This document shows, piece by piece, positions 1-64,000 of a DNA stretch of 64,000 bases; the stretch's first letter is position 1, and every line of letters starts with the position of its first letter. The notes beneath the pieces were generated by a model. That model was given only the letters and a program-made list of their open reading frames with translations. It ran no database searches and was not told the origin of the DNA. Source of the stretch: Cryobacterium sp. BB307 (GTDB lineage: Bacteria > Actinomycetota > Actinomycetes > Actinomycetales > Microbacteriaceae); contig NZ_JAANZA010000001.1 of assembly GCF_012274275.1 (NCBI RefSeq), positions 248,001-312,000 of the forward strand, written 5' to 3'. The translations under genes and the position numbers were made by a program.

Positions 1-1933
1 CCGTTGCCCGCCCGGCGACCTCCGACTCGGGCAGCTTCGCCTTCGCCACCGCAGCGTCCGCCGCCGCGTCGTACTGGATGGGCCCGTCGACCGGCAGGTC
101 GGGTCGTCGCTCACGCACGATCGCCGTCGCGGCGCGCACCTTGTCGACGTCGGTGCCGGTTCCGGATGCGCCGGTCGAGTAGGACAGCATCGCGATCCGT
201 GGATCGATACCGAACTGCACGGCCGTCTCGGCTGCGGACACCGCGATGTCGGCGAGCTGTTCGACAGATGGGTCGGGGATGACCGCGCAATCGCCGTAGA
301 CCAGAACCCGGTCGGCGAGTGCCATGAGGAACACGCTCGAGACGACCGAGACATCCGGTTTGGTCTTGATGATCTCGAATGCCGGGCGGATGGTGTGCGC
401 TGTGGTGTGTGCGGCGCCGGAGACCATCCCGTCGGCGAGTCCCCTGTGCACCATGAGGGTGCCGAAGTAGCTGGGGTCGGTGACGGTGTCGCGCGCGCTC
501 TCCAGGCTGACGCCCTTGTGGGCGCGCAGCTGCTGGTACTCGGCAGCGAACTTCTCCCGGAGCACGTCGTCGAACGAGCTGATCACCTGCGCCTGGCGGA
601 TGTCGAGGCCGAGCCCGATCGCGCGGGCCCGCACCTCGATCTCCTCGCCGAGGATGGTCAGGTCGGCGATGCCGCGCGAGAGCACGGTGGCGGCGGCACG
701 CAGGATGCGGTCGTCCTCACCCTCGGGCAGCACGATGTGCTTGCGGTTGGCCCGTGCGCGTTCCACCAGCCCGTACTCGAACATCAGTGGTGTGACGACG
801 TCGGTGCTCTCCACCTCGAGCAGTTCGAGCAGTTGCGCCGAATCGACGTGCTGCTCGAACAGCGCCCGCGCACTGTCGAGCTTGCGCTGCGAGTCGGCGG
901 CGAGGCGCGGCCGGATGTTGGTGATCGTCACCGCGGTGTCGTAGCTGCCCAGCGGGGAGGCGATGATCGGCAGCGTCGGCCGCACGCCGTCGATGAGCTG
1001 GATGATCTGGTCGGGCACTTCGAACCCGCCGTTGAGCACGATCCCGGCCAGGGAGGGGAAGGTCGCCGACTCGTTCGCCATGATGACAGCGAGCAGCACC
1101 TCGGTGCGGTCGGCCGGGACCACGACGACGGAGCCCTCGATCAGGCGCAGCAGCACGTTGTTCATGCTCATGCCGGCGACAACAACGCCCATGGCTTCGC
1201 GGTCCAACAGCTCGTCGTCGCCGCGCACCAGCGTGCCGTCCGTCGCTTCCATGATCGAGCGCATCGTCGGGGCGACCAGCACCGGGTCCTCTGGTACCGA
1301 CCACACCGGCGTGCTGGTCTGGGTGCCGACGGCGGCGGTGATCTCGTCCAGCCGTTTGGGATCGCCGCGGTTGACGATGACGGCGGCCAGATGGGCGTGC
1401 TCATGGCGCAGCTCGTCGATGGCGATCTCGGCAGCCTGGCCGACCGCCTCCGGGGTGCGCGCGAGCCCGGTGGTCTTGCTGCGTCCGCCGACCACCAACA
1501 GCACCGGCATTCCGAGGTTCGCGGCGATGCGCGCGTTGTAGCCGAACTCGGTCGGCGCGCCGACTCCTGTGTAGTCCGAGCCGAGCACGACGACCGCGTC
1601 GCATTTGGCCTCGACGGCCTTGTACCGTTCCACGATGCGGGCGAGCGCGGCATCCGGGTCATCGTGCACGTCCTCGTAGCCGACGCCGATGCACTCGTCG
1701 TAGTCGAGGTCGACACCGTCATGCTGAAGCAGCAGCGAGAGCACGTAGTCGCGCTCGGTCGAGGACCGGGAGATCGGACGGAACACTCCCACCCGATTCA
1801 CCGACCGGGAGAGCGTCGCCAGCACTCCGAGAGCGATGGTCGACTTGCCGGTGTTGCCTTCCGCCGAGGTGATGTAGACGCTGCGTGTCGAGTTCAGTTT
1901 CGAGACTTCCCTTCGCCGCCGGTGGCGCGGCAC
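1..1933 (-). CDS. pta: Phosphate acetyltransferase, long form (partial, 3' end off window)
   Basis: Interconverts acetyl phosphate and acetyl-CoA. Translating the minus strand gives, in order, a P-loop segment (SAEGNTGKST) of the CobB/DRTGG type, a DRTGG-like middle, and the catalytic PTA_PTB domain with KHIVLPEGEDDRILRA and AHKGVSLESARDTVTDPSYF. About 644 residues are visible; long Pta proteins are near 690–700, so roughly the last 50 are missing. The GTG at 1933 is the only good in-frame start between the upstream stop and the P-loop and has TAGG seven bases before it. It follows phosphoketolase by 38 bases, so one transcript is likely. ackA may follow outside the window, but that cannot be seen. 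Confidence 0.93.
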   Translation of the reverse strand, partial: MPRHRRRREVSKLNSTRSVYITSAEGNTGKSTIALGVLATLSRSVNRVGVFRPISRSSTERDYVLSLLLQHDGVDLDYDECIGVGYEDVHDDPDAALARIVERYKAVEAKCDAVVVLGSDYTGVGAPTEFGYNARIAANLGMPVLLVVGGRSKTTGLARTPEAVGQAAEIAIDELRHEHAHLAAVIVNRGDPKRLDEITAAVGTQTSTPVWSVPEDPVLVAPTMRSIMEATDGTLVRGDDELLDREAMGVVVAGMSMNNVLLRLIEGSVVVVPADRTEVLLAVIMANESATFPSLAGIVLNGGFEVPDQIIQLIDGVRPTLPIIASPLGSYDTAVTITNIRPRLAADSQRKLDSARALFEQHVDSAQLLELLEVESTDVVTPLMFEYGLVERARANRKHIVLPEGEDDRILRAAATVLSRGIADLTILGEEIEVRARAIGLGLDIRQAQVISSFDDVLREKFAAEYQQLRAHKGVSLESARDTVTDPSYFGTLMVHRGLADGMVSGAAHTTAHTIRPAFEIIKTKPDVSVVSSVFLMALADRVLVYGDCAVIPDPSVEQLADIAVSAAETAVQFGIDPRIAMLSYSTGASGTGTDVDKVRAATAIVRERRPDLPVDGPIQYDAAADAAVAKAKLPESEVAGRAT

Positions 1934-1971
1934 CAACAATCCTACGGAACCCTCTGCGGCCGCCGGAGCGG

Positions 1972-4407
1972 TCAGTCCGCGCCGGTGCGAGGTCCGGCGT
2001 GCGCCCCCTGGAACACCCAGTCCGCAACCTCGGGGATGTCCTCGCCGTGATCCCGCGTGTACTGACGCGCGCGAATCCGGGCATCCTGCATCCGTTGCCG
2101 CAGCGTCGCCTGCGTCTCGGCGAGGTGCGGCACGCGGTCGATCACGTCAATGACCAGCTTGTACCGGTCGAGGTCATTGAGCATGAGCATGTCGAACGGG
2201 GTCGTGGTCGTGCCGTTCTCCTTGTAGCCGCGCACGTGCAGGTTGTCGTAACCGGCCCGACGGTAGGTGAGGCGGTGGATGAGCGTCGGGTAGCCGTGGT
2301 ATGCGAAGATGACCGGCTTGTCGACGGTGAACAGGGCGTCGAAGTCGGCGTCTGACATGCCATGCGGATGTTCGCGCTGATCCTGCAGGCGCATCAGGTC
2401 GATGACGTTCACCACCCGAACCTTCAACTGCGGCAGGTGCTCCCGGAGAATGGATGCCGCGGCGATGGTTTCCATGGTCGGCACGTCGCCTGCGCAGCCG
2501 AGCACGACATCCGGTTCCTCCCCCGCCACTTCGGTGCCGGCCCAGTCCCAGATGCCCGCGCCCTGCGTGCAGTGGGCGACGGCCCGCTCCATGGTCAGCC
2601 ACTGGGGCTGCGGTTGCTTGCCCGCCACGACCACGTTGACGTAGTCGGTCGTGCGCAGGACGTGGTCGTAGGTGCTCAGCAGCGTGTTGGCGTCGACCGG
2701 GAGATAGACCCGCACGACCTCGGCCTTCTTGTTGATCACGTGGTCGATGAAGCCGGGGTCCTGGTGGCTGAATCCGTTGTGGTCCTGCCGCCAGACATGG
2801 CTGGAGAGCAGATAGTTGAGGCTCGAGATGGGGCGGCGCCACGGCAGTTCCCGCGCCACCTTGAGCCACTTGGCGTGCTGGTTGAACATCGAGTCGACGA
2901 TGTGGATGAACGCCTCGTACGAGTTGAAGAAGCCGTGCCGCCCGGTCAGCAGGTAGCCCTCGAGCCAGCCCTCGCACAGATGCTCGCTGAGGACCTCCAT
3001 GACGCGTCCGGTGCGTGCGAGATTCTGGTCGACAGGCAGGATGTCGGCCGCCCATTGTTTGGCAGTGTGCGAGTAGACGGCGGGAGCGAGCCGGTTGGAT
3101 GCTGTCTCGTCGGGACCGAAGATGCGGAAGTTATCGGGGTTGTCGCGAATGACGTCGGCGAGCCACGTGCCGAGCACCCGTGTCGCCTCGCCGTCCACCG
3201 CGCCCGGTCTCGGGACCTCGACCCCGTAGTCGCGGAAGTCCGGCAACTTGAGTTCGCGGCGCAGCAGCCCGCCGTTCGCGTGCGGTGTTGCGCTCATCCG
3301 CAAGTCCCCATAGGGCACGGATGCCTTCACGAGCGGGGTCGGTGCGCCGTCGGCGTCGAAGAGCTCCTCCGGTCGGTAGGAGCGCATCCACTCCTCGAGG
3401 ATGACGGTGTGCTCTGCCGAGCCGCGCACATTCGAGAGCGGCACCTGGTGGGAGCGCCAGGTGTTCTCGACCGGTTCGTCGTCGATGACGGGCGGGCAGG
3501 TCCAGCCCTTCGGTGTGCGCAGGATGATCATCGGCCAGCGCGGGCGGGACGTGTCGCCGTCGGCTGCGCGTTGCCGAATCGCGGCGATCTCGTCCATCAC
3601 CTCGTCCAGGGTGCGCGCCATCCGCTCGTGCACGAGCATCGGGTCTTCGCCGTCGAAACCGCCCTCGACGACGTACGGCCGGTGGCCGTGCCCGCGCATC
3701 AGGTCGAGGAGCTCGTCGTCGTCGATTCGGGCGAGCACAGTCGGATTGGCTATCTTGTAGCCGTTGAGATGCAGGATGGGCAGCACGACGCCGTCCTGCA
3801 CCGGGTCTATGAACTTGTTCGACTGCCAGCTGCCGGCGAGCGGGCCGGTCTCCGCCTCGCCGTCCCCGATCACGGCGGCGACAAGCAGGTCCGGGTTGTC
3901 AAACGCGGCGCCGTAGGCGTGGCTCAGCGAGTACCCCAGTTCACCGCCCTCGTGGATGGACCCGGGCGTCTCCGGGGCGACGTGACTGGGGATGCCGCCG
4001 GGGAAGGAGAATTGGCGGAACAGTGCGCGCATCCCGTCGGTCGTTTGCGAGACGGCCGGGTACACCTCGGAGTACGTCCCGTCCAGCCAAGCGCCCGCGA
4101 CCAGGCCGGGACCGCCGTGACCGGGACCGGTGATGTAGAGCGTCTTCTGGTTCCGTTCCCGGATGATGCGGTTCAGGTGGGCGTAGAGGAAGTTGAGTCC
4201 AGGGGTGGTTCCCCAGTGTCCGAGCAGCCGGGGCTTGATGTGCTCGGCGGCGAGCGGATCGGACAGCAGTGGGTTGTCGAGAAGGTAGATCTGCCCGACG
4301 CTGAGGTAGTTGGCCGCCCGCCAATACGCGTCGACCGCGGCGAGAGTGTCGGCATCCGGTTCGCCAGGAGCGGCGGTCTCGGCTCGCTCGATGGTCTTGT
4401 CCGACAT
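1972..4407 (-). CDS. xfp: Xylulose-5-phosphate/fructose-6-phosphate phosphoketolase
   Basis: Thiamine-diphosphate enzyme splitting xylulose 5-phosphate (and often fructose 6-phosphate) with phosphate into acetyl phosphate and glyceraldehyde 3-phosphate (or erythrose 4-phosphate). The 811-residue protein has normal family length. It shows the family signature [20 protein letters not shown], the TPP-binding [14 protein letters not shown], and N-terminal [11 protein letters not shown] has GGGAGA six bases upstream. The gene lies directly before pta, whose product uses its acetyl phosphate. Xylulokinase lies 13 kb away. The amino-acid sequence alone does not show whether it also takes fructose 6-phosphate. 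Confidence 0.96.
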
Positions 4408-4714
4408 TCGGTTCTCCCGCTCGGTCGCCCTCGCTTCATCCTAGGGAGCGGGTATTACCGCACACTCAGGTGCCGTTGAGGCTGACCCGCCGCCCGCGAG
4501 ACTGCGCAAACGTGCTGAAACGCCCTCCCAAGCGCACCTTCCTGCAGTTTCGGCCAGTGCGTTCGTGCGGAGAAAAGAAAGGACCCCTCGCGCACCCGCC
4601 AGAGCCCGGTTGCCCTTGCTACGTTTCCGTCCTGGGGGAGTTGGCCTGGATGGCGCCACGCGAGGAGCCGCCGCTAGTCTACCGGTTCGGCACTTTCGGT
4701 CCACTCCGAGCAGC
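4408..4714. other. Gene-free stretch between pdhC and xfp
   Basis: About 307 bases holding the end of the pyruvate dehydrogenase operon and the leader of phosphoketolase. A TAGGAT hexamer on the minus strand (4438–4443) resembles the -10 box seen elsewhere in the window and lies 30 bases before the xfp start, but no convincing -35 box is visible. No intrinsic terminator with a clear T-tract was found after pdhC. The short open frames here have no codon pattern of a gene. Confidence 0.4.
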
Positions 4715-6106
4715 TCAGAGCAGAATCCCCAGCGGCTTCTCGAGCACCGCGACCAGGTCGGCGAGGAACGCGGCCCCGGTCGCGCCGTCCATCACCCGGT
4801 GGTCGACGGTCAGCGTGAGCTTCAGCTTCGACACCTCGGCGAGCGCCCCGTCGCGCATGACCGGCTCCTTGGTGGCCGCGCCGACCGCGAGAATCCCCGC
4901 CTCTGGCGGGTTGAGCATGGCCGTGAACTGGGTGATGCCGAACATGCCGAGGTTGCTGACGCTGAAGGTGCCGCCGCTCATCTCGTCCAGGGCGAGCTTG
5001 CCGGCGCGGGCCTTCTCCGCGAGCGCGCGCGTGCGCTGGGCCACCTCGCTGAGCGAGATCCGGTCGGCGTCCTTGATGACCGGGACCAGCAGCCCGTTGT
5101 CCGTCGCGACCGCCACCCCGATGTTGACGCGGTTGTGGCTGAGGACGGCGTCGCCGTCCCAGGATGCGTTCGCTTCCGGATGCCGGCGCAGGGTCACCGC
5201 GGCGGCGCGCACGATGAGGTCGTTGACGCTCACCTTCACGCCTTGGGACTCGAGGGTCGCGTTGATGCTCGCCCGGAACTCGAGGAAGGCGTCGAGCTCG
5301 GCGACCGCGGTAAGGAAGAAGTGCGGCACCTGCTGGCTCTCGGTGAGCCGCTTAGCTGCGACCATCCGGATGCGGTTAGCCGGCACCCGCTCGGACTCCT
5401 TGGCATCTGCGGCGCCGGTGGGTGTCGCTTGCTGCGGCCGCGGTGCTTCAGGGGCAGGTTCTTGCGGCTGCTGCGCTGGGGCGCCTTCGGATTCCGCAGC
5501 GGCGATCGCCGCCTCGACGTCGGCGCGGATGATCCGCCCCTGCGGCCCTGTGCCCTCGATCGTGGCGGGGTCGATGCCGTGGTCGCGGGCCAGCTTGCGC
5601 GCGAGCGGCGACATGCGCGAGACACCGCCGGTGGTGAGACCCGCAGCAGCCTTCCCGCTCGGTGCGGCCGTGGGCTCCGGGCTGGCCGGTTCGCCCGGCT
5701 CCTCGCCGGCCGGCTCCTCTGCCCCCCGCTCCGGCTCCTCGCCGGCCGGCTCCTCTGCCTCCGGCTCCGGCGTCGCCTCCGGCTCCTCTTCCGAGGGCTC
5801 GCCAGTCTCCTTGCCGCCGGCCGCCTCCTGCTCCGCTGGCTGCGGTGCGGCACCCGGTGTCTTGGCGCTGGAACCGTCACCGATGACCGCGACCGCCTGG
5901 CCGATCGGCACGATTGCGCCCTCTGGCACGAGTTGCTGCTCGAGAACGCCGTCCTCGAACGATTCGAGCTCCATGGTCGCCTTGTCGGTCTCGATCTCGG
6001 CGATCGCGTCGCCCTTCGCGACCGGGTCGCCGACATTCTTGAGCCACTTGGCGAGTTCGCCCTCCTCCATCGTGTCGGAGAGACGCGGCATGGTCACTTC
6101 GGACAT
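4715..6106 (-). CDS. pdhC: Dihydrolipoamide acetyltransferase (E2) of pyruvate dehydrogenase
   Basis: Transfers the acetyl group from lipoyl-lysine to CoA. The 463 residues show one lipoyl domain (about 1–78, ETDKATME with the lipoylated Lys42), an Ala/Glu/Pro-rich linker containing a repeated EEPAGEEPE unit, an E3-binding domain (about 163–203), and the acyltransferase domain ending with the active site DHRVMDG (His436, Asp440). The open frame runs further upstream, but ATG at 6106 has AGGAGG seven bases before it and starts exactly at the lipoyl domain. It follows pdhB by 10 bases. No E3 (lpd) gene is in the operon, so E3 must come from elsewhere. Confidence 0.95.
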   Translation of the reverse strand: MSEVTMPRLSDTMEEGELAKWLKNVGDPVAKGDAIAEIETDKATMELESFEDGVLEQQLVPEGAIVPIGQAVAVIGDGSSAKTPGAAPQPAEQEAAGGKETGEPSEEEPEATPEPEAEEPAGEEPERGAEEPAGEEPGEPASPEPTAAPSGKAAAGLTTGGVSRMSPLARKLARDHGIDPATIEGTGPQGRIIRADVEAAIAAAESEGAPAQQPQEPAPEAPRPQQATPTGAADAKESERVPANRIRMVAAKRLTESQQVPHFFLTAVAELDAFLEFRASINATLESQGVKVSVNDLIVRAAAVTLRRHPEANASWDGDAVLSHNRVNIGVAVATDNGLLVPVIKDADRISLSEVAQRTRALAEKARAGKLALDEMSGGTFSVSNLGMFGITQFTAMLNPPEAGILAVGAATKEPVMRDGALAEVSKLKLTLTVDHRVMDGATGAAFLADLVAVLEKPLGILL

Positions 6107-6116
6107 CGAGTGCCTC

Positions 6117-7118
6117 CTACTTCCTGAACCCGCTGGCGTCGAGGGTCTCCCGGATGACGCGGGTGAGGTCATCGGCATCCGGCAACGCGGCCAGCTCGAG
6201 GGGTTTCGCATACGGCAGCGGCACCTCGGCGGCGGCGACCCGCCTGACCGGCGCATCCAGGTAGTCGAATGCGCCCTCGCCGATCGTCGCGGCGATCTCG
6301 GCGCCGACGCCGTAACTCAGCATGTCGTCCTCGAAGATCACCGCGCGGCTCGTCTTGCGCACCGAGTCGCAGAAGGTCTCCCGGTCGAGCGGTCGCAGGC
6401 TGCGCAGGTCGACGACCTCGATCGAAATGCCTTCCTCGTCGAATGCGTTGGCCACCTCGAGCGCCGTCACCATACCGCGCGAGTAGCTGACGAGGGTGAG
6501 GTCGGTGCCCGCCTTGACGACCGCAGCGCGGCCGATCTCGGCGACCAGCTCGCCATCCGGAACCTCGCCCTTGCGGTTGTACAGGGCCAGGTTCTCGAGG
6601 AACAGCACCGGGTCGTCGTCGCGGATGGCCGCGGTGAGGAGCGCCTTGGCGTCGGCTGGGGTCGACGGCGCGACCACCTTCATCCCTGGGATGTGCGCGT
6701 ACCAGACCTCGAGGTTCTGCGAGTGCGTCGCGGCGAGCTGCTGCCCGCCGCCGCCGGGAGTACGGATGACCATTGGGACGCTGGACTGGCCACCGAACAT
6801 CCCGTAGATCTTCGCCGCGTGGTTCACGATCTGGTCGATCGCGATCAGGCTGAAGTTGAGCGTCATGATCTCGACGATCGGACGCAGCCCGAGCATCGCA
6901 GCGCCGACCGCGGCGCCGACGAAGCCCTCCTCCGAGATCGGGGTGTCGACGATGCGCTTCGGACCAAAGTCCTTCAGCAGGCCGGCGGTGATCTTGTACG
7001 ACCCCTCGAAGACGCCGATCTCCTCGCCCATGACGAAGACGTTCTCGTCGCGCTCGAGTTCGGCGCGGATGGTCTCCTGCAGCGCCTGCCGGTAGGTGAT
7101 CACCCTCGGCTCGCTCAT
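6117..7118 (-). CDS. pdhB: Pyruvate dehydrogenase E1 component, beta subunit
   Basis: Beta half of the alpha2beta2 thiamine-diphosphate decarboxylase. The 333 residues show the family's start (ITYRQALQETIRAELERDENVFVMGEEIG), the TPISEEGFVGAAVGAAMLGLRP stretch and a C-terminal transketolase domain. Its start overlaps the end of pdhA by four bases (ATGA), showing tight coupling. The close relatives acetoin and branched-chain dehydrogenase beta subunits cannot be fully excluded, but the pairing with this E1alpha and E2 favours pyruvate. Confidence 0.92.
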   Translation of the reverse strand: MSEPRVITYRQALQETIRAELERDENVFVMGEEIGVFEGSYKITAGLLKDFGPKRIVDTPISEEGFVGAAVGAAMLGLRPIVEIMTLNFSLIAIDQIVNHAAKIYGMFGGQSSVPMVIRTPGGGGQQLAATHSQNLEVWYAHIPGMKVVAPSTPADAKALLTAAIRDDDPVLFLENLALYNRKGEVPDGELVAEIGRAAVVKAGTDLTLVSYSRGMVTALEVANAFDEEGISIEVVDLRSLRPLDRETFCDSVRKTSRAVIFEDDMLSYGVGAEIAATIGEGAFDYLDAPVRRVAAAEVPLPYAKPLELAALPDADDLTRVIRETLDASGFRK

Positions 7119-8233
7119 CTGGCCATCACCGGCTCTCCCGGGTATGCGTTCGGCATGTTGGCGACCTCGGTGGCGTAGCTGAACTCGAAGAGCTCTTCCT
7201 CGCTCGGCAGCGGGCTGGCGTCGGCGAAGTCGACCGCCTCGGCGACGGTCTGCTCGACGTCTTTGTGCAACTGTTCTTCGGCCGCGTCGTCGAGCACTCC
7301 CTGCTCGGCGAGCCGGGCGCGGAACGCGGGGACCGGGTCGTTCTGCTTCGCCTCCTCGACGTCGTCCGGATGGCGGTACTTCGCCGGGTCGACGACCGAG
7401 TGGCCGCGCAGTCGGTAGCTCAACGTCTCCAGAATCATCGGCTGCCGTTCGACGCGCGCCCGTTCGAGTGCGGCGAGCGCCGCGTCGCGCACCACAATCG
7501 GGTCGTCGCCGTTGACGCGCTCACCGGGGATCCGGTACGCCGCACCCCTCTTATACAGATCGGGTTCAGCGGATGCCCGGTCGACGCTCGTGCCCATCCC
7601 GAGCTGATTGTTGACGATCACGTAGACGATCGGCAGCTTCCACAGGCCGGCGAGATTCAGTGACTCATGAAACGCGCCGATGTTGGTGGCGCCGTCGCCG
7701 AGGATGCACATGACCGCCTCGGCGTCCGGCGCCGGCTCGCTGCGGTAGGCGATCGCGAGTGCTGCGCCGGTCGCCGGCGGCAGCTGGCCGCCGACGATGC
7801 CGTAGCCGCCAAGCATCCGGAGCTCGCTGTCGAACATGTGCATGGAGCCGCCGCGACCGCCGACGACACCGTCGGTGCGGCCGAACAGCTCGGCCATCAC
7901 GCGGCGGGGTTCCATGCCGCGGACGATCGCGTAGCCGTGGTCGCGGTAGGAGGTGAAGAGGTAGTCCTGCGGTTGCAGCGCGGCCATCAGGCCGACGACG
8001 GTCGCCTCCTCGCCGAGGTTGAGGTGGCAGTAGCCGCCGATCTTCGCGCGCGCGTACATCTCGCCGGCTTTGAGCTCGAACTCGCGCACAAGCACCATCT
8101 GCTCGTAGTAGCCGCGCAGGGTGTCGGGGCTATCTTCGGGTGCTTGATTGGCTCCGGATGCTGGTTTGGTCCGGGATCGTGGCTGGGCTCCGGTTTGCGG
8201 GTTTGCCTTCTCGCGCCGCTTGGGTTCCGCCAT
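7115..8233 (-). CDS. pdhA: Pyruvate dehydrogenase E1 component, alpha subunit
   Basis: Decarboxylates pyruvate using thiamine diphosphate and loads the acetyl group on E2. The 372 residues contain YRDHGYAIVRGM, GRGGSMHMFD, the TPP motif GDGATNIGAFHESLN…NN, and the E1alpha loop YRLRGHSVVDPAKYR, which is typical of pyruvate rather than 2-oxoisovalerate enzymes. ATG at 8233 was chosen over longer forms because GGAG/GAGG lies just upstream and the first 45 residues are a Lys/Arg/Gln-rich tail that fits an N-terminus. First gene of pdhABC. Many actinobacteria use a homodimeric AceE instead, so both types may coexist. Confidence 0.93.
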   Translation of the reverse strand: MAEPKRREKANPQTGAQPRSRTKPASGANQAPEDSPDTLRGYYEQMVLVREFELKAGEMYARAKIGGYCHLNLGEEATVVGLMAALQPQDYLFTSYRDHGYAIVRGMEPRRVMAELFGRTDGVVGGRGGSMHMFDSELRMLGGYGIVGGQLPPATGAALAIAYRSEPAPDAEAVMCILGDGATNIGAFHESLNLAGLWKLPIVYVIVNNQLGMGTSVDRASAEPDLYKRGAAYRIPGERVNGDDPIVVRDAALAALERARVERQPMILETLSYRLRGHSVVDPAKYRHPDDVEEAKQNDPVPAFRARLAEQGVLDDAAEEQLHKDVEQTVAEAVDFADASPLPSEEELFEFSYATEVANMPNAYPGEPVMAR

Positions 8234-8400
8234 GACCGGCCTCACTCCTTCGAATGACCCTGTCTCATCACAGTAGGCACGCTTCGAGTGGTGGTGGCCG
8301 ACTTGCACCGATCGCACAGGGAGCGGAGGTCTGGGGCGGCGCGCGGCATCCAGCCGATCGCGTAGGATGTGGGAGGTCATCCGGCACCGCCGGAGCACCA

Positions 8401-8485
8401 GGAGGATTCGCCTAGTGGCCTATGGCGCACGCTTGGAAAGCGTGTTGGGTGCAAGCCCTCGGGGGTTCGAATCCCCCATCCTCCG
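8401..8485 (+). tRNA. tRNA-Ser (anticodon GGA)
   Basis: The acceptor arms GGAGGAT (8401–8407) and ATCCTCC (8478–8484) pair fully, with discriminator G at 8485. The anticodon stem CACGC/GCGTG encloses TTGGAAA, giving anticodon GGA at 8435–8437. A long variable arm and the GGTTCGAATCC T-arm are present, as expected for serine. CCA is not encoded. A TAGGAT -10-like box lies at 8363–8368 without a clear -35. Confidence 0.97.
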
Positions 8486-8540
8486 CAGCGCGATGAGTCG
8501 GGACATAGGTATCACCTGAGTCGCGACAGCTGTCACGTAG

Positions 8541-8569
8541 GAAGTCCCCGGCCATCGGCCGGGGACTTC
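8541..8569. terminator. Perfect 13-bp hairpin between convergent genes
   Basis: GAAGTCCCCGGCC and its exact complement are separated by three bases. The hairpin lies between the plus-strand tRNA-Ser and the minus-strand alcohol dehydrogenase, so it probably ends transcription from both sides. There is no T-tract on either side, as is common in actinobacteria. Confidence 0.75.
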
Positions 8570-8577
8570 GCTGAGGC

Positions 8578-9642
8578 TTAGCGCATCGACACCAGGATCT
8601 TCACTTCGTTGTCCTTGTTCGTGATGAGACGCTCGAAGCCCTGCTCGACAAGGTCGTCGACAATGATCTTCGACGTGATGAACGGCGCGAGGTTCACCTT
8701 GCCGCTTCGTACGAGTTCGATCGCCTCGGGGTGGTCGTTCGCGTAGCCGATCGAACTGCCGAGCACATGATCGCCGAACGTCAGCTCTGCTGCGATGTTG
8801 ATCTCGACCGGTTTCGTGTGGATCGCGACGACCTCGAGACGGCCGCCAGCACCCAGCACCTCGAGAAGCTGGTGCACCACCACGCCGACGCCGGCCGCGT
8901 CGAACGCGAGATCAGCTCCCGCACCCCCGCTGTGCTCGGCCACCACGCTCCCCAGGTCTTCGGTCGAAGGGTCGACCACGGCATCCGCGACCCCCGACGA
9001 ATCAGCCTTGGCGCGGCGGGCCGCAGAAACTTCACTGACGATCGTCTTCACGCCCTTTGCCCTGAGCACTGCTGCCACAAGCAGACCGATGGGACCGGCG
9101 CCGCCGACAACGGCGAGCTGACCCTCGGTTGCGCCGGCATGCTTCACCGCGTGGAGCGCCACCGCGAGCGGTTCGATCATCGCGGCCTGGTCAAGTGGGA
9201 TATCGCCCACAGGGTGCACCCAGCGCTTCTCGACGACGATGTGCTCGCTGAGGCCACCACCGAGTCCTGAGATGCCGATGAATCCCATCTGCTCGCACAG
9301 GTTGTACTTGCCCGCCTTGCAGGCGGGACAGGTGCCGTCGACCATGAGCGGTTCGACGACCACGGAATCACCGACCTTAAGTCCTTCAACGCCTTCGCCA
9401 ATCTCCTCGACAACGCCGGAGAACTCGTGACCGAGCACGACGGGCAGTGTCTCGCCCGAAAGCGGGTGCGCGGCATCGGACGTCGGCGCAGGAGGCATTG
9501 GTCCGTCGTGGAACAGGTGCAAGTCGCTGCCGCAGATGCCGTTGAAAGCCGGGGCGATCTTGACGGTGCCCGCTCTCAGCTGAGGCTCCTCCACCTCTTC
9601 GACTCGTATGTCTTCCTTGCCGTAGTATCGGGCGGTCTTCAT
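8578..9642 (-). CDS. Zinc-dependent alcohol dehydrogenase, butanediol/sorbitol dehydrogenase type
   Basis: Medium-chain dehydrogenase/reductase oxidising an alcohol or polyol with NAD(P). The 354 residues show the catalytic zinc region (NGICGSDLH, LGHEFSG), a Rossmann motif GGAGPIGLLVAAVLRAKG, and GTCPACKAGKYNLC. In that last motif three of the four structural-zinc cysteines remain and the first is replaced by Asp. Similarity in the GFIGISGLGGGLSEH stretch points to (R,R)-butanediol dehydrogenases, but substrate cannot be fixed. ATG has AAGGAGTG upstream. Stands alone, next to tRNA-Ser. Confidence 0.85.
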   Translation of the reverse strand: MKTARYYGKEDIRVEEVEEPQLRAGTVKIAPAFNGICGSDLHLFHDGPMPPAPTSDAAHPLSGETLPVVLGHEFSGVVEEIGEGVEGLKVGDSVVVEPLMVDGTCPACKAGKYNLCEQMGFIGISGLGGGLSEHIVVEKRWVHPVGDIPLDQAAMIEPLAVALHAVKHAGATEGQLAVVGGAGPIGLLVAAVLRAKGVKTIVSEVSAARRAKADSSGVADAVVDPSTEDLGSVVAEHSGGAGADLAFDAAGVGVVVHQLLEVLGAGGRLEVVAIHTKPVEINIAAELTFGDHVLGSSIGYANDHPEAIELVRSGKVNLAPFITSKIIVDDLVEQGFERLITNKDNEVKILVSMR

Positions 9643-9987
9643 GGCTCACACTCCTTCGTCGTGTCCATCCACCAGGGTTACTCGCCGGACGTGGGGGCCC
9701 CGTCGTATGACGGATGCCAGCGGTTGCCGAGACACTAACCAAGGCATCTGGACACGCACTGTGGCGTGCGACCTGGCCGCGACTCCAGCGGTCATCCGCA
9801 AGCCCTGCGGTCATCCGCGACAGGTGCGCCGGGCGCGGCTGTCCGGAGCGCGCATTCCGGGGCGCAGCGAAGCCTGAGTGCCAGCCGTGTGCCCGGCCGG
9901 GTGCTCTGCGGTTAACGTGACACGACCGGGACTCAACGCCCGTCAGATCAGACGCGTTCACAAGACGCCTGCTTCAAGGAGGAAGCG
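9643..9987. other. Gene-free stretch between divergent adh and protease genes
   Basis: About 345 bases. It contains the leaders of both divergent genes, one copy of the GGACATCCGCG repeat family (9788–9867) and a TAACGT -10-like hexamer near 9913, about 75 bases before the protease start. No coding sequence is recognised. Confidence 0.6.
9788..9867. repeat. GGACATCCGCG intergenic element, copy 1
   Basis: Two GCGGTCATCCGC-like units followed by a ~48-base core starting at 9809 (GGTCATCCGCGACAGGTGCG…) that is self-complementary (CATCCGCG…CGCGGcTG) and aligns with cores at 11002–11049 and 37951–37998. This is the most diverged of the three copies. Confidence 0.7.
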
Positions 9988-10863
9988 ATGCGAAAACTAC
10001 TACTCGTGCTCGTCGCGGCGTTCGCGATGATCCTCGGCTACGCGGCACCAGCATCCGCGATCACCGGGGACTTCGTCGAAGACGACGAGCACCCGTTCGT
10101 CGGCCTTGTCGTCTTCTACGACGATGCGGGCGAGTTCACTCACCGGTGTTCCGGCGCTCTGCTGACTCCGACGGTGTTCCTGACCGCGGGTCACTGCACG
10201 CAGGGCGCGTCAACCGCGCGGGTCTACTTCCAGCAGGATGCCGGCGCGAACCTCGACCCCGTCACGGGCGTCGACCCGGTGACCGGATATCCGGAGACCT
10301 GCGCCGCCGGAACCCTCGGCGTGCTGTGCGCGACCTCGGATGAGCTCTACGACTTCGGGTTCACGAACACGCTGCCGAACACGATGGACGCCGGCATCGT
10401 CGTGCTCGATCAGCCGATCATGCTCGCCGAGTACGGTTCGCTGGCGGTTGCCGGGTCGCTGGATCAGTTCGCGACGGCGCGCGGTCAGAAGAACCTGACC
10501 GTCACCGCGAGCGGTTACGGCCTGACCGAGGTGAACCCGGTCAAGTTCACGTCGTTCCGGGAGCGACTGATGGCTGAAGCGAAGATCACCAACCTGCGCA
10601 GCGCGCTCACCGACGGGTTCAACCTGCAGACCAACGGCAACGGTCTCGGCAAGGGCGGGACCTGCTCGGGTGACTCGGGTGGACCGGTGTTCTACGGAGG
10701 GTTCGAATCGAACACGATTGTCGCCGTCACGTCGTTCGGCTTGAACCAATGGTGCCGCGGCGTCGACTTCGCGTACCGCACCGACCAGGCCGCGGTGCTC
10801 GAGTGGATCGAGTCGGTCATCGGGCCGGAGGAGTTCGCGCAGATCGACTTCGTGACGATCTAG
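9988..10863 (+). CDS. Secreted S1-family serine protease (trypsin-like)
   Basis: Exported endopeptidase of the chymotrypsin fold. A signal peptide ends near residue 24 (…APASA). The catalytic triad is visible as His69 (TAGHC), Asp134 (MDAGIVVLD) and Ser230 (GDSGGP). The cysteines around His69 and Ser230 suggest disulfides, fitting a role outside the cell. 291 residues. ATG has AGGAGG six bases upstream. Transcribed alone. The natural substrate is unknown; no prodomain or cell-wall anchor is seen. Confidence 0.93.
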   Translation: MRKLLLVLVAAFAMILGYAAPASAITGDFVEDDEHPFVGLVVFYDDAGEFTHRCSGALLTPTVFLTAGHCTQGASTARVYFQQDAGANLDPVTGVDPVTGYPETCAAGTLGVLCATSDELYDFGFTNTLPNTMDAGIVVLDQPIMLAEYGSLAVAGSLDQFATARGQKNLTVTASGYGLTEVNPVKFTSFRERLMAEAKITNLRSALTDGFNLQTNGNGLGKGGTCSGDSGGPVFYGGFESNTIVAVTSFGLNQWCRGVDFAYRTDQAAVLEWIESVIGPEEFAQIDFVTI

Positions 10864-10918
10864 TACATCGACGGATGCCGGTCGCGACGGTGCGGCCGGC
10901 ATCCGCCTTGCCTGCGCC

Positions 10919-11049
10919 TGTCCGCCGGACATCCGCGCTCCGGCCGACAAGCCGCGCAGTTTCGGACATCCGCACCTGTCCACCCAAACCGCGCCGGTTG
11001 CGGACAACCGCGACGGGTGCGCGGGGCGCAGATGTCCGGAGCAGGCGCG
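10919..11049. repeat. GGACATCCGCG intergenic element, copy 2
   Basis: Contains GGACATCCGC at about 10927 and 10963 and a 48-base core at 11002–11049 (GGACAACCGCGACGGGTGCG…), about 40/48 identical to copy 3. The element ends directly at the stop codon of the minus-strand membrane-protein gene (11050). Confidence 0.8.
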
Positions 11050-11376
11050 TCAGGCGATTGCGGCCCACTGCTCGGCGTTGATGATGATGACGCACACCAG
11101 CGAGGTCAGCAGTATCAGCCCGAACAGGATCGCGAGGGTGATGAGCCGCACGCGCTGGCGCTCCACCAGCAGCCGCACGCCGATCATGGCCAGGTACAAC
11201 GCCAGGACGATGGCGAACCCGGTCCAGGCGACTGCAGGGTCGAGGACCGACAGCCAGGCAAGCATGCCTGCACAGATCGCCGCCAGGATGCCGCCGACGA
11301 CAAGCCAGATGGCCCCGGATGACGTCCGCAGCGCAGGCTGGTTGCCGACCTTGGTTGGGTCGTAGTCACCCGACAT
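11050..11376 (-). CDS. Small membrane protein, unknown function
   Basis: 108 residues with three predicted transmembrane segments (IWLVVGGILAAICAGML, WTGFAIVLALYLAMIGV and LITLAILFGLILLTSLVCVII) and a short polar N-terminus (MSGDYDPTKVG). ATG at 11376 has GGAGGTG seven bases upstream, which favours it over the longer frame. I do not recognise a family beyond small actinobacterial membrane proteins. It is downstream of and co-oriented with the HerA-like ATPase gene, 52 bases away. Confidence 0.75.
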   Translation of the reverse strand: MSGDYDPTKVGNQPALRTSSGAIWLVVGGILAAICAGMLAWLSVLDPAVAWTGFAIVLALYLAMIGVRLLVERQRVRLITLAILFGLILLTSLVCVIIINAEQWAAIA

Positions 11377-11428
11377 GCTGCTCACCTCCACCTGAGAGCG
11401 AGGCTAGGAGCGTCACCTGTGAGCCGTG

Positions 11429-13132
11429 TCAGCGCCGCTTCAACGTGCCGAAGATGCCCTTGATGACGTTGTTCACGATCGACTTGCCCTGTCTGGAGGA
11501 GAGGAAATCGGTCACTGGGTCGCGCTCCTTGGCCGGCTTGCTGGTGCTGCGAGGTGCCTTGGACGTCTTCGGCAGCGACTTCTCCCACTCGCGCTGCATC
11601 CGCTCGTACTCCGCCTGGGCATCCGGCGTCTTCTCCTTCGCCGCCTCGGCCGCCGTCTCGAGCTTCCGGGCGAGGATCTCGCGAGCCGACTCGGGGTCGA
11701 GCGCGGTTCCGTACTTCGCCTGGAGCGGTGACGCGGCGACCAGTGCACCCATCGCATCCGGCGAAGACGGGTCCATCAGCCCTTGCGGGGCACGCAACCT
11801 GGTCCACGCGACCGGTGTCGGCGCTCCCTTCTCGCTCATCACGGTCACGATGGCCTCGCCGGTCGCGAGCTGGGTGAGCACTTCCTCGAGGTCGTACCCG
11901 GAGGTCGGATAAGTCGACACGGTCGCGCGAAGCGCCTTCGCCGCATCCGGCGTGTGCGCCCTCAACTGGTGCTGGATGCGGGAACCGAGCTGCGCAAGCA
12001 CGTCATCCGGCACATCCTTCGGCGTCTGCGTCACGAACACGATGCCGACACCCTTGGAGCGGATAAGTCGCACGGTCTGCACGATTTGGGCCAGAAAGGA
12101 CTTGGACGCGTCCTTGAACAGCAGGTGCGCCTCGTCGAAGAAGAACACGAGCTTCGGCTTGTCGGTGTCGCCTACCTCGGGCAGGTCGTTGAAGAGGTCG
12201 GCGAGCAGCCACATGAGGAAGGTGGAGAACAGGGCAGGCTTGTCCTGCACACCCGGCACTTCGAGCAGGCTGATCACACCGCGACCGTCGGATGCGGTGC
12301 GCAGCAACTCGGCCGTGTCCATCTCCGGCTCGCCGAAGAACGCGTCGGCGCCCTGGTCGGCGAAGGTGATGAGCTCGCGCAGGATCACCCCGGCGGTCGC
12401 CTTGGAGAGGCCGCCGAGGTCCTTCAGGTCGTCCTTGCCGTCGCCGACGAGCCAGTTCAGGACCGCACGCAGGTCGGCCAGGTCGACCAACGGGAGGCCG
12501 GCCTTCTCGGCGTAATGGAACACCAGGCCGAGCGACGACTCCTGGGTGTCGTTCAAGCCGAGGACCTTGGACAGCAGCAGCGGCCCGAACCCGGAGATCG
12601 TCGCCCGCACCGGCACGCCGACGCCGGTGCCGCCGAGGCTGAACAGTTCCACTGGGAACGCTGCGGGTGCCCAGTCCTGGCCGATAGCGGTGGTGCGCTC
12701 GAGCAGCTTCTCGCTCGGCTGCCCTGGGGTTGCCACGCCGGTGAGATCACCCTTGATGTCGGCGGCGAACACCGGTACGCCGGCGGTGGACAGCTGCTCG
12801 GCGAGCACCTGCAGGGTTCGAGTCTTGCCGGTACCTGTGGCACCGGCCACCAGCGCGTGCCGGTTCAGCATGCCGACCGGGATGCGCACCTGCACGTCCG
12901 GGAGCGCGTCGCCGTTGACGAGCGCGCCGAGTTCGAGCACCGAGCCGTCAAAGGCGTAGCCGGAGCGGATGCTGTCGACGTCGTCCCTGCTCAGCGGAGC
13001 CTGGGGAGCCGGCTGCGCGTCGCTGCTGACCCGTCCGGATGTCTCGGCATCCGCCTCGGCCTTCGCCAGGGCCGCCTGTGCCTCGGCCAGGGCGCGCTTA
13101 GCTGCTTCGACCTGCTCCGTCGCATCCGTCAT
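11429..13132 (-). CDS. HerA-like ATPase, DUF853 family
   Basis: Predicted hexameric P-loop NTPase of the FtsK/HerA type. The 567 residues start with a short Ala/Glu-rich coiled coil (about 5–30), then Walker A GATGTGKT (97–104) and Walker B LVFFFDEAH (328–336), followed by VTQTPKDVPDDVLAQLGSR typical of DUF853. The C-terminal tail is charged. A TAGGCT box ends six bases before the ATG, so the message is probably leaderless. Role in the cell is not established; a DNA-translocation or repair role is only suggested by the fold. Confidence 0.88.
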   Translation of the reverse strand: MTDATEQVEAAKRALAEAQAALAKAEADAETSGRVSSDAQPAPQAPLSRDDVDSIRSGYAFDGSVLELGALVNGDALPDVQVRIPVGMLNRHALVAGATGTGKTRTLQVLAEQLSTAGVPVFAADIKGDLTGVATPGQPSEKLLERTTAIGQDWAPAAFPVELFSLGGTGVGVPVRATISGFGPLLLSKVLGLNDTQESSLGLVFHYAEKAGLPLVDLADLRAVLNWLVGDGKDDLKDLGGLSKATAGVILRELITFADQGADAFFGEPEMDTAELLRTASDGRGVISLLEVPGVQDKPALFSTFLMWLLADLFNDLPEVGDTDKPKLVFFFDEAHLLFKDASKSFLAQIVQTVRLIRSKGVGIVFVTQTPKDVPDDVLAQLGSRIQHQLRAHTPDAAKALRATVSTYPTSGYDLEEVLTQLATGEAIVTVMSEKGAPTPVAWTRLRAPQGLMDPSSPDAMGALVAASPLQAKYGTALDPESAREILARKLETAAEAAKEKTPDAQAEYERMQREWEKSLPKTSKAPRSTSKPAKERDPVTDFLSSRQGKSIVNNVIKGIFGTLKRR

Positions 13133-13187
13133 GCGGCAAGCCTAAGTACCTTCGTTTCGCCGCAACAGTCCTGCACAACAGGGGGCG

Positions 13188-15245
13188 CTAGGCGTCGGTC
13201 ACGCGCGACGTGTCAACGCGGCCACGGCCGAAGGCGTCGATCCGGCCCCACCGGCCGGGGATGTCGAGCAGCTCGAGCCGGCCGATGTTCGCCGGAAGCG
13301 CCGGATCCACGATCAGGTGACCGCCCATCGGCTCCAGGCCGAGCATCGTGCGCAGCAGCAGCAGCGGCGCACCGGTCGACCACGCCTGCGGGCTGCACGC
13401 GGTGGGGTACTGCACAGGGAACTTGGTCATCGACTTCGGATAGCCGCCGAACGCTTCCGGCAACCGGCCGTCGAAGAAGCGAGACGCCTCCAGGATGCCT
13501 GCCGCCACCAGCGCAGCCTCGTCCTTGTAGCCGTAGCGCCGCAGCCCCCACGCGACGAACGAGCTGTCGAACGGCCAGATGGTGCCGTTGTGGTAGCCGA
13601 TCGGGTTGTACCGGGCCTCCCCTACGGCGAGGGTGCGGATGCCCCAGCCGGAGAACAACCGGTCGCTCATCAGGTGGTCGACGACGGCTTGGGCCTTCGA
13701 GTCGTCGACGATGCCGCTCCACAGCAGGTGGCCGATGTTCGAGGTGAGCGCATCCACCTGCCGCCCGTCCGGATCGAGGGCTAGGGCGAAGTACTCGCCG
13801 TCGGCGACCCAGAAGTCCTGGTTGAAGCGTCGCTTCAGGTCCGCGGCCTGCTTCTCCAGGTCGGTCGCGAATTCCGGATCGTCCCACACCTCGCGCGCGA
13901 GCCGGGCGGCGCGCATCTTGGCGTCGTAGGCGTACCCCTGCAGCTCGCAGGTTGCCCGGGGGAACCCGGGCAGCTTGCCGTCGTGGAATGAGATCGAGTC
14001 CCACGAGTCCTTCCAGCACTGGTTCTCCAGGCCGGTATCGGCGTTGCGGCGCTCATACGACACGTAACCGTTGCCCTGCAGGTCCGCGTAGCTGTCGATC
14101 CAGTGCAACGCGGCGCGTGCCTCGAACTCGAACTCCTTCACGAGTTCGGTGTCGCCCGTCCACCGTTCGTACTCGTCGAGCAGGATCACGTACAGCTGGG
14201 TGGCGTCGGCCGAGCCGTAGTAGGGAGAGTGCGGGCGCTCCTCGAACGCGGTCATCTCACCGAAACGCACCTCGTGCAGGATGCGGCCCGGGTCCTCGTC
14301 CCGGAAGTCATCCACCCGGGTTCCCTGTCGCAACCCCAGTTGCCGCAGCGTCGTGGCTGCCAATTCGGAACTGAACGGCAGCACCTGCAGGCTGGTGAAG
14401 ATGCTGTCTCGGCCGAACATCGTCATGAACCAGGGCAGCCCGGCCGCCGGCAGGCTGTTTCGTCCGGCAGTCAGCGGCGAGAACCGCAGTGCCGCCAGGT
14501 CGACGAGACTGCGCTGGTAGGTCCTGGTCAGGGTCTCCCAGTCACAACCGAGGCGCGGTGTCTCCTCCAGCCAGCGGCTGAGACCAAGCGCCATGTCCGG
14601 GATCGGCCGCCTCGCCTGCTCCGCGAGCGAGCGCCCCTGTCCCTCGACGTGCTGTGCGCTCACTCCGATAGCGACATCCAGCTCGGTCTTCCAGGTCTCG
14701 TGTGGGCCGATCGTGATCGTGAACGTCAACCCGTTCTCGTCCACTGTGCACTCCTGGGACGACGAGATGGCCGTCGTTCGGTGGTAGGTGTCGCGTTCGT
14801 AGGCCAGGTGGAGCCCATCGCCCTCCACCCGCTTGGAATACGACCCCTTCTTCTTCAGCGCGTCTTTCACCTCGAAGAGGTCGGCAAAATCGGCATCCGC
14901 GTCGATCCGCACCGTGAGCTCGACTGCCTCGTCATCGTGGTTCAGGATCGACAGCACCTCGGTGAAGCCGTTGCCAACCGAGCGCTGCCGGATGACCGAC
15001 ATGGTCGCGTTCACATAGACACTGCCGACCCCAGGCACGAGGAAGAACCGGGCCTCGAAATATTGCAGGTTATCGGTCGACAGCGAGGTGAGCCGCTCCC
15101 CGCCCACGGTGAGTACCCACTTGGACAGGAACCGGGTGTCGAAGGAGAACAGCCCCGTCGGGTCAGTTGGCGACGCCTCGACGTCGCCGACCTCATCGCT
15201 GACCACGAAGGTGTTGCCGTTCAGGATGCTGATCAGCTCGCTCAT
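13188..15245 (-). CDS. Glycogen-debranching-type glycoside hydrolase (GDE N-terminal plus GH63/GH15-like barrel)
   Basis: 685 residues with an N-terminal beta-rich GDE_N_bis domain (SELISILNGNTFVVSDEVGDVEAS…GLFSFDTRFLS) and a C-terminal (alpha/alpha)6 barrel with GLPWFMTMFGRDSIFTS, YYGSADATQLYVILL, NQCWKDSWDS and GYHNGTIWPFD. Related proteins are annotated as amylo-alpha-1,6-glucosidase or MGH1-like; the true substrate is uncertain. The long open frame begins upstream, but ATG at 15245 overlaps the stop of the SCP2 gene by ATGA and starts at the conserved domain. No signal peptide is seen, so it is cytoplasmic. Confidence 0.88.
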   Translation of the reverse strand: MSELISILNGNTFVVSDEVGDVEASPTDPTGLFSFDTRFLSKWVLTVGGERLTSLSTDNLQYFEARFFLVPGVGSVYVNATMSVIRQRSVGNGFTEVLSILNHDDEAVELTVRIDADADFADLFEVKDALKKKGSYSKRVEGDGLHLAYERDTYHRTTAISSSQECTVDENGLTFTITIGPHETWKTELDVAIGVSAQHVEGQGRSLAEQARRPIPDMALGLSRWLEETPRLGCDWETLTRTYQRSLVDLAALRFSPLTAGRNSLPAAGLPWFMTMFGRDSIFTSLQVLPFSSELAATTLRQLGLRQGTRVDDFRDEDPGRILHEVRFGEMTAFEERPHSPYYGSADATQLYVILLDEYERWTGDTELVKEFEFEARAALHWIDSYADLQGNGYVSYERRNADTGLENQCWKDSWDSISFHDGKLPGFPRATCELQGYAYDAKMRAARLAREVWDDPEFATDLEKQAADLKRRFNQDFWVADGEYFALALDPDGRQVDALTSNIGHLLWSGIVDDSKAQAVVDHLMSDRLFSGWGIRTLAVGEARYNPIGYHNGTIWPFDSSFVAWGLRRYGYKDEAALVAAGILEASRFFDGRLPEAFGGYPKSMTKFPVQYPTACSPQAWSTGAPLLLLRTMLGLEPMGGHLIVDPALPANIGRLELLDIPGRWGRIDAFGRGRVDTSRVTDA

Positions 15246-15637
15246 GAGCCGCCCCTCGTTTCTGCTGTCGGATCCCATCCGGGAGGCGGGCTGGGGAAAA
15301 TGCGTTGAATGGTCACGAGCAGCTCGACGTCGCCGCGCGCGGCGAGCGCGCCACGCAGCACCGCCGCGTTGGCGTTGGTACGGCCGGCGACCAGGTCTTC
15401 GAAGGTCGATCGATCGCCGCGGATTGTGCAATCGGCTGATCCGGACTGCCGGGTGACCGTCAGCTGGCCGTGATCAACGACCACCATCCACGAGTCCGCG
15501 TTGTCACCATCGACAATCTCGAACCGGATGCTGCCGGCAACCTTGCGCAACAACGGCTCGTTCCCGCGTGCCCCGAGTTCTTCGAAGAATCGGGCGGGAT
15601 CGTCGGAGGTTACTGGAGACGATGACGAATTGTTCAC
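15242..15637 (-). CDS. SCP2 sterol-binding-domain protein
   Basis: 131 residues of the SCP2 lipid-binding fold (RFEIVDGDNADSWMVVVDHGQLTV, DCTIRGDRSTFEDLVAGRTNANAAVLRGALAARGDVELLVTIQRIF). Such domains bind hydrophobic ligands. It starts with GTG and its stop overlaps the start of the debranching enzyme by four bases, so the two are translationally coupled. The reason for pairing a lipid-binding domain with a glycosidase is unknown. Confidence 0.85.
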   Translation of the reverse strand: MNNSSSSPVTSDDPARFFEELGARGNEPLLRKVAGSIRFEIVDGDNADSWMVVVDHGQLTVTRQSGSADCTIRGDRSTFEDLVAGRTNANAAVLRGALAARGDVELLVTIQRIFPSPPPGWDPTAETRGGS

Positions 15638-15717
15638 CCGGTCAGGATGCGCGCCGGTGAGCCCTCAATCGTCACCCGGTGCGGATGACTTGCGACAACC
15701 GCCGCTCCTGTCTGCGG

Positions 15718-16986
15718 TCACAGTCGCTCCTCGAGCCCCCAGGCCTGGCCGTAGCCGCCTTCAGCGACGGTGCGCGCCATCAGGTCGAGGAACGGCTTGG
15801 CGTCGAACGCCTCGGGACCGAGCACCCCGACCCCGGACCAGCTGCCGCGCGCCAGCAGTTCGAGTGCGATCACCGGGTTCATGGCGGTCTGCCAGACGAC
15901 GCACTGGGACTCGTACTCGGCCATCGTCCACTCGTTGTCGGCGACGTGATACAGGTAGACCTCGCGCGGATTGCCGTCCTTGCCCTTGCCGGTGACCCAC
16001 ACTCCCGCGCAGGTCTTGCCCGTCATCTGCGGCCCGATGGTGGCAGGGTCGGGCAGGGCGGCGGCGACGACGTCGCGCGGGGCGACCATCACCGGGCCGT
16101 CGGCCGAGCGCACCCGGATCGGCAGGGTCGAGTCGAGGTGCAGCTGGTGCAGCGTCTTCAGGATGCCGATGAACTCGGCGCCGAGCCCGTACTTGAAGGT
16201 GACGCGCTTGGCATCCAGCCAGCGCGGCATCAGCAGCACCTCTTCGTGCTCGACGTTGACACACTCAACCGGGCCGATGCCATCCGGGAAATGGAACACC
16301 TCCGGCTCGCTGAACGGCGCGGTGGTGTACCAGCCGCGGTCCTTCTCCCACACCACCGGCGGGTTGAGGCACTCCTCGATGGTGGTCCAGATGCTGAAGC
16401 TGGGCGCGAAGATCTCGTTGCCCGCCTCGTCGCGCACCACCAGGTTGGCGCCATCGCGGGTCCCCAGCTCGTCTACCTCGCTGAACAGGTGATCGACCGC
16501 GTACCGGGCGAAGACGTCGCTCAGCCCGGGCTCGACGCCGATGCCGACCACGGCGAGCCGCCCGGCTCGCTCCCAGTCCGCTGCCTGCGCGAACTGGTCG
16601 TCGCCCAGCTTGATGTTGGTTTCCTCGTGCGGGTTGACCGGATGCGGTTCGGACAGGCTCATCGCCATGTCCAGGTAGTTTGCGTCGGCGGCGAGCGCGC
16701 CCGCGAAGATGGTCGGCACGAACTTCGGCTCGACGGCATTCATCACGTGAGTGGCGTTATTCTCCCGCGCGACGGATGCGACGTCGTCCGGGTTCGAGGC
16801 GTCGATCCGGGCGGCCACGAACCGTCCGTTCTGCGGTCCGTGCCGCTCCTCGATCCAGGCGACGGTCGACTCTGCCCGCGCCAGGTCGTAGTCGGAGACG
16901 ATCATCGCCTCGAAGAAGTCGCGCCGGGCAGCGATCTTCGCGATCGCGTTTCCGACGCCGCCGGCACCAACCAAGAGAATCCTCAT
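15718..16986 (-). CDS. Saccharopine dehydrogenase-like NAD(P)-binding protein
   Basis: 422 residues starting with a Rossmann motif ([22 protein letters not shown]) followed by the saccharopine-dehydrogenase C-terminal fold ([19 protein letters not shown]). Members include saccharopine, carboxynorspermidine and homospermidine-type reductases; this one cannot be assigned. ATG at 16986 begins right at the Rossmann motif. A GTG at 17004, four bases after the PAP2 stop, is a possible alternative start. Co-directional with the PAP2 gene upstream. Confidence 0.85.
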
Positions 16987-17007
16987 AGGAGGCAACCTAC
17001 CCACAAC

Positions 17008-17688
17008 TCACCCGGGGGTCGACACGGAATCAGTTGCGAATCGGGCTTCTCGCTCGTGATTCAGTCGTATGGCGAACGGTGCCCACACGATTACCGCAAT
17101 TCCGGCGCCGATCAGTGCGCCGCCGATGGTGTCGCTGAGCCAGTGCACACCGAGGTAGGTGCGACTCCAGGCCATGGCGGCGACATAGGCCGCGCCGAGA
17201 ACCCACACCCAGGTTCGGGCGAAGATGATCGCGAGCGCCACCGCGAGCGTGGCGGCGTTGGCCACATGTCCGCTCGGGAACGATCCGAAGTCGCTCGGCA
17301 CCAGCATCTCCTCCGGTCGTGGCCTGCCGAACACGGCCTTCAGCCCCTGAACGACCGCGACGCTGGTGAGCAGCGCGATCGCGAAATAGAGCGCCGCCCG
17401 CGGCATCCGGAGCGCGAGGAGCACGGCGACCATGCCGAGCGGCACGAGGGTGTGGGCCACCCAGCCCCCGCCGATGAAGTTGAGGAACAGCGCGGGGACC
17501 TCCAGGTACGGCACCCGGTCCTCGAGGATCTCCTTCATCCACTCGGTGTCGAGCAGCAGCGGCTGGTTGTGGCGCACGAAGACGAGCACGCCGAGCAACA
17601 CCGCGAGTACCACCGCGACCAGACCGCTGACCAGCGGCCAGTGGCGGGTGATCCAGCTCGCCTTGCGCGTCGACTCCCGTCCCTGCAT
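17008..17688 (-). CDS. PAP2-family membrane phosphatase
   Basis: 226 residues with about six membrane segments and all three motifs of the family: [13 protein letters not shown] ([15 protein letters not shown]) and [12 protein letters not shown]. Such enzymes remove phosphate from lipid or polyprenyl pyrophosphates at the membrane's outer face. ATG is preceded by TAGCCT ending six bases before it, suggesting leaderless translation. Divergent from xylB. Confidence 0.9.
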
Positions 17689-17694
17689 CCCTTC

Positions 17695-17700
17695 AGGCTA
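17695..17700 (-). promoter_or_regulatory. -10 box of a probable leaderless promoter (PAP2 gene)
   Basis: TAGCCT on the minus strand, six bases before the ATG at 17688. See the finding on leaderless starts. Confidence 0.5.
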
Positions 17701-17781
17701 GGTCCGGTGGCGCTATCGACGCGGGTGGTCGGGCAAACAATCAGGCACAGGCTCCGGCAGTCGGTCGGCCACACTTGTTTC

Positions 17782-19242
17782 ATGCCCTCAACACTGGTCG
17801 CCGGAATCGACTCATCCACGCAGAGCTGCAAGGCCGTCATCCGCGACCTCGACACGGGGACGATCGTGCGGACCGGTCGAGCGCCGCATCCGGTCGGCAC
17901 CGAGGTGCACCCGGATGCCTGGTGGACGGCCCTTCTGTCGGCCGTCGCCGACGCGGGCGGCCTCGCCGATGTCGCCGCCGTCTCGATCGCCGGTCAGCAG
18001 CACGGCCTGGTGGCGCTGGATGCCGCCGGCCAGGTCGTCCGCCCGGCGCTGCTATGGAACGACACCAGGTCTGCCGGGGCAGCCGCGGACCTGGTCTCCG
18101 AGGTGGGGCATGCGGAGTTCGTGCGGCGGACCGGGTCAGTGCCGGTCGCGTCGTTCACTATCACCAAGCTGCGCTGGCTCGCCGACGCCGAGCAGGAGAA
18201 CGCTGCCCGTATCGCCGCGGTTGCGCTGCCGCACGACTGGCTGAGCTGGCGGCTGCGCGGTTTTGGGCCGCGCGCCGAGAGCGCGCTCGGTCCGCGCCTC
18301 GACGAGCTCTTCACCGACCGCTCCGACGCGAGCGGCACCGGGTACTTCGACGCCGCATCCGGCCGCTACGACCGCGACCTCCTCGCGCTCGCCCTCCGCC
18401 GCACTGAAAATGCAGGAGTTCTGCTGCCGGAGGTGCTTTCCGCGCACGGATCGCGGCGTGTCGCGGGCGGGTCTCCTTCGTTTTCAGGCGGGCTGCCGGA
18501 CGGGGCGGTGGTCGCGGCCGGGGCCGGCGACAACGCCGCCGCCGCGCTCGGCCTCGGCGCCCGCACCGGTGATCTGGTCGTCTCGATCGGCACCAGCGGC
18601 ACCGTGTTCGCTGTCACCGAGCATCCGGTGCGCGATGAAACCGGCACCATCGCCGGGTTCGCGGATGCCGCGGGCGGCTTCCTCCCGATCGTCGTCACCC
18701 TGAACGCCGCGCGCGTGCTGGATGCGATCGCGGGCCTGCTTGACGTCGGCCACGACGGCCTCGCCCGGCTCGCGCTGCAGGCGGAACCCGGGTCGGCCGG
18801 ACTGGTGCTGACGCCGTACTTTGAGGGCGAGCGCACTCCCAACCTGCCGGATGCGACGGCGCGACTCACCGGGATGACTCTCGCGTCCACGACTAGGCCG
18901 GCCCTCGCCCGTGCGGCGATCGAGGGAATGCTGTGTGGCCTCGCCGATGGGGTCGACGCCATCCTGAACGCCGGAGTGGGCGCGAACAGGATCCTCCTGA
19001 TCGGCGGCGCCGCGCAGAATCCGGCGGTCCAGCTGGTGGCCAGCCAGGTCTTCGACCTGCCCGTAGCCGTTCCGACACCCGGCGAGTATGTCGCGTCCGG
19101 CGCGGCCGTGCAGGCGGCGTGGGCACTCACCGGGGAGCGGCCCGACTGGCCGGTGGAACTGGCCGCGGCACCGGCCAGCGACTACCGGAGTGTCATCCGG
19201 CGGCGATATCGGGCGGCGTCAGCGCACGCGAGCGGCGCTTGA
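17782..19242 (+). CDS. xylB: Xylulokinase, FGGY family
   Basis: Phosphorylates D-xylulose to xylulose 5-phosphate. The 486 residues carry the ATP/sugar-kinase motifs [13 protein letters not shown] at the start, [32 protein letters not shown] and VVSIGTSGT. The open frame extends far upstream, but ATG at 17782 starts at the FGGY motif, and a weak CACACT -10 ends six bases before it. Residues about 208–235 are encoded by one copy of an 82-bp palindromic repeat, leaving the frame open. The last 50 bases overlap the convergent APC transporter gene. Substrate could be another pentulose, but xylulose fits the neighbouring phosphoketolase. Confidence 0.88.
18405..18486. repeat. 82-bp palindromic element, copy A (inside xylB)
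   Basis: Begins TGAAAATGCAGGAG and ends TCTCCTTCGTTTTCA, giving inverted arms that match at 12 of 14 positions, with a 53-base loop. The same arms and length occur at 51371–51452, and nearly so at 53584–53665. Confidence 0.8.
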
Positions 19243-20500
19243 CGACGGTGACGATGACGGCCGCTGTCGCGAGCCCGACCGGCCACACCAGGTTGAAACC
19301 GGCGAGCGCGAGCAGGCCCAGCACGAGCACGCAGGAGATCACCGCGAGCCACCAGCCCACCGAGTACCGGTCCAGCAGCCGAACCGCCGCGGCCATGCCC
19401 ACCCCGTAGATCGCCACCATGCAGCTGGTGTGAATCAGGATGAACGAGGTCAGGTTCAGGTCGGCCATCACGAGCGCGACCATGTAGACAACGCCCACCC
19501 CGGCGACGACGAGCAGCGCGCGGCGCGGCACTCCCCCGGTCTCAGCGCCCGCCGCCATCCAGCGCGGCAGGTCGCCATCGCGACCCAGCGACGCGCCCAG
19601 CTTGGCGAACGCTCCGACATAGAGGTTCAGCACGCCGACAGCGACGACCCCGGCGATGAAGGCGACGAAGATGGGGCCGATGCCCGGTGCGGTGGTGGCA
19701 ACCAGGTCGAGCAGCGGCACGTCACTCTTGGAGGCATCCACGCCCATCACCGCGATCGTGACCACCTGCAGACCGAGGTACGCGGCGCCGACCGCCAGGA
19801 TCGCGATCGCGGTGGCGAACGGGATGGTGCGGCGCGGATTGCGGAACTCCCCGGCGATGTGGGTCACCGCCTCCCAGCCTGCGGTCGCCCAGACGAAGAG
19901 GTTGATGGCGGCGCCCACGCCGGCCCAACCGTGCGGCAGGAACGGCTGGAAGTTGTCGGCGTCCGCAGCGGGAACGGTCACCAGGATGACCCCGACGACG
20001 ATCACGACCAGCAGGCCGGAGAGCACGAGCTGCACGCGGCCGGAGACCCGCACCCCGAACAGGTTCGACAGGAACGGCGGGACCAGCAGCACCACCGCGA
20101 CGAGCACGACCGCCCAGCGCGGTCCGCCGACCACGCCGACGATGTAGGCGGCACCGAGGACGGCGACGACCGGCATCCCAACCCCGACGCCGAAGAAGAA
20201 CCAGTAGCCGGCCGCGCGGGCGGCGGTGTTGCCGAGGGCGCGCCGGACGAAGGTGGCGACGCCTCCGGCATCCGGGTACCGGGCGGCGAGTGCGGCGAAG
20301 GTGCCTGCGAGGGGGATGGACAGCACGAGCACCGCGGTGATCGCGATGATCGAAGCCGGCCCGGCGACGGATGCGGCGAGTGCGGGCAGCACCAGGATTC
20401 CGGTGCCGAGCACGGAAGCGATGTAGAGCGCGGAGCCTTGCCAGAGGCCGACGGTGCCGGTAGCGGTGTGGGTTGGCGCGGCGTCCATGGTGCGGGTCAT
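19193..20500 (-). CDS. APC-superfamily amino acid transporter
   Basis: 435 residues with about 12 membrane helices and the APC-family first helix pattern ([21 protein letters not shown]), resembling YjeH-type exporters. Substrate not determinable. ATG at 20500 is preceded by GAGAAT ending six bases before it. An inverted repeat at 20516–20549 sits just upstream of that box. The 3' end overlaps the end of xylB by 50 bases on the opposite strand. Confidence 0.87.
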
Positions 20501-20515
20501 GATTCGATTCTCGGA

Positions 20516-20549
20516 TGGCAGGAATGCGCGGACGAGCGAATTTCTGCCA
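20516..20549. promoter_or_regulatory. Inverted repeat at the APC transporter promoter
   Basis: TGGCAGGAA and TTTCTGCCA (8 of 9 pairing) with a 16-base spacer, placed just upstream of the -10-like box of the minus-strand transporter gene. It could be an operator; no regulator is known. Confidence 0.35.
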
Positions 20550-20626
20550 CATCGGTGACTGATGGTGCCAAGCTCGGCGCAACGTCCATCGTAGGGCGGC
20601 CCGCAGCCGGTGGGCCAACGAAGCCG

Positions 20627-20632
20627 TACGCT
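20627..20632 (+). promoter_or_regulatory. -10 box of a probable leaderless promoter (EamA gene)
   Basis: TACGCT, eight bases before the GTG at 20641; no Shine–Dalgarno sequence lies between them. Confidence 0.5.
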
Positions 20633-20640
20633 GATTGCTC

Positions 20641-21525
20641 GTGACCTCCCAACGCGACCGAGCCGTCGGCGCCGGCATGCAGCTCGGTTCGCAGCTGAGC
20701 GTCAACTTCGGCTCGTCCATCGCCGGGCTCATCATCCCGGTCGTCGGCAGCGCCGCGGTGGTCGCCGGGCGACAGCTGGTCACCATGATCGTGTTGCTGC
20801 CGGTCACCCGACCCCGGATGCGCGGACGCTCACTCACCGAGCTCTGGCCAGCACTCGCGCTCGGGGTCGCGCTCGCCGGGATGAACCTGGCGTTCTACGA
20901 GGCGGTCGGCCGAATCGGCGTCGGCCCGGCCGTCACCATCGAGTTTCTCGGCCCGCTGGCCATCGCGCTCGCGACATCCCGTCGCTTCCTCGACGTGCTG
21001 TGTGCGATCGGCGCCGGCATCGGCGTCTACCTGCTGGTCGGCCCTGAGGGCGACTTCGACCCGTTCGGCGTCGTCATGGGACTGGCCGCCGGCGTGGGCT
21101 GGGCCGCATACATCCTGCTGACGAGGCGAGTGGCGCAGCAATTCCGCGGCCTCGAGGGACTGGCGATCGCGAGCGTCGTCGCGCTCGTGCTGACCCTGCC
21201 GATCGGGGCGTTGACCATCGACTACGGGACGCTCGACTGGGGAGTGATCTGGCTGCTGGTGGTGGTCGGCGTGCTGTGCTCCGCCATCCCGTACAGCCTG
21301 GACAATCTTGTCCTGCGCAGGATCACTCCGCGTTTGTACTCGATCATCACCGCGCTCGCTCCGGTGCTCGCCACCTTCGCCGGCTGGATCGTGCTGGGGC
21401 AGTCGCTCAGCGCGCTCCAGCTGCTCGCGATCGGCATCGTCTGCGTCTCAGCGGGCACCGCGATCGCGACTCAGCGCGAACAGCCGTCCTCGCCGCTGGA
21501 AGAGGCAGCAAGCGACATCCCCTAG
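20641..21525 (+). CDS. EamA/DMT-family transporter, RhtA-like
   Basis: 294 residues with ten predicted membrane helices in two EamA repeats. The stretch AGMNLAFYEAVGRIGVGPAVTIEFLGPLAIAL is typical of RhtA-type threonine/homoserine exporters. A TTG lies upstream in frame, but GTG at 20641 sits eight bases after a TACGCT box and is preferred. The stop codon TAG shares its CTAG tetranucleotide with the stop of the convergent response regulator gene, so the two genes overlap by four bases. Confidence 0.86.
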   Translation: MTSQRDRAVGAGMQLGSQLSVNFGSSIAGLIIPVVGSAAVVAGRQLVTMIVLLPVTRPRMRGRSLTELWPALALGVALAGMNLAFYEAVGRIGVGPAVTIEFLGPLAIALATSRRFLDVLCAIGAGIGVYLLVGPEGDFDPFGVVMGLAAGVGWAAYILLTRRVAQQFRGLEGLAIASVVALVLTLPIGALTIDYGTLDWGVIWLLVVVGVLCSAIPYSLDNLVLRRITPRLYSIITALAPVLATFAGWIVLGQSLSALQLLAIGIVCVSAGTAIATQREQPSSPLEEAASDIP

Positions 21526-22172
21526 CGGCCGAGGCCAGCCTCTCGCGCGGCGATCACCGCTTCAGCGCGACCCGCGACCTGCAGCTTCGCGAAGATGTTC
21601 GACACGTTGTTCCGGATCGTCTTCGGCGACAGGAACAGCGTCTGCGCGATCTGGCCGTTGGTGCGCCCCGCCGCGATCAGGTCGAGGATCTCGCGCTCCC
21701 GGGCGGTGAGCTGCGGGAACGCCTCATTCGCCAGCCCGCCCTTGTCGACCCGAGCGAAGTACTCGCCGATGCGCACCGCGATGCCCGGCCCGAACACCGC
21801 GTCGCCGCCCGCGACCGAACGGATGGCGCGCGAGATGTCGTCCTGGCCTGCACCCTTGAGCAGGTAACCCCGCGCCCCCGCGCGCATCGCCTCGAACACC
21901 GTCTCGTCATCCTCCGACATCGTCAGCACGACGATCCCGAGCTCCGGTTGGCGCTGCAGGATGCGACGGGTCGCCTCGATGCCGTCCATCACCGGCATCT
22001 GCACGTCCATCACCACGACGTCGGGCTTCTGGGAGGCGACCGTCTCGATCGCCTCCGCACCGTCGCTCGCTGTGGCGACGACCGTCAGGCCGTCGATCGA
22101 GCCCAGCAGCGCGCCGAGGCCATCCCGGTAGACGGGGTGGTCATCGACGAGCACGATCCTGATGTCAGGCAT
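21522..22172 (-). CDS. NarL/LuxR-family response regulator
   Basis: 216 residues: receiver domain (VLVDDHPVYRDGLGALL, phospho-acceptor Asp in VVMDVQMP, Lys in YLLKG) and a LuxR helix-turn-helix (LTAREREILDLIAAGRTNGQIAQTLFLSPKTIRNNVSNI). Its ATG overlaps the end of the histidine kinase gene by eight bases, so the two form a system. A TGTCCCG palindrome between the kinase and the divergent membrane-protein gene is a candidate target. Confidence 0.93.
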   Translation of the reverse strand: MPDIRIVLVDDHPVYRDGLGALLGSIDGLTVVATASDGAEAIETVASQKPDVVVMDVQMPVMDGIEATRRILQRQPELGIVVLTMSEDDETVFEAMRAGARGYLLKGAGQDDISRAIRSVAGGDAVFGPGIAVRIGEYFARVDKGGLANEAFPQLTAREREILDLIAAGRTNGQIAQTLFLSPKTIRNNVSNIFAKLQVAGRAEAVIAAREAGLGR

Positions 22173-24204
22173 CTACCTTCTCCTCTGCAGCTGCGAGCGG
22201 CATTTCCGCGCGAACTACGGTCCCGCCGCCCTCGCGGTTGGTGACGGTGAACGAGCCGCCGATCTCCTCTGCGCGTTCGCGCATCGATCGCAGTCCGACC
22301 CCCGCCGCGGCGTCACCCGGGATTCCGATTCCGTTGTCGCTGACCTCGACCACGAGCGAGCGCGGCAACCGCTCCAGGCGCACCGCGAGCCGGTTTCCGC
22401 CGGAGTGCCGGTGCGCGTTGGTCAGCGCTTCGGCCACGACCCGGTAGGCGGCGACCTCGATTGCCGGGGGGAGGGCGTCCGGCACCTTGATCACGTCAAA
22501 GCTCGCGCCGAACCGATCACACAGCTGCTCGGTTGCCCGAATCAGGCCCAGATCGTCGATCGCCGGCGGGCGGAGATCGTGCGCAACCCGGCGGACGTCG
22601 GTGATGGCGGAGGAGACTTCCTGCGCGGCGGCGTCGAGCAGGATGCCGGCTGCACCGGGGCCCTGCTCCAGCACGTTCTTCGCGGTCTCGATGCGCAGCT
22701 TCGCGGCGGCGAGCGCCGGGCCCAACCCGTCATGCAGGTCGCGGCGCAGCCGGTGCCGTTCCGCCTCGCGCGTGAGCACGAGCTGTTCGCGGATCGACTG
22801 CAACTCCGCGCTCAACGCGGTCGCCCGCACGGCAGCGGCGGCCTGGCGCACCAGGTCCGCGAGCAGCTGCTCGTCGCGTTGGGTCATCCGGCGCCGCCCA
22901 GGCGCGAGCTCCAGCCTGCCGATGGTCTTGCCCCGATAGGTGAGCGGCATGGCCTGCGCGGTCGCGGTCGGTTCTCCATGGACCGCAACCAGTCGGCTGC
23001 CATCGCCGCCGGCGATCGAGACGGAGACGTAGGGCGACGCGAAGGTGTCGGCTACGGTGCGGGCGATGTGCATGAGTTGGTCGTCCGGATCCTCTGCGCC
23101 CTCCAGCCGTCGCGACAGCGAGGAGATGACACCGTACGGGTCGCCGCGACGTCCGTTGACCAGCCGGCCGACCGTCCACAACAGCCGCTCGCGAAGCGGC
23201 GCGTAGGCGACGAACACGACCAGCACGGACACCATGGCGATGAACTGGTTGGTCACCAGTCCGCCGACGAGGGCGACCAGGGTGAGGTCGACAGCGACGA
23301 CGCTCACCACAAGGATCGCGTAGACCAGCGTCCAACTGATCACGTTGTCGATGCTGTACAGCCGGTAGCGCGTGACGGCGACGAGGATCGCCACACACAC
23401 GACGGTCGCGGCCAGCGTGATCAGGATCTGTCCGACGATGTAGGGCAGCCAGAGAAAGGCGCTGACCAGCGAAAGGCAATAGATCACGCCGGACCACGAG
23501 ATCCACCGCAATTGCTGTCGGCCCTGGCTGTCCGCGCCGAGGTGGCGGCCGATCAGCGAGATCGCCGCGCATGCGATGCCGACGAACATGAGCGCCGACA
23601 CCCAGGAGAAGACGAACGCCCAGACACCATCCGGCAGCTGGATGCCCCAGTCGCTGTCCCATCTGCGCACGCGCAGATCCGGCCTGCCAAACGTCTCCCA
23701 CGATTCTCTGGCCGGCGCCGCCGCGTAGATCAGGGCAGCGGCGACGAGTGCGACCGACCCAGCGGCGGCGACGAACCGCCAGGGCTGCGCCGCGGGAAGG
23801 GTGCCATTGGGGAACAGCAGGAGGGCGAACGGGATGGCAAGAATCGCCCAGGCCGAGAAGTTCTGCGTGACGACCATGGCCACCGGGGCAAACGGCGCCT
23901 CCCACCACCCGGACACCGCGTAGTTGATCCAGGCCGCGCAGAAGCCGAACAAGCTCTGCCCGACTCCGGCGAAGAGGAGGACGGTGGCAATCGGATGCCA
24001 CGGGATGCGCCACATGAGCACCGAACCGGTGACCGCCAGCGCGAACCCGGGCAGCGCCCCCGCCCAGCCCGGCGTGACCGCACCCTCCTGGCCGAGTTGG
24101 ACGATCATGACCTCGAGCGCGATTGCCAGCACGCAGAGAGACAGCGACAGTGAAAAGCCGACCATCGCGACGATGCGTGCCGACTTCTCCTTCATAGCGA
24201 CCAT
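22165..24204 (-). CDS. Membrane sensor histidine kinase, HisKA_3 type with GAF-like domain
   Basis: 679 residues. The N-terminal half has about eight to ten membrane helices, followed by a GAF-like region (YGVISSLSRRLEG…YVSVSIAG…), a HisKA_3 dimerisation helix with the phospho-histidine in ERHRLRRDLHDGLGPALA, and an HATPase domain (VVAEALTNAHRHSGG, DNGIGIPG, GVGLRSMRERAEEIGG). Start is uncertain: 24204 is used, 24195 (MKEKSARI) is equally possible; neither has a clear ribosome-binding site. Cognate regulator follows with an eight-base overlap. Signal unknown. Confidence 0.9.
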   Translation of the reverse strand: MVAMKEKSARIVAMVGFSLSLSLCVLAIALEVMIVQLGQEGAVTPGWAGALPGFALAVTGSVLMWRIPWHPIATVLLFAGVGQSLFGFCAAWINYAVSGWWEAPFAPVAMVVTQNFSAWAILAIPFALLLFPNGTLPAAQPWRFVAAAGSVALVAAALIYAAAPARESWETFGRPDLRVRRWDSDWGIQLPDGVWAFVFSWVSALMFVGIACAAISLIGRHLGADSQGRQQLRWISWSGVIYCLSLVSAFLWLPYIVGQILITLAATVVCVAILVAVTRYRLYSIDNVISWTLVYAILVVSVVAVDLTLVALVGGLVTNQFIAMVSVLVVFVAYAPLRERLLWTVGRLVNGRRGDPYGVISSLSRRLEGAEDPDDQLMHIARTVADTFASPYVSVSIAGGDGSRLVAVHGEPTATAQAMPLTYRGKTIGRLELAPGRRRMTQRDEQLLADLVRQAAAAVRATALSAELQSIREQLVLTREAERHRLRRDLHDGLGPALAAAKLRIETAKNVLEQGPGAAGILLDAAAQEVSSAITDVRRVAHDLRPPAIDDLGLIRATEQLCDRFGASFDVIKVPDALPPAIEVAAYRVVAEALTNAHRHSGGNRLAVRLERLPRSLVVEVSDNGIGIPGDAAAGVGLRSMRERAEEIGGSFTVTNREGGGTVVRAEMPLAAAEEKVDA

Positions 24205-24240
24205 CGTGACAGGTCGTGCACCCGCCTGTCAGGAGGCTTT

Positions 24241-24260
24241 TGTCCCGGATGCTCGGGACA
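24241..24260. promoter_or_regulatory. TGTCCCG–CGGGACA palindrome
   Basis: Perfect 7-bp arms separated by six bases, lying between the divergent sensor kinase gene and the 24370 membrane-protein gene. Size and position fit a binding site for the two-component regulator, but a short RNA hairpin is also possible. Confidence 0.45.
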
Positions 24261-24369
24261 TTCCGCGGGTGAACCCGGTGAGTTCTGGCCCTGTGCGCAC
24301 GGGACGGTCAGGCTCAAGAGTTGTGGCACCGGCGATGGACGCCGCGACCCACGAACATTGAGGACGCCC

Positions 24370-25002
24370 ATGAACACTGTCAAACTCCCGGCCCCCGCTT
24401 TGACCCAGGCCGTCGACCCCATCCGGCCACCTTCCCCCACCCTGTCTCTGGCGCTGGTCCGACTAGGCGGTGCGATCATCGTCGCGCTGGTGGCGGCGTT
24501 CGCCGTGGTGATCAACCTGCCATGGCCGGCCGGTGTCGGCACGCCGCTGCCGGGCGACATCGCATCGGTCGGCTTCCAGGCCAGCGCCCTCGTGCTGCTG
24601 CTCATCATGTGGCGCACCGGCGCGGTCGGCGACAGCGTCGCCTGGCGGTCGATCGGGGCGGCGGCCACGGCGATCGTGATCGCAGCCATGGCGGCGCAGT
24701 TCATCCCGGTGTCCGGTGAGGCCGTACAGCTCGCAGAGCTCACCTGGTTCATCGCGATGATCGGCATCTTCGTGGTGAGCGTCGGCGTCGTCGCAGCCGG
24801 TCGGTGGCGCGGTCCCGCCCGCTACCTTCCGCTTGCCTCCCAGTCGTGGCCGCTGGTCGTGTTCCCGGTGATGATGCTCACCGACAACGCCGAGAACCCG
24901 TCCTGGTTCGCGATGATCACGACCGTCGTCGTGACGCAGCTGCTCGTCGGCTTGACCCTCGCCATCCGGCCACAGCTGACCGGTCCGCGTGCCGAGAGCT
25001 AG
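24370..25002 (+). CDS. Membrane protein, unknown function
   Basis: 210 residues with about six membrane helices (ALVRLGGAIIVALVAAFAVVI, GFQASALVLLLIMW, SIGAAATAIVIAAMAAQFI, WFIAMIGIFVVSVGVVAAG and two more). ATG at 24370 has GAGG nine bases before it and is preferred to an upstream TTG. No family recognised. It is divergent from the histidine kinase and is a plausible target of that system. Its stop overlaps the end of the convergent metB gene by four bases. Confidence 0.78.
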   Translation: MNTVKLPAPALTQAVDPIRPPSPTLSLALVRLGGAIIVALVAAFAVVINLPWPAGVGTPLPGDIASVGFQASALVLLLIMWRTGAVGDSVAWRSIGAAATAIVIAAMAAQFIPVSGEAVQLAELTWFIAMIGIFVVSVGVVAAGRWRGPARYLPLASQSWPLVVFPVMMLTDNAENPSWFAMITTVVVTQLLVGLTLAIRPQLTGPRAES

Positions 25003-26159
25003 GCGAGCGCGGTCAGGACGTCGTCGACCAGGTCGGCGGCGTCCTCAATGCCGACCGACAGCCGGATGACGCCCGCCGGCACCTCGAGCTCGGTGCCGCG
25101 AACGGATGCGTGGGTCATCTCGGCCGGGTAGTTGACCAGGCTCTCGACCCCACCAAGCGACTCGGCGAGTTGGAACAGTACGGTCGCCTCGGCGAACCGG
25201 CGTGCGGCATCCGCACCGCCGGCCAGCGCGATCGACAGCATGCCGCCGAATCCGCGCATCTGGCGCGCGGCGATGTCGTGGCCGGGGTGGTCGGCGAGGC
25301 CCGGGTAGTAGACGCGCTCGAGCTTCGGATGCCCGACGAGCGCTTCCGCGATCGCCTGCGCGTTCTGCGAGTGGCGATCCATCCGCAGCGACAGGGTCTT
25401 GATGCCGCGCGTGGTCAGCCAGGCGTCGAGCGGACCGGACACCGCGCCCGCGGCGAACTGCATGAAGCCGACCTTCTCGGCGAGCTCATCGTCGTTCAGC
25501 ACGACCGCGCCGCCGAGCACGTCGGAGTGGCCGCCCAGGTACTTGGTGGTGGAGTGCACGACAACATCGGCGCCCAGTGCGAGGGGCTGCTGCAGGTACG
25601 GGGTCGCGAAGGTGTTGTCGACCACCACGAGCGCTCCGGCGGCGTGGCCGAGCTCGGCGAGCGCGGCGATGTCGGAGATGCGCATGAGCGGGTTGCTCGG
25701 CGTCTCCAGCCAGAGCACGCTGGTCTCCGGCCGCAGCGCCTGCCGCACCGCGTCGATGTCCGACGCGTCGACGGTGCTCAGCGTCACGCCCCACGGCACG
25801 TGGATGCGGTTCACGAGCCGGTGGGTGCCGCCGTAGACGTCGTTGCCCATGAGCACGTGGTCGCCGGGTTTCAGCACCGACCGCAGCAGCGCATCCTCAG
25901 CCGCAAGGCCGGATGCGAAGCTCAGCCCGTGCCGGCCACCCTCGAGGCTCGCGAGCTGCACCTGCAGCGCGTCGCGGGTGGGGTTGGTGCCGCGGGTGTA
26001 CTCGTAGCCGTTCCGCAGGTCGCCGATCGCCTTCTGCACGAAGGTGGTGGTCAGGTAGACCGGCGGGATCACCGCGCCGGTGGTGGGGTCGAATGCTTGC
26101 CCGTCGTGGATGGCGCGCGTGGAGAAGCCGTGGCTGTCGTTCGTCATGAGTGGGGTCAT
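24999..26159 (-). CDS. metB: Cystathionine gamma-synthase/gamma-lyase family PLP enzyme
   Basis: 386 residues of the Cys/Met-metabolism PLP family: FSTRAIHDGQAFDPTTGAV, YEYTRGTNPTRDALQ, the PLP lysine in VVHSTTKYLGGHSD, and the C-terminal VRLSVGIED. The start ATG overlaps the cystathionine beta-synthase stop as ATGA, which also supports this start over MTND four codons later. Paired with CBS it most likely acts in reverse transsulfuration (cystathionine to cysteine); sequence alone does not separate lyase from synthase. Confidence 0.92.
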   Translation of the reverse strand: MTPLMTNDSHGFSTRAIHDGQAFDPTTGAVIPPVYLTTTFVQKAIGDLRNGYEYTRGTNPTRDALQVQLASLEGGRHGLSFASGLAAEDALLRSVLKPGDHVLMGNDVYGGTHRLVNRIHVPWGVTLSTVDASDIDAVRQALRPETSVLWLETPSNPLMRISDIAALAELGHAAGALVVVDNTFATPYLQQPLALGADVVVHSTTKYLGGHSDVLGGAVVLNDDELAEKVGFMQFAAGAVSGPLDAWLTTRGIKTLSLRMDRHSQNAQAIAEALVGHPKLERVYYPGLADHPGHDIAARQMRGFGGMLSIALAGGADAARRFAEATVLFQLAESLGGVESLVNYPAEMTHASVRGTELEVPAGVIRLSVGIEDAADLVDDVLTALA

Positions 26160-27520
26160 TTCGTGAGGTGGTCGAGGAGGTCGTGGCGGGTGAGCACGCC
26201 GATCGGCTTGCCTTCCTGCATGACGAGGAGGGCATCCGTCGTCTCGAGTGCTGTCCGAGCCGCGTCGATCGGCTCGCCCGCGCCGATCAGGTCCAGCGGC
26301 GCGCCGACCGCCCCGCCGACCGGCTGGTCGGCGCTGAGCTCACCCGAGGCGAGCCCGGCGAGCAGTTCGCGCTCGTCGATGGCGCCGGCGACCTCGCCGA
26401 GGACGACCGGGAGGTCGGCCGCGAGCACCGGAAGCCGGGACACTCCGCTGCTGGTGATGGCACGGATGGCGTCAGCGACAGTGTCGTCGACCCGCACGTG
26501 CGCGAACTCCGGCCTGCGGGCCGCGACGCCGGCCAGCACGGAGGCCACGCTGCCGCTCTCGGCTGCTGCCGTGAAGCCGTGGTTGGCCATCCAGCGATCG
26601 TTGAAGACCTTGCCCAGGTAGCCGCGCCCGCCATCCGGGAGCAGGATGACCATGATGGCGTCCTCGGGAAGGTCGCGCGCGACCTTCAGCGCGGAGGCGA
26701 CGGCCATGCCGCTCGAGCCGCCGACGAGCAGGCCCTCCTCGCGCGCCAGCCTGCGCGTCAGTTCGAAGGACTCGGCGTCGCTGGAGGCGACGATCTGGTC
26801 GACAACGCTGGGGTCGTAGGCTGTGGGCCAGAAGTCCTCGCCGACGCCCTCGACCAGGTACGGGCGGCCGGTGCCGCCGGAGTAGACCGAGCCCTCTGGG
26901 TCGGCGCCGATGACCTGCACCGCGCCGTTCGAGACCTCTTTCAGGTAACGGCCGGTGCCGCTGATGGTGCCGCCGGTGCCGACGCCGGCGACGAAGTGGG
27001 TGATCGTTCCGTCGGTGTCGCGCCAGATCTCCGGACCGGTGGTCTCATAGTGGCTGGCCGGGCCGTTCTGGTTGGAGTACTGGTCGGGCTTGAACGCGCC
27101 AGGGATTTCACGCGCGAGCCGGTCGGAGACGCTGTAGTACGACTGCGGGTCATCCGGAGCCACCGCGGTCGGGCACACCACAACCTCGGCGCCGTAGGCC
27201 TCGAGCACGCTGCGCTTGTCGACACCGACCTTGTCCGGCACGACGAAAACGCAGCGGTAGCCGCGCTGCTGAGCGACCAGTGCGAGACCGACGCCGGTGT
27301 TGCCGCTGGTCGGCTCGACGATCGTGCCGCCGGGCTTCAGCAGTCCGGCCTCCTCCGCAGCGTCGATGATCTTCACCGCGATGCGGTCCTTGGAGGAGCC
27401 TCCGGGGTTCAGATACTCGATCTTCACGAGCACCGTTGCACGGATTCCGTCGGTCACGCTATTCAGTCGCACGAGGGGGGTGTCGCCGATCAGGTCGAGC
27501 ACCGAGTTGGCGTATCTCAT
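26156..27520 (-). CDS. cbs: Cystathionine beta-synthase
   Basis: Condenses serine and homocysteine to cystathionine. 454 residues: PLP-fold type II domain with LNPGGSSKDRIA, EPTSGNTGVGLA and VGTGGTISGTGRYLKE, then two CBS domains (about 340–454). ATG at 27520 lies eight bases after an extended -10 (TGaTAGATT), suggesting leaderless translation. First gene of a two-gene operon with metB. Confidence 0.94.
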   Translation of the reverse strand: MRYANSVLDLIGDTPLVRLNSVTDGIRATVLVKIEYLNPGGSSKDRIAVKIIDAAEEAGLLKPGGTIVEPTSGNTGVGLALVAQQRGYRCVFVVPDKVGVDKRSVLEAYGAEVVVCPTAVAPDDPQSYYSVSDRLAREIPGAFKPDQYSNQNGPASHYETTGPEIWRDTDGTITHFVAGVGTGGTISGTGRYLKEVSNGAVQVIGADPEGSVYSGGTGRPYLVEGVGEDFWPTAYDPSVVDQIVASSDAESFELTRRLAREEGLLVGGSSGMAVASALKVARDLPEDAIMVILLPDGGRGYLGKVFNDRWMANHGFTAAAESGSVASVLAGVAARRPEFAHVRVDDTVADAIRAITSSGVSRLPVLAADLPVVLGEVAGAIDERELLAGLASGELSADQPVGGAVGAPLDLIGAGEPIDAARTALETTDALLVMQEGKPIGVLTRHDLLDHLTK

Positions 27521-27528
27521 CGCGGCTC

Positions 27529-27537
27529 AATCTATCA
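27529..27537 (-). promoter_or_regulatory. Extended -10 box before cbs
   Basis: TG-A-TAGATT on the minus strand, ending eight bases before the ATG at 27520. Confidence 0.5.
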
Positions 27538-27679
27538 GCGGGCCCTCCCGCGTTACCTCGTGCCGCATAAGAGGAAGCGCGTTCGGGAATAACTGATGCG
27601 TACGTACGCGTTCCCTTCAGTTGCGACCCGCTAACGTGGTGGGTTGTTCCCTTGTCTCTACCACCCCGACAGGACTTCT

Positions 27680-28384
27680 GTGGCACGCACCTCCAACTCC
27701 GGCAATCCGGCCAACTCCGGCACAAGCTCGAAGCTCACCGTCAAGCAGGAGCGCGAGCAGCGCCGTCTCGCCAAGCTGGAGACTTTCAAGCGCGAACAGG
27801 CCAAGGAGAAGCGGAATCGGCTCATCGCGATCGTGCTGAGCTCGGTGGCTGCCCTCGCCGTCGTCGGCTTGATCGTCACGATCGTCGTCACCGGCGGATC
27901 GACCAGGGCAAACCCGGATGCGATCGAGATCTCGGAGGTGCAGACCTGGCCCGATATCGATTACACGCACACCAACGGTCCCGTCGACTACGAGGGGCAG
28001 TACGAGATGAACCCGCCCGCCGGCGGCAGCCACAACCCCGCCTGGCTGAACTGCGGCGTGTACGAGGAGCCCCAGCAGAACGAAAACGCGGTGCATGCCC
28101 TCGAGCACGGAGCGCTCTGGTTCACCTACAACCCCGACGAGCTCAGTGAGGCGGATGTCGCCGAGCTCCGCAGCCAGCTGCCCGACACCTACATCATCGT
28201 CTCCCCGTACCCGGGTCTTGACGCCCCCGTCGTCGCATCCGGATGGGGTGTGCAGCTGAAGCTGACAGGCGTCGACGACGAGCGCATCAGCGACTTCATC
28301 ACCAAGTACTGGCAGGCCAAGAACGTGCCTGAGCCGGGCGCCCGCTGCGACGGTGCCATCAACGGTCCAGGGAAGGTTGCCTGA
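27680..28384 (+). CDS. DUF3105 membrane-anchored protein
   Basis: 234 residues: a basic, charged N-terminus with a KQEREQRRLAKLETFKREQ helix, one membrane segment (LIAIVLSSVAALAVVGLIVTIVV) and an extracytoplasmic DUF3105 domain with the hallmark VHALEHGALWFTYNP and a histidine-rich PPAGGSHNPAW. GTG at 27680 has AGGAC six bases upstream. It overlaps the start region of the DUF305 gene; the two families often occur together. Function not established. Confidence 0.85.
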   Translation: MARTSNSGNPANSGTSSKLTVKQEREQRRLAKLETFKREQAKEKRNRLIAIVLSSVAALAVVGLIVTIVVTGGSTRANPDAIEISEVQTWPDIDYTHTNGPVDYEGQYEMNPPAGGSHNPAWLNCGVYEEPQQNENAVHALEHGALWFTYNPDELSEADVAELRSQLPDTYIIVSPYPGLDAPVVASGWGVQLKLTGVDDERISDFITKYWQAKNVPEPGARCDGAINGPGKVA

Positions 28385-29054
28385 CATCACTGAGCAGACA
28401 ACTGGAACGACCAACCGGCTGAGCACCCGCGCGCTTGTCGGCATCATCCTGGGCGCGGCGATCCTGGTCGCTCTCGCCTTCGCCGCGGGGCGGTTCACCG
28501 TCGCGGTGCCGGCGATGCCGTCGAACACCAGCGCCGAGGCGGGCTTCTCGCGTGACATGCAAACCCACCATCTTCAGGCGGTGCGGATGTCGATGATCAT
28601 CCGCGACAACACGGACGACGAAGAGATCCGCCTGCTCGCCTACGACATCGCGACCGCGCAGAGCCAGCAGGCCGGGCAGATGTTCGCCTGGCTGGAGCTG
28701 TGGGGTCTGCCGCAAGCCGCGCCCGAGCCGTCGATGACGTGGATGATCCGGCCAGCCCTGGACGGCTCCGCCCACAACCACGGCAGCGGTGATCAGGCGC
28801 ACGAGCCGGGCGCGCCGATGCCCGGGCTCGCGACCGCCGAGCAGCTTTCCGAGCTGGAGTCGCTGCGCGGCGTCGAAGCCGAGCGCCTGTTCCTCGAGCT
28901 GATGATCGCGCACCACATCGGCGGGGTCGAGATGGCGGAAGCGGTCCTCGACCGCAGCACCCATCCAGAGGTGCGGCAGCTTGCGGGCGGCATGGTCATC
29001 GTGCAGGAGAAGGAAATCACTTACATGGAAGACCTGCTCGCCGAGCGCTCCTAA
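28377..29054 (+). CDS. DUF305 family protein
   Basis: 225 residues with one N-terminal membrane segment (ALVGIILGAAILVALAFAAG) and two DUF305 four-helix repeats, each with the family's metal-like motif: MQTHHLQAVRMS and MIAHHIGGVEMAEAVLD. Some members are copper-related, but no such role can be shown here. Start is uncertain: TTG at 28377 overlaps the previous gene by eight bases; GTG at 28353 is an alternative. Followed by a long inverted repeat with a T-rich flank. Confidence 0.8.
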   Translation: MPDITEQTTGTTNRLSTRALVGIILGAAILVALAFAAGRFTVAVPAMPSNTSAEAGFSRDMQTHHLQAVRMSMIIRDNTDDEEIRLLAYDIATAQSQQAGQMFAWLELWGLPQAAPEPSMTWMIRPALDGSAHNHGSGDQAHEPGAPMPGLATAEQLSELESLRGVEAERLFLELMIAHHIGGVEMAEAVLDRSTHPEVRQLAGGMVIVQEKEITYMEDLLAERS

Positions 29055-29065
29055 GACCACCTTTT

Positions 29066-29129
29066 CATCGAGTCGGGAGTATTTGCCCAAATCGCGCATG
29101 CCATAAGGGCGAATACTCCCGACTCGATG
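29066..29129. repeat. Long inverted repeat between convergent genes
   Basis: Arms of 23 bases (29066–29088 and 29107–29129, starting CATCGAGTCGGGAG) pair at 22 of 23 positions around an 18-base loop. GGTTTTT follows on the plus strand, so it could end transcription of the DUF305 gene. It is longer and less GC-rich than usual terminators here and resembles the other palindromic elements of the window. Confidence 0.75.
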
Positions 29130-29135
29130 GGTTTT

Positions 29136-30986
29136 TCAGCGGGTCTGCTGCTGGGCGTACAGGCGCGAGTAGGTTCCGGATGCCGACACCAGTTCGTCGT
29201 GCGTTCCCCGCTCCACGATCCGGCCGGCCTCAACGACGTAGATGGTGTCTGCGCCCGCGACGGTTGACAGCCGGTGCGCGATCGCGATGGTGGTGCGCCC
29301 GCGCGACGCCTCGTCGAGCGCCCGCTGCACGACGCGCTCCGAGATCGAATCGAGCGCGCTGGTCGCCTCGTCCAGGATGAGCACCGGCGGGTCCTTCAGC
29401 AGCACGCGCGCGATGGCGATGCGCTGCTTCTCGCCGCCGCTCAGCCGGTAGCCGCGCTCGCCCACGACCGTCTCGTAGCCATCCGGGAACGAGCGAACAG
29501 TCGCGTGGATGTTCGCGGCGCGCGCCGCGGCCTCCAGCTCGGCGTCGGTGGCCTCCGGCTTCGCGTAGCGGAGGTTCTCGGCGATGGTCGCGTGGAACAG
29601 GTAGGTCTCCTGGCTGACGATGCCGATCTGCGAGTGCAGCGACTCCTGCAGCAGCTCGCGCACGTCGTCGCCGGCGAACAGCACCCTGCCGGATGTGGCC
29701 TCGAAGAACCGCGGGATCAGGTAGGAGATGGTGGTCTTGCCCGCGCCCGATGGGCCGACAAAGGCCGCGAACTCGCCCGGCTCGATGCGGAACGACACGT
29801 CCTTCAGCGTCGGCGCCGCCAAGCCATCCCGGTCCGGGTAGAAGAAGCTGACGTTCGCGAACTCGACCCGCCCGATGCGGGATGGGTCCGCGGAGGTGGG
29901 GCGGGCATCCGGATGGTCGGTGATGGCGGGCGCCAGGTCGAGGTACTCGAAGATGCGCGCGAACAGCGCCGCCGAGGTCTGCAGGTCGAGCGCGACCCGC
30001 ATGAGGCCGATGAGGGGGAACATCAGCCGCGCCTGCACGGTCGTGAACGCGACGATGGTGCCGGCGCTGACCGGCACGTCGCCGAGGATGAGCCACGCGG
30101 CGACCACGTAGATGATCGCCGGAATGATCGCCATGAAAAGCGACACGAGGCCAAAGAACCACTGCCCGCTCATCATCTGGCGCACCTGCAGCCGTACCTG
30201 GTTGTCGTTCTCGTCGCGGTAGCGAGCGATCTCCGCGCGCTGCTGCGTGAAGCTCTTGGCGAGCAGGATGCCGGAGACCGACAGTGTCTCCTGGGTGATC
30301 GCGGTCAGCTCGCTCAGCGACTCCTGCGTCTGGGTGGCGATGCGCGCGCGCACCTGCCCGACCCTGCGCTGTGCGATGACGAGGAACGGCATCAGGATGA
30401 GGGCGACCACCGTGAGCTGCCAGGACAGCAGCAGCATCGCGATGAAGGCCGCGATCACCGTGACGGTGTTGCCGAGCACGCTCGAGACGGTGTTCGTCAG
30501 CACGCCCGCGACCCCGCCGACGTCGTTCTGCAGGCGAGACTGGATGACCCCGGTCTTGGTGCGCGTGAAGAACGCGAGTTCCATCCGCTGCAGGTGCTCG
30601 AACATGCGCACCCGCAGCGCGCCCATGACCTTGTTGCCGACCGTGGAGGTCAGCCAGGTCTGCCACACGCCGAGGGCGGTGGTGATGAGGAAGATGAGCA
30701 GCATCAGCCCGACGATCTGCAGCAGCACGGGCAGGTTCGGTGTCCCAGCTGGCGGGAACAGCCCGCGGTCGAATGCCTGCTGCGTGAGCAGCGGCGGCAG
30801 CACGGACAGTCCGGCTGCGACGATGACGAGCGCCGCGGTAAGGATGAGTGCGCGTCGGTGTGGGGCGAATAGCGCTGCGGTGCGAGTGAGCAGGTTGGGG
30901 ATCTTCGGCGCAGCAGCGTTGGCCGCCCGCTGTGCTTCCTCGTCGAGTCGGCCCCGGTGACCGCCGCCGCCTCGCATTCCGCTCAT
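29136..30986 (-). CDS. ABC exporter, fused membrane and ATPase domains (MsbA/LmrA type)
   Basis: 616 residues: about six membrane helices (residues 45–340) and an ABC ATPase with Walker A GPSGAGKTT, Q-loop SQETYLFHAT, signature YRLSGGEKQ, Walker B VLILDEATSALD and H-loop IAHRLS. One half-transporter that should homodimerise. Exported substrate (lipid, drug or peptide) unknown. No partner gene is adjacent. An N-terminal Gly/Arg-rich tail precedes the first helix. Confidence 0.93.
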   Translation of the reverse strand: MSGMRGGGGHRGRLDEEAQRAANAAAPKIPNLLTRTAALFAPHRRALILTAALVIVAAGLSVLPPLLTQQAFDRGLFPPAGTPNLPVLLQIVGLMLLIFLITTALGVWQTWLTSTVGNKVMGALRVRMFEHLQRMELAFFTRTKTGVIQSRLQNDVGGVAGVLTNTVSSVLGNTVTVIAAFIAMLLLSWQLTVVALILMPFLVIAQRRVGQVRARIATQTQESLSELTAITQETLSVSGILLAKSFTQQRAEIARYRDENDNQVRLQVRQMMSGQWFFGLVSLFMAIIPAIIYVVAAWLILGDVPVSAGTIVAFTTVQARLMFPLIGLMRVALDLQTSAALFARIFEYLDLAPAITDHPDARPTSADPSRIGRVEFANVSFFYPDRDGLAAPTLKDVSFRIEPGEFAAFVGPSGAGKTTISYLIPRFFEATSGRVLFAGDDVRELLQESLHSQIGIVSQETYLFHATIAENLRYAKPEATDAELEAAARAANIHATVRSFPDGYETVVGERGYRLSGGEKQRIAIARVLLKDPPVLILDEATSALDSISERVVQRALDEASRGRTTIAIAHRLSTVAGADTIYVVEAGRIVERGTHDELVSASGTYSRLYAQQQTR

Positions 30987-31034
30987 CCGTCAACCCTACG
31001 CACGCCCACCCCCAAGCGAGATGGATGAGCAGGG

Positions 31035-31919
31035 TCAGCGTTGCGAGCCGGCCAGCAGCGCTTGCACGAAGTAGCGCTGGAACGCGAAGAACACGATTAG
31101 GGGGATGATCATCGAGATGAACGCACCGGTCGACAGCACGTCGATGTTCGCTCCGAACTGCCGCAACTGACTCTGGATGGCGACGGTCAGCGGCTGCGAC
31201 TGCGAGTTGCTGAAGATCAGGGCCACCAGCATGTCGTTCCAGGTCCACAGGAACTGGAAGATCGCGAGCGACGCAATCGCCGGCACTCCGAGCGGCACGA
31301 TCACCGTCAGGAAGATGCGGAGGTCGCTCGCACCATCCAGCCGCGCCGCCTCGAGCAGCTCCGATGGGATCTGGGTGAAGAAGTTGCGCATCAGGAAGAT
31401 CGCGAACGGCAGGCCGAAGGCGATGTGGAACAGCACAACACCGAGAATCGACCCGAAGATGCCGAGAGCCCCGAACATGCGGGCGATCGGGATGAGGCCG
31501 ACCTGAATGGGAACCGCCAGCAGGATGATCACCGCAATGAGCAGCCAGTCGCGGCCCGGGAACTCCATCCACGCAAACGCGTAGCCCGCCAAAGAGCCGA
31601 ACAACACGACGAAGAAGGTCGTCGGCACGGCGATGAGGATGGTGTTCCAGAAGGACCCGGTGATGGTGTCGTTCGAGAGCAGCGCGGCGTAGTTCTCGAG
31701 TGTCAGCTGGGTTGGCTCGGTGAACACTGTCCACCATCCGGATGACGCGCTGTCGCCCACCGTACGCAGGGACGACAGGAGGAGTCCGACCGATGGGACG
31801 AGCCAGAACAGCGCGACCAGGACGAAGACGACGTTGACGATGGAGTTGTTGAAGACGCCGAGGATGCGCTGTCCGACGGTCTTCTTGCCGCGGACGATGG
31901 TCAGGTCAGCTCCGGTCAC
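31035..31919 (-). CDS. Sugar ABC transporter permease, MalG type (CUT1)
   Basis: 294 residues, six membrane helices, with the ATPase-contact EAA loop ELLEAARLDGASDLRIFLTVIVPL. The start codon is GTG at 31919: it overlaps the upstream permease stop as GTGA; the longer open frame runs through the other gene. Third gene of the SBP–MalF–MalG operon. No ATPase gene is present, so a shared MsiK-type ATPase encoded elsewhere probably drives it. Confidence 0.92.
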   Translation of the reverse strand: MTGADLTIVRGKKTVGQRILGVFNNSIVNVVFVLVALFWLVPSVGLLLSSLRTVGDSASSGWWTVFTEPTQLTLENYAALLSNDTITGSFWNTILIAVPTTFFVVLFGSLAGYAFAWMEFPGRDWLLIAVIILLAVPIQVGLIPIARMFGALGIFGSILGVVLFHIAFGLPFAIFLMRNFFTQIPSELLEAARLDGASDLRIFLTVIVPLGVPAIASLAIFQFLWTWNDMLVALIFSNSQSQPLTVAIQSQLRQFGANIDVLSTGAFISMIIPLIVFFAFQRYFVQALLAGSQR

Positions 31920-33280
31920 CGCGACCGCTCCTCTCGGAAGCGCCTCACGTTGATGATCATCGACGGGAGCACGAGAATCAGCAGCAGCAGGGCGAGCGCA
32001 GAGCCGAGACCCTGGTTGTTGCCACCGCCGAAGGACACCGTCCACATCTCGACCGCGATCACGTTAGCCGCGGGTTTCGATGAGCCGGGCGGTATGACGT
32101 AGACCAGGTCGAAGATCTTGAGCACGTTGATGATGAGCGTCACGAAGACGACGATGATCACCGGCGACAGCAGCGGAGCGGTGATCTTGGTGAACACCTT
32201 CCACTCGCTCGCGCCGTCCATGCGCGCGGCTTCCTGCAGCGACCGGTCGATCGCGGAGAGCCCGGATGCGATCATGATCATCGCGAAGCCCGCCCAGATC
32301 CACACGTAGCTGAGGATGATCACCGCCGTGATCAGGGTCTCACCGAGCCAGTTGACGCCCTGGTAGCCCTGGGTGAAGTTGGAGGCGGGCAGCGCGATCG
32401 TGTAGCTGCCGTCGGCGAGCCCCGTGATCTGGTACTGGCCCTCGGCATCCGTCTCCGCGCTGGCGGCGATCGAGCCGTCGTCGGCAACCGCGTCGACACG
32501 GATGCCGGGCAGTCCGGACTTGCCGTCCTCGATCTCGCCGTTTTCGCCGCCGCCGCCGCGGATGACGTCAAGCCACACCGTGCCGGTGATCTCGTCGGAG
32601 CCGGCGGAGCCCGGCTCCTCAGCCTGGGCGGCTTCCTCCGGGATGGAGTCGGCCCGGATGCCGACAAGGGGGAAGTTCTGTTCAGTGCCCGGTTCAACGG
32701 CGCCGTCGCTGGCGATCGTGCCGCCCTGCACGATGAGTCCGGAGTCCGCCCGCACGTTAGCACCCGGATACGCTGACTCATCCGTGAACCAACTGTTGAT
32801 ACCGACTAGTGCCGCGTTGACGACACCGAGGTTCGGGTTCTCCTGGAACATCATCCGGAAGATGACACCGGCGGCGAGCATCGAGATCGCCATCGGCATG
32901 AAGATGATGAGCTTGAACGCGGTAGCCCAGCGGATCCTGTCGAGCAGCACCGCGAAGATCAGGCCGAGGATCGTGCAGGTGACCGGCGCAACGATGACCC
33001 AGATGATGTTGTTCCGGATGGCGGTGAACGTCGAGTCACGCGTGAACATCTCGACATAGTTGTCGAATCCGACGAACTGGCCGCCGCTCGCATCGAAGAA
33101 CGATCGCACGACCGTGTAGACGATGGGGTAGGCGACCAGCGCGCCGAGCAGCAGCAGCGCGGGAGCCAGGAAGATCAACGCAATGAGGAACATGCGCCGA
33201 CGGGACGATGCCCGGGAGGAACGGCCAGGGCCGCCCCTCCCGGTGCTTGTCTCCGCCGGAGCAACCGCTGACTGTGTCAT
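31916..33280 (-). CDS. Sugar ABC transporter permease, MalF type, with inserted extracellular domain
   Basis: 454 residues. Normal MalF/AglF features: membrane helices from about 31–50, 91–140, 315–340 and onward, and the EAA loop EAARMDGASEWKVFTKITAPL (350–370). Residues about 165–312 form a large insertion; within it 233–302 (GTVWLDVIRGG … GIRVDAVADDG … TDAEGQYQITGLADGSYTIALP) looks like a carboxypeptidase-regulatory/SdrD-B type beta-sandwich. The insertion should face the outside. ATG at 33280 has CGGAG upstream; GTG at 33295 is an alternative. Resembles alpha-glucoside (AglF) permeases. Confidence 0.9.
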   Translation of the reverse strand: MTQSAVAPAETSTGRGGPGRSSRASSRRRMFLIALIFLAPALLLLGALVAYPIVYTVVRSFFDASGGQFVGFDNYVEMFTRDSTFTAIRNNIIWVIVAPVTCTILGLIFAVLLDRIRWATAFKLIIFMPMAISMLAAGVIFRMMFQENPNLGVVNAALVGINSWFTDESAYPGANVRADSGLIVQGGTIASDGAVEPGTEQNFPLVGIRADSIPEEAAQAEEPGSAGSDEITGTVWLDVIRGGGGENGEIEDGKSGLPGIRVDAVADDGSIAASAETDAEGQYQITGLADGSYTIALPASNFTQGYQGVNWLGETLITAVIILSYVWIWAGFAMIMIASGLSAIDRSLQEAARMDGASEWKVFTKITAPLLSPVIIVVFVTLIINVLKIFDLVYVIPPGSSKPAANVIAVEMWTVSFGGGNNQGLGSALALLLLILVLPSMIINVRRFREERSR

Positions 33281-33315
33281 CGCCTGACTCCGCACCGAGG
33301 GTTATCGACTATCTA

Positions 33316-34623
33316 TCAGTATGCCGCCACTGCAGCGTCTTCCAGCGCCTGCTGGGTGCCCGGGATGTCACTCGGGTCCTGCAGGAACGAGATCATGATC
33401 TGCCAGAAGCCCTGCCCGGGGGTACCGCCAAACGCGCTCGGCGTCAGGTCGGACATGTCGAAGCGGAAGGTCTCGGCGCCGGTGAGCGCTTCAGCGATCT
33501 GCCGTGAGATGTCGTCCGGGTACAGCGACGTGTCGACGTTTGAGTTCGGTGAGGTCAGGCCGCCGTTCGGCACCCAGATCTCAGCCGCCTCGGGCGTCGC
33601 GAGGAACTGCATGAGCGCGTCAGTTACCTCGTCATCGACGAGCGCAACGGCGACGTCACCGCCGCCCACGACTGCCGGCTCTGAATCGTTCACCGCGGGG
33701 AAGTCGTAGAACAGCGCGTTCTCGCCGACGACGGAGTTGCCGTCATCCGCGATGTTGCCTGCAACGAAGTCACCCTCGTAGACGGTCGCCGCCTGCGGGT
33801 CAGCGCCGAACACCTGCGTCACCGAGTCGTCGAAGGTGCGCTGCACCGCGCCCTCCTGGTACAGCGCCTGGTTGCCGAACAGCTCGGCCAGCACCTCGAG
33901 CGCCTCGGCGACCGACGGGTCGGTCCACGGGATCTCGTGGTTGGTCAGTTGGTCGTACATGTCACCACCGGCTGTGCGCAGGTAGACGTTCTCGAACCAG
34001 TCGGTCAACGGCCATCCGACGTCCGCACCGATCGAAATCCCGGCAAAGCCGCTGTCACTGATGACCTGCAGCTGCTCCAGGAAGCTGTCCCAGTTATCCG
34101 GAACCTCAGCGCCCGCCTGGTCGTACAGGTCGGCGTTGTACCAGACAGTCGACTTGTTGGAACCCTTGAACCAGACGCCGTACAGCTCACCGTCGACCGT
34201 GCCCAGATCGATCCAGCTCTCCGAGTAGTTGTCTTCGACTGCCGCTCGCGCGTTGTCAGATAGCGGAATAAGGTTCCCGTCCCGCGCGAGGCTCTGCAAG
34301 AGCGCGGGCTGCGCGAGAAGCGCGACGTTCGGCGGGCTGCCGCCCTCGATCTGCGTGCCAAGGGTCGTGGCCGCCTGGTCACCGAAGCTCGTGTAGTTCA
34401 CTGTCGCGCCGGTGTCCTCCTCAAACTGGGCGAGGACCGCCTCAAAGTTCTCCTGCTCCGCGCCCGACCATGCGCCGGAAACCTCGAGCGTCTCGCCCGA
34501 GAAGTCTCCGAGGTCGTTCCCGGTGTCCGTGCCGCCACCACCGGTGCAACCGGTGAGAACGAGACCAACCACACCGAGAGAGGCGACGGGAAGGAGAAGT
34601 CTGTGCTGCAGGGACTTTCTCAT
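33316..34623 (-). CDS. Sugar ABC transporter substrate-binding lipoprotein (CUT1)
   Basis: 435 residues with a lipoprotein signal peptide ending at LTGC (lipobox) and a type 1 extracellular solute-binding fold (EVSGAWSGAEQENFEAVLAQFEEDTG, WYNADLYDQAG, QFLATPEAAEIWVPNGG). Relatives bind alpha-glucosides; substrate unproven. ATG at 34623 has GAGGAGGAAG just upstream and is preferred to the long frame. First gene of the importer operon, under a LacI-type operator. Confidence 0.92.
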   Translation of the reverse strand: MRKSLQHRLLLPVASLGVVGLVLTGCTGGGGTDTGNDLGDFSGETLEVSGAWSGAEQENFEAVLAQFEEDTGATVNYTSFGDQAATTLGTQIEGGSPPNVALLAQPALLQSLARDGNLIPLSDNARAAVEDNYSESWIDLGTVDGELYGVWFKGSNKSTVWYNADLYDQAGAEVPDNWDSFLEQLQVISDSGFAGISIGADVGWPLTDWFENVYLRTAGGDMYDQLTNHEIPWTDPSVAEALEVLAELFGNQALYQEGAVQRTFDDSVTQVFGADPQAATVYEGDFVAGNIADDGNSVVGENALFYDFPAVNDSEPAVVGGGDVAVALVDDEVTDALMQFLATPEAAEIWVPNGGLTSPNSNVDTSLYPDDISRQIAEALTGAETFRFDMSDLTPSAFGGTPGQGFWQIMISFLQDPSDIPGTQQALEDAAVAAY

Positions 34624-34706
34624 GTGCTTCCTCCTCTTAGGTGACCCGTCAGGGAGGTAATGTCGCCGCCCCGCGGGTCCATCATGCTTGGAGCCGGTCC
34701 CGTTCG

Positions 34707-34718
34707 GGAACCGGTTCC
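34707..34718. promoter_or_regulatory. LacI-family operator O1
   Basis: GGAACCGGTTCC, a perfect palindrome just downstream of the predicted -10 box of the importer operon (minus strand). Its core is identical to O2 next to the regulator gene. Central CG-containing palindromes of this form are typical LacI-family sites. Confidence 0.85.
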
Positions 34719-34725
34719 ATAGACA

Positions 34726-34754
34726 CGCTACGTTACTGCCGTTCGGCAGTTCAA
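34726..34754 (-). promoter_or_regulatory. Predicted promoter of the sugar importer operon
   Basis: On the minus strand TTGAAC (34749–34754) and TAGCGT (about 34726–34731), spacer about 17–18 bases. The start site would fall at operator O1, so a bound repressor would block transcription. The spacer holds a second palindrome, ACTGCCG–CGGCAGT (34735–34750). Confidence 0.55.
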
Positions 34755-34803
34755 GGACATACCGCAATCGCTAAGCAATCGTTGCCGTCGGCGGCCGGAG
34801 TCA

Positions 34804-34825
34804 TTTGTGGAACCGGTTCCACAAA
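34804..34825. promoter_or_regulatory. LacI-family operator O2 (autoregulation)
   Basis: A perfect 22-bp palindrome whose left half is TTTGTGGAACC. It covers the predicted -35 (TTCCAC, 34817–34822) of the LacI gene's promoter; the -10 is TATGCT at 34841–34846. Suggests the regulator represses itself. Confidence 0.85.
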
Positions 34826-34870
34826 CGGCCGGATGTTGACTATGCTGACGCTCAGAACGGCAAGGACGGA

Positions 34871-35902
34871 GTGAACGTGAGCGCCATCGACGACGTCGCG
34901 CGCCGAGCCGGTGTATCCAAGTCGACCGCTTCCCGGGCTCTCAGCGGGCGGGGCTACGTCTCGGCAGAGACCCGCGAGCGGGTCGTGCGGGCTGCCGCGG
35001 AGATCGGCTACGTCGCATCCTCGAACGCCGCGAGCCTGGTCACCGGACGCACCCGGAACGTCGGGGTCGTCACGCCGAGCATCAGCCGCTGGTTCTTCGC
35101 TGAGGTGCTGGAGGGCATTGAGGCCGCGCTGATCGAGGCCGACTACGACCTGACCCTGTACCGGCTGAGCGACGACCCGGCGAGACGGCGGCGGGTGTTC
35201 GACTACTTCCTGGTGCGCAAGCGGGTCGACGCGGTGATCGCCGTCGGCATCTCGCTCACCAAGCAGGAAGTCGAGCTGCTGCACTCGCTCGGCAAACCGG
35301 TCGTCGGCATCGGCGGCGAGATCGACGGCATCGCAACGCTCAGCATCGACGACCTGGCCGCGGCGCGCTTCATGACTGAGCACCTGATCAGCCTCGGCCA
35401 CACGCGCATCATGCACCTGGGCGATGACACCGACGAACAACAGGGTTTCCACGTTCATGACCGGCGACTCGCCGGCGTGCGGCAGGCGCTCGACGCCGCG
35501 GGGCTCAGCCACGATGGGGACTTCCGCAAGGTCCCCTACTCGGTTCCCGGCGGCTACGACGGTGGACTGACGGTCCTTGCCGACCCGACCTCGAGGCCGA
35601 CGGCGATCATCGCCGGATGCGACGAGATCGCGATCGGGGTGATCATTGCTGCTCGACAGCTGGGCATCCTGATCCCCTCCCAGCTGTCCGTTGTCGGAGT
35701 CGACGGCCACGCGCTCGCAGGCATGTTCGGACTGACGACGCTCGAGCAGCATCCCGCCGCCCAAGGCAAGGCCGCGGTGGAGGCCGTGCTCGATCGCCTG
35801 AGCGGCGACACCCCCACCGGGGAGGCGGCCCGCATGGTGATGCCGGTCAACCTCGTGGTGCGCACGAGCACGACGGCGCCTCCGAGCGACGACAACGTGT
35901 GA
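34871..35902 (+). CDS. LacI-family transcriptional repressor
   Basis: 343 residues: N-terminal helix-turn-helix (IDDVARRAGVSKSTASRALSGRGYVSAETRERV) with hinge (VASSNAASLVTGRTRNVGVV) and a periplasmic-binding-like effector domain. Divergent from the sugar importer operon, with matching palindromes at both promoters. GTG at 34871 has AAGGA close upstream; GTG at 34877 is an equally possible start. Effector sugar unknown, presumably the importer's substrate or a product of it. Confidence 0.92.
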   Translation: MNVSAIDDVARRAGVSKSTASRALSGRGYVSAETRERVVRAAAEIGYVASSNAASLVTGRTRNVGVVTPSISRWFFAEVLEGIEAALIEADYDLTLYRLSDDPARRRRVFDYFLVRKRVDAVIAVGISLTKQEVELLHSLGKPVVGIGGEIDGIATLSIDDLAAARFMTEHLISLGHTRIMHLGDDTDEQQGFHVHDRRLAGVRQALDAAGLSHDGDFRKVPYSVPGGYDGGLTVLADPTSRPTAIIAGCDEIAIGVIIAARQLGILIPSQLSVVGVDGHALAGMFGLTTLEQHPAAQGKAAVEAVLDRLSGDTPTGEAARMVMPVNLVVRTSTTAPPSDDNV

Positions 35903-36033
35903 GATCGTCTCGGAGTCTGGACACGTGATCATCGGGGCAAGTAAGGTCACTCACACGGACCGACTTCGCCTGCACTACCCGAGTCAACCGCAGGTGCCCC
36001 TCATAGCCGCGCCCGTACCCTTTGAATCGCGCG

Positions 36034-37668
36034 ATGGCGCGCGAACCGGCATGGCGCAGGGAAACCGTGGAGACAATCGGAAGATTCGACGACCTGCACG
36101 AAGGCGTCGCACATCGCCTCGCATCCGGCGAGCCATCGGCCGCCGCCGCCTTGTTGTCCGAGAAGTGGCCCCGCTTCGTGACGCGGCACGGTCACGGCAT
36201 CCGGGAACTCATCGACTCCCTCCCGCACGAGCTGTGGGCGGATGACCCGTGGCTGCTTGCGGCGATCGGGTCGAGCTACCGCTCGGTTGACTCCGCCGGA
36301 GTTGTCGCCGGTCTTCCCTACTTCCGGGCCGCTGAAGCGACGCTCGCGGCAACACCGGATGCGTCCCCCTGGCACACGTCGGACGTGCTCAGTCACCACT
36401 CGGCGGCGCTGCGGTCGCTCGGGCTGATCGCCGAGGCCGAGGCGAAGGCGGCCGAGGCAGGCGCCCTGCTGCGCTCGGCGCGATCCCGCGGAACGAAGCA
36501 GCGCGTCCGCGCTGAGGGCATCAACGCCCTGCACCGCGGCCTGGTCGCCATCCATCTCGGTGACTTCGAGCGGGCGGAGGGGCTGCTCCAGTTGGCGGAT
36601 GGCCTCGCCGACCGCACGCTGGGCATCGCCGAGCAGGTGGAGTGCCTCGGCGGGCTCGCCTACCTCCGCTACGCAAACGGGGATTTCGACCAAGCGCTCG
36701 CGTTGGTGCGCAAAGCAGAGGCTCTCGATTCGGCGACGCTGAACAGCCGGATCGGTGTGCTCGCGCTCACCGTCGACCTTCTTGTCGCTGTGGAGCGCAA
36801 CCGGCCGGACGATGTGACTCGTGCAGAGGGCATTGTGAGCGCTGTCGCCGCCGGCTCGGAGTGGGAGCCACTCAGCCTGTTCGCACGCTCGGCGATCTCG
36901 GTCATCAGCGGTCGGCACATCGAGGGCCTGGACCACGTGCGTCGGGGCCGCCAGGCAATGCGCGACTGGACCGGTGATCCGGTGGCGCGTGAGCTGTGCG
37001 AGGGGATGCGCGGCGTGCTCCACCTTCATCTGGGACAACGGGACGAGGCGCTCGCCATCTTCGAGGTGCTCACCCCGACCGAGAACCACGCGAACTGCCC
37101 CGCGCGCTTCATCGCGGGTGTCCGCTTCCTCCACGACGACTACGCGGGAACCCTGGACGCGCTGGCGGACTGCGAGCAGTTGGGCGATGACCACTCGACA
37201 CGCACCATCATCGACGTGCTGCTGCTCAAGGCGGCAGCGCACTACGAGCTGGGCAACCCCGACATCGCGGACATCGCCTTCGACCAGGCGCTCCTCGTCG
37301 CCAGCCACACCGGACTGAAGACGCCGTTCACCCTCATCCCCGGCGACACCATGCAGCGCATGCTCAGCCGCGCCTCTGATCGTCCCCAGCCGGCGCCGGT
37401 GCATCGCATCCTCGACACCATGCGGGCCGGGCTGTCGAACCCGTTGCATTCCGCTCTCGAACCGCTCAGCGAACGCGAACTCGACATCGCGCAGCGCCTG
37501 TCGCATGACAAGACGCTGGGACAGATCGCCTCCGACCTGTTCATCTCGACGAACACGCTGAAGACCCACCTGCGCAGTATCTACCGCAAACTGAACGCGA
37601 CCAGCAGGCGCGAGGCCGTGCACCGCGTGCAGGAGCTCGGATTGAGCCGGGAAATCACCCGCTACTAA
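36034..37668 (+). CDS. LuxR-family regulator with TPR-like region
   Basis: About 544 residues. Residues 1–440 are helical and Ala/Leu-rich, like tandem TPR repeats (YLRYANGDFDQALALVRKAEAL), and the C-terminus is a LuxR helix-turn-helix (LSERELDIAQRLSHDKTLGQIASDLFISTNTLKTHLRSIYRKL). No ATPase or receiver domain is seen, so it is not a classic LAL or response regulator. Start uncertain: ATG 36034 lies 12 bases after TACCCT; GTG 36067 has AGGGA five bases upstream. Target genes unknown. Confidence 0.82.
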   Translation: MAREPAWRRETVETIGRFDDLHEGVAHRLASGEPSAAAALLSEKWPRFVTRHGHGIRELIDSLPHELWADDPWLLAAIGSSYRSVDSAGVVAGLPYFRAAEATLAATPDASPWHTSDVLSHHSAALRSLGLIAEAEAKAAEAGALLRSARSRGTKQRVRAEGINALHRGLVAIHLGDFERAEGLLQLADGLADRTLGIAEQVECLGGLAYLRYANGDFDQALALVRKAEALDSATLNSRIGVLALTVDLLVAVERNRPDDVTRAEGIVSAVAAGSEWEPLSLFARSAISVISGRHIEGLDHVRRGRQAMRDWTGDPVARELCEGMRGVLHLHLGQRDEALAIFEVLTPTENHANCPARFIAGVRFLHDDYAGTLDALADCEQLGDDHSTRTIIDVLLLKAAAHYELGNPDIADIAFDQALLVASHTGLKTPFTLIPGDTMQRMLSRASDRPQPAPVHRILDTMRAGLSNPLHSALEPLSERELDIAQRLSHDKTLGQIASDLFISTNTLKTHLRSIYRKLNATSRREAVHRVQELGLSREITRY

Positions 37669-37890
37669 TCCCCGATCACCCCGCGGACCACCCGCACCTG
37701 ATGGCACTATCGTTCCAAGACTTTCCATCCAAGACATTCCACAAACGCAGGGCGGATTCGCCGTCGAGACGCCCTGAGGTACAGCCCGGCACACTCGTCC
37801 CTGATCCCGAGTCTTCCGGCTGAGACGGCTCAGCGCGGGGCACGTCCAGTGGTTCGGATGTGCCCCGCGCCCCCTTATCTTTATGCGCCC

Positions 37891-37998
37891 TTCCAGACAT
37901 CCGCGCACTTCCGGACATCCGCGCCCCTTCCGCCGAACGGCGCCGGCTCCGGACATCCGCGCCAGTTGCGCCGGGCGCGGATGTCCGCAGCGGGCGCG
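37891..37998. repeat. GGACATCCGCG intergenic element, copy 3
   Basis: Three direct units of TTCCGGACATCCGCGC type (from 37891, 37909 and 37947) followed by the self-complementary core 37951–37998, where CATCCGCGCC is mirrored by GGCGCGGATG. Best preserved of the three copies. Confidence 0.85.
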
Positions 37999-38017
37999 TG
38001 CGCCGGGCAGACAGCAA

Positions 38018-38049
38018 AGGGCGCCGCACCGAAACCGGTGCGACGCCCT
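38018..38049 (-). terminator. Intrinsic terminator after rplL
   Basis: On the minus strand AGGGCG-t-CGCACCG and CGGTGCG-g-CGCCCT pair around a short loop, followed by TTTGCTGT. Lies 20 bases after the rplL stop. Confidence 0.8.
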
Positions 38050-38068
38050 CGCGTGAAGTGGAGCTGCT

Positions 38069-38458
38069 TTACTTGAGCTCGACCGTTGCGCCAGCCTCTT
38101 CGAGCTGAGCCTTGGCCTTCTCGGCGGTCTCCTTGTTCGCGCCCTCGAGCACGGTTCCGGGGACGCCGTCAACGAGAGCCTTCGCCTCACCGAGGCCGAG
38201 GCTGGTGAGGGTACGCACCTCCTTGATGACCTGGATCTTCTTGTCACCGGCTGCGGTGATGACGACGTCGAAGGAATCCTTCTCCTCGACCTCTTCAGCA
38301 GCGGCGCCTGCGCCACCGGCGGCGGGTGCTGCGGCGGCAACCGGGGCGGCCGCGGTGACCTCGAAGGTCTCCTCGAACTTCTTCACGAAGTCGCTGAGCT
38401 CGATGAGGGTGAGCTCCTTGAATGCGTCGAGCAGCTCGTCAGTGCTGAGCTTTGCCAT
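38069..38458 (-). CDS. rplL: 50S ribosomal protein L7/L12
   Basis: 129 residues: N-terminal dimerisation domain ([30 protein letters not shown]), Ala/Gly hinge, and the C-terminal factor-binding domain ([43 protein letters not shown]). Stalk protein recruiting translation factors. Second gene of rplJ-rplL, ending at an intrinsic terminator. Confidence 0.98.
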
Positions 38459-38513
38459 TGTGTCTCCTTAGATTTTTCCGCGGCGGGATGCCACGAAGTT
38501 GTTCACGCTTGAG

Positions 38514-39029
38514 TTACTGCTGCGCTTCCTGCTTCTCACGCAGCGCGTCGACCGTGCGAACGGCCTTCGACAGCGGTGCGTTGAAGAGGTAGGCCGCACC
38601 GAACAGCGACTGCTTGAAGGCGCCGGCCAGCTTCGCCAGCAGCACCTCCCGGCTCTCGAGCTCGGCAAGCTGGTTGACCTCGGCTGCGGAGAGCGGGTTA
38701 CCGTCGAAGTAACCGCCCTTGATCACGAGCAGAGGGTTTGCCTTGGCGAAGTCACGAAGACCCTTCGCGACAGCGACGGGGTCGCCGTGCACGAAGGCGA
38801 TCGCGGACGGGCCGGTCAGTTCGTCGTCAAACGAGCTGATTCCGGCAGCGTTCGCCGCGATCTTGGTCAGTGTGTTCTTCACCACGGCGTATGTGGCGTG
38901 CTCACCGATACTGCGGCGCAGCTGCTTGAGCTGTGCGACGGTGAGACCGCGATACTCGGTGAGCAGTACGGCGTTCGAGTCACGGAACTGGCCCGTGAGC
39001 TCGGCGACCGATGCTTCCTTGTTCGCCAT
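38514..39029 (-). CDS. rplJ: 50S ribosomal protein L10
   Basis: 171 residues ([51 protein letters not shown]). Anchors L7/L12 dimers to the ribosome and represses its own operon by binding the leader. ATG at 39029 has AAGGAG six bases upstream; the open frame's longer form reads through the leader attenuator and is rejected. Confidence 0.98.
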
Positions 39030-39219
39030 GGCACTCCTTATGTTTCGATGGATGTCGAGCAAAGGAGTGAAACAAGAAAAGCTCCGACGCAAGCGCACGG
39101 AGCTGTCGATTCCCTTTCGGGAGGATAACTTCACACACCTGCGCGGGACGATGCTTGACGCATTCCTTCGTTCGACGGCCCACTTTCGTGGACACGCCGA
39201 AGACCAGCGGTCTTTGGCT
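39030..39219 (-). ncRNA. Ribosomal protein L10 leader with attenuator
   Basis: The transcript upstream of rplJ carries a conserved-looking AAAGACCGCTGGTCTTCGG hairpin near its start, further stem-loops, and an intrinsic-terminator-like hairpin at 39080–39104 (AGCTCCG/CGGAGCT) followed by TTTTCTTGTTT. This matches the known arrangement in which L10(L12)4 binds the leader and favours premature termination. Confidence 0.8.
39071..39104 (-). terminator. Attenuator in the rplJ leader
   Basis: Seven-bp stem AGCTCCG/CGGAGCT, 11-base loop, then TTTTCTTGTT on the minus strand, located 42 bases before the rplJ start codon. Confidence 0.75.
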
Positions 39220-39225
39220 CCGTAC

Positions 39226-39255
39226 AGCCTAAGTGATTCGCCGGGATGCGCGCAA
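39226..39255 (-). promoter_or_regulatory. Predicted rplJ promoter
   Basis: On the minus strand TTGCGC (39250–39255), 18-base spacer and TAGGCT (39226–39231). The start site would lie near 39219, giving the L10 leader. Confidence 0.6.
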
Positions 39256-39260
39256 ACCGG

Positions 39261-40268
39261 CTACTGGTTGCTGAATGCGGCGTCGAACGACTGGGCGGGC
39301 GGCTCCCAGAGCAGCGAGCGGATGTACTGCACAGCCCGAGCTGCACCGTGCAGTCGTTCCATGCCGGCGTCCTCCCACTCGATCGAGATCGGCCCGGTGT
39401 AGCCGATCGACCGCAGGGCCCGGAAGGAGTCCTCCCATGGCACGTCGCCGTGCCCGGTCGAGACGAAGTCCCAGCCGCGTCGGGGGTCTCCCCACTGCAG
39501 GTGCGAGCCGAGCACTCCCGCGCGACCGTTGTGCGCACGCATCCGCGTGTCCTTGCAGTCGACGTGGTAGATGCGGTCCTTGAAGTCGACGATGAAGCCG
39601 ACCGGGTCGATGTTCTGCCACATCATGTGGCTCGGGTCCCAGTTGAAGCCGAACGCCTCGCGGTGACCGATCGCCTCGAGAGCCCTGACGCTGGACCAGT
39701 AGTCGTAGGCGATCTCGCTCGGGTGCACCTCGTGCGCGAACCGCACGCCCTCCGAGTCGAAGACGTCGAGGATCGGGTTCCAGCGGTCGGCGAAGTCCTG
39801 GTAGCCGTCGTCGATGACCGAAGCCGGCACCGGCGGGAACATCGCAACGTACGGCCAAATGCGGGAGCCGGTGAAGCCGACCACGGTGTCGACCCCCAGC
39901 TTGCGGGCGACCCGAGCCGCGCGCTTCATGTCCTCTGCCGCCCGCTGGCGGACTCCCTCCGGGTCACCGTCGCCCCACGTGTAGTCACGAACAATCGCCT
40001 GGTGCCGGAAGTCGATCGGATCGTCGCACACCGCCTGGCCGGTGAGATGGTTGGAGATCGCGAACACCCGAAGGCCATGCCGCCCCAGAATCTCGATGCG
40101 CTCGTCGAGGTATCCGGGTTCTTCCTCGGCGAGCCTCAGGTCGAGGTGGTCGCCTGAGCACGCGATCTCGAGCCCGTCATAGCCCCACTGCGCTGCCAGC
40201 CGCGCGACCTCCTCGAAGGGCAGGTCCGCCCACTGGCCAGTGAATAGGGTGACCGGGTTCGTCGTCAT
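39261..40268 (-). CDS. Sugar phosphate isomerase/epimerase-like TIM-barrel protein
   Basis: 335 residues of the xylose-isomerase-like TIM barrel (AP_endonuc_2) family: WGYDGLEIACSGDHLDL at the start, EVHPSEIAYDYW, FGFNWDPSHMMWQNIDP and IYHVDCKDTR provide the Glu/Asp/His metal site seen in these enzymes. Its ATG overlaps the previous gene's stop as ATGA. Last gene of the sugar catabolic operon. Exact reaction unknown. Confidence 0.88.
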   Translation of the reverse strand: MTTNPVTLFTGQWADLPFEEVARLAAQWGYDGLEIACSGDHLDLRLAEEEPGYLDERIEILGRHGLRVFAISNHLTGQAVCDDPIDFRHQAIVRDYTWGDGDPEGVRQRAAEDMKRAARVARKLGVDTVVGFTGSRIWPYVAMFPPVPASVIDDGYQDFADRWNPILDVFDSEGVRFAHEVHPSEIAYDYWSSVRALEAIGHREAFGFNWDPSHMMWQNIDPVGFIVDFKDRIYHVDCKDTRMRAHNGRAGVLGSHLQWGDPRRGWDFVSTGHGDVPWEDSFRALRSIGYTGPISIEWEDAGMERLHGAARAVQYIRSLLWEPPAQSFDAAFSNQ

Positions 40269-41134
40269 TGTCTGGTCCTCTCATCCTGCAGTTGCCTGAG
40301 GTAGCGCAACGATCGCTCGGCAAGCTCGTCCTGACTGCGCGCGAGTGGCCGCCAGATCGAGGCGGCCGTCGCGATGGTCTCATTGTCGCCGGTGAAGCTC
40401 TCCAGGTTGAGCGGTCCGGCATAGCCCGCATCGTCGAGCGCGTCGAGGAACGACGGCCAGTCGATGTGGTCGTCGCCTACCGCTCCCCGATCGTTGCCGC
40501 TCACCTGCACGTGGGCGATGTGCCCGGATGCCGCCCGGACGGCATCCGTGATCCGCTTCTCTTCGATGTTGAGGTGGTAGCTGTCGAGCGCGAGTCCGAG
40601 GTGGTCGCCGAGCAAGGGGTCAAGCGCGTCGAGGCCCTGTTCGACGGTGTTGATCAGGCTCGTCTCGTACCGGTTCAGCGGTTCGATTCCGATCACAACG
40701 CCATGAGTCGCCGCGTGGTCGACGACCGGGCGAAGCGACTCGCGCAGCCGGTCGATCGTGCGCGCCCGCTCCGCGGGAGTCATCCGCCAGGTGCGGCCGG
40801 TTCGCGCGTAGAACGGGCCGGCGACGACACCGGCGCCGACGGCCGCCGCGATATCGATGCACTGCCGCAGATAGTCCTGCGTGTTCTCGATCACGCCGGG
40901 CGACTCGTCAACCAGATCGCGACCGCTGCCCATGGCCCCGACGACGAATGGCTCGAGACGGAGTCCGCCGAGCAGGTCGCGAGCGCGGCCCGGATCCCAG
41001 TCGCCGACCGATTCGACCGGCAGCTCGATGGCGTCGAAACCGAGCGAGGCTGCCACGGTTGCAATCCGCTCAAGCCGTTCGTCGTCGAGGGGCGAGACCC
41101 ACACCCAGGTGTTGACGCCGAGAGACCGACGCAT
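40265..41134 (-). CDS. Sugar epimerase/isomerase, D-tagatose 3-epimerase-like
   Basis: 289 residues, TIM barrel of the same superfamily but distinct from its neighbour: LGVNTWVWVSPLDDERLERIA, GVVIGIEPLNRYETSLINT (metal Glu), LALDSYHLNIEE and HIAHVQVSGNDRG, as in D-psicose/D-tagatose 3-epimerases. ATG at 41134 has GGAGG five bases upstream and is preferred to the GTG at 41149. Sits between the binding protein and the last isomerase of the operon. Confidence 0.87.
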   Translation of the reverse strand: MRRSLGVNTWVWVSPLDDERLERIATVAASLGFDAIELPVESVGDWDPGRARDLLGGLRLEPFVVGAMGSGRDLVDESPGVIENTQDYLRQCIDIAAAVGAGVVAGPFYARTGRTWRMTPAERARTIDRLRESLRPVVDHAATHGVVIGIEPLNRYETSLINTVEQGLDALDPLLGDHLGLALDSYHLNIEEKRITDAVRAASGHIAHVQVSGNDRGAVGDDHIDWPSFLDALDDAGYAGPLNLESFTGDNETIATAASIWRPLARSQDELAERSLRYLRQLQDERTRQ

Positions 41135-41203
41135 GTCGCCTCCGTTCACAGTCGGGCGGGCGGACCGGTGAACCAGCCACCGGCCCGCCCGCGCTTCAAT
41201 CGA

Positions 41204-42403
41204 TTACGGGATGATCCGCTCCTGCCACACGGTCGGGTAGCCAGGCAGGTCCTCCCCGCCGAACTTGGCGTAGTGCCCGTCCGGCATTCCCTCGTTCGCC
41301 TCGAGGAACTCGGCCCGATCGTCCTCAGTGATCGGGACCTGCGGCAGCACCCACTCCTTCGGGACTTCCTCACCCGCGAAGATCATCTGCACCGCGAGTA
41401 GTGGCGTACGCCACTGGAAGTTCGAGTAGACGGGCGCCAGACCGTTCAGGCCGGTCTCTTCCCACTTGCGCATGTAGCTCAGCTCGTCCTCCCCGGTCAT
41501 CACCGGATAGTCGACTCCAGCGTCCTCGAACGCCTCGATCGCTGCGACAGCACCATCGCCGGCGTCCATCCAGACTCCTGCAACGTCACCGCGTGCGAGC
41601 TCATCCGAGACGATCTGCTTGATCTTCACCGGGTCAGCACCGGTGAAGTAGTCGACAGCCTCGATTCCGGCTTCATCGAACAGCTTCTCGGCGGCGGCCC
41701 AGCGCTGCTCTAGAACGTCGACTCCGGGGAGGATGCGCAAGGCGATCACCTTGTCGCCCTCCTCGAGGTTGTCGATGAGGAACTCAGCGGTGTCGATGCC
41801 CCACGCGAAGCCACCGATCGGGTGGATGAACGTCACGGCGCAATCGGTTTGCACGCCACGGTCGAAGACGACCACTGGCTTGCCTGTCTCGCACGCGCGC
41901 TCCACCGCCGGCGTCATCGCCGCTGTGCTGTTCGGTGAGATGACGAACGCGTCACAGTTGCCTTCCTCGATGAAGTAGTCGATGTCGGCGATCTGCGTGT
42001 CGTCGCTGTCCTGCGCATCACGCGTTTCCATCTCGCTTATCGCGCCGGACTCCTGCAGCACCTTGAGCTGTTCGTTCATGGTGATCCAGCCCGTCTGGCG
42101 CCACGGGTTGGAGATGGACGCGTTCGCGAAGCACACCTTCTTGGCGCCTTCACTCGCGTACTGGCTCGTGTCAACCATCTCGGCGTTGATGTGCTGCAGC
42201 CACGGCTCGCCCTCTGGACCCTCCGGGGTGACGGAGCGTTCGGCATCCTGCTTGTCGAACAGCGCCTGGTCGAACCATTCGACCGATTCCTCCGGCGCCT
42301 CACTGCCCTCGGGCGCCTCGACATTCGGGTCCGTTGTGCAGCCGGCCAGGGCGATGAGCGCCCCAGCTCCCACGGCGACGAGCGTTAGATTCTTACGTCG
42401 CAT
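41204..42403 (-). CDS. Sugar ABC transporter substrate-binding lipoprotein (RbsB-like)
   Basis: 399 residues with a lipoprotein signal (LIALAGC) and a periplasmic-binding type 1 fold (VCFANASISNPWRQTGWITM, DAFVISPNSTAAMTPAVERACETGKPVVVFD). Longer than RbsB because of an acidic ~60-residue stretch after the lipobox (TDPNVEAPEGSEAPEESVEW). GGAGG lies five bases before ATG 42403. Its start overlaps the permease gene by 11 bases. Confidence 0.9.
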   Translation of the reverse strand: MRRKNLTLVAVGAGALIALAGCTTDPNVEAPEGSEAPEESVEWFDQALFDKQDAERSVTPEGPEGEPWLQHINAEMVDTSQYASEGAKKVCFANASISNPWRQTGWITMNEQLKVLQESGAISEMETRDAQDSDDTQIADIDYFIEEGNCDAFVISPNSTAAMTPAVERACETGKPVVVFDRGVQTDCAVTFIHPIGGFAWGIDTAEFLIDNLEEGDKVIALRILPGVDVLEQRWAAAEKLFDEAGIEAVDYFTGADPVKIKQIVSDELARGDVAGVWMDAGDGAVAAIEAFEDAGVDYPVMTGEDELSYMRKWEETGLNGLAPVYSNFQWRTPLLAVQMIFAGEEVPKEWVLPQVPITEDDRAEFLEANEGMPDGHYAKFGGEDLPGYPTVWQERIIP

Positions 42404-43532
42404 CACTACCTCCATTGGTTGTCCTCGCGCCGTTCGGCGTTCGGGTCTGCGGTGCAAGTGCCGCACGATCTTCACCGAGATCGGACGGCTCCCCCGGTTG
42501 CGGGGAAGTCTCTGGTGTGCGACCGCTGCGTATCGCACGGAACGTCACTGCCGAGTAGGCCACAGCCGCGATGATGATCACGCCCTGCACTGCGTCGCGC
42601 ATTGTGGCCGGTACCTCCGCGAAGTTGAGCAGTATGAACAGCGCCTCCAACGCGAACGCGCCGGCAACGGCAGCGACCACCCAGCCGCGACCACCGCCAA
42701 GTGCCACACCGCCGAGCACCACCGCTGTGATTGCGGTGAACTCGTAGCCGTTTCCAACTGACGGGTGCACTCCCGCATAGCCGACGAGCAGCACGCCAGC
42801 GACCGTCGCGCTCAGGCTGGACAGGATGAACGCGCTCGTCTTCACCCACCACACCCGAGCACCCGAGTAGCGCGCGGTCGTCACGTTGTCCCCGACCGCG
42901 ATCACCATGCGGCCGAATGGCCGACGGGCGAACCAGACCGCGGCCAGCGTCAGCACGATCAGGATCAGCACTGACCACGGGATGATCCCGACCACCGGCA
43001 CATCCCGGATGCCGCCGCGCCCGACCTCCCGGAAACTGTCGGCCGGGTTGCCGGTCGCCGCGCCGCCGGTCCAGTAGAACACCGCGCCGAGCAGGGCAAG
43101 CATCATCCCGAGCGTCACGATGAACGACGGCACCCGGAGCAGCGTGGTGACGAGCCCGTTGACTAGACCGACCGCCGCCCCAAACGCCAGCATGAACAGC
43201 AGCACGGGAATGCTTCGCGAGTCATCCTGCCCGATCAGGTTGCCTGCGATGACGACCTGGGCGGTCACTACTGAACCCATCGATAGATCGAATTCGCCGG
43301 AGACGATCACGAAGTACTGGCCGATCGCCACTATCGCGACAGGCGCCACCCTTTGGATGAAGCGGATGAGCTGGCCGGGATCGCCGAATTTCGGGTTGAG
43401 CACCATGATCGCGATGAGCAGCAGCGCGAGCAGCAGGAAGACGGCGCCACGCGGGCTGATCAGAGTGAACCCGAGCCGCGCAAGGCGACGGCCGAAAGCC
43501 GGCCGCGTCGCAGTAGCATCCGTTGTGCTCAT
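42393..43532 (-). CDS. Sugar ABC transporter permease, RbsC type (second)
   Basis: 379 residues with about ten membrane helices and the RbsC-family motif VIVSGEFDLSMGSVV and GGVALGGGRG near the C-terminal helices. Has a hydrophilic C-terminal tail of about 45 residues (RTPETSPQPGEPSDLGED…). Its start overlaps the other permease's stop by four bases. Confidence 0.9.
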   Translation of the reverse strand: MSTTDATATRPAFGRRLARLGFTLISPRGAVFLLLALLLIAIMVLNPKFGDPGQLIRFIQRVAPVAIVAIGQYFVIVSGEFDLSMGSVVTAQVVIAGNLIGQDDSRSIPVLLFMLAFGAAVGLVNGLVTTLLRVPSFIVTLGMMLALLGAVFYWTGGAATGNPADSFREVGRGGIRDVPVVGIIPWSVLILIVLTLAAVWFARRPFGRMVIAVGDNVTTARYSGARVWWVKTSAFILSSLSATVAGVLLVGYAGVHPSVGNGYEFTAITAVVLGGVALGGGRGWVVAAVAGAFALEALFILLNFAEVPATMRDAVQGVIIIAAVAYSAVTFRAIRSGRTPETSPQPGEPSDLGEDRAALAPQTRTPNGARTTNGGSDAT

Positions 43533-44569
43533 CGCGCGCTCCCCTCCATCGAGGTGTCGCGTGCGAGCGCCTCCTGGGTTGCCGCCCTCCCCGGGCTGAA
43601 CCTCGCCTTGCGGCGCTCAGTCGCCCTGCCCGTGTAGAGAGCGACAGCTGCGACGATGACGATGCCACGCACGACGTCCTTCATGAATGGATTGACCTGC
43701 AGCACGCTCATCACGTTGTCAACGACGGCGAAGATTGCGACTCCTCCGAGAGTTCCCCAGACGGAGCCGCGTCCGCCGAGCAGCAGAGTGCCGCCGAGAA
43801 CGACAGCGGCGATCGACAGGAGGTCGTAGCCGCCCTGGGAACCGACGGTTGGGCTGCCGACGCCGAGTCTGCTCGCCAGCAGCAATCCGGCGAGCGCGGC
43901 GGTCATCGAGCACAGCACATGGGCGATGACGAGCGGCTGCCAGACCCGAAGCCCGGACAGTCGCGCCACCGACTGGCTGCCGCCCACCGCGTACATGTGG
44001 TGGCCGGTTCGCGTCTTGCGCAGAAACGCAGCGGTCAGTGCGACGAGCGCAACCATGATGATGGTGGAGATCGGCACCGGTCCGACACCGGTCGCGCCGA
44101 TGAATTGGAACTCCCGCGGCACGCTGCCGGCGGTTCCCTGGTATGTCGTCGCGAGGTAGCCGGAGACGATCAACCCCACGCCGAGGGTCGCGATGAATCC
44201 GTTGACCTTGAGTCCTGTGACGATCACGCCGTTCGCGAGTCCGATGAGGCCAGCGACCACGAGGGCAAGCAGCACACCCTGGGCGATCTTGCCTGGATCC
44301 CCCGCCATCGTCTCAGCGGCGATCAGACTGGCGAGGCTGACCACGTACGGCACCGAGAGGTCGAGCGAACCGCACAGGATGACCAGGGTCTGCCCGATCG
44401 CGACGAAACCGAGCACGCTCATCCCGGTCAGGATGTCCCGGATGTTGCCTGGGCTGAGGAAGTTGCGGCCAGCCATCGACACCAGGATGAAACCGACCAC
44501 CATCACCGCAATGAGCACGAGCAGCACGATCACCGTGTTGTCGAGTCGTCGCCCACGCAGGAGTTTCAT
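43529..44569 (-). CDS. Sugar ABC transporter permease, RbsC type (first)
   Basis: 346 residues, about ten membrane helices, RbsC motifs VILCGSLDLSVPYVV and GGTLLLGGRGSVWGT. Two different RbsC-like permeases in a row imply a heterodimeric channel, as in several CUT2 importers. ATGA overlap with the ATPase gene. Confidence 0.9.
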   Translation of the reverse strand: MKLLRGRRLDNTVIVLLVLIAVMVVGFILVSMAGRNFLSPGNIRDILTGMSVLGFVAIGQTLVILCGSLDLSVPYVVSLASLIAAETMAGDPGKIAQGVLLALVVAGLIGLANGVIVTGLKVNGFIATLGVGLIVSGYLATTYQGTAGSVPREFQFIGATGVGPVPISTIIMVALVALTAAFLRKTRTGHHMYAVGGSQSVARLSGLRVWQPLVIAHVLCSMTAALAGLLLASRLGVGSPTVGSQGGYDLLSIAAVVLGGTLLLGGRGSVWGTLGGVAIFAVVDNVMSVLQVNPFMKDVVRGIVIVAAVALYTGRATERRKARFSPGRAATQEALARDTSMEGSAR

Positions 44570-46059
44570 GCCGACACCTCGTGACCGGTGGCCGCGAGCA
44601 GTATGGCTTCCTCAGAGGAACCGGCTGGCAATTCAGCCGCCATCCGGCCGTCGTGCATGGTCAGGATGCGATCCGACATGCCGATGATCTCCGGCAGCTC
44701 GGAGGAGATCATGAGGATCGCCATGCCCGCAGCCGCACACTCCCGCATTAGCTGGTAGACCGCCACCTTGGCACCGACGTCGATCCCGCGAGTCGGTTCG
44801 TCGAAGATGACGACGCGCGGCTCGGTGACCAGCCATTTGCTGAGCACGACCTTCTGCTGGTTGCCGCCGGAGAGGAACTCCACCTGCTGGTCGAGTCCGC
44901 GAGCGCTGACCTCAAGAGACGAGAGCACGCCCGGGATGCGTTTCCGGGCTTCACCGGTTCGGCCGGCGAAGACGCCGCGGATGACCAGCAGCGCGTTGTC
45001 GAGCAGCGACTGGTTCAAGGCGAGACCGTGCGCCTTCCGGTCTTCGGTGACCAGTGCGAGTCCAGCTCGGACGCCGGCCCGCGGGCTCGTGATGGTCACC
45101 GGCCGTCCGTCCAGCTCCACCGATCCGCGCGTGAACGGAACCGCGCCGAACAGGGCCTCTGCCAACTCGGTGCGACCGCTTCCCTGCAGACCGGCGAGGC
45201 CCACGATCTCGCCCGCGCGAATGTCGAACGAGATGCCCTCGAGGTAGTCGTTGCCCGCATTGCGCACGGCAACCCGCACGTCGCCAGCCACGGTGCCCGG
45301 CACAGGATCCGGGAAGTAACTCGCGATCGAGCGTCCAACCATCCGGCGCACAAGCTCGCCCGGCGTGAGCTCGGCGGCCGGTCCAGTCGAAACGAGCGCA
45401 CCATCCTTCAGTACGGTGATCGTCTCGCACAGTTCGAATACCTCGGCCAGCCGGTGGGAGACGTACAGCACGGCGACGCCGCGTGCGGCGAGCTTGCGGA
45501 TGATGCCGTAGAGCAGCACCACCTCGTTGTCCGACAGCGCCGCGGTCGGCTCATCCATCGAAATCACGCGCGCGTCGAACGACAGCGCCTTGACGATCTC
45601 GACGATCTGCTGCTCCGCGACGCTCAGAGTACCGACGCGCGAGCCGGGGTCAATGAAGTCGATACCCAGCTCATCGAGCAGCTGGGACGTGCGGGCAGCC
45701 ATCTCCTTGTTGTTCACGAACCCGCGCGTCCGCGGCTCCCGGCCGAGGAACACGTTCTCGGCGACACTGCGCTCGGCGAGAAGGTTGAACTCCTGGAACA
45801 CCGTCGCGACGCCTGCGTGCATCGCCTGCAGCGGGTGGGTGAAGTCGACCGGTGCGCCGTCAAGGCGCAGTTCGCCGTCGTCCTTCGTATACACCCCGGC
45901 GATGATCTTCATGAGGGTCGACTTGCCCGCACCGTTCTCGCCCACGAGCCCATGGATGCGACCGGGGTAGAGCTCCAAGTCGATGCCGTGCAGCACGCGC
46001 ACGCCGAAGAAGCTCTTGGTGATGCCCCTCGTGGTGAGGATGGGCTCAACCCCGTTCAT
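44566..46059 (-). CDS. Sugar ABC transporter ATPase, RbsA type (two nucleotide-binding domains)
   Basis: 497 residues with two ABC domains. The first has Walker A GENGAGKST, signature LSVAEQQ and Walker B VISMDEPTAAL; the second has the degenerate Walker A GLQGSGRTE, signature LSGGNQQK and VVIFDEPTRGID. That asymmetry is normal for the CUT2 class. Start overlaps the MocA-type gene's stop by ATGA. Confidence 0.95.
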   Translation of the reverse strand: MNGVEPILTTRGITKSFFGVRVLHGIDLELYPGRIHGLVGENGAGKSTLMKIIAGVYTKDDGELRLDGAPVDFTHPLQAMHAGVATVFQEFNLLAERSVAENVFLGREPRTRGFVNNKEMAARTSQLLDELGIDFIDPGSRVGTLSVAEQQIVEIVKALSFDARVISMDEPTAALSDNEVVLLYGIIRKLAARGVAVLYVSHRLAEVFELCETITVLKDGALVSTGPAAELTPGELVRRMVGRSIASYFPDPVPGTVAGDVRVAVRNAGNDYLEGISFDIRAGEIVGLAGLQGSGRTELAEALFGAVPFTRGSVELDGRPVTITSPRAGVRAGLALVTEDRKAHGLALNQSLLDNALLVIRGVFAGRTGEARKRIPGVLSSLEVSARGLDQQVEFLSGGNQQKVVLSKWLVTEPRVVIFDEPTRGIDVGAKVAVYQLMRECAAAGMAILMISSELPEIIGMSDRILTMHDGRMAAELPAGSSEEAILLAATGHEVSA

Positions 46060-47192
46060 CGACTCACCGCCTCAGCTGGAGTTCCGACGGAGGGCACTTC
46101 CACCCAATCGCCGGATGCAGCGGAAGCGAGCACAGCGTCAGTGATCCTGACCGCGCGAAGGCCGTCCGCGAACGTGGGGAGACCGTCGGCGACGTTGCCG
46201 CCGATCGCGTTATAGCTGTCCGCGATGAAGGCGTTGAACGCGTCCTGGTAGCCGAGCGGGTGTCCGGCCGGGAGGACGCTAAGCCGCGCGGCATCCGGGG
46301 ACAGGTCGACCGCATCCCGAGCAAGCAGCTGGGAGCCGACCCGACGGCCGAGCCACAGTTCATCCGGATGCTCCTGGTCGAACCGCACCGATTCTGCTTC
46401 GCCGGCAAACTCGATCACCAAGTGGTTCTTGCGTCCCGGGGCAACCTGGGAGATCAGAAGTGTCCCGATCCCGCCGGTCACCGTTTCGAACACCACCGCC
46501 ACGGCATCTTCGGTGGCGATGTCGCGGTTGGTCGACCGCTCGGAGAACACGGTGCGCTTGACGGCATTGAGCCTGCCGATGCGCTCGCTCGTGACGAACT
46601 CGACGAGGTCGACGAGATGGGACCCGATGTCAGCGAACGCTCGCGATGGACCGCCCAGGTCGGAGTTGACTCGCCAGTCATCGTCATCCGGGCGCACAAG
46701 CCAGTCCTGCAGGTAGGTGCCCTGCACGCTGAGGAGGGTGCCGGTGGCGCCGCTGCTCACGCGGGCTCGCGCTTCGCGTGCCATTGGGTGGAATCGATAG
46801 ACGAAGGGAACGGTTGCGGTGACGCCTGCGTCGTCGGCCAGGCGGACCAGCTCCGCGGCCTCCCCGGCGCTCGTGGCGAGTGGCTTCTCACAGATGACGT
46901 GCTTTCCGGCAGCAAGCGCGGAACGGACGATGTGCGCGTGAGTCGTATTCGGAGTGCACACGTGCACAACGTCGATGGCGCCATCGGCGAGCAACTCGTC
47001 GACGCTGCCATAGCCGCGCTCGTATCCGAGTTCGTGTGCCGCTGAATTGGCGCGCTCGGCTGAGGACGATACGAGACCGACGAGCCGTGCGCCCGCGACG
47101 CGCGCTGCACGGCTGTGCACCGTGGCCATAAAGCCGCCTCCGACCATGCCGATACCAAGCTCGGACGGCCGCTGCGAGGACCTCGTCGTCAT
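46056..47192 (-). CDS. Gfo/Idh/MocA-family oxidoreductase
   Basis: 378 residues: Rossmann start LGIGMVGGGFMATVHSRAA, the family's VHVCTPNTTHAHIVRSALAAGKHVICEKPLA (catalytic-type EKP), and the C-terminal alpha/beta domain. Oxidises a sugar or cyclitol with NAD(P). First gene of the import/catabolic operon. ATG at 47192 lies seven bases after CAGAAT with a perfect TTGACA 19 bases further up, so it is probably leaderless. Confidence 0.9.
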   Translation of the reverse strand: MTTRSSQRPSELGIGMVGGGFMATVHSRAARVAGARLVGLVSSSAERANSAAHELGYERGYGSVDELLADGAIDVVHVCTPNTTHAHIVRSALAAGKHVICEKPLATSAGEAAELVRLADDAGVTATVPFVYRFHPMAREARARVSSGATGTLLSVQGTYLQDWLVRPDDDDWRVNSDLGGPSRAFADIGSHLVDLVEFVTSERIGRLNAVKRTVFSERSTNRDIATEDAVAVVFETVTGGIGTLLISQVAPGRKNHLVIEFAGEAESVRFDQEHPDELWLGRRVGSQLLARDAVDLSPDAARLSVLPAGHPLGYQDAFNAFIADSYNAIGGNVADGLPTFADGLRAVRITDAVLASAASGDWVEVPSVGTPAEAVSR

Positions 47193-47199
47193 GCCCGCG

Positions 47200-47230
47200 A
47201 TTCTGCCAGAGATTACGCATCTTTTGTCAA
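47200..47230 (-). promoter_or_regulatory. Predicted promoter of the MocA/RbsA operon
   Basis: TTGACA (47225–47230) and CAGAAT (47200–47205) on the minus strand, spacer 19 bases, seven bases before the ATG. Confidence 0.5.
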
Positions 47231-47274
47231 GCGGTCGGCAGAACTGACAGGAAGCCGTTACAACTTCTGTAGCG

Positions 47275-47294
47275 CAGACCTGCATAACGGTCTG
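47275..47294. promoter_or_regulatory. CAGACC–N8–GGTCTG palindrome before the ROK gene
   Basis: Six-bp perfect arms in the shared region of the divergent ROK regulator and sugar operon, just upstream of the ROK -10-like box (TTTACT, 47298–47303). Candidate operator. Confidence 0.4.
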
Positions 47295-47309
47295 TGCTTT
47301 ACTTTCCAC

Positions 47310-48491
47310 ATGATCGACATCGCCCGAGACTCGGCGTTGGGGACATCCGGTGCGAGTGCCCTATTCCAGCTCCTCCGAGACGGACAGCCGCGGACTCGGG
47401 CGGAGCTCGCGACGCTCACCGGCCTGGCCCGCTCCACCATCGCGCTTCGTGTCGATTCGCTCATGCAGCTGGGGCTCATCCGGCCGGTCGGCGAAGCGAT
47501 CTCGACGGGCGGCAGGCCATCGTCCCGGTTCGCTCTCAATCCCGGTGCTCGTGTGGTGCTCGGCGTCGACGTCGGAGCGTCGCACGCGAAGCTCGCCATC
47601 GCGGATCTCGCGGGAACGATCCTCGCCCAGCACGGAGAGCCCCTTCCCGTTGCCGATGGCCCGGAAGCGGTGCTGAGCTGGGTGGTGGATGCCGGACACG
47701 ACCTGCTTGCCGGGCTCGGTCGGGACACCGCCGACTTGATCAGCATCGGCATAGGTCTGCCCGGCCCGGTCGAGTTCAAGACCGGACGCCCGATAAACCC
47801 ACCGATCATGCCCGGCTGGGACAGATTCGACGTGCCCGGATGGGTGCAGCAGCACTGGCCCGTGCCGGTGCTCGTCGACAATGACGTGAACATCTCCGCG
47901 ATCGGCGAACTAGCAACGGCGTGGCCGGATGTCGAGCACCTGATGTTCGTCAAGGTCGCCACCGGTATCGGTGCGGGTGTCGTCTCCGGGGGGCGGCTGC
48001 AGCGTGGCGCGCAGGGCATCGCTGGGGACATCGGGCACGTCCAGATCGCACGCGGCGCAGGGGTGCCGTGTCACTGCGGCAACCGTGGTTGCCTCGAGGC
48101 CATGGCATCCGGCCCAGCGATCGCACGGGGCCTGCGCGACGCGGGTATCGACGTGCAGACCGGTCGCGATGTCGTCGAGCTCGTGAAGCACGGCAACATC
48201 GACGCGGTCCAGGCGGTCCGGCAGGCGGGACGCGACATCGGGGAGGTGTTGACCGCGTGTGTCAGCCTGATCAACCCGTCGATCATCGCCATCGGCGGCG
48301 CCATGGCGCAGGCGGGCGAGCACCTGATCGCCGGTGTCCGCGAGGTGGTGTACGCGCGCTCGATGCCCTTGGCGACCGAGCATCTTGGCATTGTGCAATC
48401 ACGCGCGGGCGAGGATGCCGCGGTGCTCGGGGCGAGCATGCTCGCGATTCACCATGCGCTGTCGCCCGCGAGCATCGACGCTATGGCCTGA
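47310..48491 (+). CDS. ROK-family transcriptional regulator
   Basis: 393 residues: N-terminal winged helix (TRAELATLTGLARSTIALRVDSLMQLGLI) and a ROK sugar-kinase-like domain (GVDVGASHAKLAIADLAG, the zinc site CHCGNRGCLEAMAS). Likely a sugar-sensing repressor rather than a kinase. Divergent from the MocA–RbsA–RbsC–RbsC–SBP–isomerase operon, which it probably controls. ATG at 47310 lies six bases after TTTACT, no ribosome-binding site. Confidence 0.9.
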   Translation: MIDIARDSALGTSGASALFQLLRDGQPRTRAELATLTGLARSTIALRVDSLMQLGLIRPVGEAISTGGRPSSRFALNPGARVVLGVDVGASHAKLAIADLAGTILAQHGEPLPVADGPEAVLSWVVDAGHDLLAGLGRDTADLISIGIGLPGPVEFKTGRPINPPIMPGWDRFDVPGWVQQHWPVPVLVDNDVNISAIGELATAWPDVEHLMFVKVATGIGAGVVSGGRLQRGAQGIAGDIGHVQIARGAGVPCHCGNRGCLEAMASGPAIARGLRDAGIDVQTGRDVVELVKHGNIDAVQAVRQAGRDIGEVLTACVSLINPSIIAIGGAMAQAGEHLIAGVREVVYARSMPLATEHLGIVQSRAGEDAAVLGASMLAIHHALSPASIDAMA

Positions 48492-48546
48492 CACCACGCC
48501 GTGCCGCCGGCGCGGACCGACGGCCGCAAGGCGGCAGAATGGCTAG

Positions 48547-49152
48547 GTGAGTCTCCAGCCCGTCCTCAGCCTCTTCGAGGAGCCTCGGGCGGACCACACG
48601 TCCCGCATCCTGGCCAGCTCGACGGACAGGGTCGCCTGGCTTCGGGCGCGCAGCGTCGGGGTGACCGGAACGGATGTCGCCAAGCTGTCGAGTACGCGCG
48701 CCGTCGCATCAGTCGCCCGCGACAAACTGCTCGGCTCACGGTTCACAGGCAACGCGTTCACCGACCACGGCCGCGCGCGCGAGCCGGAGATCGCACGCTG
48801 GGTGCGCTCGGTGTACGGCATCGACCCGAGCGCGAACCTGTTCCACGCCGACGGGAACCGCCGGCACCTGGCGACGCCGGACGGCATCCGGGTGCGCGAT
48901 GGACGTGTGGAGCTCTCCGAGATCAAGACGACCGCGCGAGCCTGGCGGAGCATCCCGCGCAGCTACCTGCGGCAGGTCTTCTGGCAGCAGTACGTCCTAG
49001 GTGCCGAGCGCACGCTGGTTGTCTGGGAGCAGCACCGGGACTTCGTGCCCATCGACGCCGAGCCTCGCTGCCAATGGGTCGACCGGGACGACAACGAGAT
49101 CCACGTGCTCGTCGGGCTCGCCGACCGGTTGCTGGAGCTGATGCGCGGCTAG
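48547..49152 (+). CDS. YqaJ-like viral recombinase-domain nuclease
   Basis: 201 residues with the PD-(D/E)XK-type exonuclease motifs of the lambda-Exo/YqaJ family: GVTGTDVAKL, HGRAREPEIARWV, ATPDGIRV, VELSEIKTT and QVFWQQYVLGAERTLVVWE. GTG at 48547 is six bases after CAGAAT. No phage genes are nearby, so this appears to be a chromosomal copy. The end of the gene is overlapped by the convergent membrane-protein frame by 156 bases. Confidence 0.85.
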   Translation: MSLQPVLSLFEEPRADHTSRILASSTDRVAWLRARSVGVTGTDVAKLSSTRAVASVARDKLLGSRFTGNAFTDHGRAREPEIARWVRSVYGIDPSANLFHADGNRRHLATPDGIRVRDGRVELSEIKTTARAWRSIPRSYLRQVFWQQYVLGAERTLVVWEQHRDFVPIDAEPRCQWVDRDDNEIHVLVGLADRLLELMRG

Positions 49153-49779
49153 CGTCGTGCGCGCGACCATGGCGCCGAAGGTCGCAAGCCAGAGGATCGC
49201 GATCGTGGTGGCGACCAGCTCGAGGACGCTGCCGACATCGGTGCCGAAGCGCAGCAGCGACAGGATGCCGCCGGTTGCGGCGATGACGGCCACCGCGATG
49301 CCGCTGACGAGCGAGAACCGCGCGATGGCCTTCTGGCCGACCGCGAAGCTCGCCTGCAGCATCGCCCAGCAGGCCGCCGCGAAAGCGAGCACGGCGGCGA
49401 GCGTGTGGGTGAAGTCCTGCACCGTGAAGGTCGGGCCGACTGGCAGCGGGCACCCGCTCGTGCAGGTGACCTGCGACGCGACCAGGAAGAATCCGCACGC
49501 AATCAGCAGGGAGATGGTGGGCGTCCAGGCGCGCAGGATCCGCGGCGACGACCGGATGCGGCGGGCCGCCCAGGCTATGACCGTACCGCCGGCGACGAGC
49601 AGCAGGAGGGCGGCTTCGAACCAGCCGGCGGTGGGCTCGCCCTCCGCGCCGAGCCCGCTCACGTAGACGACCCGGTCGACGGTGAGACGCGCCGCCCAGA
49701 TGATGACGAGGGCCGTAACCACCGCGATGCAGGCGACTCCGACCAGCACGGTCGCGATCAACGGTCGGGTCGGCTGCAC
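48997..49779 (-). CDS. DUF998-like membrane protein
   Basis: 260 residues with about six membrane helices (PLIATVLVGVACIAVVTALVIIWAARL, AALLLLVAGGTVIAWAA, ISLLIACGFFLVASQVTC, …), a layout like DUF998 proteins. GTG at 49779 is six bases after TACGAT and is preferred to the longer frame, which runs through the divergent oxidoreductase. The last ~50 residues are hydrophilic and overlap the yqaJ-like gene on the other strand. Function unknown. Confidence 0.7.
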   Translation of the reverse strand: MQPTRPLIATVLVGVACIAVVTALVIIWAARLTVDRVVYVSGLGAEGEPTAGWFEAALLLLVAGGTVIAWAARRIRSSPRILRAWTPTISLLIACGFFLVASQVTCTSGCPLPVGPTFTVQDFTHTLAAVLAFAAACWAMLQASFAVGQKAIARFSLVSGIAVAVIAATGGILSLLRFGTDVGSVLELVATTIAILWLATFGAMVARTTLAAHQLQQPVGEPDEHVDLVVVPVDPLAARLGVDGHEVPVLLPDNQRALGT

Positions 49780-49785
49780 CGCACC

Positions 49786-49791
49786 ATCGTA
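49786..49791 (-). promoter_or_regulatory. -10 box for the DUF998-like gene
   Basis: TACGAT, six bases before GTG 49779. Lies 11 bases from the divergent TACCGT box of the oxidoreductase. Confidence 0.5.
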
Positions 49792-49802
49792 ACGACGGCG
49801 GG

Positions 49803-49808
49803 TACCGT
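49803..49808 (+). promoter_or_regulatory. -10 box for the oxidoreductase gene
   Basis: TACCGT, six bases before ATG 49815. Confidence 0.5.
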
Positions 49809-49814
49809 GGAGAA

Positions 49815-50771
49815 ATGACCGAGATGCGCGCGATGGTGATCGAACAGACCGGCGGGCCGGAGGCGCTGCGTGTTGCAGCGATCCCGCGCCCGAAGCAGGC
49901 GATCGGCGAGCTGATCGTGAAGGTGACCGCCGCCGGGGTGAACCCGATCGATGCAAAGACCAGGGCTGGCCGCGGAGCGGCCGGGCTGATCGAGGCGTGG
50001 CCCGTGGTGCTGGGTGTTGACGTCGCCGGGGTCGTGGAGACGCCCGCGTACGACACGCATCCGCTGCAGCCCGGCGACGAGGTGTTCGGAATCATCACCG
50101 TGCCGCGGGCCAGCGGGTCCTACGCCGAGTATGTCGCGGTGCCGTCGACCGCGGTCGCTCGGAAGCCGCAGACTCTCAGCCTGACGCACGCCGCCGCGCT
50201 GCCGTGTGCGGCGCTGACCGCGTGGGGCGCTGTCGTCGACGTCGGCAAGGTGAAGCGCGGCGACAGGGTGCTCATCCACGCTGGCGCCGGAGGGGTCGGG
50301 CATCTGGCCGTGCAGCTCGCGCATCACGCCGGCGCACACGTTATCACCACGGCTTCGCAGCGGAATGCCGATTGGTTGATGGAGCTGGGGGCCGACCAGG
50401 TCATCGATTACGCGAGCACCCGCTTCGAGGAGGAGACGCACGGCATCGACGTCGTGATCGACCTCATCGGCAATGTGAAGGACGACACCGGTTCGCGTTC
50501 ACTGTCAGTTCTGCGGCCGGGCGGGCTGATCATCAACGTGCCAACCGCGAGCTGGCCGACCTACCGGGACGAGGCTGAAGCGCTCGGGATGCGCGCGTCG
50601 AACCTGCGCGCCATCCCGGATGGGTCGACGCTGGACGCGATCGCCGCGATGATCGACGCCGGTGACCTGCGGGTGCACATCGACCGGGAGTTCCCGCTCG
50701 AGGAGGCGGCCGACGCGCACCGCGCGATCGAGTCGGGGCACACGCGCGGCAAGATCGTGCTGACCGTCTGA
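49815..50771 (+). CDS. Quinone oxidoreductase-like MDR protein (no zinc)
   Basis: 318 residues of the zinc-independent medium-chain reductase group: VTAAGVNPIDAKTRAGRG, LGVDVAGVV, and the NADPH motif GAGGVGHLAVQLAHHAGAHVI. The cysteine/histidine zinc ligands of alcohol dehydrogenases are absent. ATG at 49815 follows a TACCGT box by six bases. Substrate unknown. Confidence 0.88.
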   Translation: MTEMRAMVIEQTGGPEALRVAAIPRPKQAIGELIVKVTAAGVNPIDAKTRAGRGAAGLIEAWPVVLGVDVAGVVETPAYDTHPLQPGDEVFGIITVPRASGSYAEYVAVPSTAVARKPQTLSLTHAAALPCAALTAWGAVVDVGKVKRGDRVLIHAGAGGVGHLAVQLAHHAGAHVITTASQRNADWLMELGADQVIDYASTRFEEETHGIDVVIDLIGNVKDDTGSRSLSVLRPGGLIINVPTASWPTYRDEAEALGMRASNLRAIPDGSTLDAIAAMIDAGDLRVHIDREFPLEEAADAHRAIESGHTRGKIVLTV

Positions 50772-50789
50772 CCTCCCCCCAAGCAGCGC

Positions 50790-50833
50790 TTTGTGCCAAA
50801 GGCAAGGGAACGTTCGCTTGCTTGTGGCACAAA
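50790..50833. repeat. TTTGTGCCA hairpin between convergent genes
   Basis: Arms of 17 bases (TTTGTGCCAAAGGCAAG and CTTGCTTGTGGCACAAA) pair at 15 positions around a 10-base loop. Located between the oxidoreductase (ends 50771) and the GNAT gene (ends 50843). No T-tract. Could end transcription both ways or be a palindromic repeat. Confidence 0.65.
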
Positions 50834-50842
50834 CCTCTGCGG

Positions 50843-51361
50843 TCAGAGGGTGAGGGCGCGCACGAAGTCGTGCTCGACCGCGTCGCCGACGCGGAACCGC
50901 TTGGTGCCGACGACCACGAAGCCGCTCTTGTCGTAGAACCGGTTCGCGCGCGCGTTCTGCTGGTTCACGCCGAGCCAGACCGTGCGCGCCCCGCGCGCCC
51001 GAGCGGCATCAACGGAGGCGGCCATCAGGGTCGGCGCCGTCCCTGTACCGTGCGCCGAAGGCAGCGTGTAGCACTTGCTCAGTTCGACCGTCGGCCGCTC
51101 GGTGACTGCCGAGGCGACATCCGGATCCTGCGGCTCACCGGCGACGAGCATGGTGTAGCCGGCCGGCTGCCCGCCCACCTCCGCGATGAGCAGGTCGCGC
51201 TGTGGGTCGGCGAGGTACTCGCGGAACCGCGCGGCGGAGAGGTGTTCGGCAATGAACACGTCGATGTTCGCCTGCGTCATGCCGGGAGGGCAGGCGAGAG
51301 CGAACGTTGCCGCGGCGAGCTCGTGCAGCACCTGCGCGTCGGCGTCCGTGGCCCGGCGCAC
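50843..51361 (-). CDS. GNAT-family N-acetyltransferase
   Basis: 172 residues with the GNAT core: VRRATDADAQVLHELA at the start, DLLIAEVGGQPAGYTML, the acetyl-CoA loop SAHGTGTAPTLMAASVDAARARG and ANRFYDKSGFVVVG. GTG at 51361 has GGAG five bases upstream and begins at the domain; longer forms (51400, 51415) would draw residues from the palindromic repeat. Substrate unknown. Confidence 0.85.
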   Translation of the reverse strand: MRRATDADAQVLHELAAATFALACPPGMTQANIDVFIAEHLSAARFREYLADPQRDLLIAEVGGQPAGYTMLVAGEPQDPDVASAVTERPTVELSKCYTLPSAHGTGTAPTLMAASVDAARARGARTVWLGVNQQNARANRFYDKSGFVVVGTKRFRVGDAVEHDFVRALTL

Positions 51362-51370
51362 CCGTGCTCC

Positions 51371-51452
51371 GGAAAATGCAGGAGATTCGGCCCGATTCAT
51401 GGTGTTTTCAAGCATATGGGCGCCACACGGCACCCCATCTCCTGCATTTTCA
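51371..51452. repeat. 82-bp palindromic element, copy B
   Basis: Begins GGAAAATGCAGGAGA and ends TCTCCTGCATTTTCA; the arms pair almost perfectly. One end supplies the TGA stop of the upstream gene (51450–51452) and the other abuts the ribosome-binding site of the GNAT gene. Confidence 0.85.
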
Positions 51453-51800
51453 GACGGGCACGAGCGTTGGAACCGTCTCGTCGGGCGCGCGGTCAGCGGT
51501 TGTCACTGCGACGCGGTCAGGTGTTGATGCCGGTGCGGGCGCGGATGCCCGGAAGCGCACGAACCAGGCCAGCATGAGTACGGATGCGGTCACGTAGAAG
51601 CCGTGGAGGAGCCAGATCGGCCCGAGCGGGAGGCTGAACACGTACACCGAGTGCACCAGGTTGGCGACGTTCGTCATCGCGAGGTACGAGAAACTGTAAG
51701 AGCTGAGGTCCTTGGTGCGCACCGCCTTGACGAGCATCGGCAGCATGCTCGTCGCAAAGAGCAGTGTCGAGACGCTGCCGGCGATCAGTGGAAGGTTCAT
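51450..51800 (-). CDS. PQ-loop/SemiSWEET-like small membrane protein
   Basis: 116 residues with three membrane helices in a SemiSWEET-like layout (AGSVSTLLFATSMLPMLVKAVRTKDLSSYS, LAMTNVANLVHSVYVFSL, IWLLHGFYVTASVLMLAWF) and a hydrophilic tail. Possibly a small sugar or metabolite carrier acting as a dimer. ATG is seven bases after TAGCGT. The stop codon TGA is the first triplet of palindromic element B. Confidence 0.78.
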   Translation of the reverse strand: MNLPLIAGSVSTLLFATSMLPMLVKAVRTKDLSSYSFSYLAMTNVANLVHSVYVFSLPLGPIWLLHGFYVTASVLMLAWFVRFRASAPAPASTPDRVAVTTADRAPDETVPTLVPV

Positions 51801-51807
51801 GCGCTCA

Positions 51808-51813
51808 ACGCTA
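51808..51813 (-). promoter_or_regulatory. -10 box before the SemiSWEET-like gene
   Basis: TAGCGT on the minus strand, seven bases before the ATG at 51800. Confidence 0.45.
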
Positions 51814-51845
51814 GGAACCTACCGGCCGCGCACCAATCGGCCCTT

Positions 51846-51878
51846 TGACCCATTTCGCCTGAGCCGACAAATGGGTCA
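51846..51878. repeat. TGACCCATTT hairpin after the LuxR gene
   Basis: Perfect 10-bp arms TGACCCATTT/AAATGGGTCA around a 13-base loop, two bases from the LuxR stop codon at 51881. Markedly AT-richer than the surroundings. Confidence 0.65.
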
Positions 51879-51880
51879 TT

Positions 51881-53530
51881 TTATGCAGGCGGCCGGTCGG
51901 CTCCGACGAGCTGGTGTTCATACGCGTACGCCGTCGCGGCGGAGCGAGTCGACAGCCCCAGTTTGGCGAAGATATTGCTGAGGTGACGCGCCACGGTCTT
52001 CTCGCTCAGGTACAGCTGTGCGGCGATCGCCTTGTTCGTCATCCCCTCCGAGACGAGCCGGAGCACGTCGACCTCGCGCGCCGTGAGCGAGCCGTCCGCT
52101 CCGTGCGTTGGCTGGTCCGCCGCCTTCAGATCCGCCAGCGCCTGCACCGCCCCGAGCTCGGCCAGGATGTCCCGCGCGGCCTCGAGGTGCATGGCCGCGG
52201 TGTCTTCGTCACCGACCGCCCGGAATGCCCGCGCCACCAGCATCCGGCAGCGTGCCTCGTCGTACGGTGCGTCGAGGTCCAACCAGAGCCGCAAAGCCGC
52301 CCTCAGCCGTGCCAACGACTGTGGGCCTTCGCCCTCGGCCAGCAGCACCGCCCCGTCAACGGTGTGTGCGGTCGCCACCAGAAACGGAAGCGGATGCGCC
52401 TCGGCCACGCCCACCAGTTCATCCGCGGCGAGCCGCGCTCCGGCGAGGTCACCCACGGCCAGCGCGATCTCGGCTATCGCCGGCAGCAGGCCGCGGCGGA
52501 TGCCCGGGTCCGCCAGGTCGGCGCACCGCCCGATCAGCTCGCGCGCGTTGGCCGCCCTGCCCTGGGCTAGGCGCAATAGGGCAAGACCCGGCTGCGGGTC
52601 GGTGCCGAACCGCGCCGCGCGCACGAACGACTCCTCAGCGTCGATCAGTTCGCCGCGCAACCGCAGGATCTCACCGCACTCGTAGTAGGCGTCGAATCCC
52701 GCCATCCGGTCACCGCGCAAGTAGAGGTCCTCGGCCAGGTGGGCGGCGGCAAGGGCCTCATCCCAGGCTCCGTGCAAACGGAACAACGTCGCCCGGTGCG
52801 CGTGGCACTCCCCACTGAACACCACCGCATCCGGCTGGCTGGAACACCAGTGATCGAGGGCGGCGGTCCAGGTCCGCGCCCGCTGCACGTCGAACGCCAA
52901 ATGGCAGGTGTAGACGACCGCGCAGTAGACGAGGCCGGATGCGATCGGAGACACCTCACCGGTCGTCACCGCGACAAGCGCCTCATCAAGCATGGTGAGG
53001 CCTCGCCCGGTGTCACCGGTCGCGACGAGAGCCTGACCCTGACCGAGCCGACCGAGCGCGGAGAGGTCCGTATCGCCGTAGTCGTCGCCGAGTTGCGCAG
53101 CCAGCGCGAACGGCCGGGCGGCATCCTCGACGCGCCCGCCGTACAGCCCGCCGAGACCCTCCGCCAGGTGCGAGAACCCGCGCAGTTCGGGTTGGTCGGG
53201 GTGCTGCTCGGCGATTCGGTCGCCTCGCGCGAGCCAGCCGGCCGCCCGCGCGAGTTCGCCGGTGGCCATCAGCTGCAGGCCGATCCAGCCTGCAGTGCGT
53301 ACCGCCTTGCGCACGTCACCGTCGGCGGCGAACCGTTGGTGGGCGACGGTGAGCAGGTCCATGCCGTCCTCGAACTCGCCGACCATCAGCACAGAGGTCG
53401 CGAGGCGGACGAAATCCTCCGGCTCGAGGTCACCGGCCTCGCGGGCCCCCTCGTACGCGGATCGCGCGTCAGCCCACCGGCGCTGCGCATACGCGGCTCG
53501 GCCATTCACCAGGTCGGTCGACGGTGTCAT
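51881..53530 (-). CDS. LuxR-family regulator with TPR-like region
   Basis: 549 residues: long alpha-helical, TPR-like N-terminal part (NGRAAYAQRRWADARSAYEGAREAG, AHRATLFRLHGAWDEALAAAHLAEDLYLRGDRMAG) and a LuxR helix-turn-helix (LTAREVDVLRLVSEGMTNKAIAAQLYLSEKTVARHLSNIFAKL). No receiver or NTPase motif is seen. Same architecture as the regulator at 36–37.7 kb. Target unknown. Confidence 0.85.
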   Translation of the reverse strand: MTPSTDLVNGRAAYAQRRWADARSAYEGAREAGDLEPEDFVRLATSVLMVGEFEDGMDLLTVAHQRFAADGDVRKAVRTAGWIGLQLMATGELARAAGWLARGDRIAEQHPDQPELRGFSHLAEGLGGLYGGRVEDAARPFALAAQLGDDYGDTDLSALGRLGQGQALVATGDTGRGLTMLDEALVAVTTGEVSPIASGLVYCAVVYTCHLAFDVQRARTWTAALDHWCSSQPDAVVFSGECHAHRATLFRLHGAWDEALAAAHLAEDLYLRGDRMAGFDAYYECGEILRLRGELIDAEESFVRAARFGTDPQPGLALLRLAQGRAANARELIGRCADLADPGIRRGLLPAIAEIALAVGDLAGARLAADELVGVAEAHPLPFLVATAHTVDGAVLLAEGEGPQSLARLRAALRLWLDLDAPYDEARCRMLVARAFRAVGDEDTAAMHLEAARDILAELGAVQALADLKAADQPTHGADGSLTAREVDVLRLVSEGMTNKAIAAQLYLSEKTVARHLSNIFAKLGLSTRSAATAYAYEHQLVGADRPPA

Positions 53531-53583
53531 GGGCGTGGGGCGGGACTGTCCCGTCGTTATGCGTCAGGCTACGCCCGCCCGGC

Positions 53584-53665
53584 TGAAAATGCAGGAGAAG
53601 CAGCACGAATACGGGCATCCTGACGCAGAACCGCGCGAAAACGGCCCGATCTCCTTCACTTGTCG
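53584..53665. repeat. 82-bp palindromic element, copy C (one degraded end)
   Basis: Left end TGAAAATGCAGGAGA is identical to copy A over 14 bases; the right end keeps ATCTCCTTC at the expected distance (one base shorter) but then diverges. Lies between the LuxR gene and the rplA terminator. Confidence 0.7.
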
Positions 53666-53682
53666 AGTGCGGGCGGATACGC

Positions 53683-53715
53683 GAAAGGCCCGCTCCACGA
53701 GGGAACGGGCCTTTC
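53683..53715 (-). terminator. Terminator after rplA
   Basis: GAAAGGCCCG and CGGGCCTTTC pair around a 13-base loop; the descending arm ends CCTTTC on the minus strand. Lies 14 bases after the rplA stop. Confidence 0.75.
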
Positions 53716-53729
53716 GATGCTGATGGCGT

Positions 53730-54419
53730 CTAGATGGACGCGGTGTCCAGCGGGATGCCGGGGCCGAAGGTGGTGGCCACGGTGCCCTTGAGCACGTAGC
53801 GTCCCTTCGAGGAAGCCGGCTTCGCGCGCATGATCTCGTCCAGCGCAGCCTTCGCGTTCTCCGCGAGCTGGTCCGCGCCGAAGGACGCCTTGCCGACCAC
53901 GAAGTGCACGTTGGCGTGCTTGTCGACGCGGAACTCGATCTTTCCGCCCTTGATGTCCGAAACGGCCTTCGCCGGGTCGGGGGTCACGGTTCCGGTCTTC
54001 GGGTTCGGCATGAGGCCACGGGGACCGAGCACCTTACCGAGGCGTCCGACCTGCCCCATGAGCTCTGGGGTGGAGACGGCCGCGTCGAAATCGGTGTAGC
54101 CGCCGGCAACCTTCTCGATGAGCTCGGCGCCGCCGACCTCGTCAGCGCCCGCCTCGCGAGCAGCCTCCGCCGCCGGGCCGGTCGCGAATACGATGACGCG
54201 CGCGGTCTTACCGGTGCCGTGCGGCAGGATGACGGTGCCGCGCACCATCTGGTCGGCCTTCCGCGGGTCGACGCCGAGCTTCAGCGCGACCTCGACGGTC
54301 GAGTCGAACTTGCCCGAACCGGTCTCCTTCGCAAGGGCGACAGCCTCCGCGGGGGTGTAGTACTTGCCCGGCTCGATCTTCTCGACCGCGGCGCGGTACG
54401 CCTTGGACTTCTGTGCCAT
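53730..54419 (-). CDS. rplA: 50S ribosomal protein L1
   Basis: 229 residues with the L1 signature region ([38 protein letters not shown]). Part of the L1 stalk. ATG has AGGAG upstream. Second gene of rplK-rplA, 102 bases after rplK. Confidence 0.98.
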
Positions 54420-54521
54420 TTCAGTTCTCCTGTGATGAGTTCGCGGTGTCGTGAGCCTGGCTGGCTCTCCCGCTTCGGTGACGGTGAGTCACCGGATGAA
54501 TGTGGGAAGGATGCCTGGAAT

Positions 54522-54953
54522 TCAGGCGTCGACAGTGATGCCCATGCTGCGGGCGGTGCCGGCGATAATCTTCTCTGCGGCCTCGACGTCGTTGGCGTTG
54601 AGGTCGGCCAGCTTCGTCTCGGCGATCTGGCGCAGCGCGTCCTTCGACAGCTTGCCCACCTTGGCGGTGTGCGGGGTCGCGGAGCCCTTGCCGACGCCCG
54701 CGGCCTTCTTGATGAGCTCACTGGCCGGCGGGGTCTTGAGGATGAACGTGAACGAACGGTCCTCGTAGACGGTGATCTCCACCGGGATGACGTTGCCGCG
54801 CTGCGACTCGGTCGCGGCGTTGTACGCCTTGCAGAACTCCATGATGTTGACGCCGTGCTGACCCAGCGCCGGACCGATCGGCGGTGCGGGGTTGGCGGCG
54901 CCGGCCTGGATCTGAAGCTTGATCAGACCCGTAACCTTCTTCTTCGGTGCCAT
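54522..54953 (-). CDS. rplK: 50S ribosomal protein L11
   Basis: 143 residues ([37 protein letters not shown]). Binds 23S rRNA at the GTPase centre. Follows nusG; the 100-base gap holds two small hairpins. Confidence 0.98.
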
Positions 54954-55034
54954 TTCCTTTTCCTTCTTTCGTGCATCCGGTCACGGACGCGCTTCCACGA
55001 ACCAGGCAACTCCTGGCAGTGGTCGTTGGGGGAA

Positions 55035-55051
55035 CCTGTAGATCTTACAGG
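55035..55051 (-). other. Small hairpin after nusG
   Basis: CCTGTA and TACAGG pair around five bases directly after the nusG stop; a second CCAGG/CCTGG hairpin follows. No T-tract, so a processing or leader element before rplK is likelier than a terminator. Confidence 0.4.
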
Positions 55052-55053
55052 AA

Positions 55054-55986
55054 CTAGAGCTTGGTGACCTGGTCGAAGCTGAGCTCGACCGGGGTCTCGC
55101 GCTCGAACAGCGAGACGAGAACCGTGAGCTTGCCGCTCTCCGGCTTGATCTCGCTGATCGAACCGGGAAGACCCGCGAACGAGCCCTCCTTGATGGTGAT
55201 GGTCTCGCCGATCTCGAAGTCGACTTCCTGCGCGATCGCCCGCGCGGCGACCTTCGCGCCCTTGCCCCCGCCGGTCTTGACCGGTGCCTCGGCGACCTGC
55301 ACGAGGCTCTGCAGCATCGAGAAGGCCTCTTCGAAGCGCAGCGGGGTCGGGTTGTGCGAGTTGCCGACGAAGCCGGTGACGCCGGGCGTGTGCCGCACGA
55401 CGGACCAGCTGTCCTCGTTCAGTTCCATGCGGACAAGCACGTAGCCTGGGATGCGCACCCGGTTCACGAGCTTGCGCTGGCCGTTCTTAATCTCGACGAC
55501 GTTCTCCATCGGAACCTGGACTTCGTAGACGTAGTCCTCCATGGCCATGGAGATGCGGCGGTTCTCAATGTTCTGCTTGACGCGCTTCTCGAATCCCGCG
55601 TAGCTGTGGATGACGTACCAGCGGCCGGGCTTCGACTTCAGCTCGTCGCGGAAGGCCGCGTACGGGTCCTCTTCCTCGGGCTCCTGCTCCTCGGCCTCGT
55701 CCTCGACCGCCTCGGCGGCGGCGTCTGCCTCCGGCGCGGAGTCGACGTCGAGCGCGTCGTCGACAACCTCGTCGGCGGCAGGGTCGGTCGCGGTCTCGAC
55801 CGCGTCGAGCGCCTCGTTCAGGTCAGTCGACTCATCGACAACGTGCACCGCATCGGTCAGGGCCGCCTCGCTGGACTCCTCGACTTCCTCGATGATGTCG
55901 AAGTCGCCCTCCTGCACCTCCTGAACTTCGGAGGACTGCTCCACAGCAGGCGTCAGGTCGACGTCTTCGAACTCTCTGTCAGCCAC
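55054..55986 (-). CDS. nusG: Transcription termination/antitermination factor NusG
   Basis: 310 residues. Residues 1–120 are a strongly acidic extension rich in Asp, Glu, Ala and Val; the NGN domain starts near 122 (WYVIHSYAGFEKRVKQNIENR) with VRIPGYVLVRMELNEDSW and the C-terminal KOW domain (IGETITIKEGSFAGLPGSI). Such extensions are known in actinobacterial NusG and are absent in E. coli. Follows secE. Confidence 0.97.
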   Translation of the reverse strand: MADREFEDVDLTPAVEQSSEVQEVQEGDFDIIEEVEESSEAALTDAVHVVDESTDLNEALDAVETATDPAADEVVDDALDVDSAPEADAAAEAVEDEAEEQEPEEEDPYAAFRDELKSKPGRWYVIHSYAGFEKRVKQNIENRRISMAMEDYVYEVQVPMENVVEIKNGQRKLVNRVRIPGYVLVRMELNEDSWSVVRHTPGVTGFVGNSHNPTPLRFEEAFSMLQSLVQVAEAPVKTGGGKGAKVAARAIAQEVDFEIGETITIKEGSFAGLPGSISEIKPESGKLTVLVSLFERETPVELSFDQVTKL

Positions 55987-56049
55987 TTACTTCTCATTCC
56001 ATTTCGTAGAGCCGGCGCATGGCCGATCAAGCTTGCTTGGGCGGTGGGT

Positions 56050-56328
56050 CTAGTTGACCGGCCCATTGCCGAACACGTATGCGACGCCCAGACCGAACAC
56101 GAAGTCCAGACCCGCGACGAGCGCCATCACGATCACGACGAACACGAGCACGACGCCCGTGTAGGTGAACAGCTCCTTGCGAGTCGGCGTGACGACCTTG
56201 CTGAGCTCGTTCATCACCTGGCGCAGGAACAGTGCGATGCGCGCGAACGGACCGCGCCGCCTGGCGCGCTCGCTCTTGGCGTTGGCGACGAGGTCCTCGC
56301 TGGGGACGTCGACATCTTTCTTCGCCAC
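56050..56328 (-). CDS. secE: Preprotein translocase subunit SecE
   Basis: About 92 residues, one membrane helix (TYTGVVLVFVVIVMALVAGLDFV) preceded by RQVMNELSKVVTPTRKEL, the conserved SecE amphipathic region. Of two close GTG codons, 56328 has GGAAGG eight bases upstream; 56334 is only two bases from it and less likely. First protein gene of secE–nusG–rplK–rplA. Confidence 0.95.
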   Translation of the reverse strand: MAKKDVDVPSEDLVANAKSERARRRGPFARIALFLRQVMNELSKVVTPTRKELFTYTGVVLVFVVIVMALVAGLDFVFGLGVAYVFGNGPVN

Positions 56329-56406
56329 TGTCACTACCTTCCGGGCTTTATCCGGATGCCATGCATCCGTTCATTTCCCCGACCCGCGCACGCACGGGAC
56401 GGATTG

Positions 56407-56479
56407 CAGGGCGGACAGGACTCGAACCTGCAACCTGCGGTTTTGGAGACCGCTGCTCTACCAATTGAGCCACCGCCCT
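56407..56479 (-). tRNA. tRNA-Trp (anticodon CCA)
   Basis: Minus strand AGGGCGG (5') pairs with CCGCCCT (3'), discriminator G. The anticodon stem GCGGT/ACCGC encloses CTCCAAA with anticodon CCA at 56444–56446. GGTTCGAGTCC T-arm present; CCA not encoded. Directly upstream of secE, the common actinobacterial order. Confidence 0.97.
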
Positions 56480-56577
56480 TAGCAGTGCGAAACGCCATAG
56501 CTTCGCACCGTCACACATAGGAGAGTCGGCCAGAAATTGGCATGCGAAATCATGGCAGATAACAACTACCGCGAGTC

Positions 56578-56607
56578 AGTCTAGGTGACGCCGCGCCGCA
56601 CTGTAAA
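56578..56607 (-). promoter_or_regulatory. Predicted promoter for tRNA-Trp
   Basis: TTTACA (56602–56607), 18-base spacer, TAGACT (56578–56583) on the minus strand, about 90 bases before the tRNA. May also serve secE-nusG. Confidence 0.5.
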
Positions 56608-56762
56608 GCCGGACGCCGCCCGCGGGCACGCACCATCATGCTCCACCGTTCGAGGGTTTTCCTCCGAGTTCGCTGTGCGCGGCGTCATATTCCCGGGGTC
56701 ACCGACTCTCCCCTTGTAACGGGCCACGGTCCGCGTACGACAACTCGATGGGGAGGCCAGAA

Positions 56763-58727
56763 GTGCTGCGCAAACAGAAACGGCACCGAGAGGGCACAGC
56801 GGAGCCGATCAGGCGACCGGCCGCGATAGTCGCGGTGGTGTCGCTCGTCGGAGCGTTCGCGCTAGCTGGACCCAGCGCTGCGAGCGGCGGCGCTGGCTAC
56901 TCGACCTACGCGAGCGGGCAGTTCCTGTCCGGCTCGATGGCCGGCATGGATCTCGCCGGCATCGTTGAACTGGAACCGGCCGAGGCGCGCAACGACGGCT
57001 CGGTGCCAACGTCGGAGAAGGTCGACCCGCTCGCGGTCGGCGTGCTCGGGGGAGAGCCGGTCGACGCATCCGGTGTCGGTGACGCCGTTCCGGATGAGGC
57101 GCTCGGCGCCTCTATCGACGGCGGCGCGATCGGCCAGTACGCCCGCGCCGAGAGCACCGGAGCAGCGCTCGGCGCCAGCGGAACCATCAGCGACGGCGGC
57201 GCGATCGGCCCGGACGCCTCCCCCGGTTACAACCCGCTCTCGATCTCGTTCGACACCCTGCTGGACCAAGAGGTGGCCGACGTCGTGGTGGGACTGCGGC
57301 TCGAGTTGGCGGCGATCGCGGCGCAGGCCTCGGGCGCTCCGGATGCGGTATCCGGCGACTACTACATCGACGGATTGACTCTCAGGTTCACGAGTCCGGC
57401 GCTCGCGGGCGTGGCCACCGCTGTCGGCGAAGCGATTGACCAGGTCGAGTTGCGGGTCGACGCGCTGGCGGGGCCGGATGGTGCGCTTGCCCCGGCCGTG
57501 CGCGACTCGCTGCTCGGGATAGATCCCGCACTCGGTGCGCTCGGGACCGGCGCGAACGTGTCGATCGCCCTCGCGGTCGACCTCGACGCGGCAATCGCCG
57601 ACCTGCTCGGCGCCAGCTACGGCGGCGACGGCGTGAGCTTCGACCTCAGCACGGGCGAGGTCGCCATCGATCTCGAGGCCCTCGCCGGCGGTGACCTCAA
57701 CAACCGCCCGGTCGGCTACCAGGTGTTGCAGGCCGCAACAGTGAACAGCATCGTCGGCACGATCATGGGCAACGTGGAGACGCTCGCCGACCAGTTGCTG
57801 GAGCGCGTCGAACTGGCGCTGCACCACGCACGCCTGGACATCGACGCGGACGTGTCGGTGCTCACACCGCAGGCGCCGATTTCCGGTGAGGTGTGTCGTC
57901 TCGTGCGGGTGCCCGATGCCCCGGACGGTCTGGTCGGCGGCATCCTGAACGGTCTCGGGCTCGGCCATGGCGCCGCCGCGAGCGGGCTGGCCGACCAGCC
58001 GGTCTGCTCCGATCGCATCCGGGCACTCCCGTCGCTCGAGACCGCGGCATCGGTGGACTTCCACGGCACGCTCGGCCAGTTGCTGACCGGGGAAGCGCCG
58101 CTCACCGTGCGCGCGCTCGTGCTCGGGGTGCCGGTGAACGTGAGCACCGGCGAGGTGCTCGACCGACTGATCGCTGGCACCAACGACTCGCTATTCGACA
58201 CTGATGGGGCGCTCGACCTGCTCGAGGGGCTGCTGCAAAGCAACGTCGTCTCGCCGGTGCACGAGGGGATGCTGGGCACGAACGGCGTGCGGACCGTGCT
58301 GAATGAGCTGCTGTCGATCCGCATCAACCTGCAGGAGACGCGCGTCGGCGGTGGCGCTCTCGCGGTACCCGGGGACACGCTCTTCACGCAGACCGCGATG
58401 CGGGTCGGGGTTGCCAGCGACGTTGCCGATGGGGGGCTGACGACGCTCAACCTGGCCGCGGCATCCGTCGCACCGAGCGTGACCCCGGGCGCACCTGGTG
58501 GTCCGGGCGCCCCAGGTGCTCCGGGTGACCCCGGCGGGCCGGGCAGCGATGCCGACTCCGGTGTTGCTGCGGATGGCACGGGAGGGCTGCTCGACGGACG
58601 CTTCGGCCCGCTGGCCGCGACCGGGGTGAGCATCGGCGCGCTGTTGCTGCTGCTCGGCGCGCTCGTCACCGCGGGTGTGTGGCTGGTCCGCCGCGGTCGC
58701 GGACAGTCGGGAGCGCCCATGGCCTAG
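56763..58727 (+). CDS. Choice-of-anchor G family surface protein
   Basis: 654 residues: signal peptide after a basic start (VAVVSLVGAFALAGPSAASG), a long Ala/Asp/Gly/Val-rich extracellular region, a collagen-like Gly-Ala-Pro stretch near residue 590, then LAATG, a membrane helix (VSIGALLLLLGALVTAGVWLV) and a basic tail. That end resembles a sortase or alternative cell-wall sorting signal. GTG at 56763 has GGGAGG six bases upstream; an earlier ATG overlaps that site and is rejected. Role unknown. Confidence 0.85.
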   Translation: MLRKQKRHREGTAEPIRRPAAIVAVVSLVGAFALAGPSAASGGAGYSTYASGQFLSGSMAGMDLAGIVELEPAEARNDGSVPTSEKVDPLAVGVLGGEPVDASGVGDAVPDEALGASIDGGAIGQYARAESTGAALGASGTISDGGAIGPDASPGYNPLSISFDTLLDQEVADVVVGLRLELAAIAAQASGAPDAVSGDYYIDGLTLRFTSPALAGVATAVGEAIDQVELRVDALAGPDGALAPAVRDSLLGIDPALGALGTGANVSIALAVDLDAAIADLLGASYGGDGVSFDLSTGEVAIDLEALAGGDLNNRPVGYQVLQAATVNSIVGTIMGNVETLADQLLERVELALHHARLDIDADVSVLTPQAPISGEVCRLVRVPDAPDGLVGGILNGLGLGHGAAASGLADQPVCSDRIRALPSLETAASVDFHGTLGQLLTGEAPLTVRALVLGVPVNVSTGEVLDRLIAGTNDSLFDTDGALDLLEGLLQSNVVSPVHEGMLGTNGVRTVLNELLSIRINLQETRVGGGALAVPGDTLFTQTAMRVGVASDVADGGLTTLNLAAASVAPSVTPGAPGGPGAPGAPGDPGGPGSDADSGVAADGTGGLLDGRFGPLAATGVSIGALLLLLGALVTAGVWLVRRGRGQSGAPMA

Positions 58728-58730
58728 TCG

Positions 58731-58772
58731 TGCGGGTGCGGGCCGAATCTCGGGGATTGGGCCGCACCCGCA
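58731..58772 (+). terminator. Hairpin after the surface-protein gene
   Basis: Eleven-bp perfect arms TGCGGGTGCGG/CCGCACCCGCA, 20-base loop, starting four bases after the stop codon. No T-tract; the second hairpin downstream is the stronger terminator. Confidence 0.5.
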
Positions 58773-58819
58773 TCCCGAGACGCGCGTGAGTACGCGGTCC
58801 GCAACCGGGCGTCTCGACG

Positions 58820-58862
58820 GGGTGGAGTGGTGTCTCGGGGGCACCGCTCCACCCTCTTTTTC
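58820..58862 (+). terminator. Intrinsic terminator upstream of aspC
   Basis: GGGTGGAG/CTCCACCC stem with inner GGTG/CACC pairing, followed by TCTTTTTCG. One of the clearest terminators in the window. Confidence 0.85.
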
Positions 58863-58877
58863 GCCTGGGCCAGCGGA

Positions 58878-58883
58878 TAGGCT
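58878..58883 (+). promoter_or_regulatory. -10 box of leaderless aspC promoter
   Basis: TAGGCT, six bases before GTG 58890. Confidence 0.55.
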
Positions 58884-58889
58884 GGTGCG

Positions 58890-60104
58890 GTGGCCGTAGA
58901 CACCTCTCGAATCTCCCAGCGCATCGGTTCCATCGCCGAATCGGCGACCCTCAAGGTCGACGCGAAGGCCAAAGCGCTGCAGGCGCAGGGGCGACCGGTG
59001 ATCTCCTACGCTGCGGGGGAGCCGGACTTTCCGACTCCGGCGAACGTGGTCGAGGCGGCGTCCGCTGCGGTACTCGACCCGCGCAATTACCGCTACACGC
59101 CCGCTGCCGGGCTGCCGGAGCTGCGCGAGGCGATCGCCGAGAAGACCGCGCGGGACAGCGGGCTGACCGTCTCGCCGTCGCGGGTGATCGTGACCAACGG
59201 CGGCAAGCAGGCGGTCTACCAGTCGTTCGCCACGCTGCTCGACCCGGGCGACGAGGTGATCATGCCGACGCCGTTCTGGACCACCTACCCCGAGGTGATC
59301 AAGCTCGCGGGCGGTGTGCCGGTCGAGGTTTTCGCCGGCGCCGACCAGGACTACCTGGTCACCGTCGAGCAGCTCGAAGCCGCCCGGACGCCGCGATCGA
59401 AGGTGCTGCTGTTCGTGTCGCCGTCGAACCCGACCGGCGCGGTGTACTCCGCCGAGCAGACCAGGGCCATCGGCGAGTGGGCGCTTGCGAACGGGCTGTG
59501 GGTGATCAGCGATGAGATCTACCAGAACCTGGTCTACCCGTCTGACGGCTCGAAGCCGACCGCGCTCTCGATCGTGGATGCGGTGCCCGAGCTCGCCGAC
59601 CGCACCATTCTGGTGAACGGTGTCGCCAAGTCGTACGCGATGACCGGATGGCGGCTGGGCTGGATGGTCGGCCCGGATGACGCCATCAAGGCGGCCGCCA
59701 ACCTGCAGTCGCACCTCTCCAGCAACGTCTCCAACATCTCGCAGCGCGCGGCCATCGCGGCGCTGACCGGCCCGCAGGACACGGTGGAGCAGATGCGGCT
59801 GGCGTTCCAGCGCCGGCGCGACACCATCATCCGGGAACTGAACCTGATCGAGGGCCTGCACGCGCCGATGCCGGAGGGCGCCTTCTACGCGTACGCCGAC
59901 GTCAGCGGGCTGCTCGGCCGGGACTGGGGCGGTGTGACCCCGACGACGTCGCTTGAGCTGGCCGATCTCATCCTCGAGCGGGCCGAGGTCGCGGCGGTGC
60001 CGGGCGAGGCGTTCGGGCCGAGCGGCTACCTGCGGTTCTCGTACGCGCTCGGCGACGAGCCGCTGCTGACGGGCATCAAGCGCCTGCAGCAGCTGTTCTC
60101 TTAG
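58890..60104 (+). CDS. aspC: Class I aminotransferase, aspartate aminotransferase type
   Basis: 404 residues: [34 protein letters not shown], the PLP lysine in [16 protein letters not shown], and the substrate Arg in [11 protein letters not shown]. Transfers amino groups between aspartate and 2-oxoglutarate in most relatives. GTG at 58890 is six bases after TAGGCT. Beside secE–nusG as in many actinobacteria, here separated by the surface-protein gene. Confidence 0.93.
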
Positions 60105-60105
60105 C

Positions 60106-60159
60106 AACCAGTCGCCCCTTGTGGGGCCGTTGTGAACCAGTCGCCCCGGTGGGGCCGTT
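60106..60159. repeat. Tandem 26-base repeat before the MFS gene
   Basis: Two copies of AACCAGTCGCCCC…GGGGCCGTT (60106–60131 and 60135–60159) separated by GTG; each can fold as CCCC/GGGG. The second copy runs into the -10-like TAGCGT (60159–60164) of the MFS gene. Confidence 0.8.
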
Positions 60160-60171
60160 AGCGTGAGGCAG

Positions 60172-61542
60172 ATGTCCGCGGAGCAGGAAGTCACGGCTCG
60201 CACGAGCCTGTTCTCGCCGCGCTACTTCTGGACCACCATCGGCGCGAACGCGCTGGTCTTCCTCGGCGCGTTCGAGGCGCTCGCGGTCACCACCGTGATG
60301 CCGACCATCAGCCGGGAGCTGAACGGGCAGGCGCTGTACTCGGTGGCCTTCTCGGGGGCGCTCGCCGCCTCGGTGATCGGCATGGTCGCATCCGGGCAGT
60401 GGGCGGACCGGCGCGGCCCGTCGGTGCCGCTGATTGCCGCGACCATCGTGTTCATCGCCGGGTTGCTGGTGTCTGGGTTGGCGACCGACATGGGAGTGTT
60501 CCTGGTCGGCCGGCTGCTGCAGGGTTTCGGTGCCGGGGCGATCAACGTCGCGCTGTACGTGATCGTGGCGCGACTGTACCCGGCTGTGCTGCATCCGCGG
60601 ATCTTCGGCATGTTCGCGGCGGCGTGGGTGCTGCCGTCGATGATCGGTCCCCCGATCGCGGGCCTGATCGCCGACACCTTCAGCTGGCACTGGGTGTTCC
60701 TCGGCGTCGGCGGGCTGGTGGTGCTCGCCGGGGGTGCGGTTGTGCCCACGCTGTTCCAGCTGCGCTCGCTGCCGAACGGCGCGGGGGATCCGGATGCCGT
60801 GGGCCGGCGCGGCTGGGTCGCGATCGTGCTGTCGGTGGTGGTGGCCGCCGCGGTGCTCGCGATCAGCCTGGGCGGTGAGGCGGGCGGGGCGTACTCGTGG
60901 GTGATCGCCGCTGCTGCGCTCGCCATCGTGGTGGTGGCGGTGCGGCCGCTGCTGCCGCGGGGTGCGCTGCTCGTGCGGCGGGGTCTGCCGGCGACCGTGA
61001 TGCTGAAGGGCGTCGCGGCGGCGACGTTCTTCGCGACCGAGGTGTACTTGCCCTACCTGCTCACCGAGCGGTACGGGCTGGCGAGCTGGCTGGCCGGTCT
61101 CATCCTGACGGTCGGCGCGGTGTCGTGGGCGCTCGGCTCGGCGCTGCAGAGCCGCATCGGCGAGCGAATGGAGCACGCGGCGGTCCTGCGGCTCGGCTCG
61201 GTGGTGCTCGTGGTCGGGGTTGCGGTGCAGTTCCTGACGGCGTGGCTGGAGCTCTCGCCCGTCGTCGCTGCGGCCGGATGGTTCGTGGCCGGTGGCGGGA
61301 TGGGCCTGATCTACCCGCGCATGGGCACGCTCGTGCTCGGCCACTCGACCGAACGGGACCAGGGCTTTAACAGCGCGGCGCTGTCGATCGCCGACTCGGT
61401 GGGTGGCGCGACGGCGATCGCGTTCGCGGGGCTGATGTTCGCGGTTGGGCTGGGACTCGGCGTGAACCCGTTCGCCAGCGCGCTCGCGCTCACCGCGGTG
61501 ATTGCCGTGCTTGCGGTGCCGGTGGCGTTCCGGGCGCGTTGA
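60172..61542 (+). CDS. MFS transporter
   Basis: 456 residues with twelve or more membrane helices and the MFS motif A region GQWADRRGPSVPL. Resembles drug-proton antiporters of the EmrB/LfrA group, though short of 14 clear helices. ATG at 60172 lies seven bases after TAGCGT; GTG 60163 is the alternative. Substrate unknown. Confidence 0.87.
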   Translation: MSAEQEVTARTSLFSPRYFWTTIGANALVFLGAFEALAVTTVMPTISRELNGQALYSVAFSGALAASVIGMVASGQWADRRGPSVPLIAATIVFIAGLLVSGLATDMGVFLVGRLLQGFGAGAINVALYVIVARLYPAVLHPRIFGMFAAAWVLPSMIGPPIAGLIADTFSWHWVFLGVGGLVVLAGGAVVPTLFQLRSLPNGAGDPDAVGRRGWVAIVLSVVVAAAVLAISLGGEAGGAYSWVIAAAALAIVVVAVRPLLPRGALLVRRGLPATVMLKGVAAATFFATEVYLPYLLTERYGLASWLAGLILTVGAVSWALGSALQSRIGERMEHAAVLRLGSVVLVVGVAVQFLTAWLELSPVVAAAGWFVAGGGMGLIYPRMGTLVLGHSTERDQGFNSAALSIADSVGGATAIAFAGLMFAVGLGLGVNPFASALALTAVIAVLAVPVAFRAR

Positions 61543-61553
61543 CCGCGTCGTTG

Positions 61554-61642
61554 TTAACCCGTCTCAAGGAAATTCGCCCCCTCGAGGACGGATGGCGGGC
61601 ATCCGGGCACCCTCCGGTGAGAGTTTCCTTGAAACGGGTTAA
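61554..61642. repeat. Long-loop inverted repeat at the Nudix stop codon
   Basis: Arms TTAACCCGTCTCAAGGAAA (61554–61572) and TTTCCTTGAAACGGGTTAA (61624–61642) pair at 18 of 19 positions, 51-base loop. The right end provides the TAA stop of the Nudix gene (61639–61641). Confidence 0.8.
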
Positions 61643-62097
61643 GCGAGGCGGCGCTCGAGTTGGTCGAGCAGCGGGCGCTGGCTTTTCACCAGCTTTGCCC
61701 TGGCGCCATCGAGAGTGAACCAGCGAGCGTCGTCGATCTCCGGGAACTCTTGTATCCGTCCCGAGTGCGGCGGCCACTCGAGCGCAAAGGTGTTGCTTTC
61801 GATCCGGTCGACCTCGAAGTCGGCTTCCGCGGTGAACACGGTGATGATCTTCCCGGATGCCATCCGCACCTGCCCGAGGTGTTGATAGTCGGCATCCGGA
61901 GCGGGTGTACCGATCTCCTCCTCGAACTCGCGCATGGCGGCGGCGAGCGGTGCCTCGCCGTCGTCGTACAGGCCTTTCGGCACCGACCAGGAGGCGTCAT
62001 CCTTCTTCGCCCAGAATGGTCCGCCCATGTGCGCGATGAACACCTCGATGGCGGGCGTGCGGCGGTACAGCAACAGGCCCGCGCTGGTCTCAGCCAC
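61639..62097 (-). CDS. Nudix hydrolase
   Basis: 152 residues with a complete Nudix box: G-LYDDG-E-APLAAAM-REFEEEIG. Hydrolyses a nucleoside diphosphate linked to another group; substrate unknown. Resembles diadenosine polyphosphate hydrolase-like Nudix proteins (SWSVPKGLYDDGE). GTG at 62097 lies six bases after TAGGGT, so probably leaderless. Its stop is inside the inverted repeat. Confidence 0.92.
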   Translation of the reverse strand: MAETSAGLLLYRRTPAIEVFIAHMGGPFWAKKDDASWSVPKGLYDDGEAPLAAAMREFEEEIGTPAPDADYQHLGQVRMASGKIITVFTAEADFEVDRIESNTFALEWPPHSGRIQEFPEIDDARWFTLDGARAKLVKSQRPLLDQLERRLA

Positions 62098-62139
62098 GCG
62101 CCCACCCTACGACCACGGCCCCCGCCACACCTGAAGCCC

Positions 62140-62200
62140 CCGAGTTGCCCACTTCGGCCCCTGTTTCGGTCCTATTTCGGGGCCAAAGTGGGCAACTCGG
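62140..62200. repeat. TTGCCCACTT hairpin, copy 1
   Basis: Arms of 22 bases beginning CCGAGTTGCCCACTT pair at 21 positions around a 17-base loop TGTTTCGGTCCTATTTC. Located 65 bases before the DUF559-type gene. Confidence 0.85.
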
Positions 62201-62265
62201 TCGTGGGGCGAGAATGCTGTGGACAGTTGGACGCGGCGAAGGCGGGGGCGCGTCATCCTCGTGGC

Positions 62266-63021
62266 ATGCCTTCACAATTGCCGGAGCCGCTTACGGACGG
62301 ACCCTTCCGAGTCATGGATGGCGAGTACCACGGCGTGACGCCGAAGCGGTTACGCGGGCGCGACATGGATCGGTCGGTGTGGGGCGTCCGCGGCAGGGCG
62401 AATGAGGAGTCGATCCGCACCAGATGCGAACTTCTTGCGGTTCGGATGCCCACGGACGCGTTCTTCAGTCACACGACGGCAGCCCTTCTCCTCGGTATCC
62501 CGTTTCCGCCGAGCCTTGCCGAGCAACGGGCCATCCACGTATCGGTGCCGCGACCGCAGCGCGCACCGCACGCATCCGGTCTCAAGGGCCACAGTCTGAC
62601 CATCGATGGCGATACCGAACTCGTCTACGGTTCGACGCTTGTCCACACGAGTGCCGCACGCACTTGGTGCGACCTCAGCGGCATCCTGAAGCTCACCGAC
62701 CTGGTAGCGGCCGGCGACTTTCTGCTCCACTGGGAAAATCCATTGACCACAAGGGAGGAGCTGGGGAGCGTCGCTGGCCGAATGTCTCGACGTCGTGGAA
62801 GCCGAAACCGGGCCGCAGCGTTTCCACTCCTGAACGACCGGGCTGAGTCTCGACCGGAGTCCATCCTGCGGGTTCTCATTCACCTTGCGGGTCTGCCCAC
62901 GCCGAGGATCTACCACGAAGGCTGGTATGTCATGGAGCTGAATGCGGACGACTTGAGGAATCCCGAGGAATTGATCGCTCGCATCCGGCGCGTGCTTCTG
63001 AAGCGCGGATGGCGCCCCTAG
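62266..63021 (+). CDS. DUF559/AbiEi-type protein, apparently lacking the nuclease core
   Basis: 251 residues. The N-terminal part (AFFSHTTAALLLGIPFPP, HVSVPRPQRAPHASGLKGHSL) matches actinobacterial proteins called type IV toxin–antitoxin AbiEi-like or DUF559. Those usually continue from SRPES…AGLP to an EYDGDxH-type Vsr-like nuclease before ADDL…VR. Here AGLPTPRIYHEGWYVMEL runs almost directly into NADDLRNPEELIARIRRVLLKRGW, so about 50–60 residues including the acidic core seem deleted in frame. Flanked by two copies of the same hairpin. ATG 62266 is used; no ribosome-binding site is clear. Confidence 0.75.
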   Translation: MPSQLPEPLTDGPFRVMDGEYHGVTPKRLRGRDMDRSVWGVRGRANEESIRTRCELLAVRMPTDAFFSHTTAALLLGIPFPPSLAEQRAIHVSVPRPQRAPHASGLKGHSLTIDGDTELVYGSTLVHTSAARTWCDLSGILKLTDLVAAGDFLLHWENPLTTREELGSVAGRMSRRRGSRNRAAAFPLLNDRAESRPESILRVLIHLAGLPTPRIYHEGWYVMELNADDLRNPEELIARIRRVLLKRGWRP

Positions 63022-63029
63022 ACCCCCAT

Positions 63030-63080
63030 TTGCCCACTTTGGCCCCTGTTTCGGGCCGATTTAGGGGCGGAAGTGGGCAA
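63030..63080. repeat. TTGCCCACTT hairpin, copy 2
   Basis: Arms TTGCCCACTTTGGCCCC and GGGGCGGAAGTGGGCAA (15 of 17 pairing), 17-base loop TGTTTCGGGCCGATTTA, identical to the loop of copy 1 at 14 of 17 positions. Starts eight bases after the DUF559-type stop codon. Confidence 0.85.
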
Positions 63081-63137
63081 CTCGGCATTTGGGTGTGCAC
63101 ACGCGCGGGGCAGGGCGCGGGGCGCGGCAGGCAGGGG

Positions 63138-63785
63138 CTAGAGCAGCTTGCGCCCCAGCGCCCACGCGGTGAGCTCGTGGCGCGACGACAGCTGCAGCTT
63201 CCGCAGCACCGCCGACACGTGCGTCTCTACGGTCTTGATCGAGATGAACAGCTCGGAAGCGACCTCCTTGTACGCATATCCGCGCGCGATCAGCCGCATC
63301 ACCTCACGCTCCCGCGCCGACAGCCGGTCCAGCTCGTCATCGTGCACCGCCTGCTCACCGCTGACCGCGCCGAACGCGTCCAGCACGAACCCGGCCAGTC
63401 GCGGCGAGAACACCGCATCACCGCTCGCCACCGTCGCCACCGCGGCGCTCACCTCAGCCCCGGAACTGCCCTTCGTGATATACCCGCGCGCACCGGCCCG
63501 GATCACCCCGACGACATCCTCGGCCGAGTCAGACACGCTCAGCGCCAGGAACTTCACCCGCTCGAACAGGTCTGCCGAGCGCTTCAGCACCTCCGCACCA
63601 CCACCACCGGCTCCGCCCGGCAGGTGCACGTCCAGCAGCACCACCTCGGGCTCCAGCTCGGCGATGAGCCGCACCGCGGAGTCGACATCCTCCGCCTCGC
63701 CAACCACCTCGATCGCATCGTCCAGATCGGCGCGCAGCCCCGACCGGAAGATCGAGTGGTCGTCGACGATCAGCACCCTAGTCAT
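63138..63785 (-). CDS. NarL/LuxR-family response regulator
   Basis: 215 residues: receiver (VLIVDDHSIFRSGLRADL, Asp in VVLLDVHLPGG, Lys in YITKGSSG) and LuxR helix-turn-helix (LSAREREVMRLIARGYAYKEVASELFISIKTVETHVSAVLRKL). The receiver has a Gly-rich insert (GGAGGGGA) after the phospho-acceptor. ATG 63785 overlaps the kinase stop by eight bases, like the pair at 22 kb. Confidence 0.93.
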   Translation of the reverse strand: MTRVLIVDDHSIFRSGLRADLDDAIEVVGEAEDVDSAVRLIAELEPEVVLLDVHLPGGAGGGGAEVLKRSADLFERVKFLALSVSDSAEDVVGVIRAGARGYITKGSSGAEVSAAVATVASGDAVFSPRLAGFVLDAFGAVSGEQAVHDDELDRLSAREREVMRLIARGYAYKEVASELFISIKTVETHVSAVLRKLQLSSRHELTAWALGRKLL

Positions 63786-64000
63786 CACTGGCCTCCACAT
63801 GCAGGTGAACCTGCGTTCCCACGCCGCCGACCCCCGCGCTCACGGTAGCCTGCCCGCCTGCGCGCGCCATCCGTCCGATGATCGATTCCCGGATGCCGAG
63901 CCGGTCGGCGGGCAGCTTCGTCAGGTCGACGCCTGGTCCGCGGTCACGCACGAACACGTCGATCGCCGACCGCGTCGTCTCGATGTACACCGACACATCC
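63778..64000 (-). CDS. Sensor histidine kinase, C-terminal end only (partial)
   Basis: The last ~73 residues of an HATPase domain: DVFVRDRGPGVDLTKLP (D-x-G-x-G box) and GIRESIIGRMARAGGQATVSAG, ending HLHVEASDD. The 5' part lies beyond the right edge. It overlaps and pairs with the response regulator; kinases of this form often carry a PspC domain, which cannot be seen here. Confidence 0.85.
   Translation of the reverse strand, partial: DVSVYIETTRSAIDVFVRDRGPGVDLTKLPADRLGIRESIIGRMARAGGQATVSAGVGGVGTQVHLHVEASDD

Follow-up and report, generated by a model that had tools for sequence, protein, structure and literature searches.

The twin inverted repeats of the window (the whole 64,000-nt stretch of DNA analysed here) are read, with a probability of roughly 0.58, as ~60-bp targets of the protein encoded between them, in a REP/RAYT-like system that employs an unrelated nuclease. 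The upstream repeat (62140..62200, forward strand) is 61 nt long, with 22-nt arms that are 95% complementary and a 17-nt spacer, and is one of 27 copies in the window genome (G000). The downstream repeat (63025..63085, forward strand) is identical to it at 53 of 61 positions, and the two loops have 14 of 17 letters in common in a pairwise comparison. The gene between them (62266..63021, forward strand) runs from ATG to TAG and encodes a 251-residue protein, in which an AbiEi-like half is kept and the EDxHD core is missing. The 65-nt gap between the upstream repeat and the start codon (62201..62265, forward strand) presumably contains the promoter and ribosome site of the gene itself, and shows no sigma-70 consensus. 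These features bear out the first-pass annotation, which had described two ~60-bp hairpins with common arms and 14/17 identical loops, lying 65 bases before and 8 bases after the gene; the latter distance is that from the stop codon to TTGCCCACTT of the downstream repeat. Folded as single-stranded DNA, the upstream repeat reaches –24.2 kcal/mol (z –8.4) and the downstream repeat –19.1 kcal/mol (z –4.0), energies matched by 0 of 200 shuffles of either repeat.

The gene order at the locus is aminotransferase, two further genes, repeat, gene, repeat and response regulator, with a NUDIX protein and the LuxR-type response regulator as the neighbours of the gene. An Rfam search of 61500-63500 returned just microRNA-family matches, with scores far below the gathering scores, and these were taken as chance hairpin matches. 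Another inverted repeat, observed at 61554-61642 in the gap that separates the MFS gene from the NUDIX gene, has 27-nt arms that are 85% complementary and 35 nt apart. Its core has no second place in the window, and is found in eight of 234 loci, all from the same G000 stretch.

The window protein matches no Pfam or NCBIfam model, and its earlier designation as DUF559-type stands only by way of its relatives, some but not all of which reach the Pfam cut-off for DUF559. A library of defence models gave matches to AbiEi models only. An AF2 model of L042, the counterpart of the window gene in the congener G003, was obtained with a pLDDT of 93. Foldseek returned no PDB match for this model at E 0.001 or better. 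In a second structure comparison that followed, residues 193-297 matched I-Bth0305I (3r3p; Z 12.5, rmsd 3.0 over 96) and Vsr (1cw0; Z 10.1, rmsd 2.8 over 99), and residues 1-190 matched AbiEi (6y8q; Z 11.1, rmsd 6.2 over 176) and Rv2827c (Z 9.3, rmsd 3.7 over 179). A profile search of PDB sequences gave 3hrl (E 1e-4) and I-Bth0305I (E 0.038). E198, D230, H247 and D256 are identical in all 47 aligned relatives, which were chosen for coverage, and by our own reading, which fits the family name, would be the residues of the EDxHD motif. Intact relatives are therefore best described in terms of the models as predicted fusions of an AbiEi-like winged-helix DNA-binding half with an EDxHD nuclease of the Vsr/I-Bth0305I type. 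In the window protein, an in-frame deletion removes the stretch with D230, E241, H247 and D256; because the nuclease core has been lost in this way, the window copy is probably a relic. Its AbiEi-like half is still confidently predicted to fold. The counterpart in G004 ends early.

Relatives of the gene are present in all 8 genomes of the genus (G000 and the congeners G001-G007), and inverted repeats of 44-68 nt lie on both sides at 15 of the 24 gene loci inspected there. These repeats mostly differ from gene to gene, and several genes of the genus (for example L048 and L056) have no adjoining repeat. The left and right repeats of L041 and L042 are dissimilar, and the counterpart of the window gene in G003 and G006 is flanked by two repeats from different families. 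The order at this counterpart is aminotransferase, repeat, gene, repeat, ABC transporter in G004 and G006, and aminotransferase, repeat, gene, repeat, response regulator in G005; the repeat letters in G005 and G006 differ from those of the window repeats.

A collection of 84,980 species genomes was scanned with an alignment (A3) built from three intact relatives; 82 relatives were found via two conserved peptides, and the best 80 of the 82 loci were used. The starts of these relatives are profile-alignment starts rather than proven start codons, and 809 other genes of the same loci, called by a hexamer gene caller trained on the window, served as controls. At the 78 testable loci, a repeat was found upstream of 45 relatives, downstream of 43 and on both sides of 31, with a matched pair at 30 and no repeat at 21. 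The corresponding numbers for the 809 controls are 32 upstream, 69 downstream, 2 on both sides and 2 matched pairs. The association with such genes in other genomes, which the first-pass annotation had set as its test, thus holds at 30/78 versus 2/809 (Fisher p 2.4e-32, with loci that are not independent, Cryobacterium being over-represented and some genomes being metagenome assemblies). By distance from the genes, 27 repeats fall in the bin 100-150 nt upstream and 27 in the bin 0-50 nt downstream, compared to an expectation of <1 per bin from the background density of 0.159 per kb over 1.50 Mb.

In an independent count of repeat pairs with a score of at least 20, 30 bracket the gene and 5 lie elsewhere; among the latter, L087 brackets the gene by coordinates and L106 is the pair of a probable distant relative, so that L073, L085 and L123 remain. 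The two flanked controls are the L106 gene and an EamA transporter gene. At L106:3342-4377 (Nocardioides solisilvae), the gene between the matched repeats has an AbiEi_4-like start and, by eye, an E-I-D-G-x-x-x-H motif. Its protein scores 17.4 bits against the family profile, with a weak AbiEi_4 match below the cut-off, and the gene is probably a distant relative of the nuclease family. Matched pairs were also seen around an EamA transporter gene (L073:12439-13680) and a PALP/ACT enzyme gene (L123:16337-17690; threonine dehydratase-like), each with no nuclease gene inside; these two pairs are dispersed copies of other repeat families.

The two repeats of a locus resemble each other far more than those of different loci, with scores of at least 16 for 91% of 35 own-locus pairs and 2.2% of 4290 cross-locus comparisons. 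The 96 collected repeats fall into 45 clusters, a figure that hangs on the similarity cut and may split related families. Repeat and protein divergence are only weakly correlated (rho 0.15; 10 of 2000 permutations as high). A universal end tag was rejected, no tag being common to the 45 clusters; an outer CGAG is present in 16 of them, with a shuffle mean of 5.9, and the commonest 4-mer in shuffles reaches up to 17. Five plasmid records match the gene family, and of the three plasmid loci inspected, L232 has a matched pair, L233 an upstream repeat only and L234 a downstream repeat only; an annotated plasmid example with a matched pair is WP_054009319.1 from Arthrobacter sp. ERGS1:01. A single phage record gave a weak match. 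In a second group of relatives (L038, L045, L050, L054, L059), K replaces the H of the first group's nuclease motif, and repeats lie on both sides in 5 of 10 aligned members.

The window repeat family was detected at E 0.001 in G000 and, among the 60 genomes searched (G000 included), otherwise in G004 only, with zero copies in the 6 remaining congeners. Of the three G004 copies, one is solo and the other two lie on either side of the gene that corresponds to the window gene. In G000, the ten-letter core TTGCCCACTT occurs 47 times (23+24), compared to 4 times (3+1) for the reversed pattern; the 27 distinct ~61-nt copies all keep their core letters. Over these copies, mean identity is 88% in the arms and 49% in the loops (random, 31%); 9 of 22 positions are invariant in the 54 arms, and spacer length is 16 or 17 nt throughout the 27 copies, with largely free letters. 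The earlier proposal that loops as well as arms mark copies of one element is thereby qualified: given the loop average of 49%, the shared loop of the window pair marks a subgroup of copies and not the whole family. Solo copies, which the first-pass annotation had suggested looking for, exist in this family (25 in G000, 1 in G004) and in the three others described below. Placed on gene gaps from the same in-house hexamer caller, the 28 copies (these 26 and the two flanking ones of G000) lie in 16 convergent, 9 tandem and 1 divergent gaps, with 2 under an over-long reading frame; the solo copies account for 15 convergent, 9 tandem, 1 divergent and 1 unassigned. Convergent gaps make up 5 of 24 in the window as background.

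In all four repeat families that were compared across genomes, close copies were found only where the cognate gene was seen. Copies of the CCCGCGAG family number 5 in G003 and 4 in G006, two genomes that also contain its gene, and zero in 6 congeners; two of its solo sites are common to G003 and G006. The CCGCGAAACC family has 2 flanking and 5 solo copies in G003 and, at E 1e-8 or 1e-10, zero in the 7 other congeners; its gene, at era-leuA, was found in G003 alone among congeners. Three species with the cognate gene of the Cryobacterium family, which carries an upstream repeat only in all three, have 7 copies each. Nine further Cryobacterium genomes, selected for a retrieved gene that is accompanied by different repeats or by none of this kind, have 0-2 weaker places each. 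Since six of the eight sites of this family are common to the three species (one is in two, and one is unique), movement is rare.

The hisS-eno spacer of G003 holds a solo copy that the corresponding spacers of G006, G005, G002 and G000 lack; G001 and G007 have longer, unrelated spacers there, and in G004 one side only could be matched. Because the first four spacers are empty and the family is absent from those genomes, the simplest reading would be a gain in G003. No clean junction with a target duplication was found, the hisS-eno spacers having diverged too far to resolve one. The idea that the repeat spacer is target DNA was rejected, since by eye the spacer letters of this copy are not present in the empty sites. 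For the G000 copy at C2:632776, the spacers of G000 and G005 are not alignable. The G003 solo copy at C2:50420 is polymorphic between G003 and G006 and compatible with gain or loss; its direction is ambiguous because G005 carries at the matching place (L152) a 22-nt palindrome, CCGCGAGACCGCGGTTTCGCGG, which resembles a shortened repeat from a different family. The era-leuA cassette of G003 is absent from G006, G002, G005 and G000, which shows polymorphism only. This interval was seen to be variable: it holds the nuclease cassette in G003 (L211), a short gap in G002 (L208), and a regulator with other genes in G006 (L207), G005 (L209) and G000 (L210).

The conservation of the repeats was examined in two families for which arm pairing could be compared with shuffles. 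The arms have 276 paired cells in G000 (shuffles, 283.2 ± 4.3) and 189 in the Cryobacterium family (shuffles, 185.6 ± 6.9), and where they vary, the two arms vary independently; base-pairing is not the conserved property in either family. Orthologous Cryobacterium copies differ by 3.1% in the arms, 14.6% in the centre and 16.3% in the flanks, an arm constraint that is biased in that only copies still resembling the query were found. Because the arms are conserved by letter and the spacers by length, and because the arms vary independently, the unit resembles a duplex 60-bp target for a dimer more than it does a terminator or a hairpin held by base-pairing. Such a pattern is as would be expected of two half-sites read by a protein at a set distance, and not of a structure kept by pairing, and the best explanation of these sequences would be a target in which two ~22-bp half-sites enclose a spacer that is constant in length and free in its letters. 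Recognition of a single-stranded hairpin is not favoured, as arm substitutions do not keep pairing, and the word hairpin used earlier for these repeats is probably a misnomer for a double-stranded inverted-repeat target. It is highly improbable that the repeats are bidirectional terminators or RNA hairpins at gene ends, as their strong hairpin energies and their mostly convergent 3'-end positions might suggest: T tracts are found at 0 sites in 62050-63150, TTTT lies near either end of 2 of the 27 G000 copies, pairing does not exceed that of shuffles, and a terminator has no need of letter-level conservation over 27 sites. The repeats thus do not look like the plain terminators that the first-pass annotation had named as speaking against it.

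The main rival to a nuclease with its own targets is a protein that serves as a sequence-specific regulator or genome organiser, with the repeats as its sites under host selection and the nuclease secondary or lost. It takes this place because the solo sites are constrained, which a resident binding protein that serves the host would also account for, and because the sites persist, with the core letters kept in 27/27 copies, though the window protein retains the confidently folded AbiEi-like half without the nuclease core. We nevertheless consider it unlikely, since the gap types of the solo copies leave few at promoters, the repeat families are private to one genome or a few relatives, and the catalytic-type residues are invariant in the 47 aligned members. 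It is more doubtful still that the repeats are non-autonomous elements of another transposase and the nuclease gene a passenger or a settled homing-type gene. The matched repeats occasionally seen around unrelated genes, as at L073 and L123, and the failure to find target duplications would agree with this, but a matched pair surrounds only 2 of the 809 control genes, and the many dissimilar clusters found with one gene type, together with gene presence that matches the repeat family, call for a specific link. An AbiE-type toxin–antitoxin or anti-phage defence gene with operator palindromes, to which the AbiEi-like N-terminal half might point, has very little probability: the window gene has no AbiEii partner, its neighbours being the NUDIX and LuxR-type genes, and operators leave the downstream and solo copies unexplained.

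For the preferred reading, a nuclease whose own targets flank its gene, the following mechanism is proposed. A dimer of the intact protein would read one half-site per subunit and would cut or nick the DNA within the spacer. The cut target would then be repaired or transposed in a way that leaves copies at new places, mostly the 3' ends of genes. Every gene lineage would have its own target family, with gene and targets changing together. Since the nuclease core is gone from the window protein, dispersal of the repeats in G000 has probably stopped. The proposal of a new kind of small mobile system is partly supported, by the gene association, the solo copies and one lineage-specific copy; the window copy itself is without the nuclease core. 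We give about even odds to a broader joint reading, in which an actinobacterial, self-flanked class of AbiEi-EDxHD proteins would act as dimers that cut the spacer of a duplex ~60-bp target, spreading the target and sometimes the whole cassette, and in which this class would be large and undescribed, a convergent REP/RAYT counterpart based on an enzyme of the homing-endonuclease type.

Judged by the open-access literature covered, the arrangement would be new as a system, while an analogue is known for its general plan, in which an enzyme gene sits amid dispersed palindromes of its own. According to the accessible text of two papers (PMC3116915, PMC3733652), REP/RAYT systems (REPtrons) and TIRtrons, with their Y1 tyrosine transposases, have a single-copy enzyme gene between palindromes that belong to it, enzyme-specific repeat families, extragenic solo copies, two conserved blocks and a spacer conserved mainly in length. 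The resemblance to REP/RAYT noted in the first-pass annotation is borne out in architecture and behaviour, with own flanking repeats at 30/78 genes versus 2/809 controls (none at 21/78) and with dispersed, extragenic, enzyme-specific solo copies in four families. The system is not a REP/RAYT member, because its enzyme is unrelated, its repeats share no tag and their pairing is not preserved. Here the enzyme is a predicted AbiEi-like protein with an EDxHD nuclease and not a Y1 (HUH) tyrosine transposase. The repeats are ~60 nt long, form 45 clusters and lack a GTAG-type tag (outer CGAG, 16/45). In two families they show no compensatory changes beyond chance, whereas such changes are called common in the accessible part of the REPIN paper. 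The present system is found in Actinomycetota, a phylum unnamed in the available text of the GTAG-repeat paper, where 'actinobacteria' occurs 0 times. The words 'DUF559', 'nuclease' and 'RAYT' are absent from a 2025 REP survey (PMC12306157). Palindromes flanking such genes are not described in the titles, abstract openings and passages covered in an open-access library, those of DUF559 papers included.

The EDxHD homing endonuclease I-Bth0305I is reported, in the available text of PMC3943268, to dimerise on a target of nearly 60 bp. The intact relatives are predicted to share its nuclease fold and E-D-H-D residues, a catalytic set that the window copy is without, and by analogy the repeats, at 60-61 bp with a fixed spacer, would be consistent with such a dimer target. 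Unlike in that enzyme, the DNA-binding half is AbiEi-like, the gene was not seen in an intron, and the presumed target lies on both sides of the gene and recurs at other places in the genome. The same nuclease fold is that of Vsr and of Vsr-like DUF559 proteins, Caulobacter VsrA among them, and some members of the present family match DUF559. The accessible part of PMC12907096 connects VsrA with mismatch repair and a cytosine methyltransferase; gene-flanking palindromes such as those found here are unmentioned there. Several members show weak Pfam matches, below the cut-off, to the MTES_1575 Vsr-type REase domain; that domain is, in the available text of PMC3710099, part of a large HEPN fusion protein, whereas the present genes are short and flanked by repeats. 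Residues 1-190 have the modelled fold of AbiEi antitoxins and Rv2827c, from which the intact members differ by the attached nuclease domain and the window gene by having no AbiEii beside it.

If the preferred reading is true, many actinobacterial genes annotated as 'DUF559 / endonuclease domain-containing' would have no part in repair or toxicity but would be keepers of private palindrome families, and the REP/RAYT way of life would have been reached a second time, by an unrelated enzyme class. With the presumed target lying next to each gene, dozens of protein–target pairs, with diverged target families, could be read from genomes. The specificity code of EDxHD nucleases and the birth of dispersed bacterial palindromes would then be directly testable.

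The Cryobacterium copies L158-L184 have modular-looking arms, in which the block after an outer CGCGAGAG is TACGA or CGGAG. Some of them (for example L177, L179 and L182) combine one TACGA arm with one CGGAG arm, as if families had exchanged half-sites.
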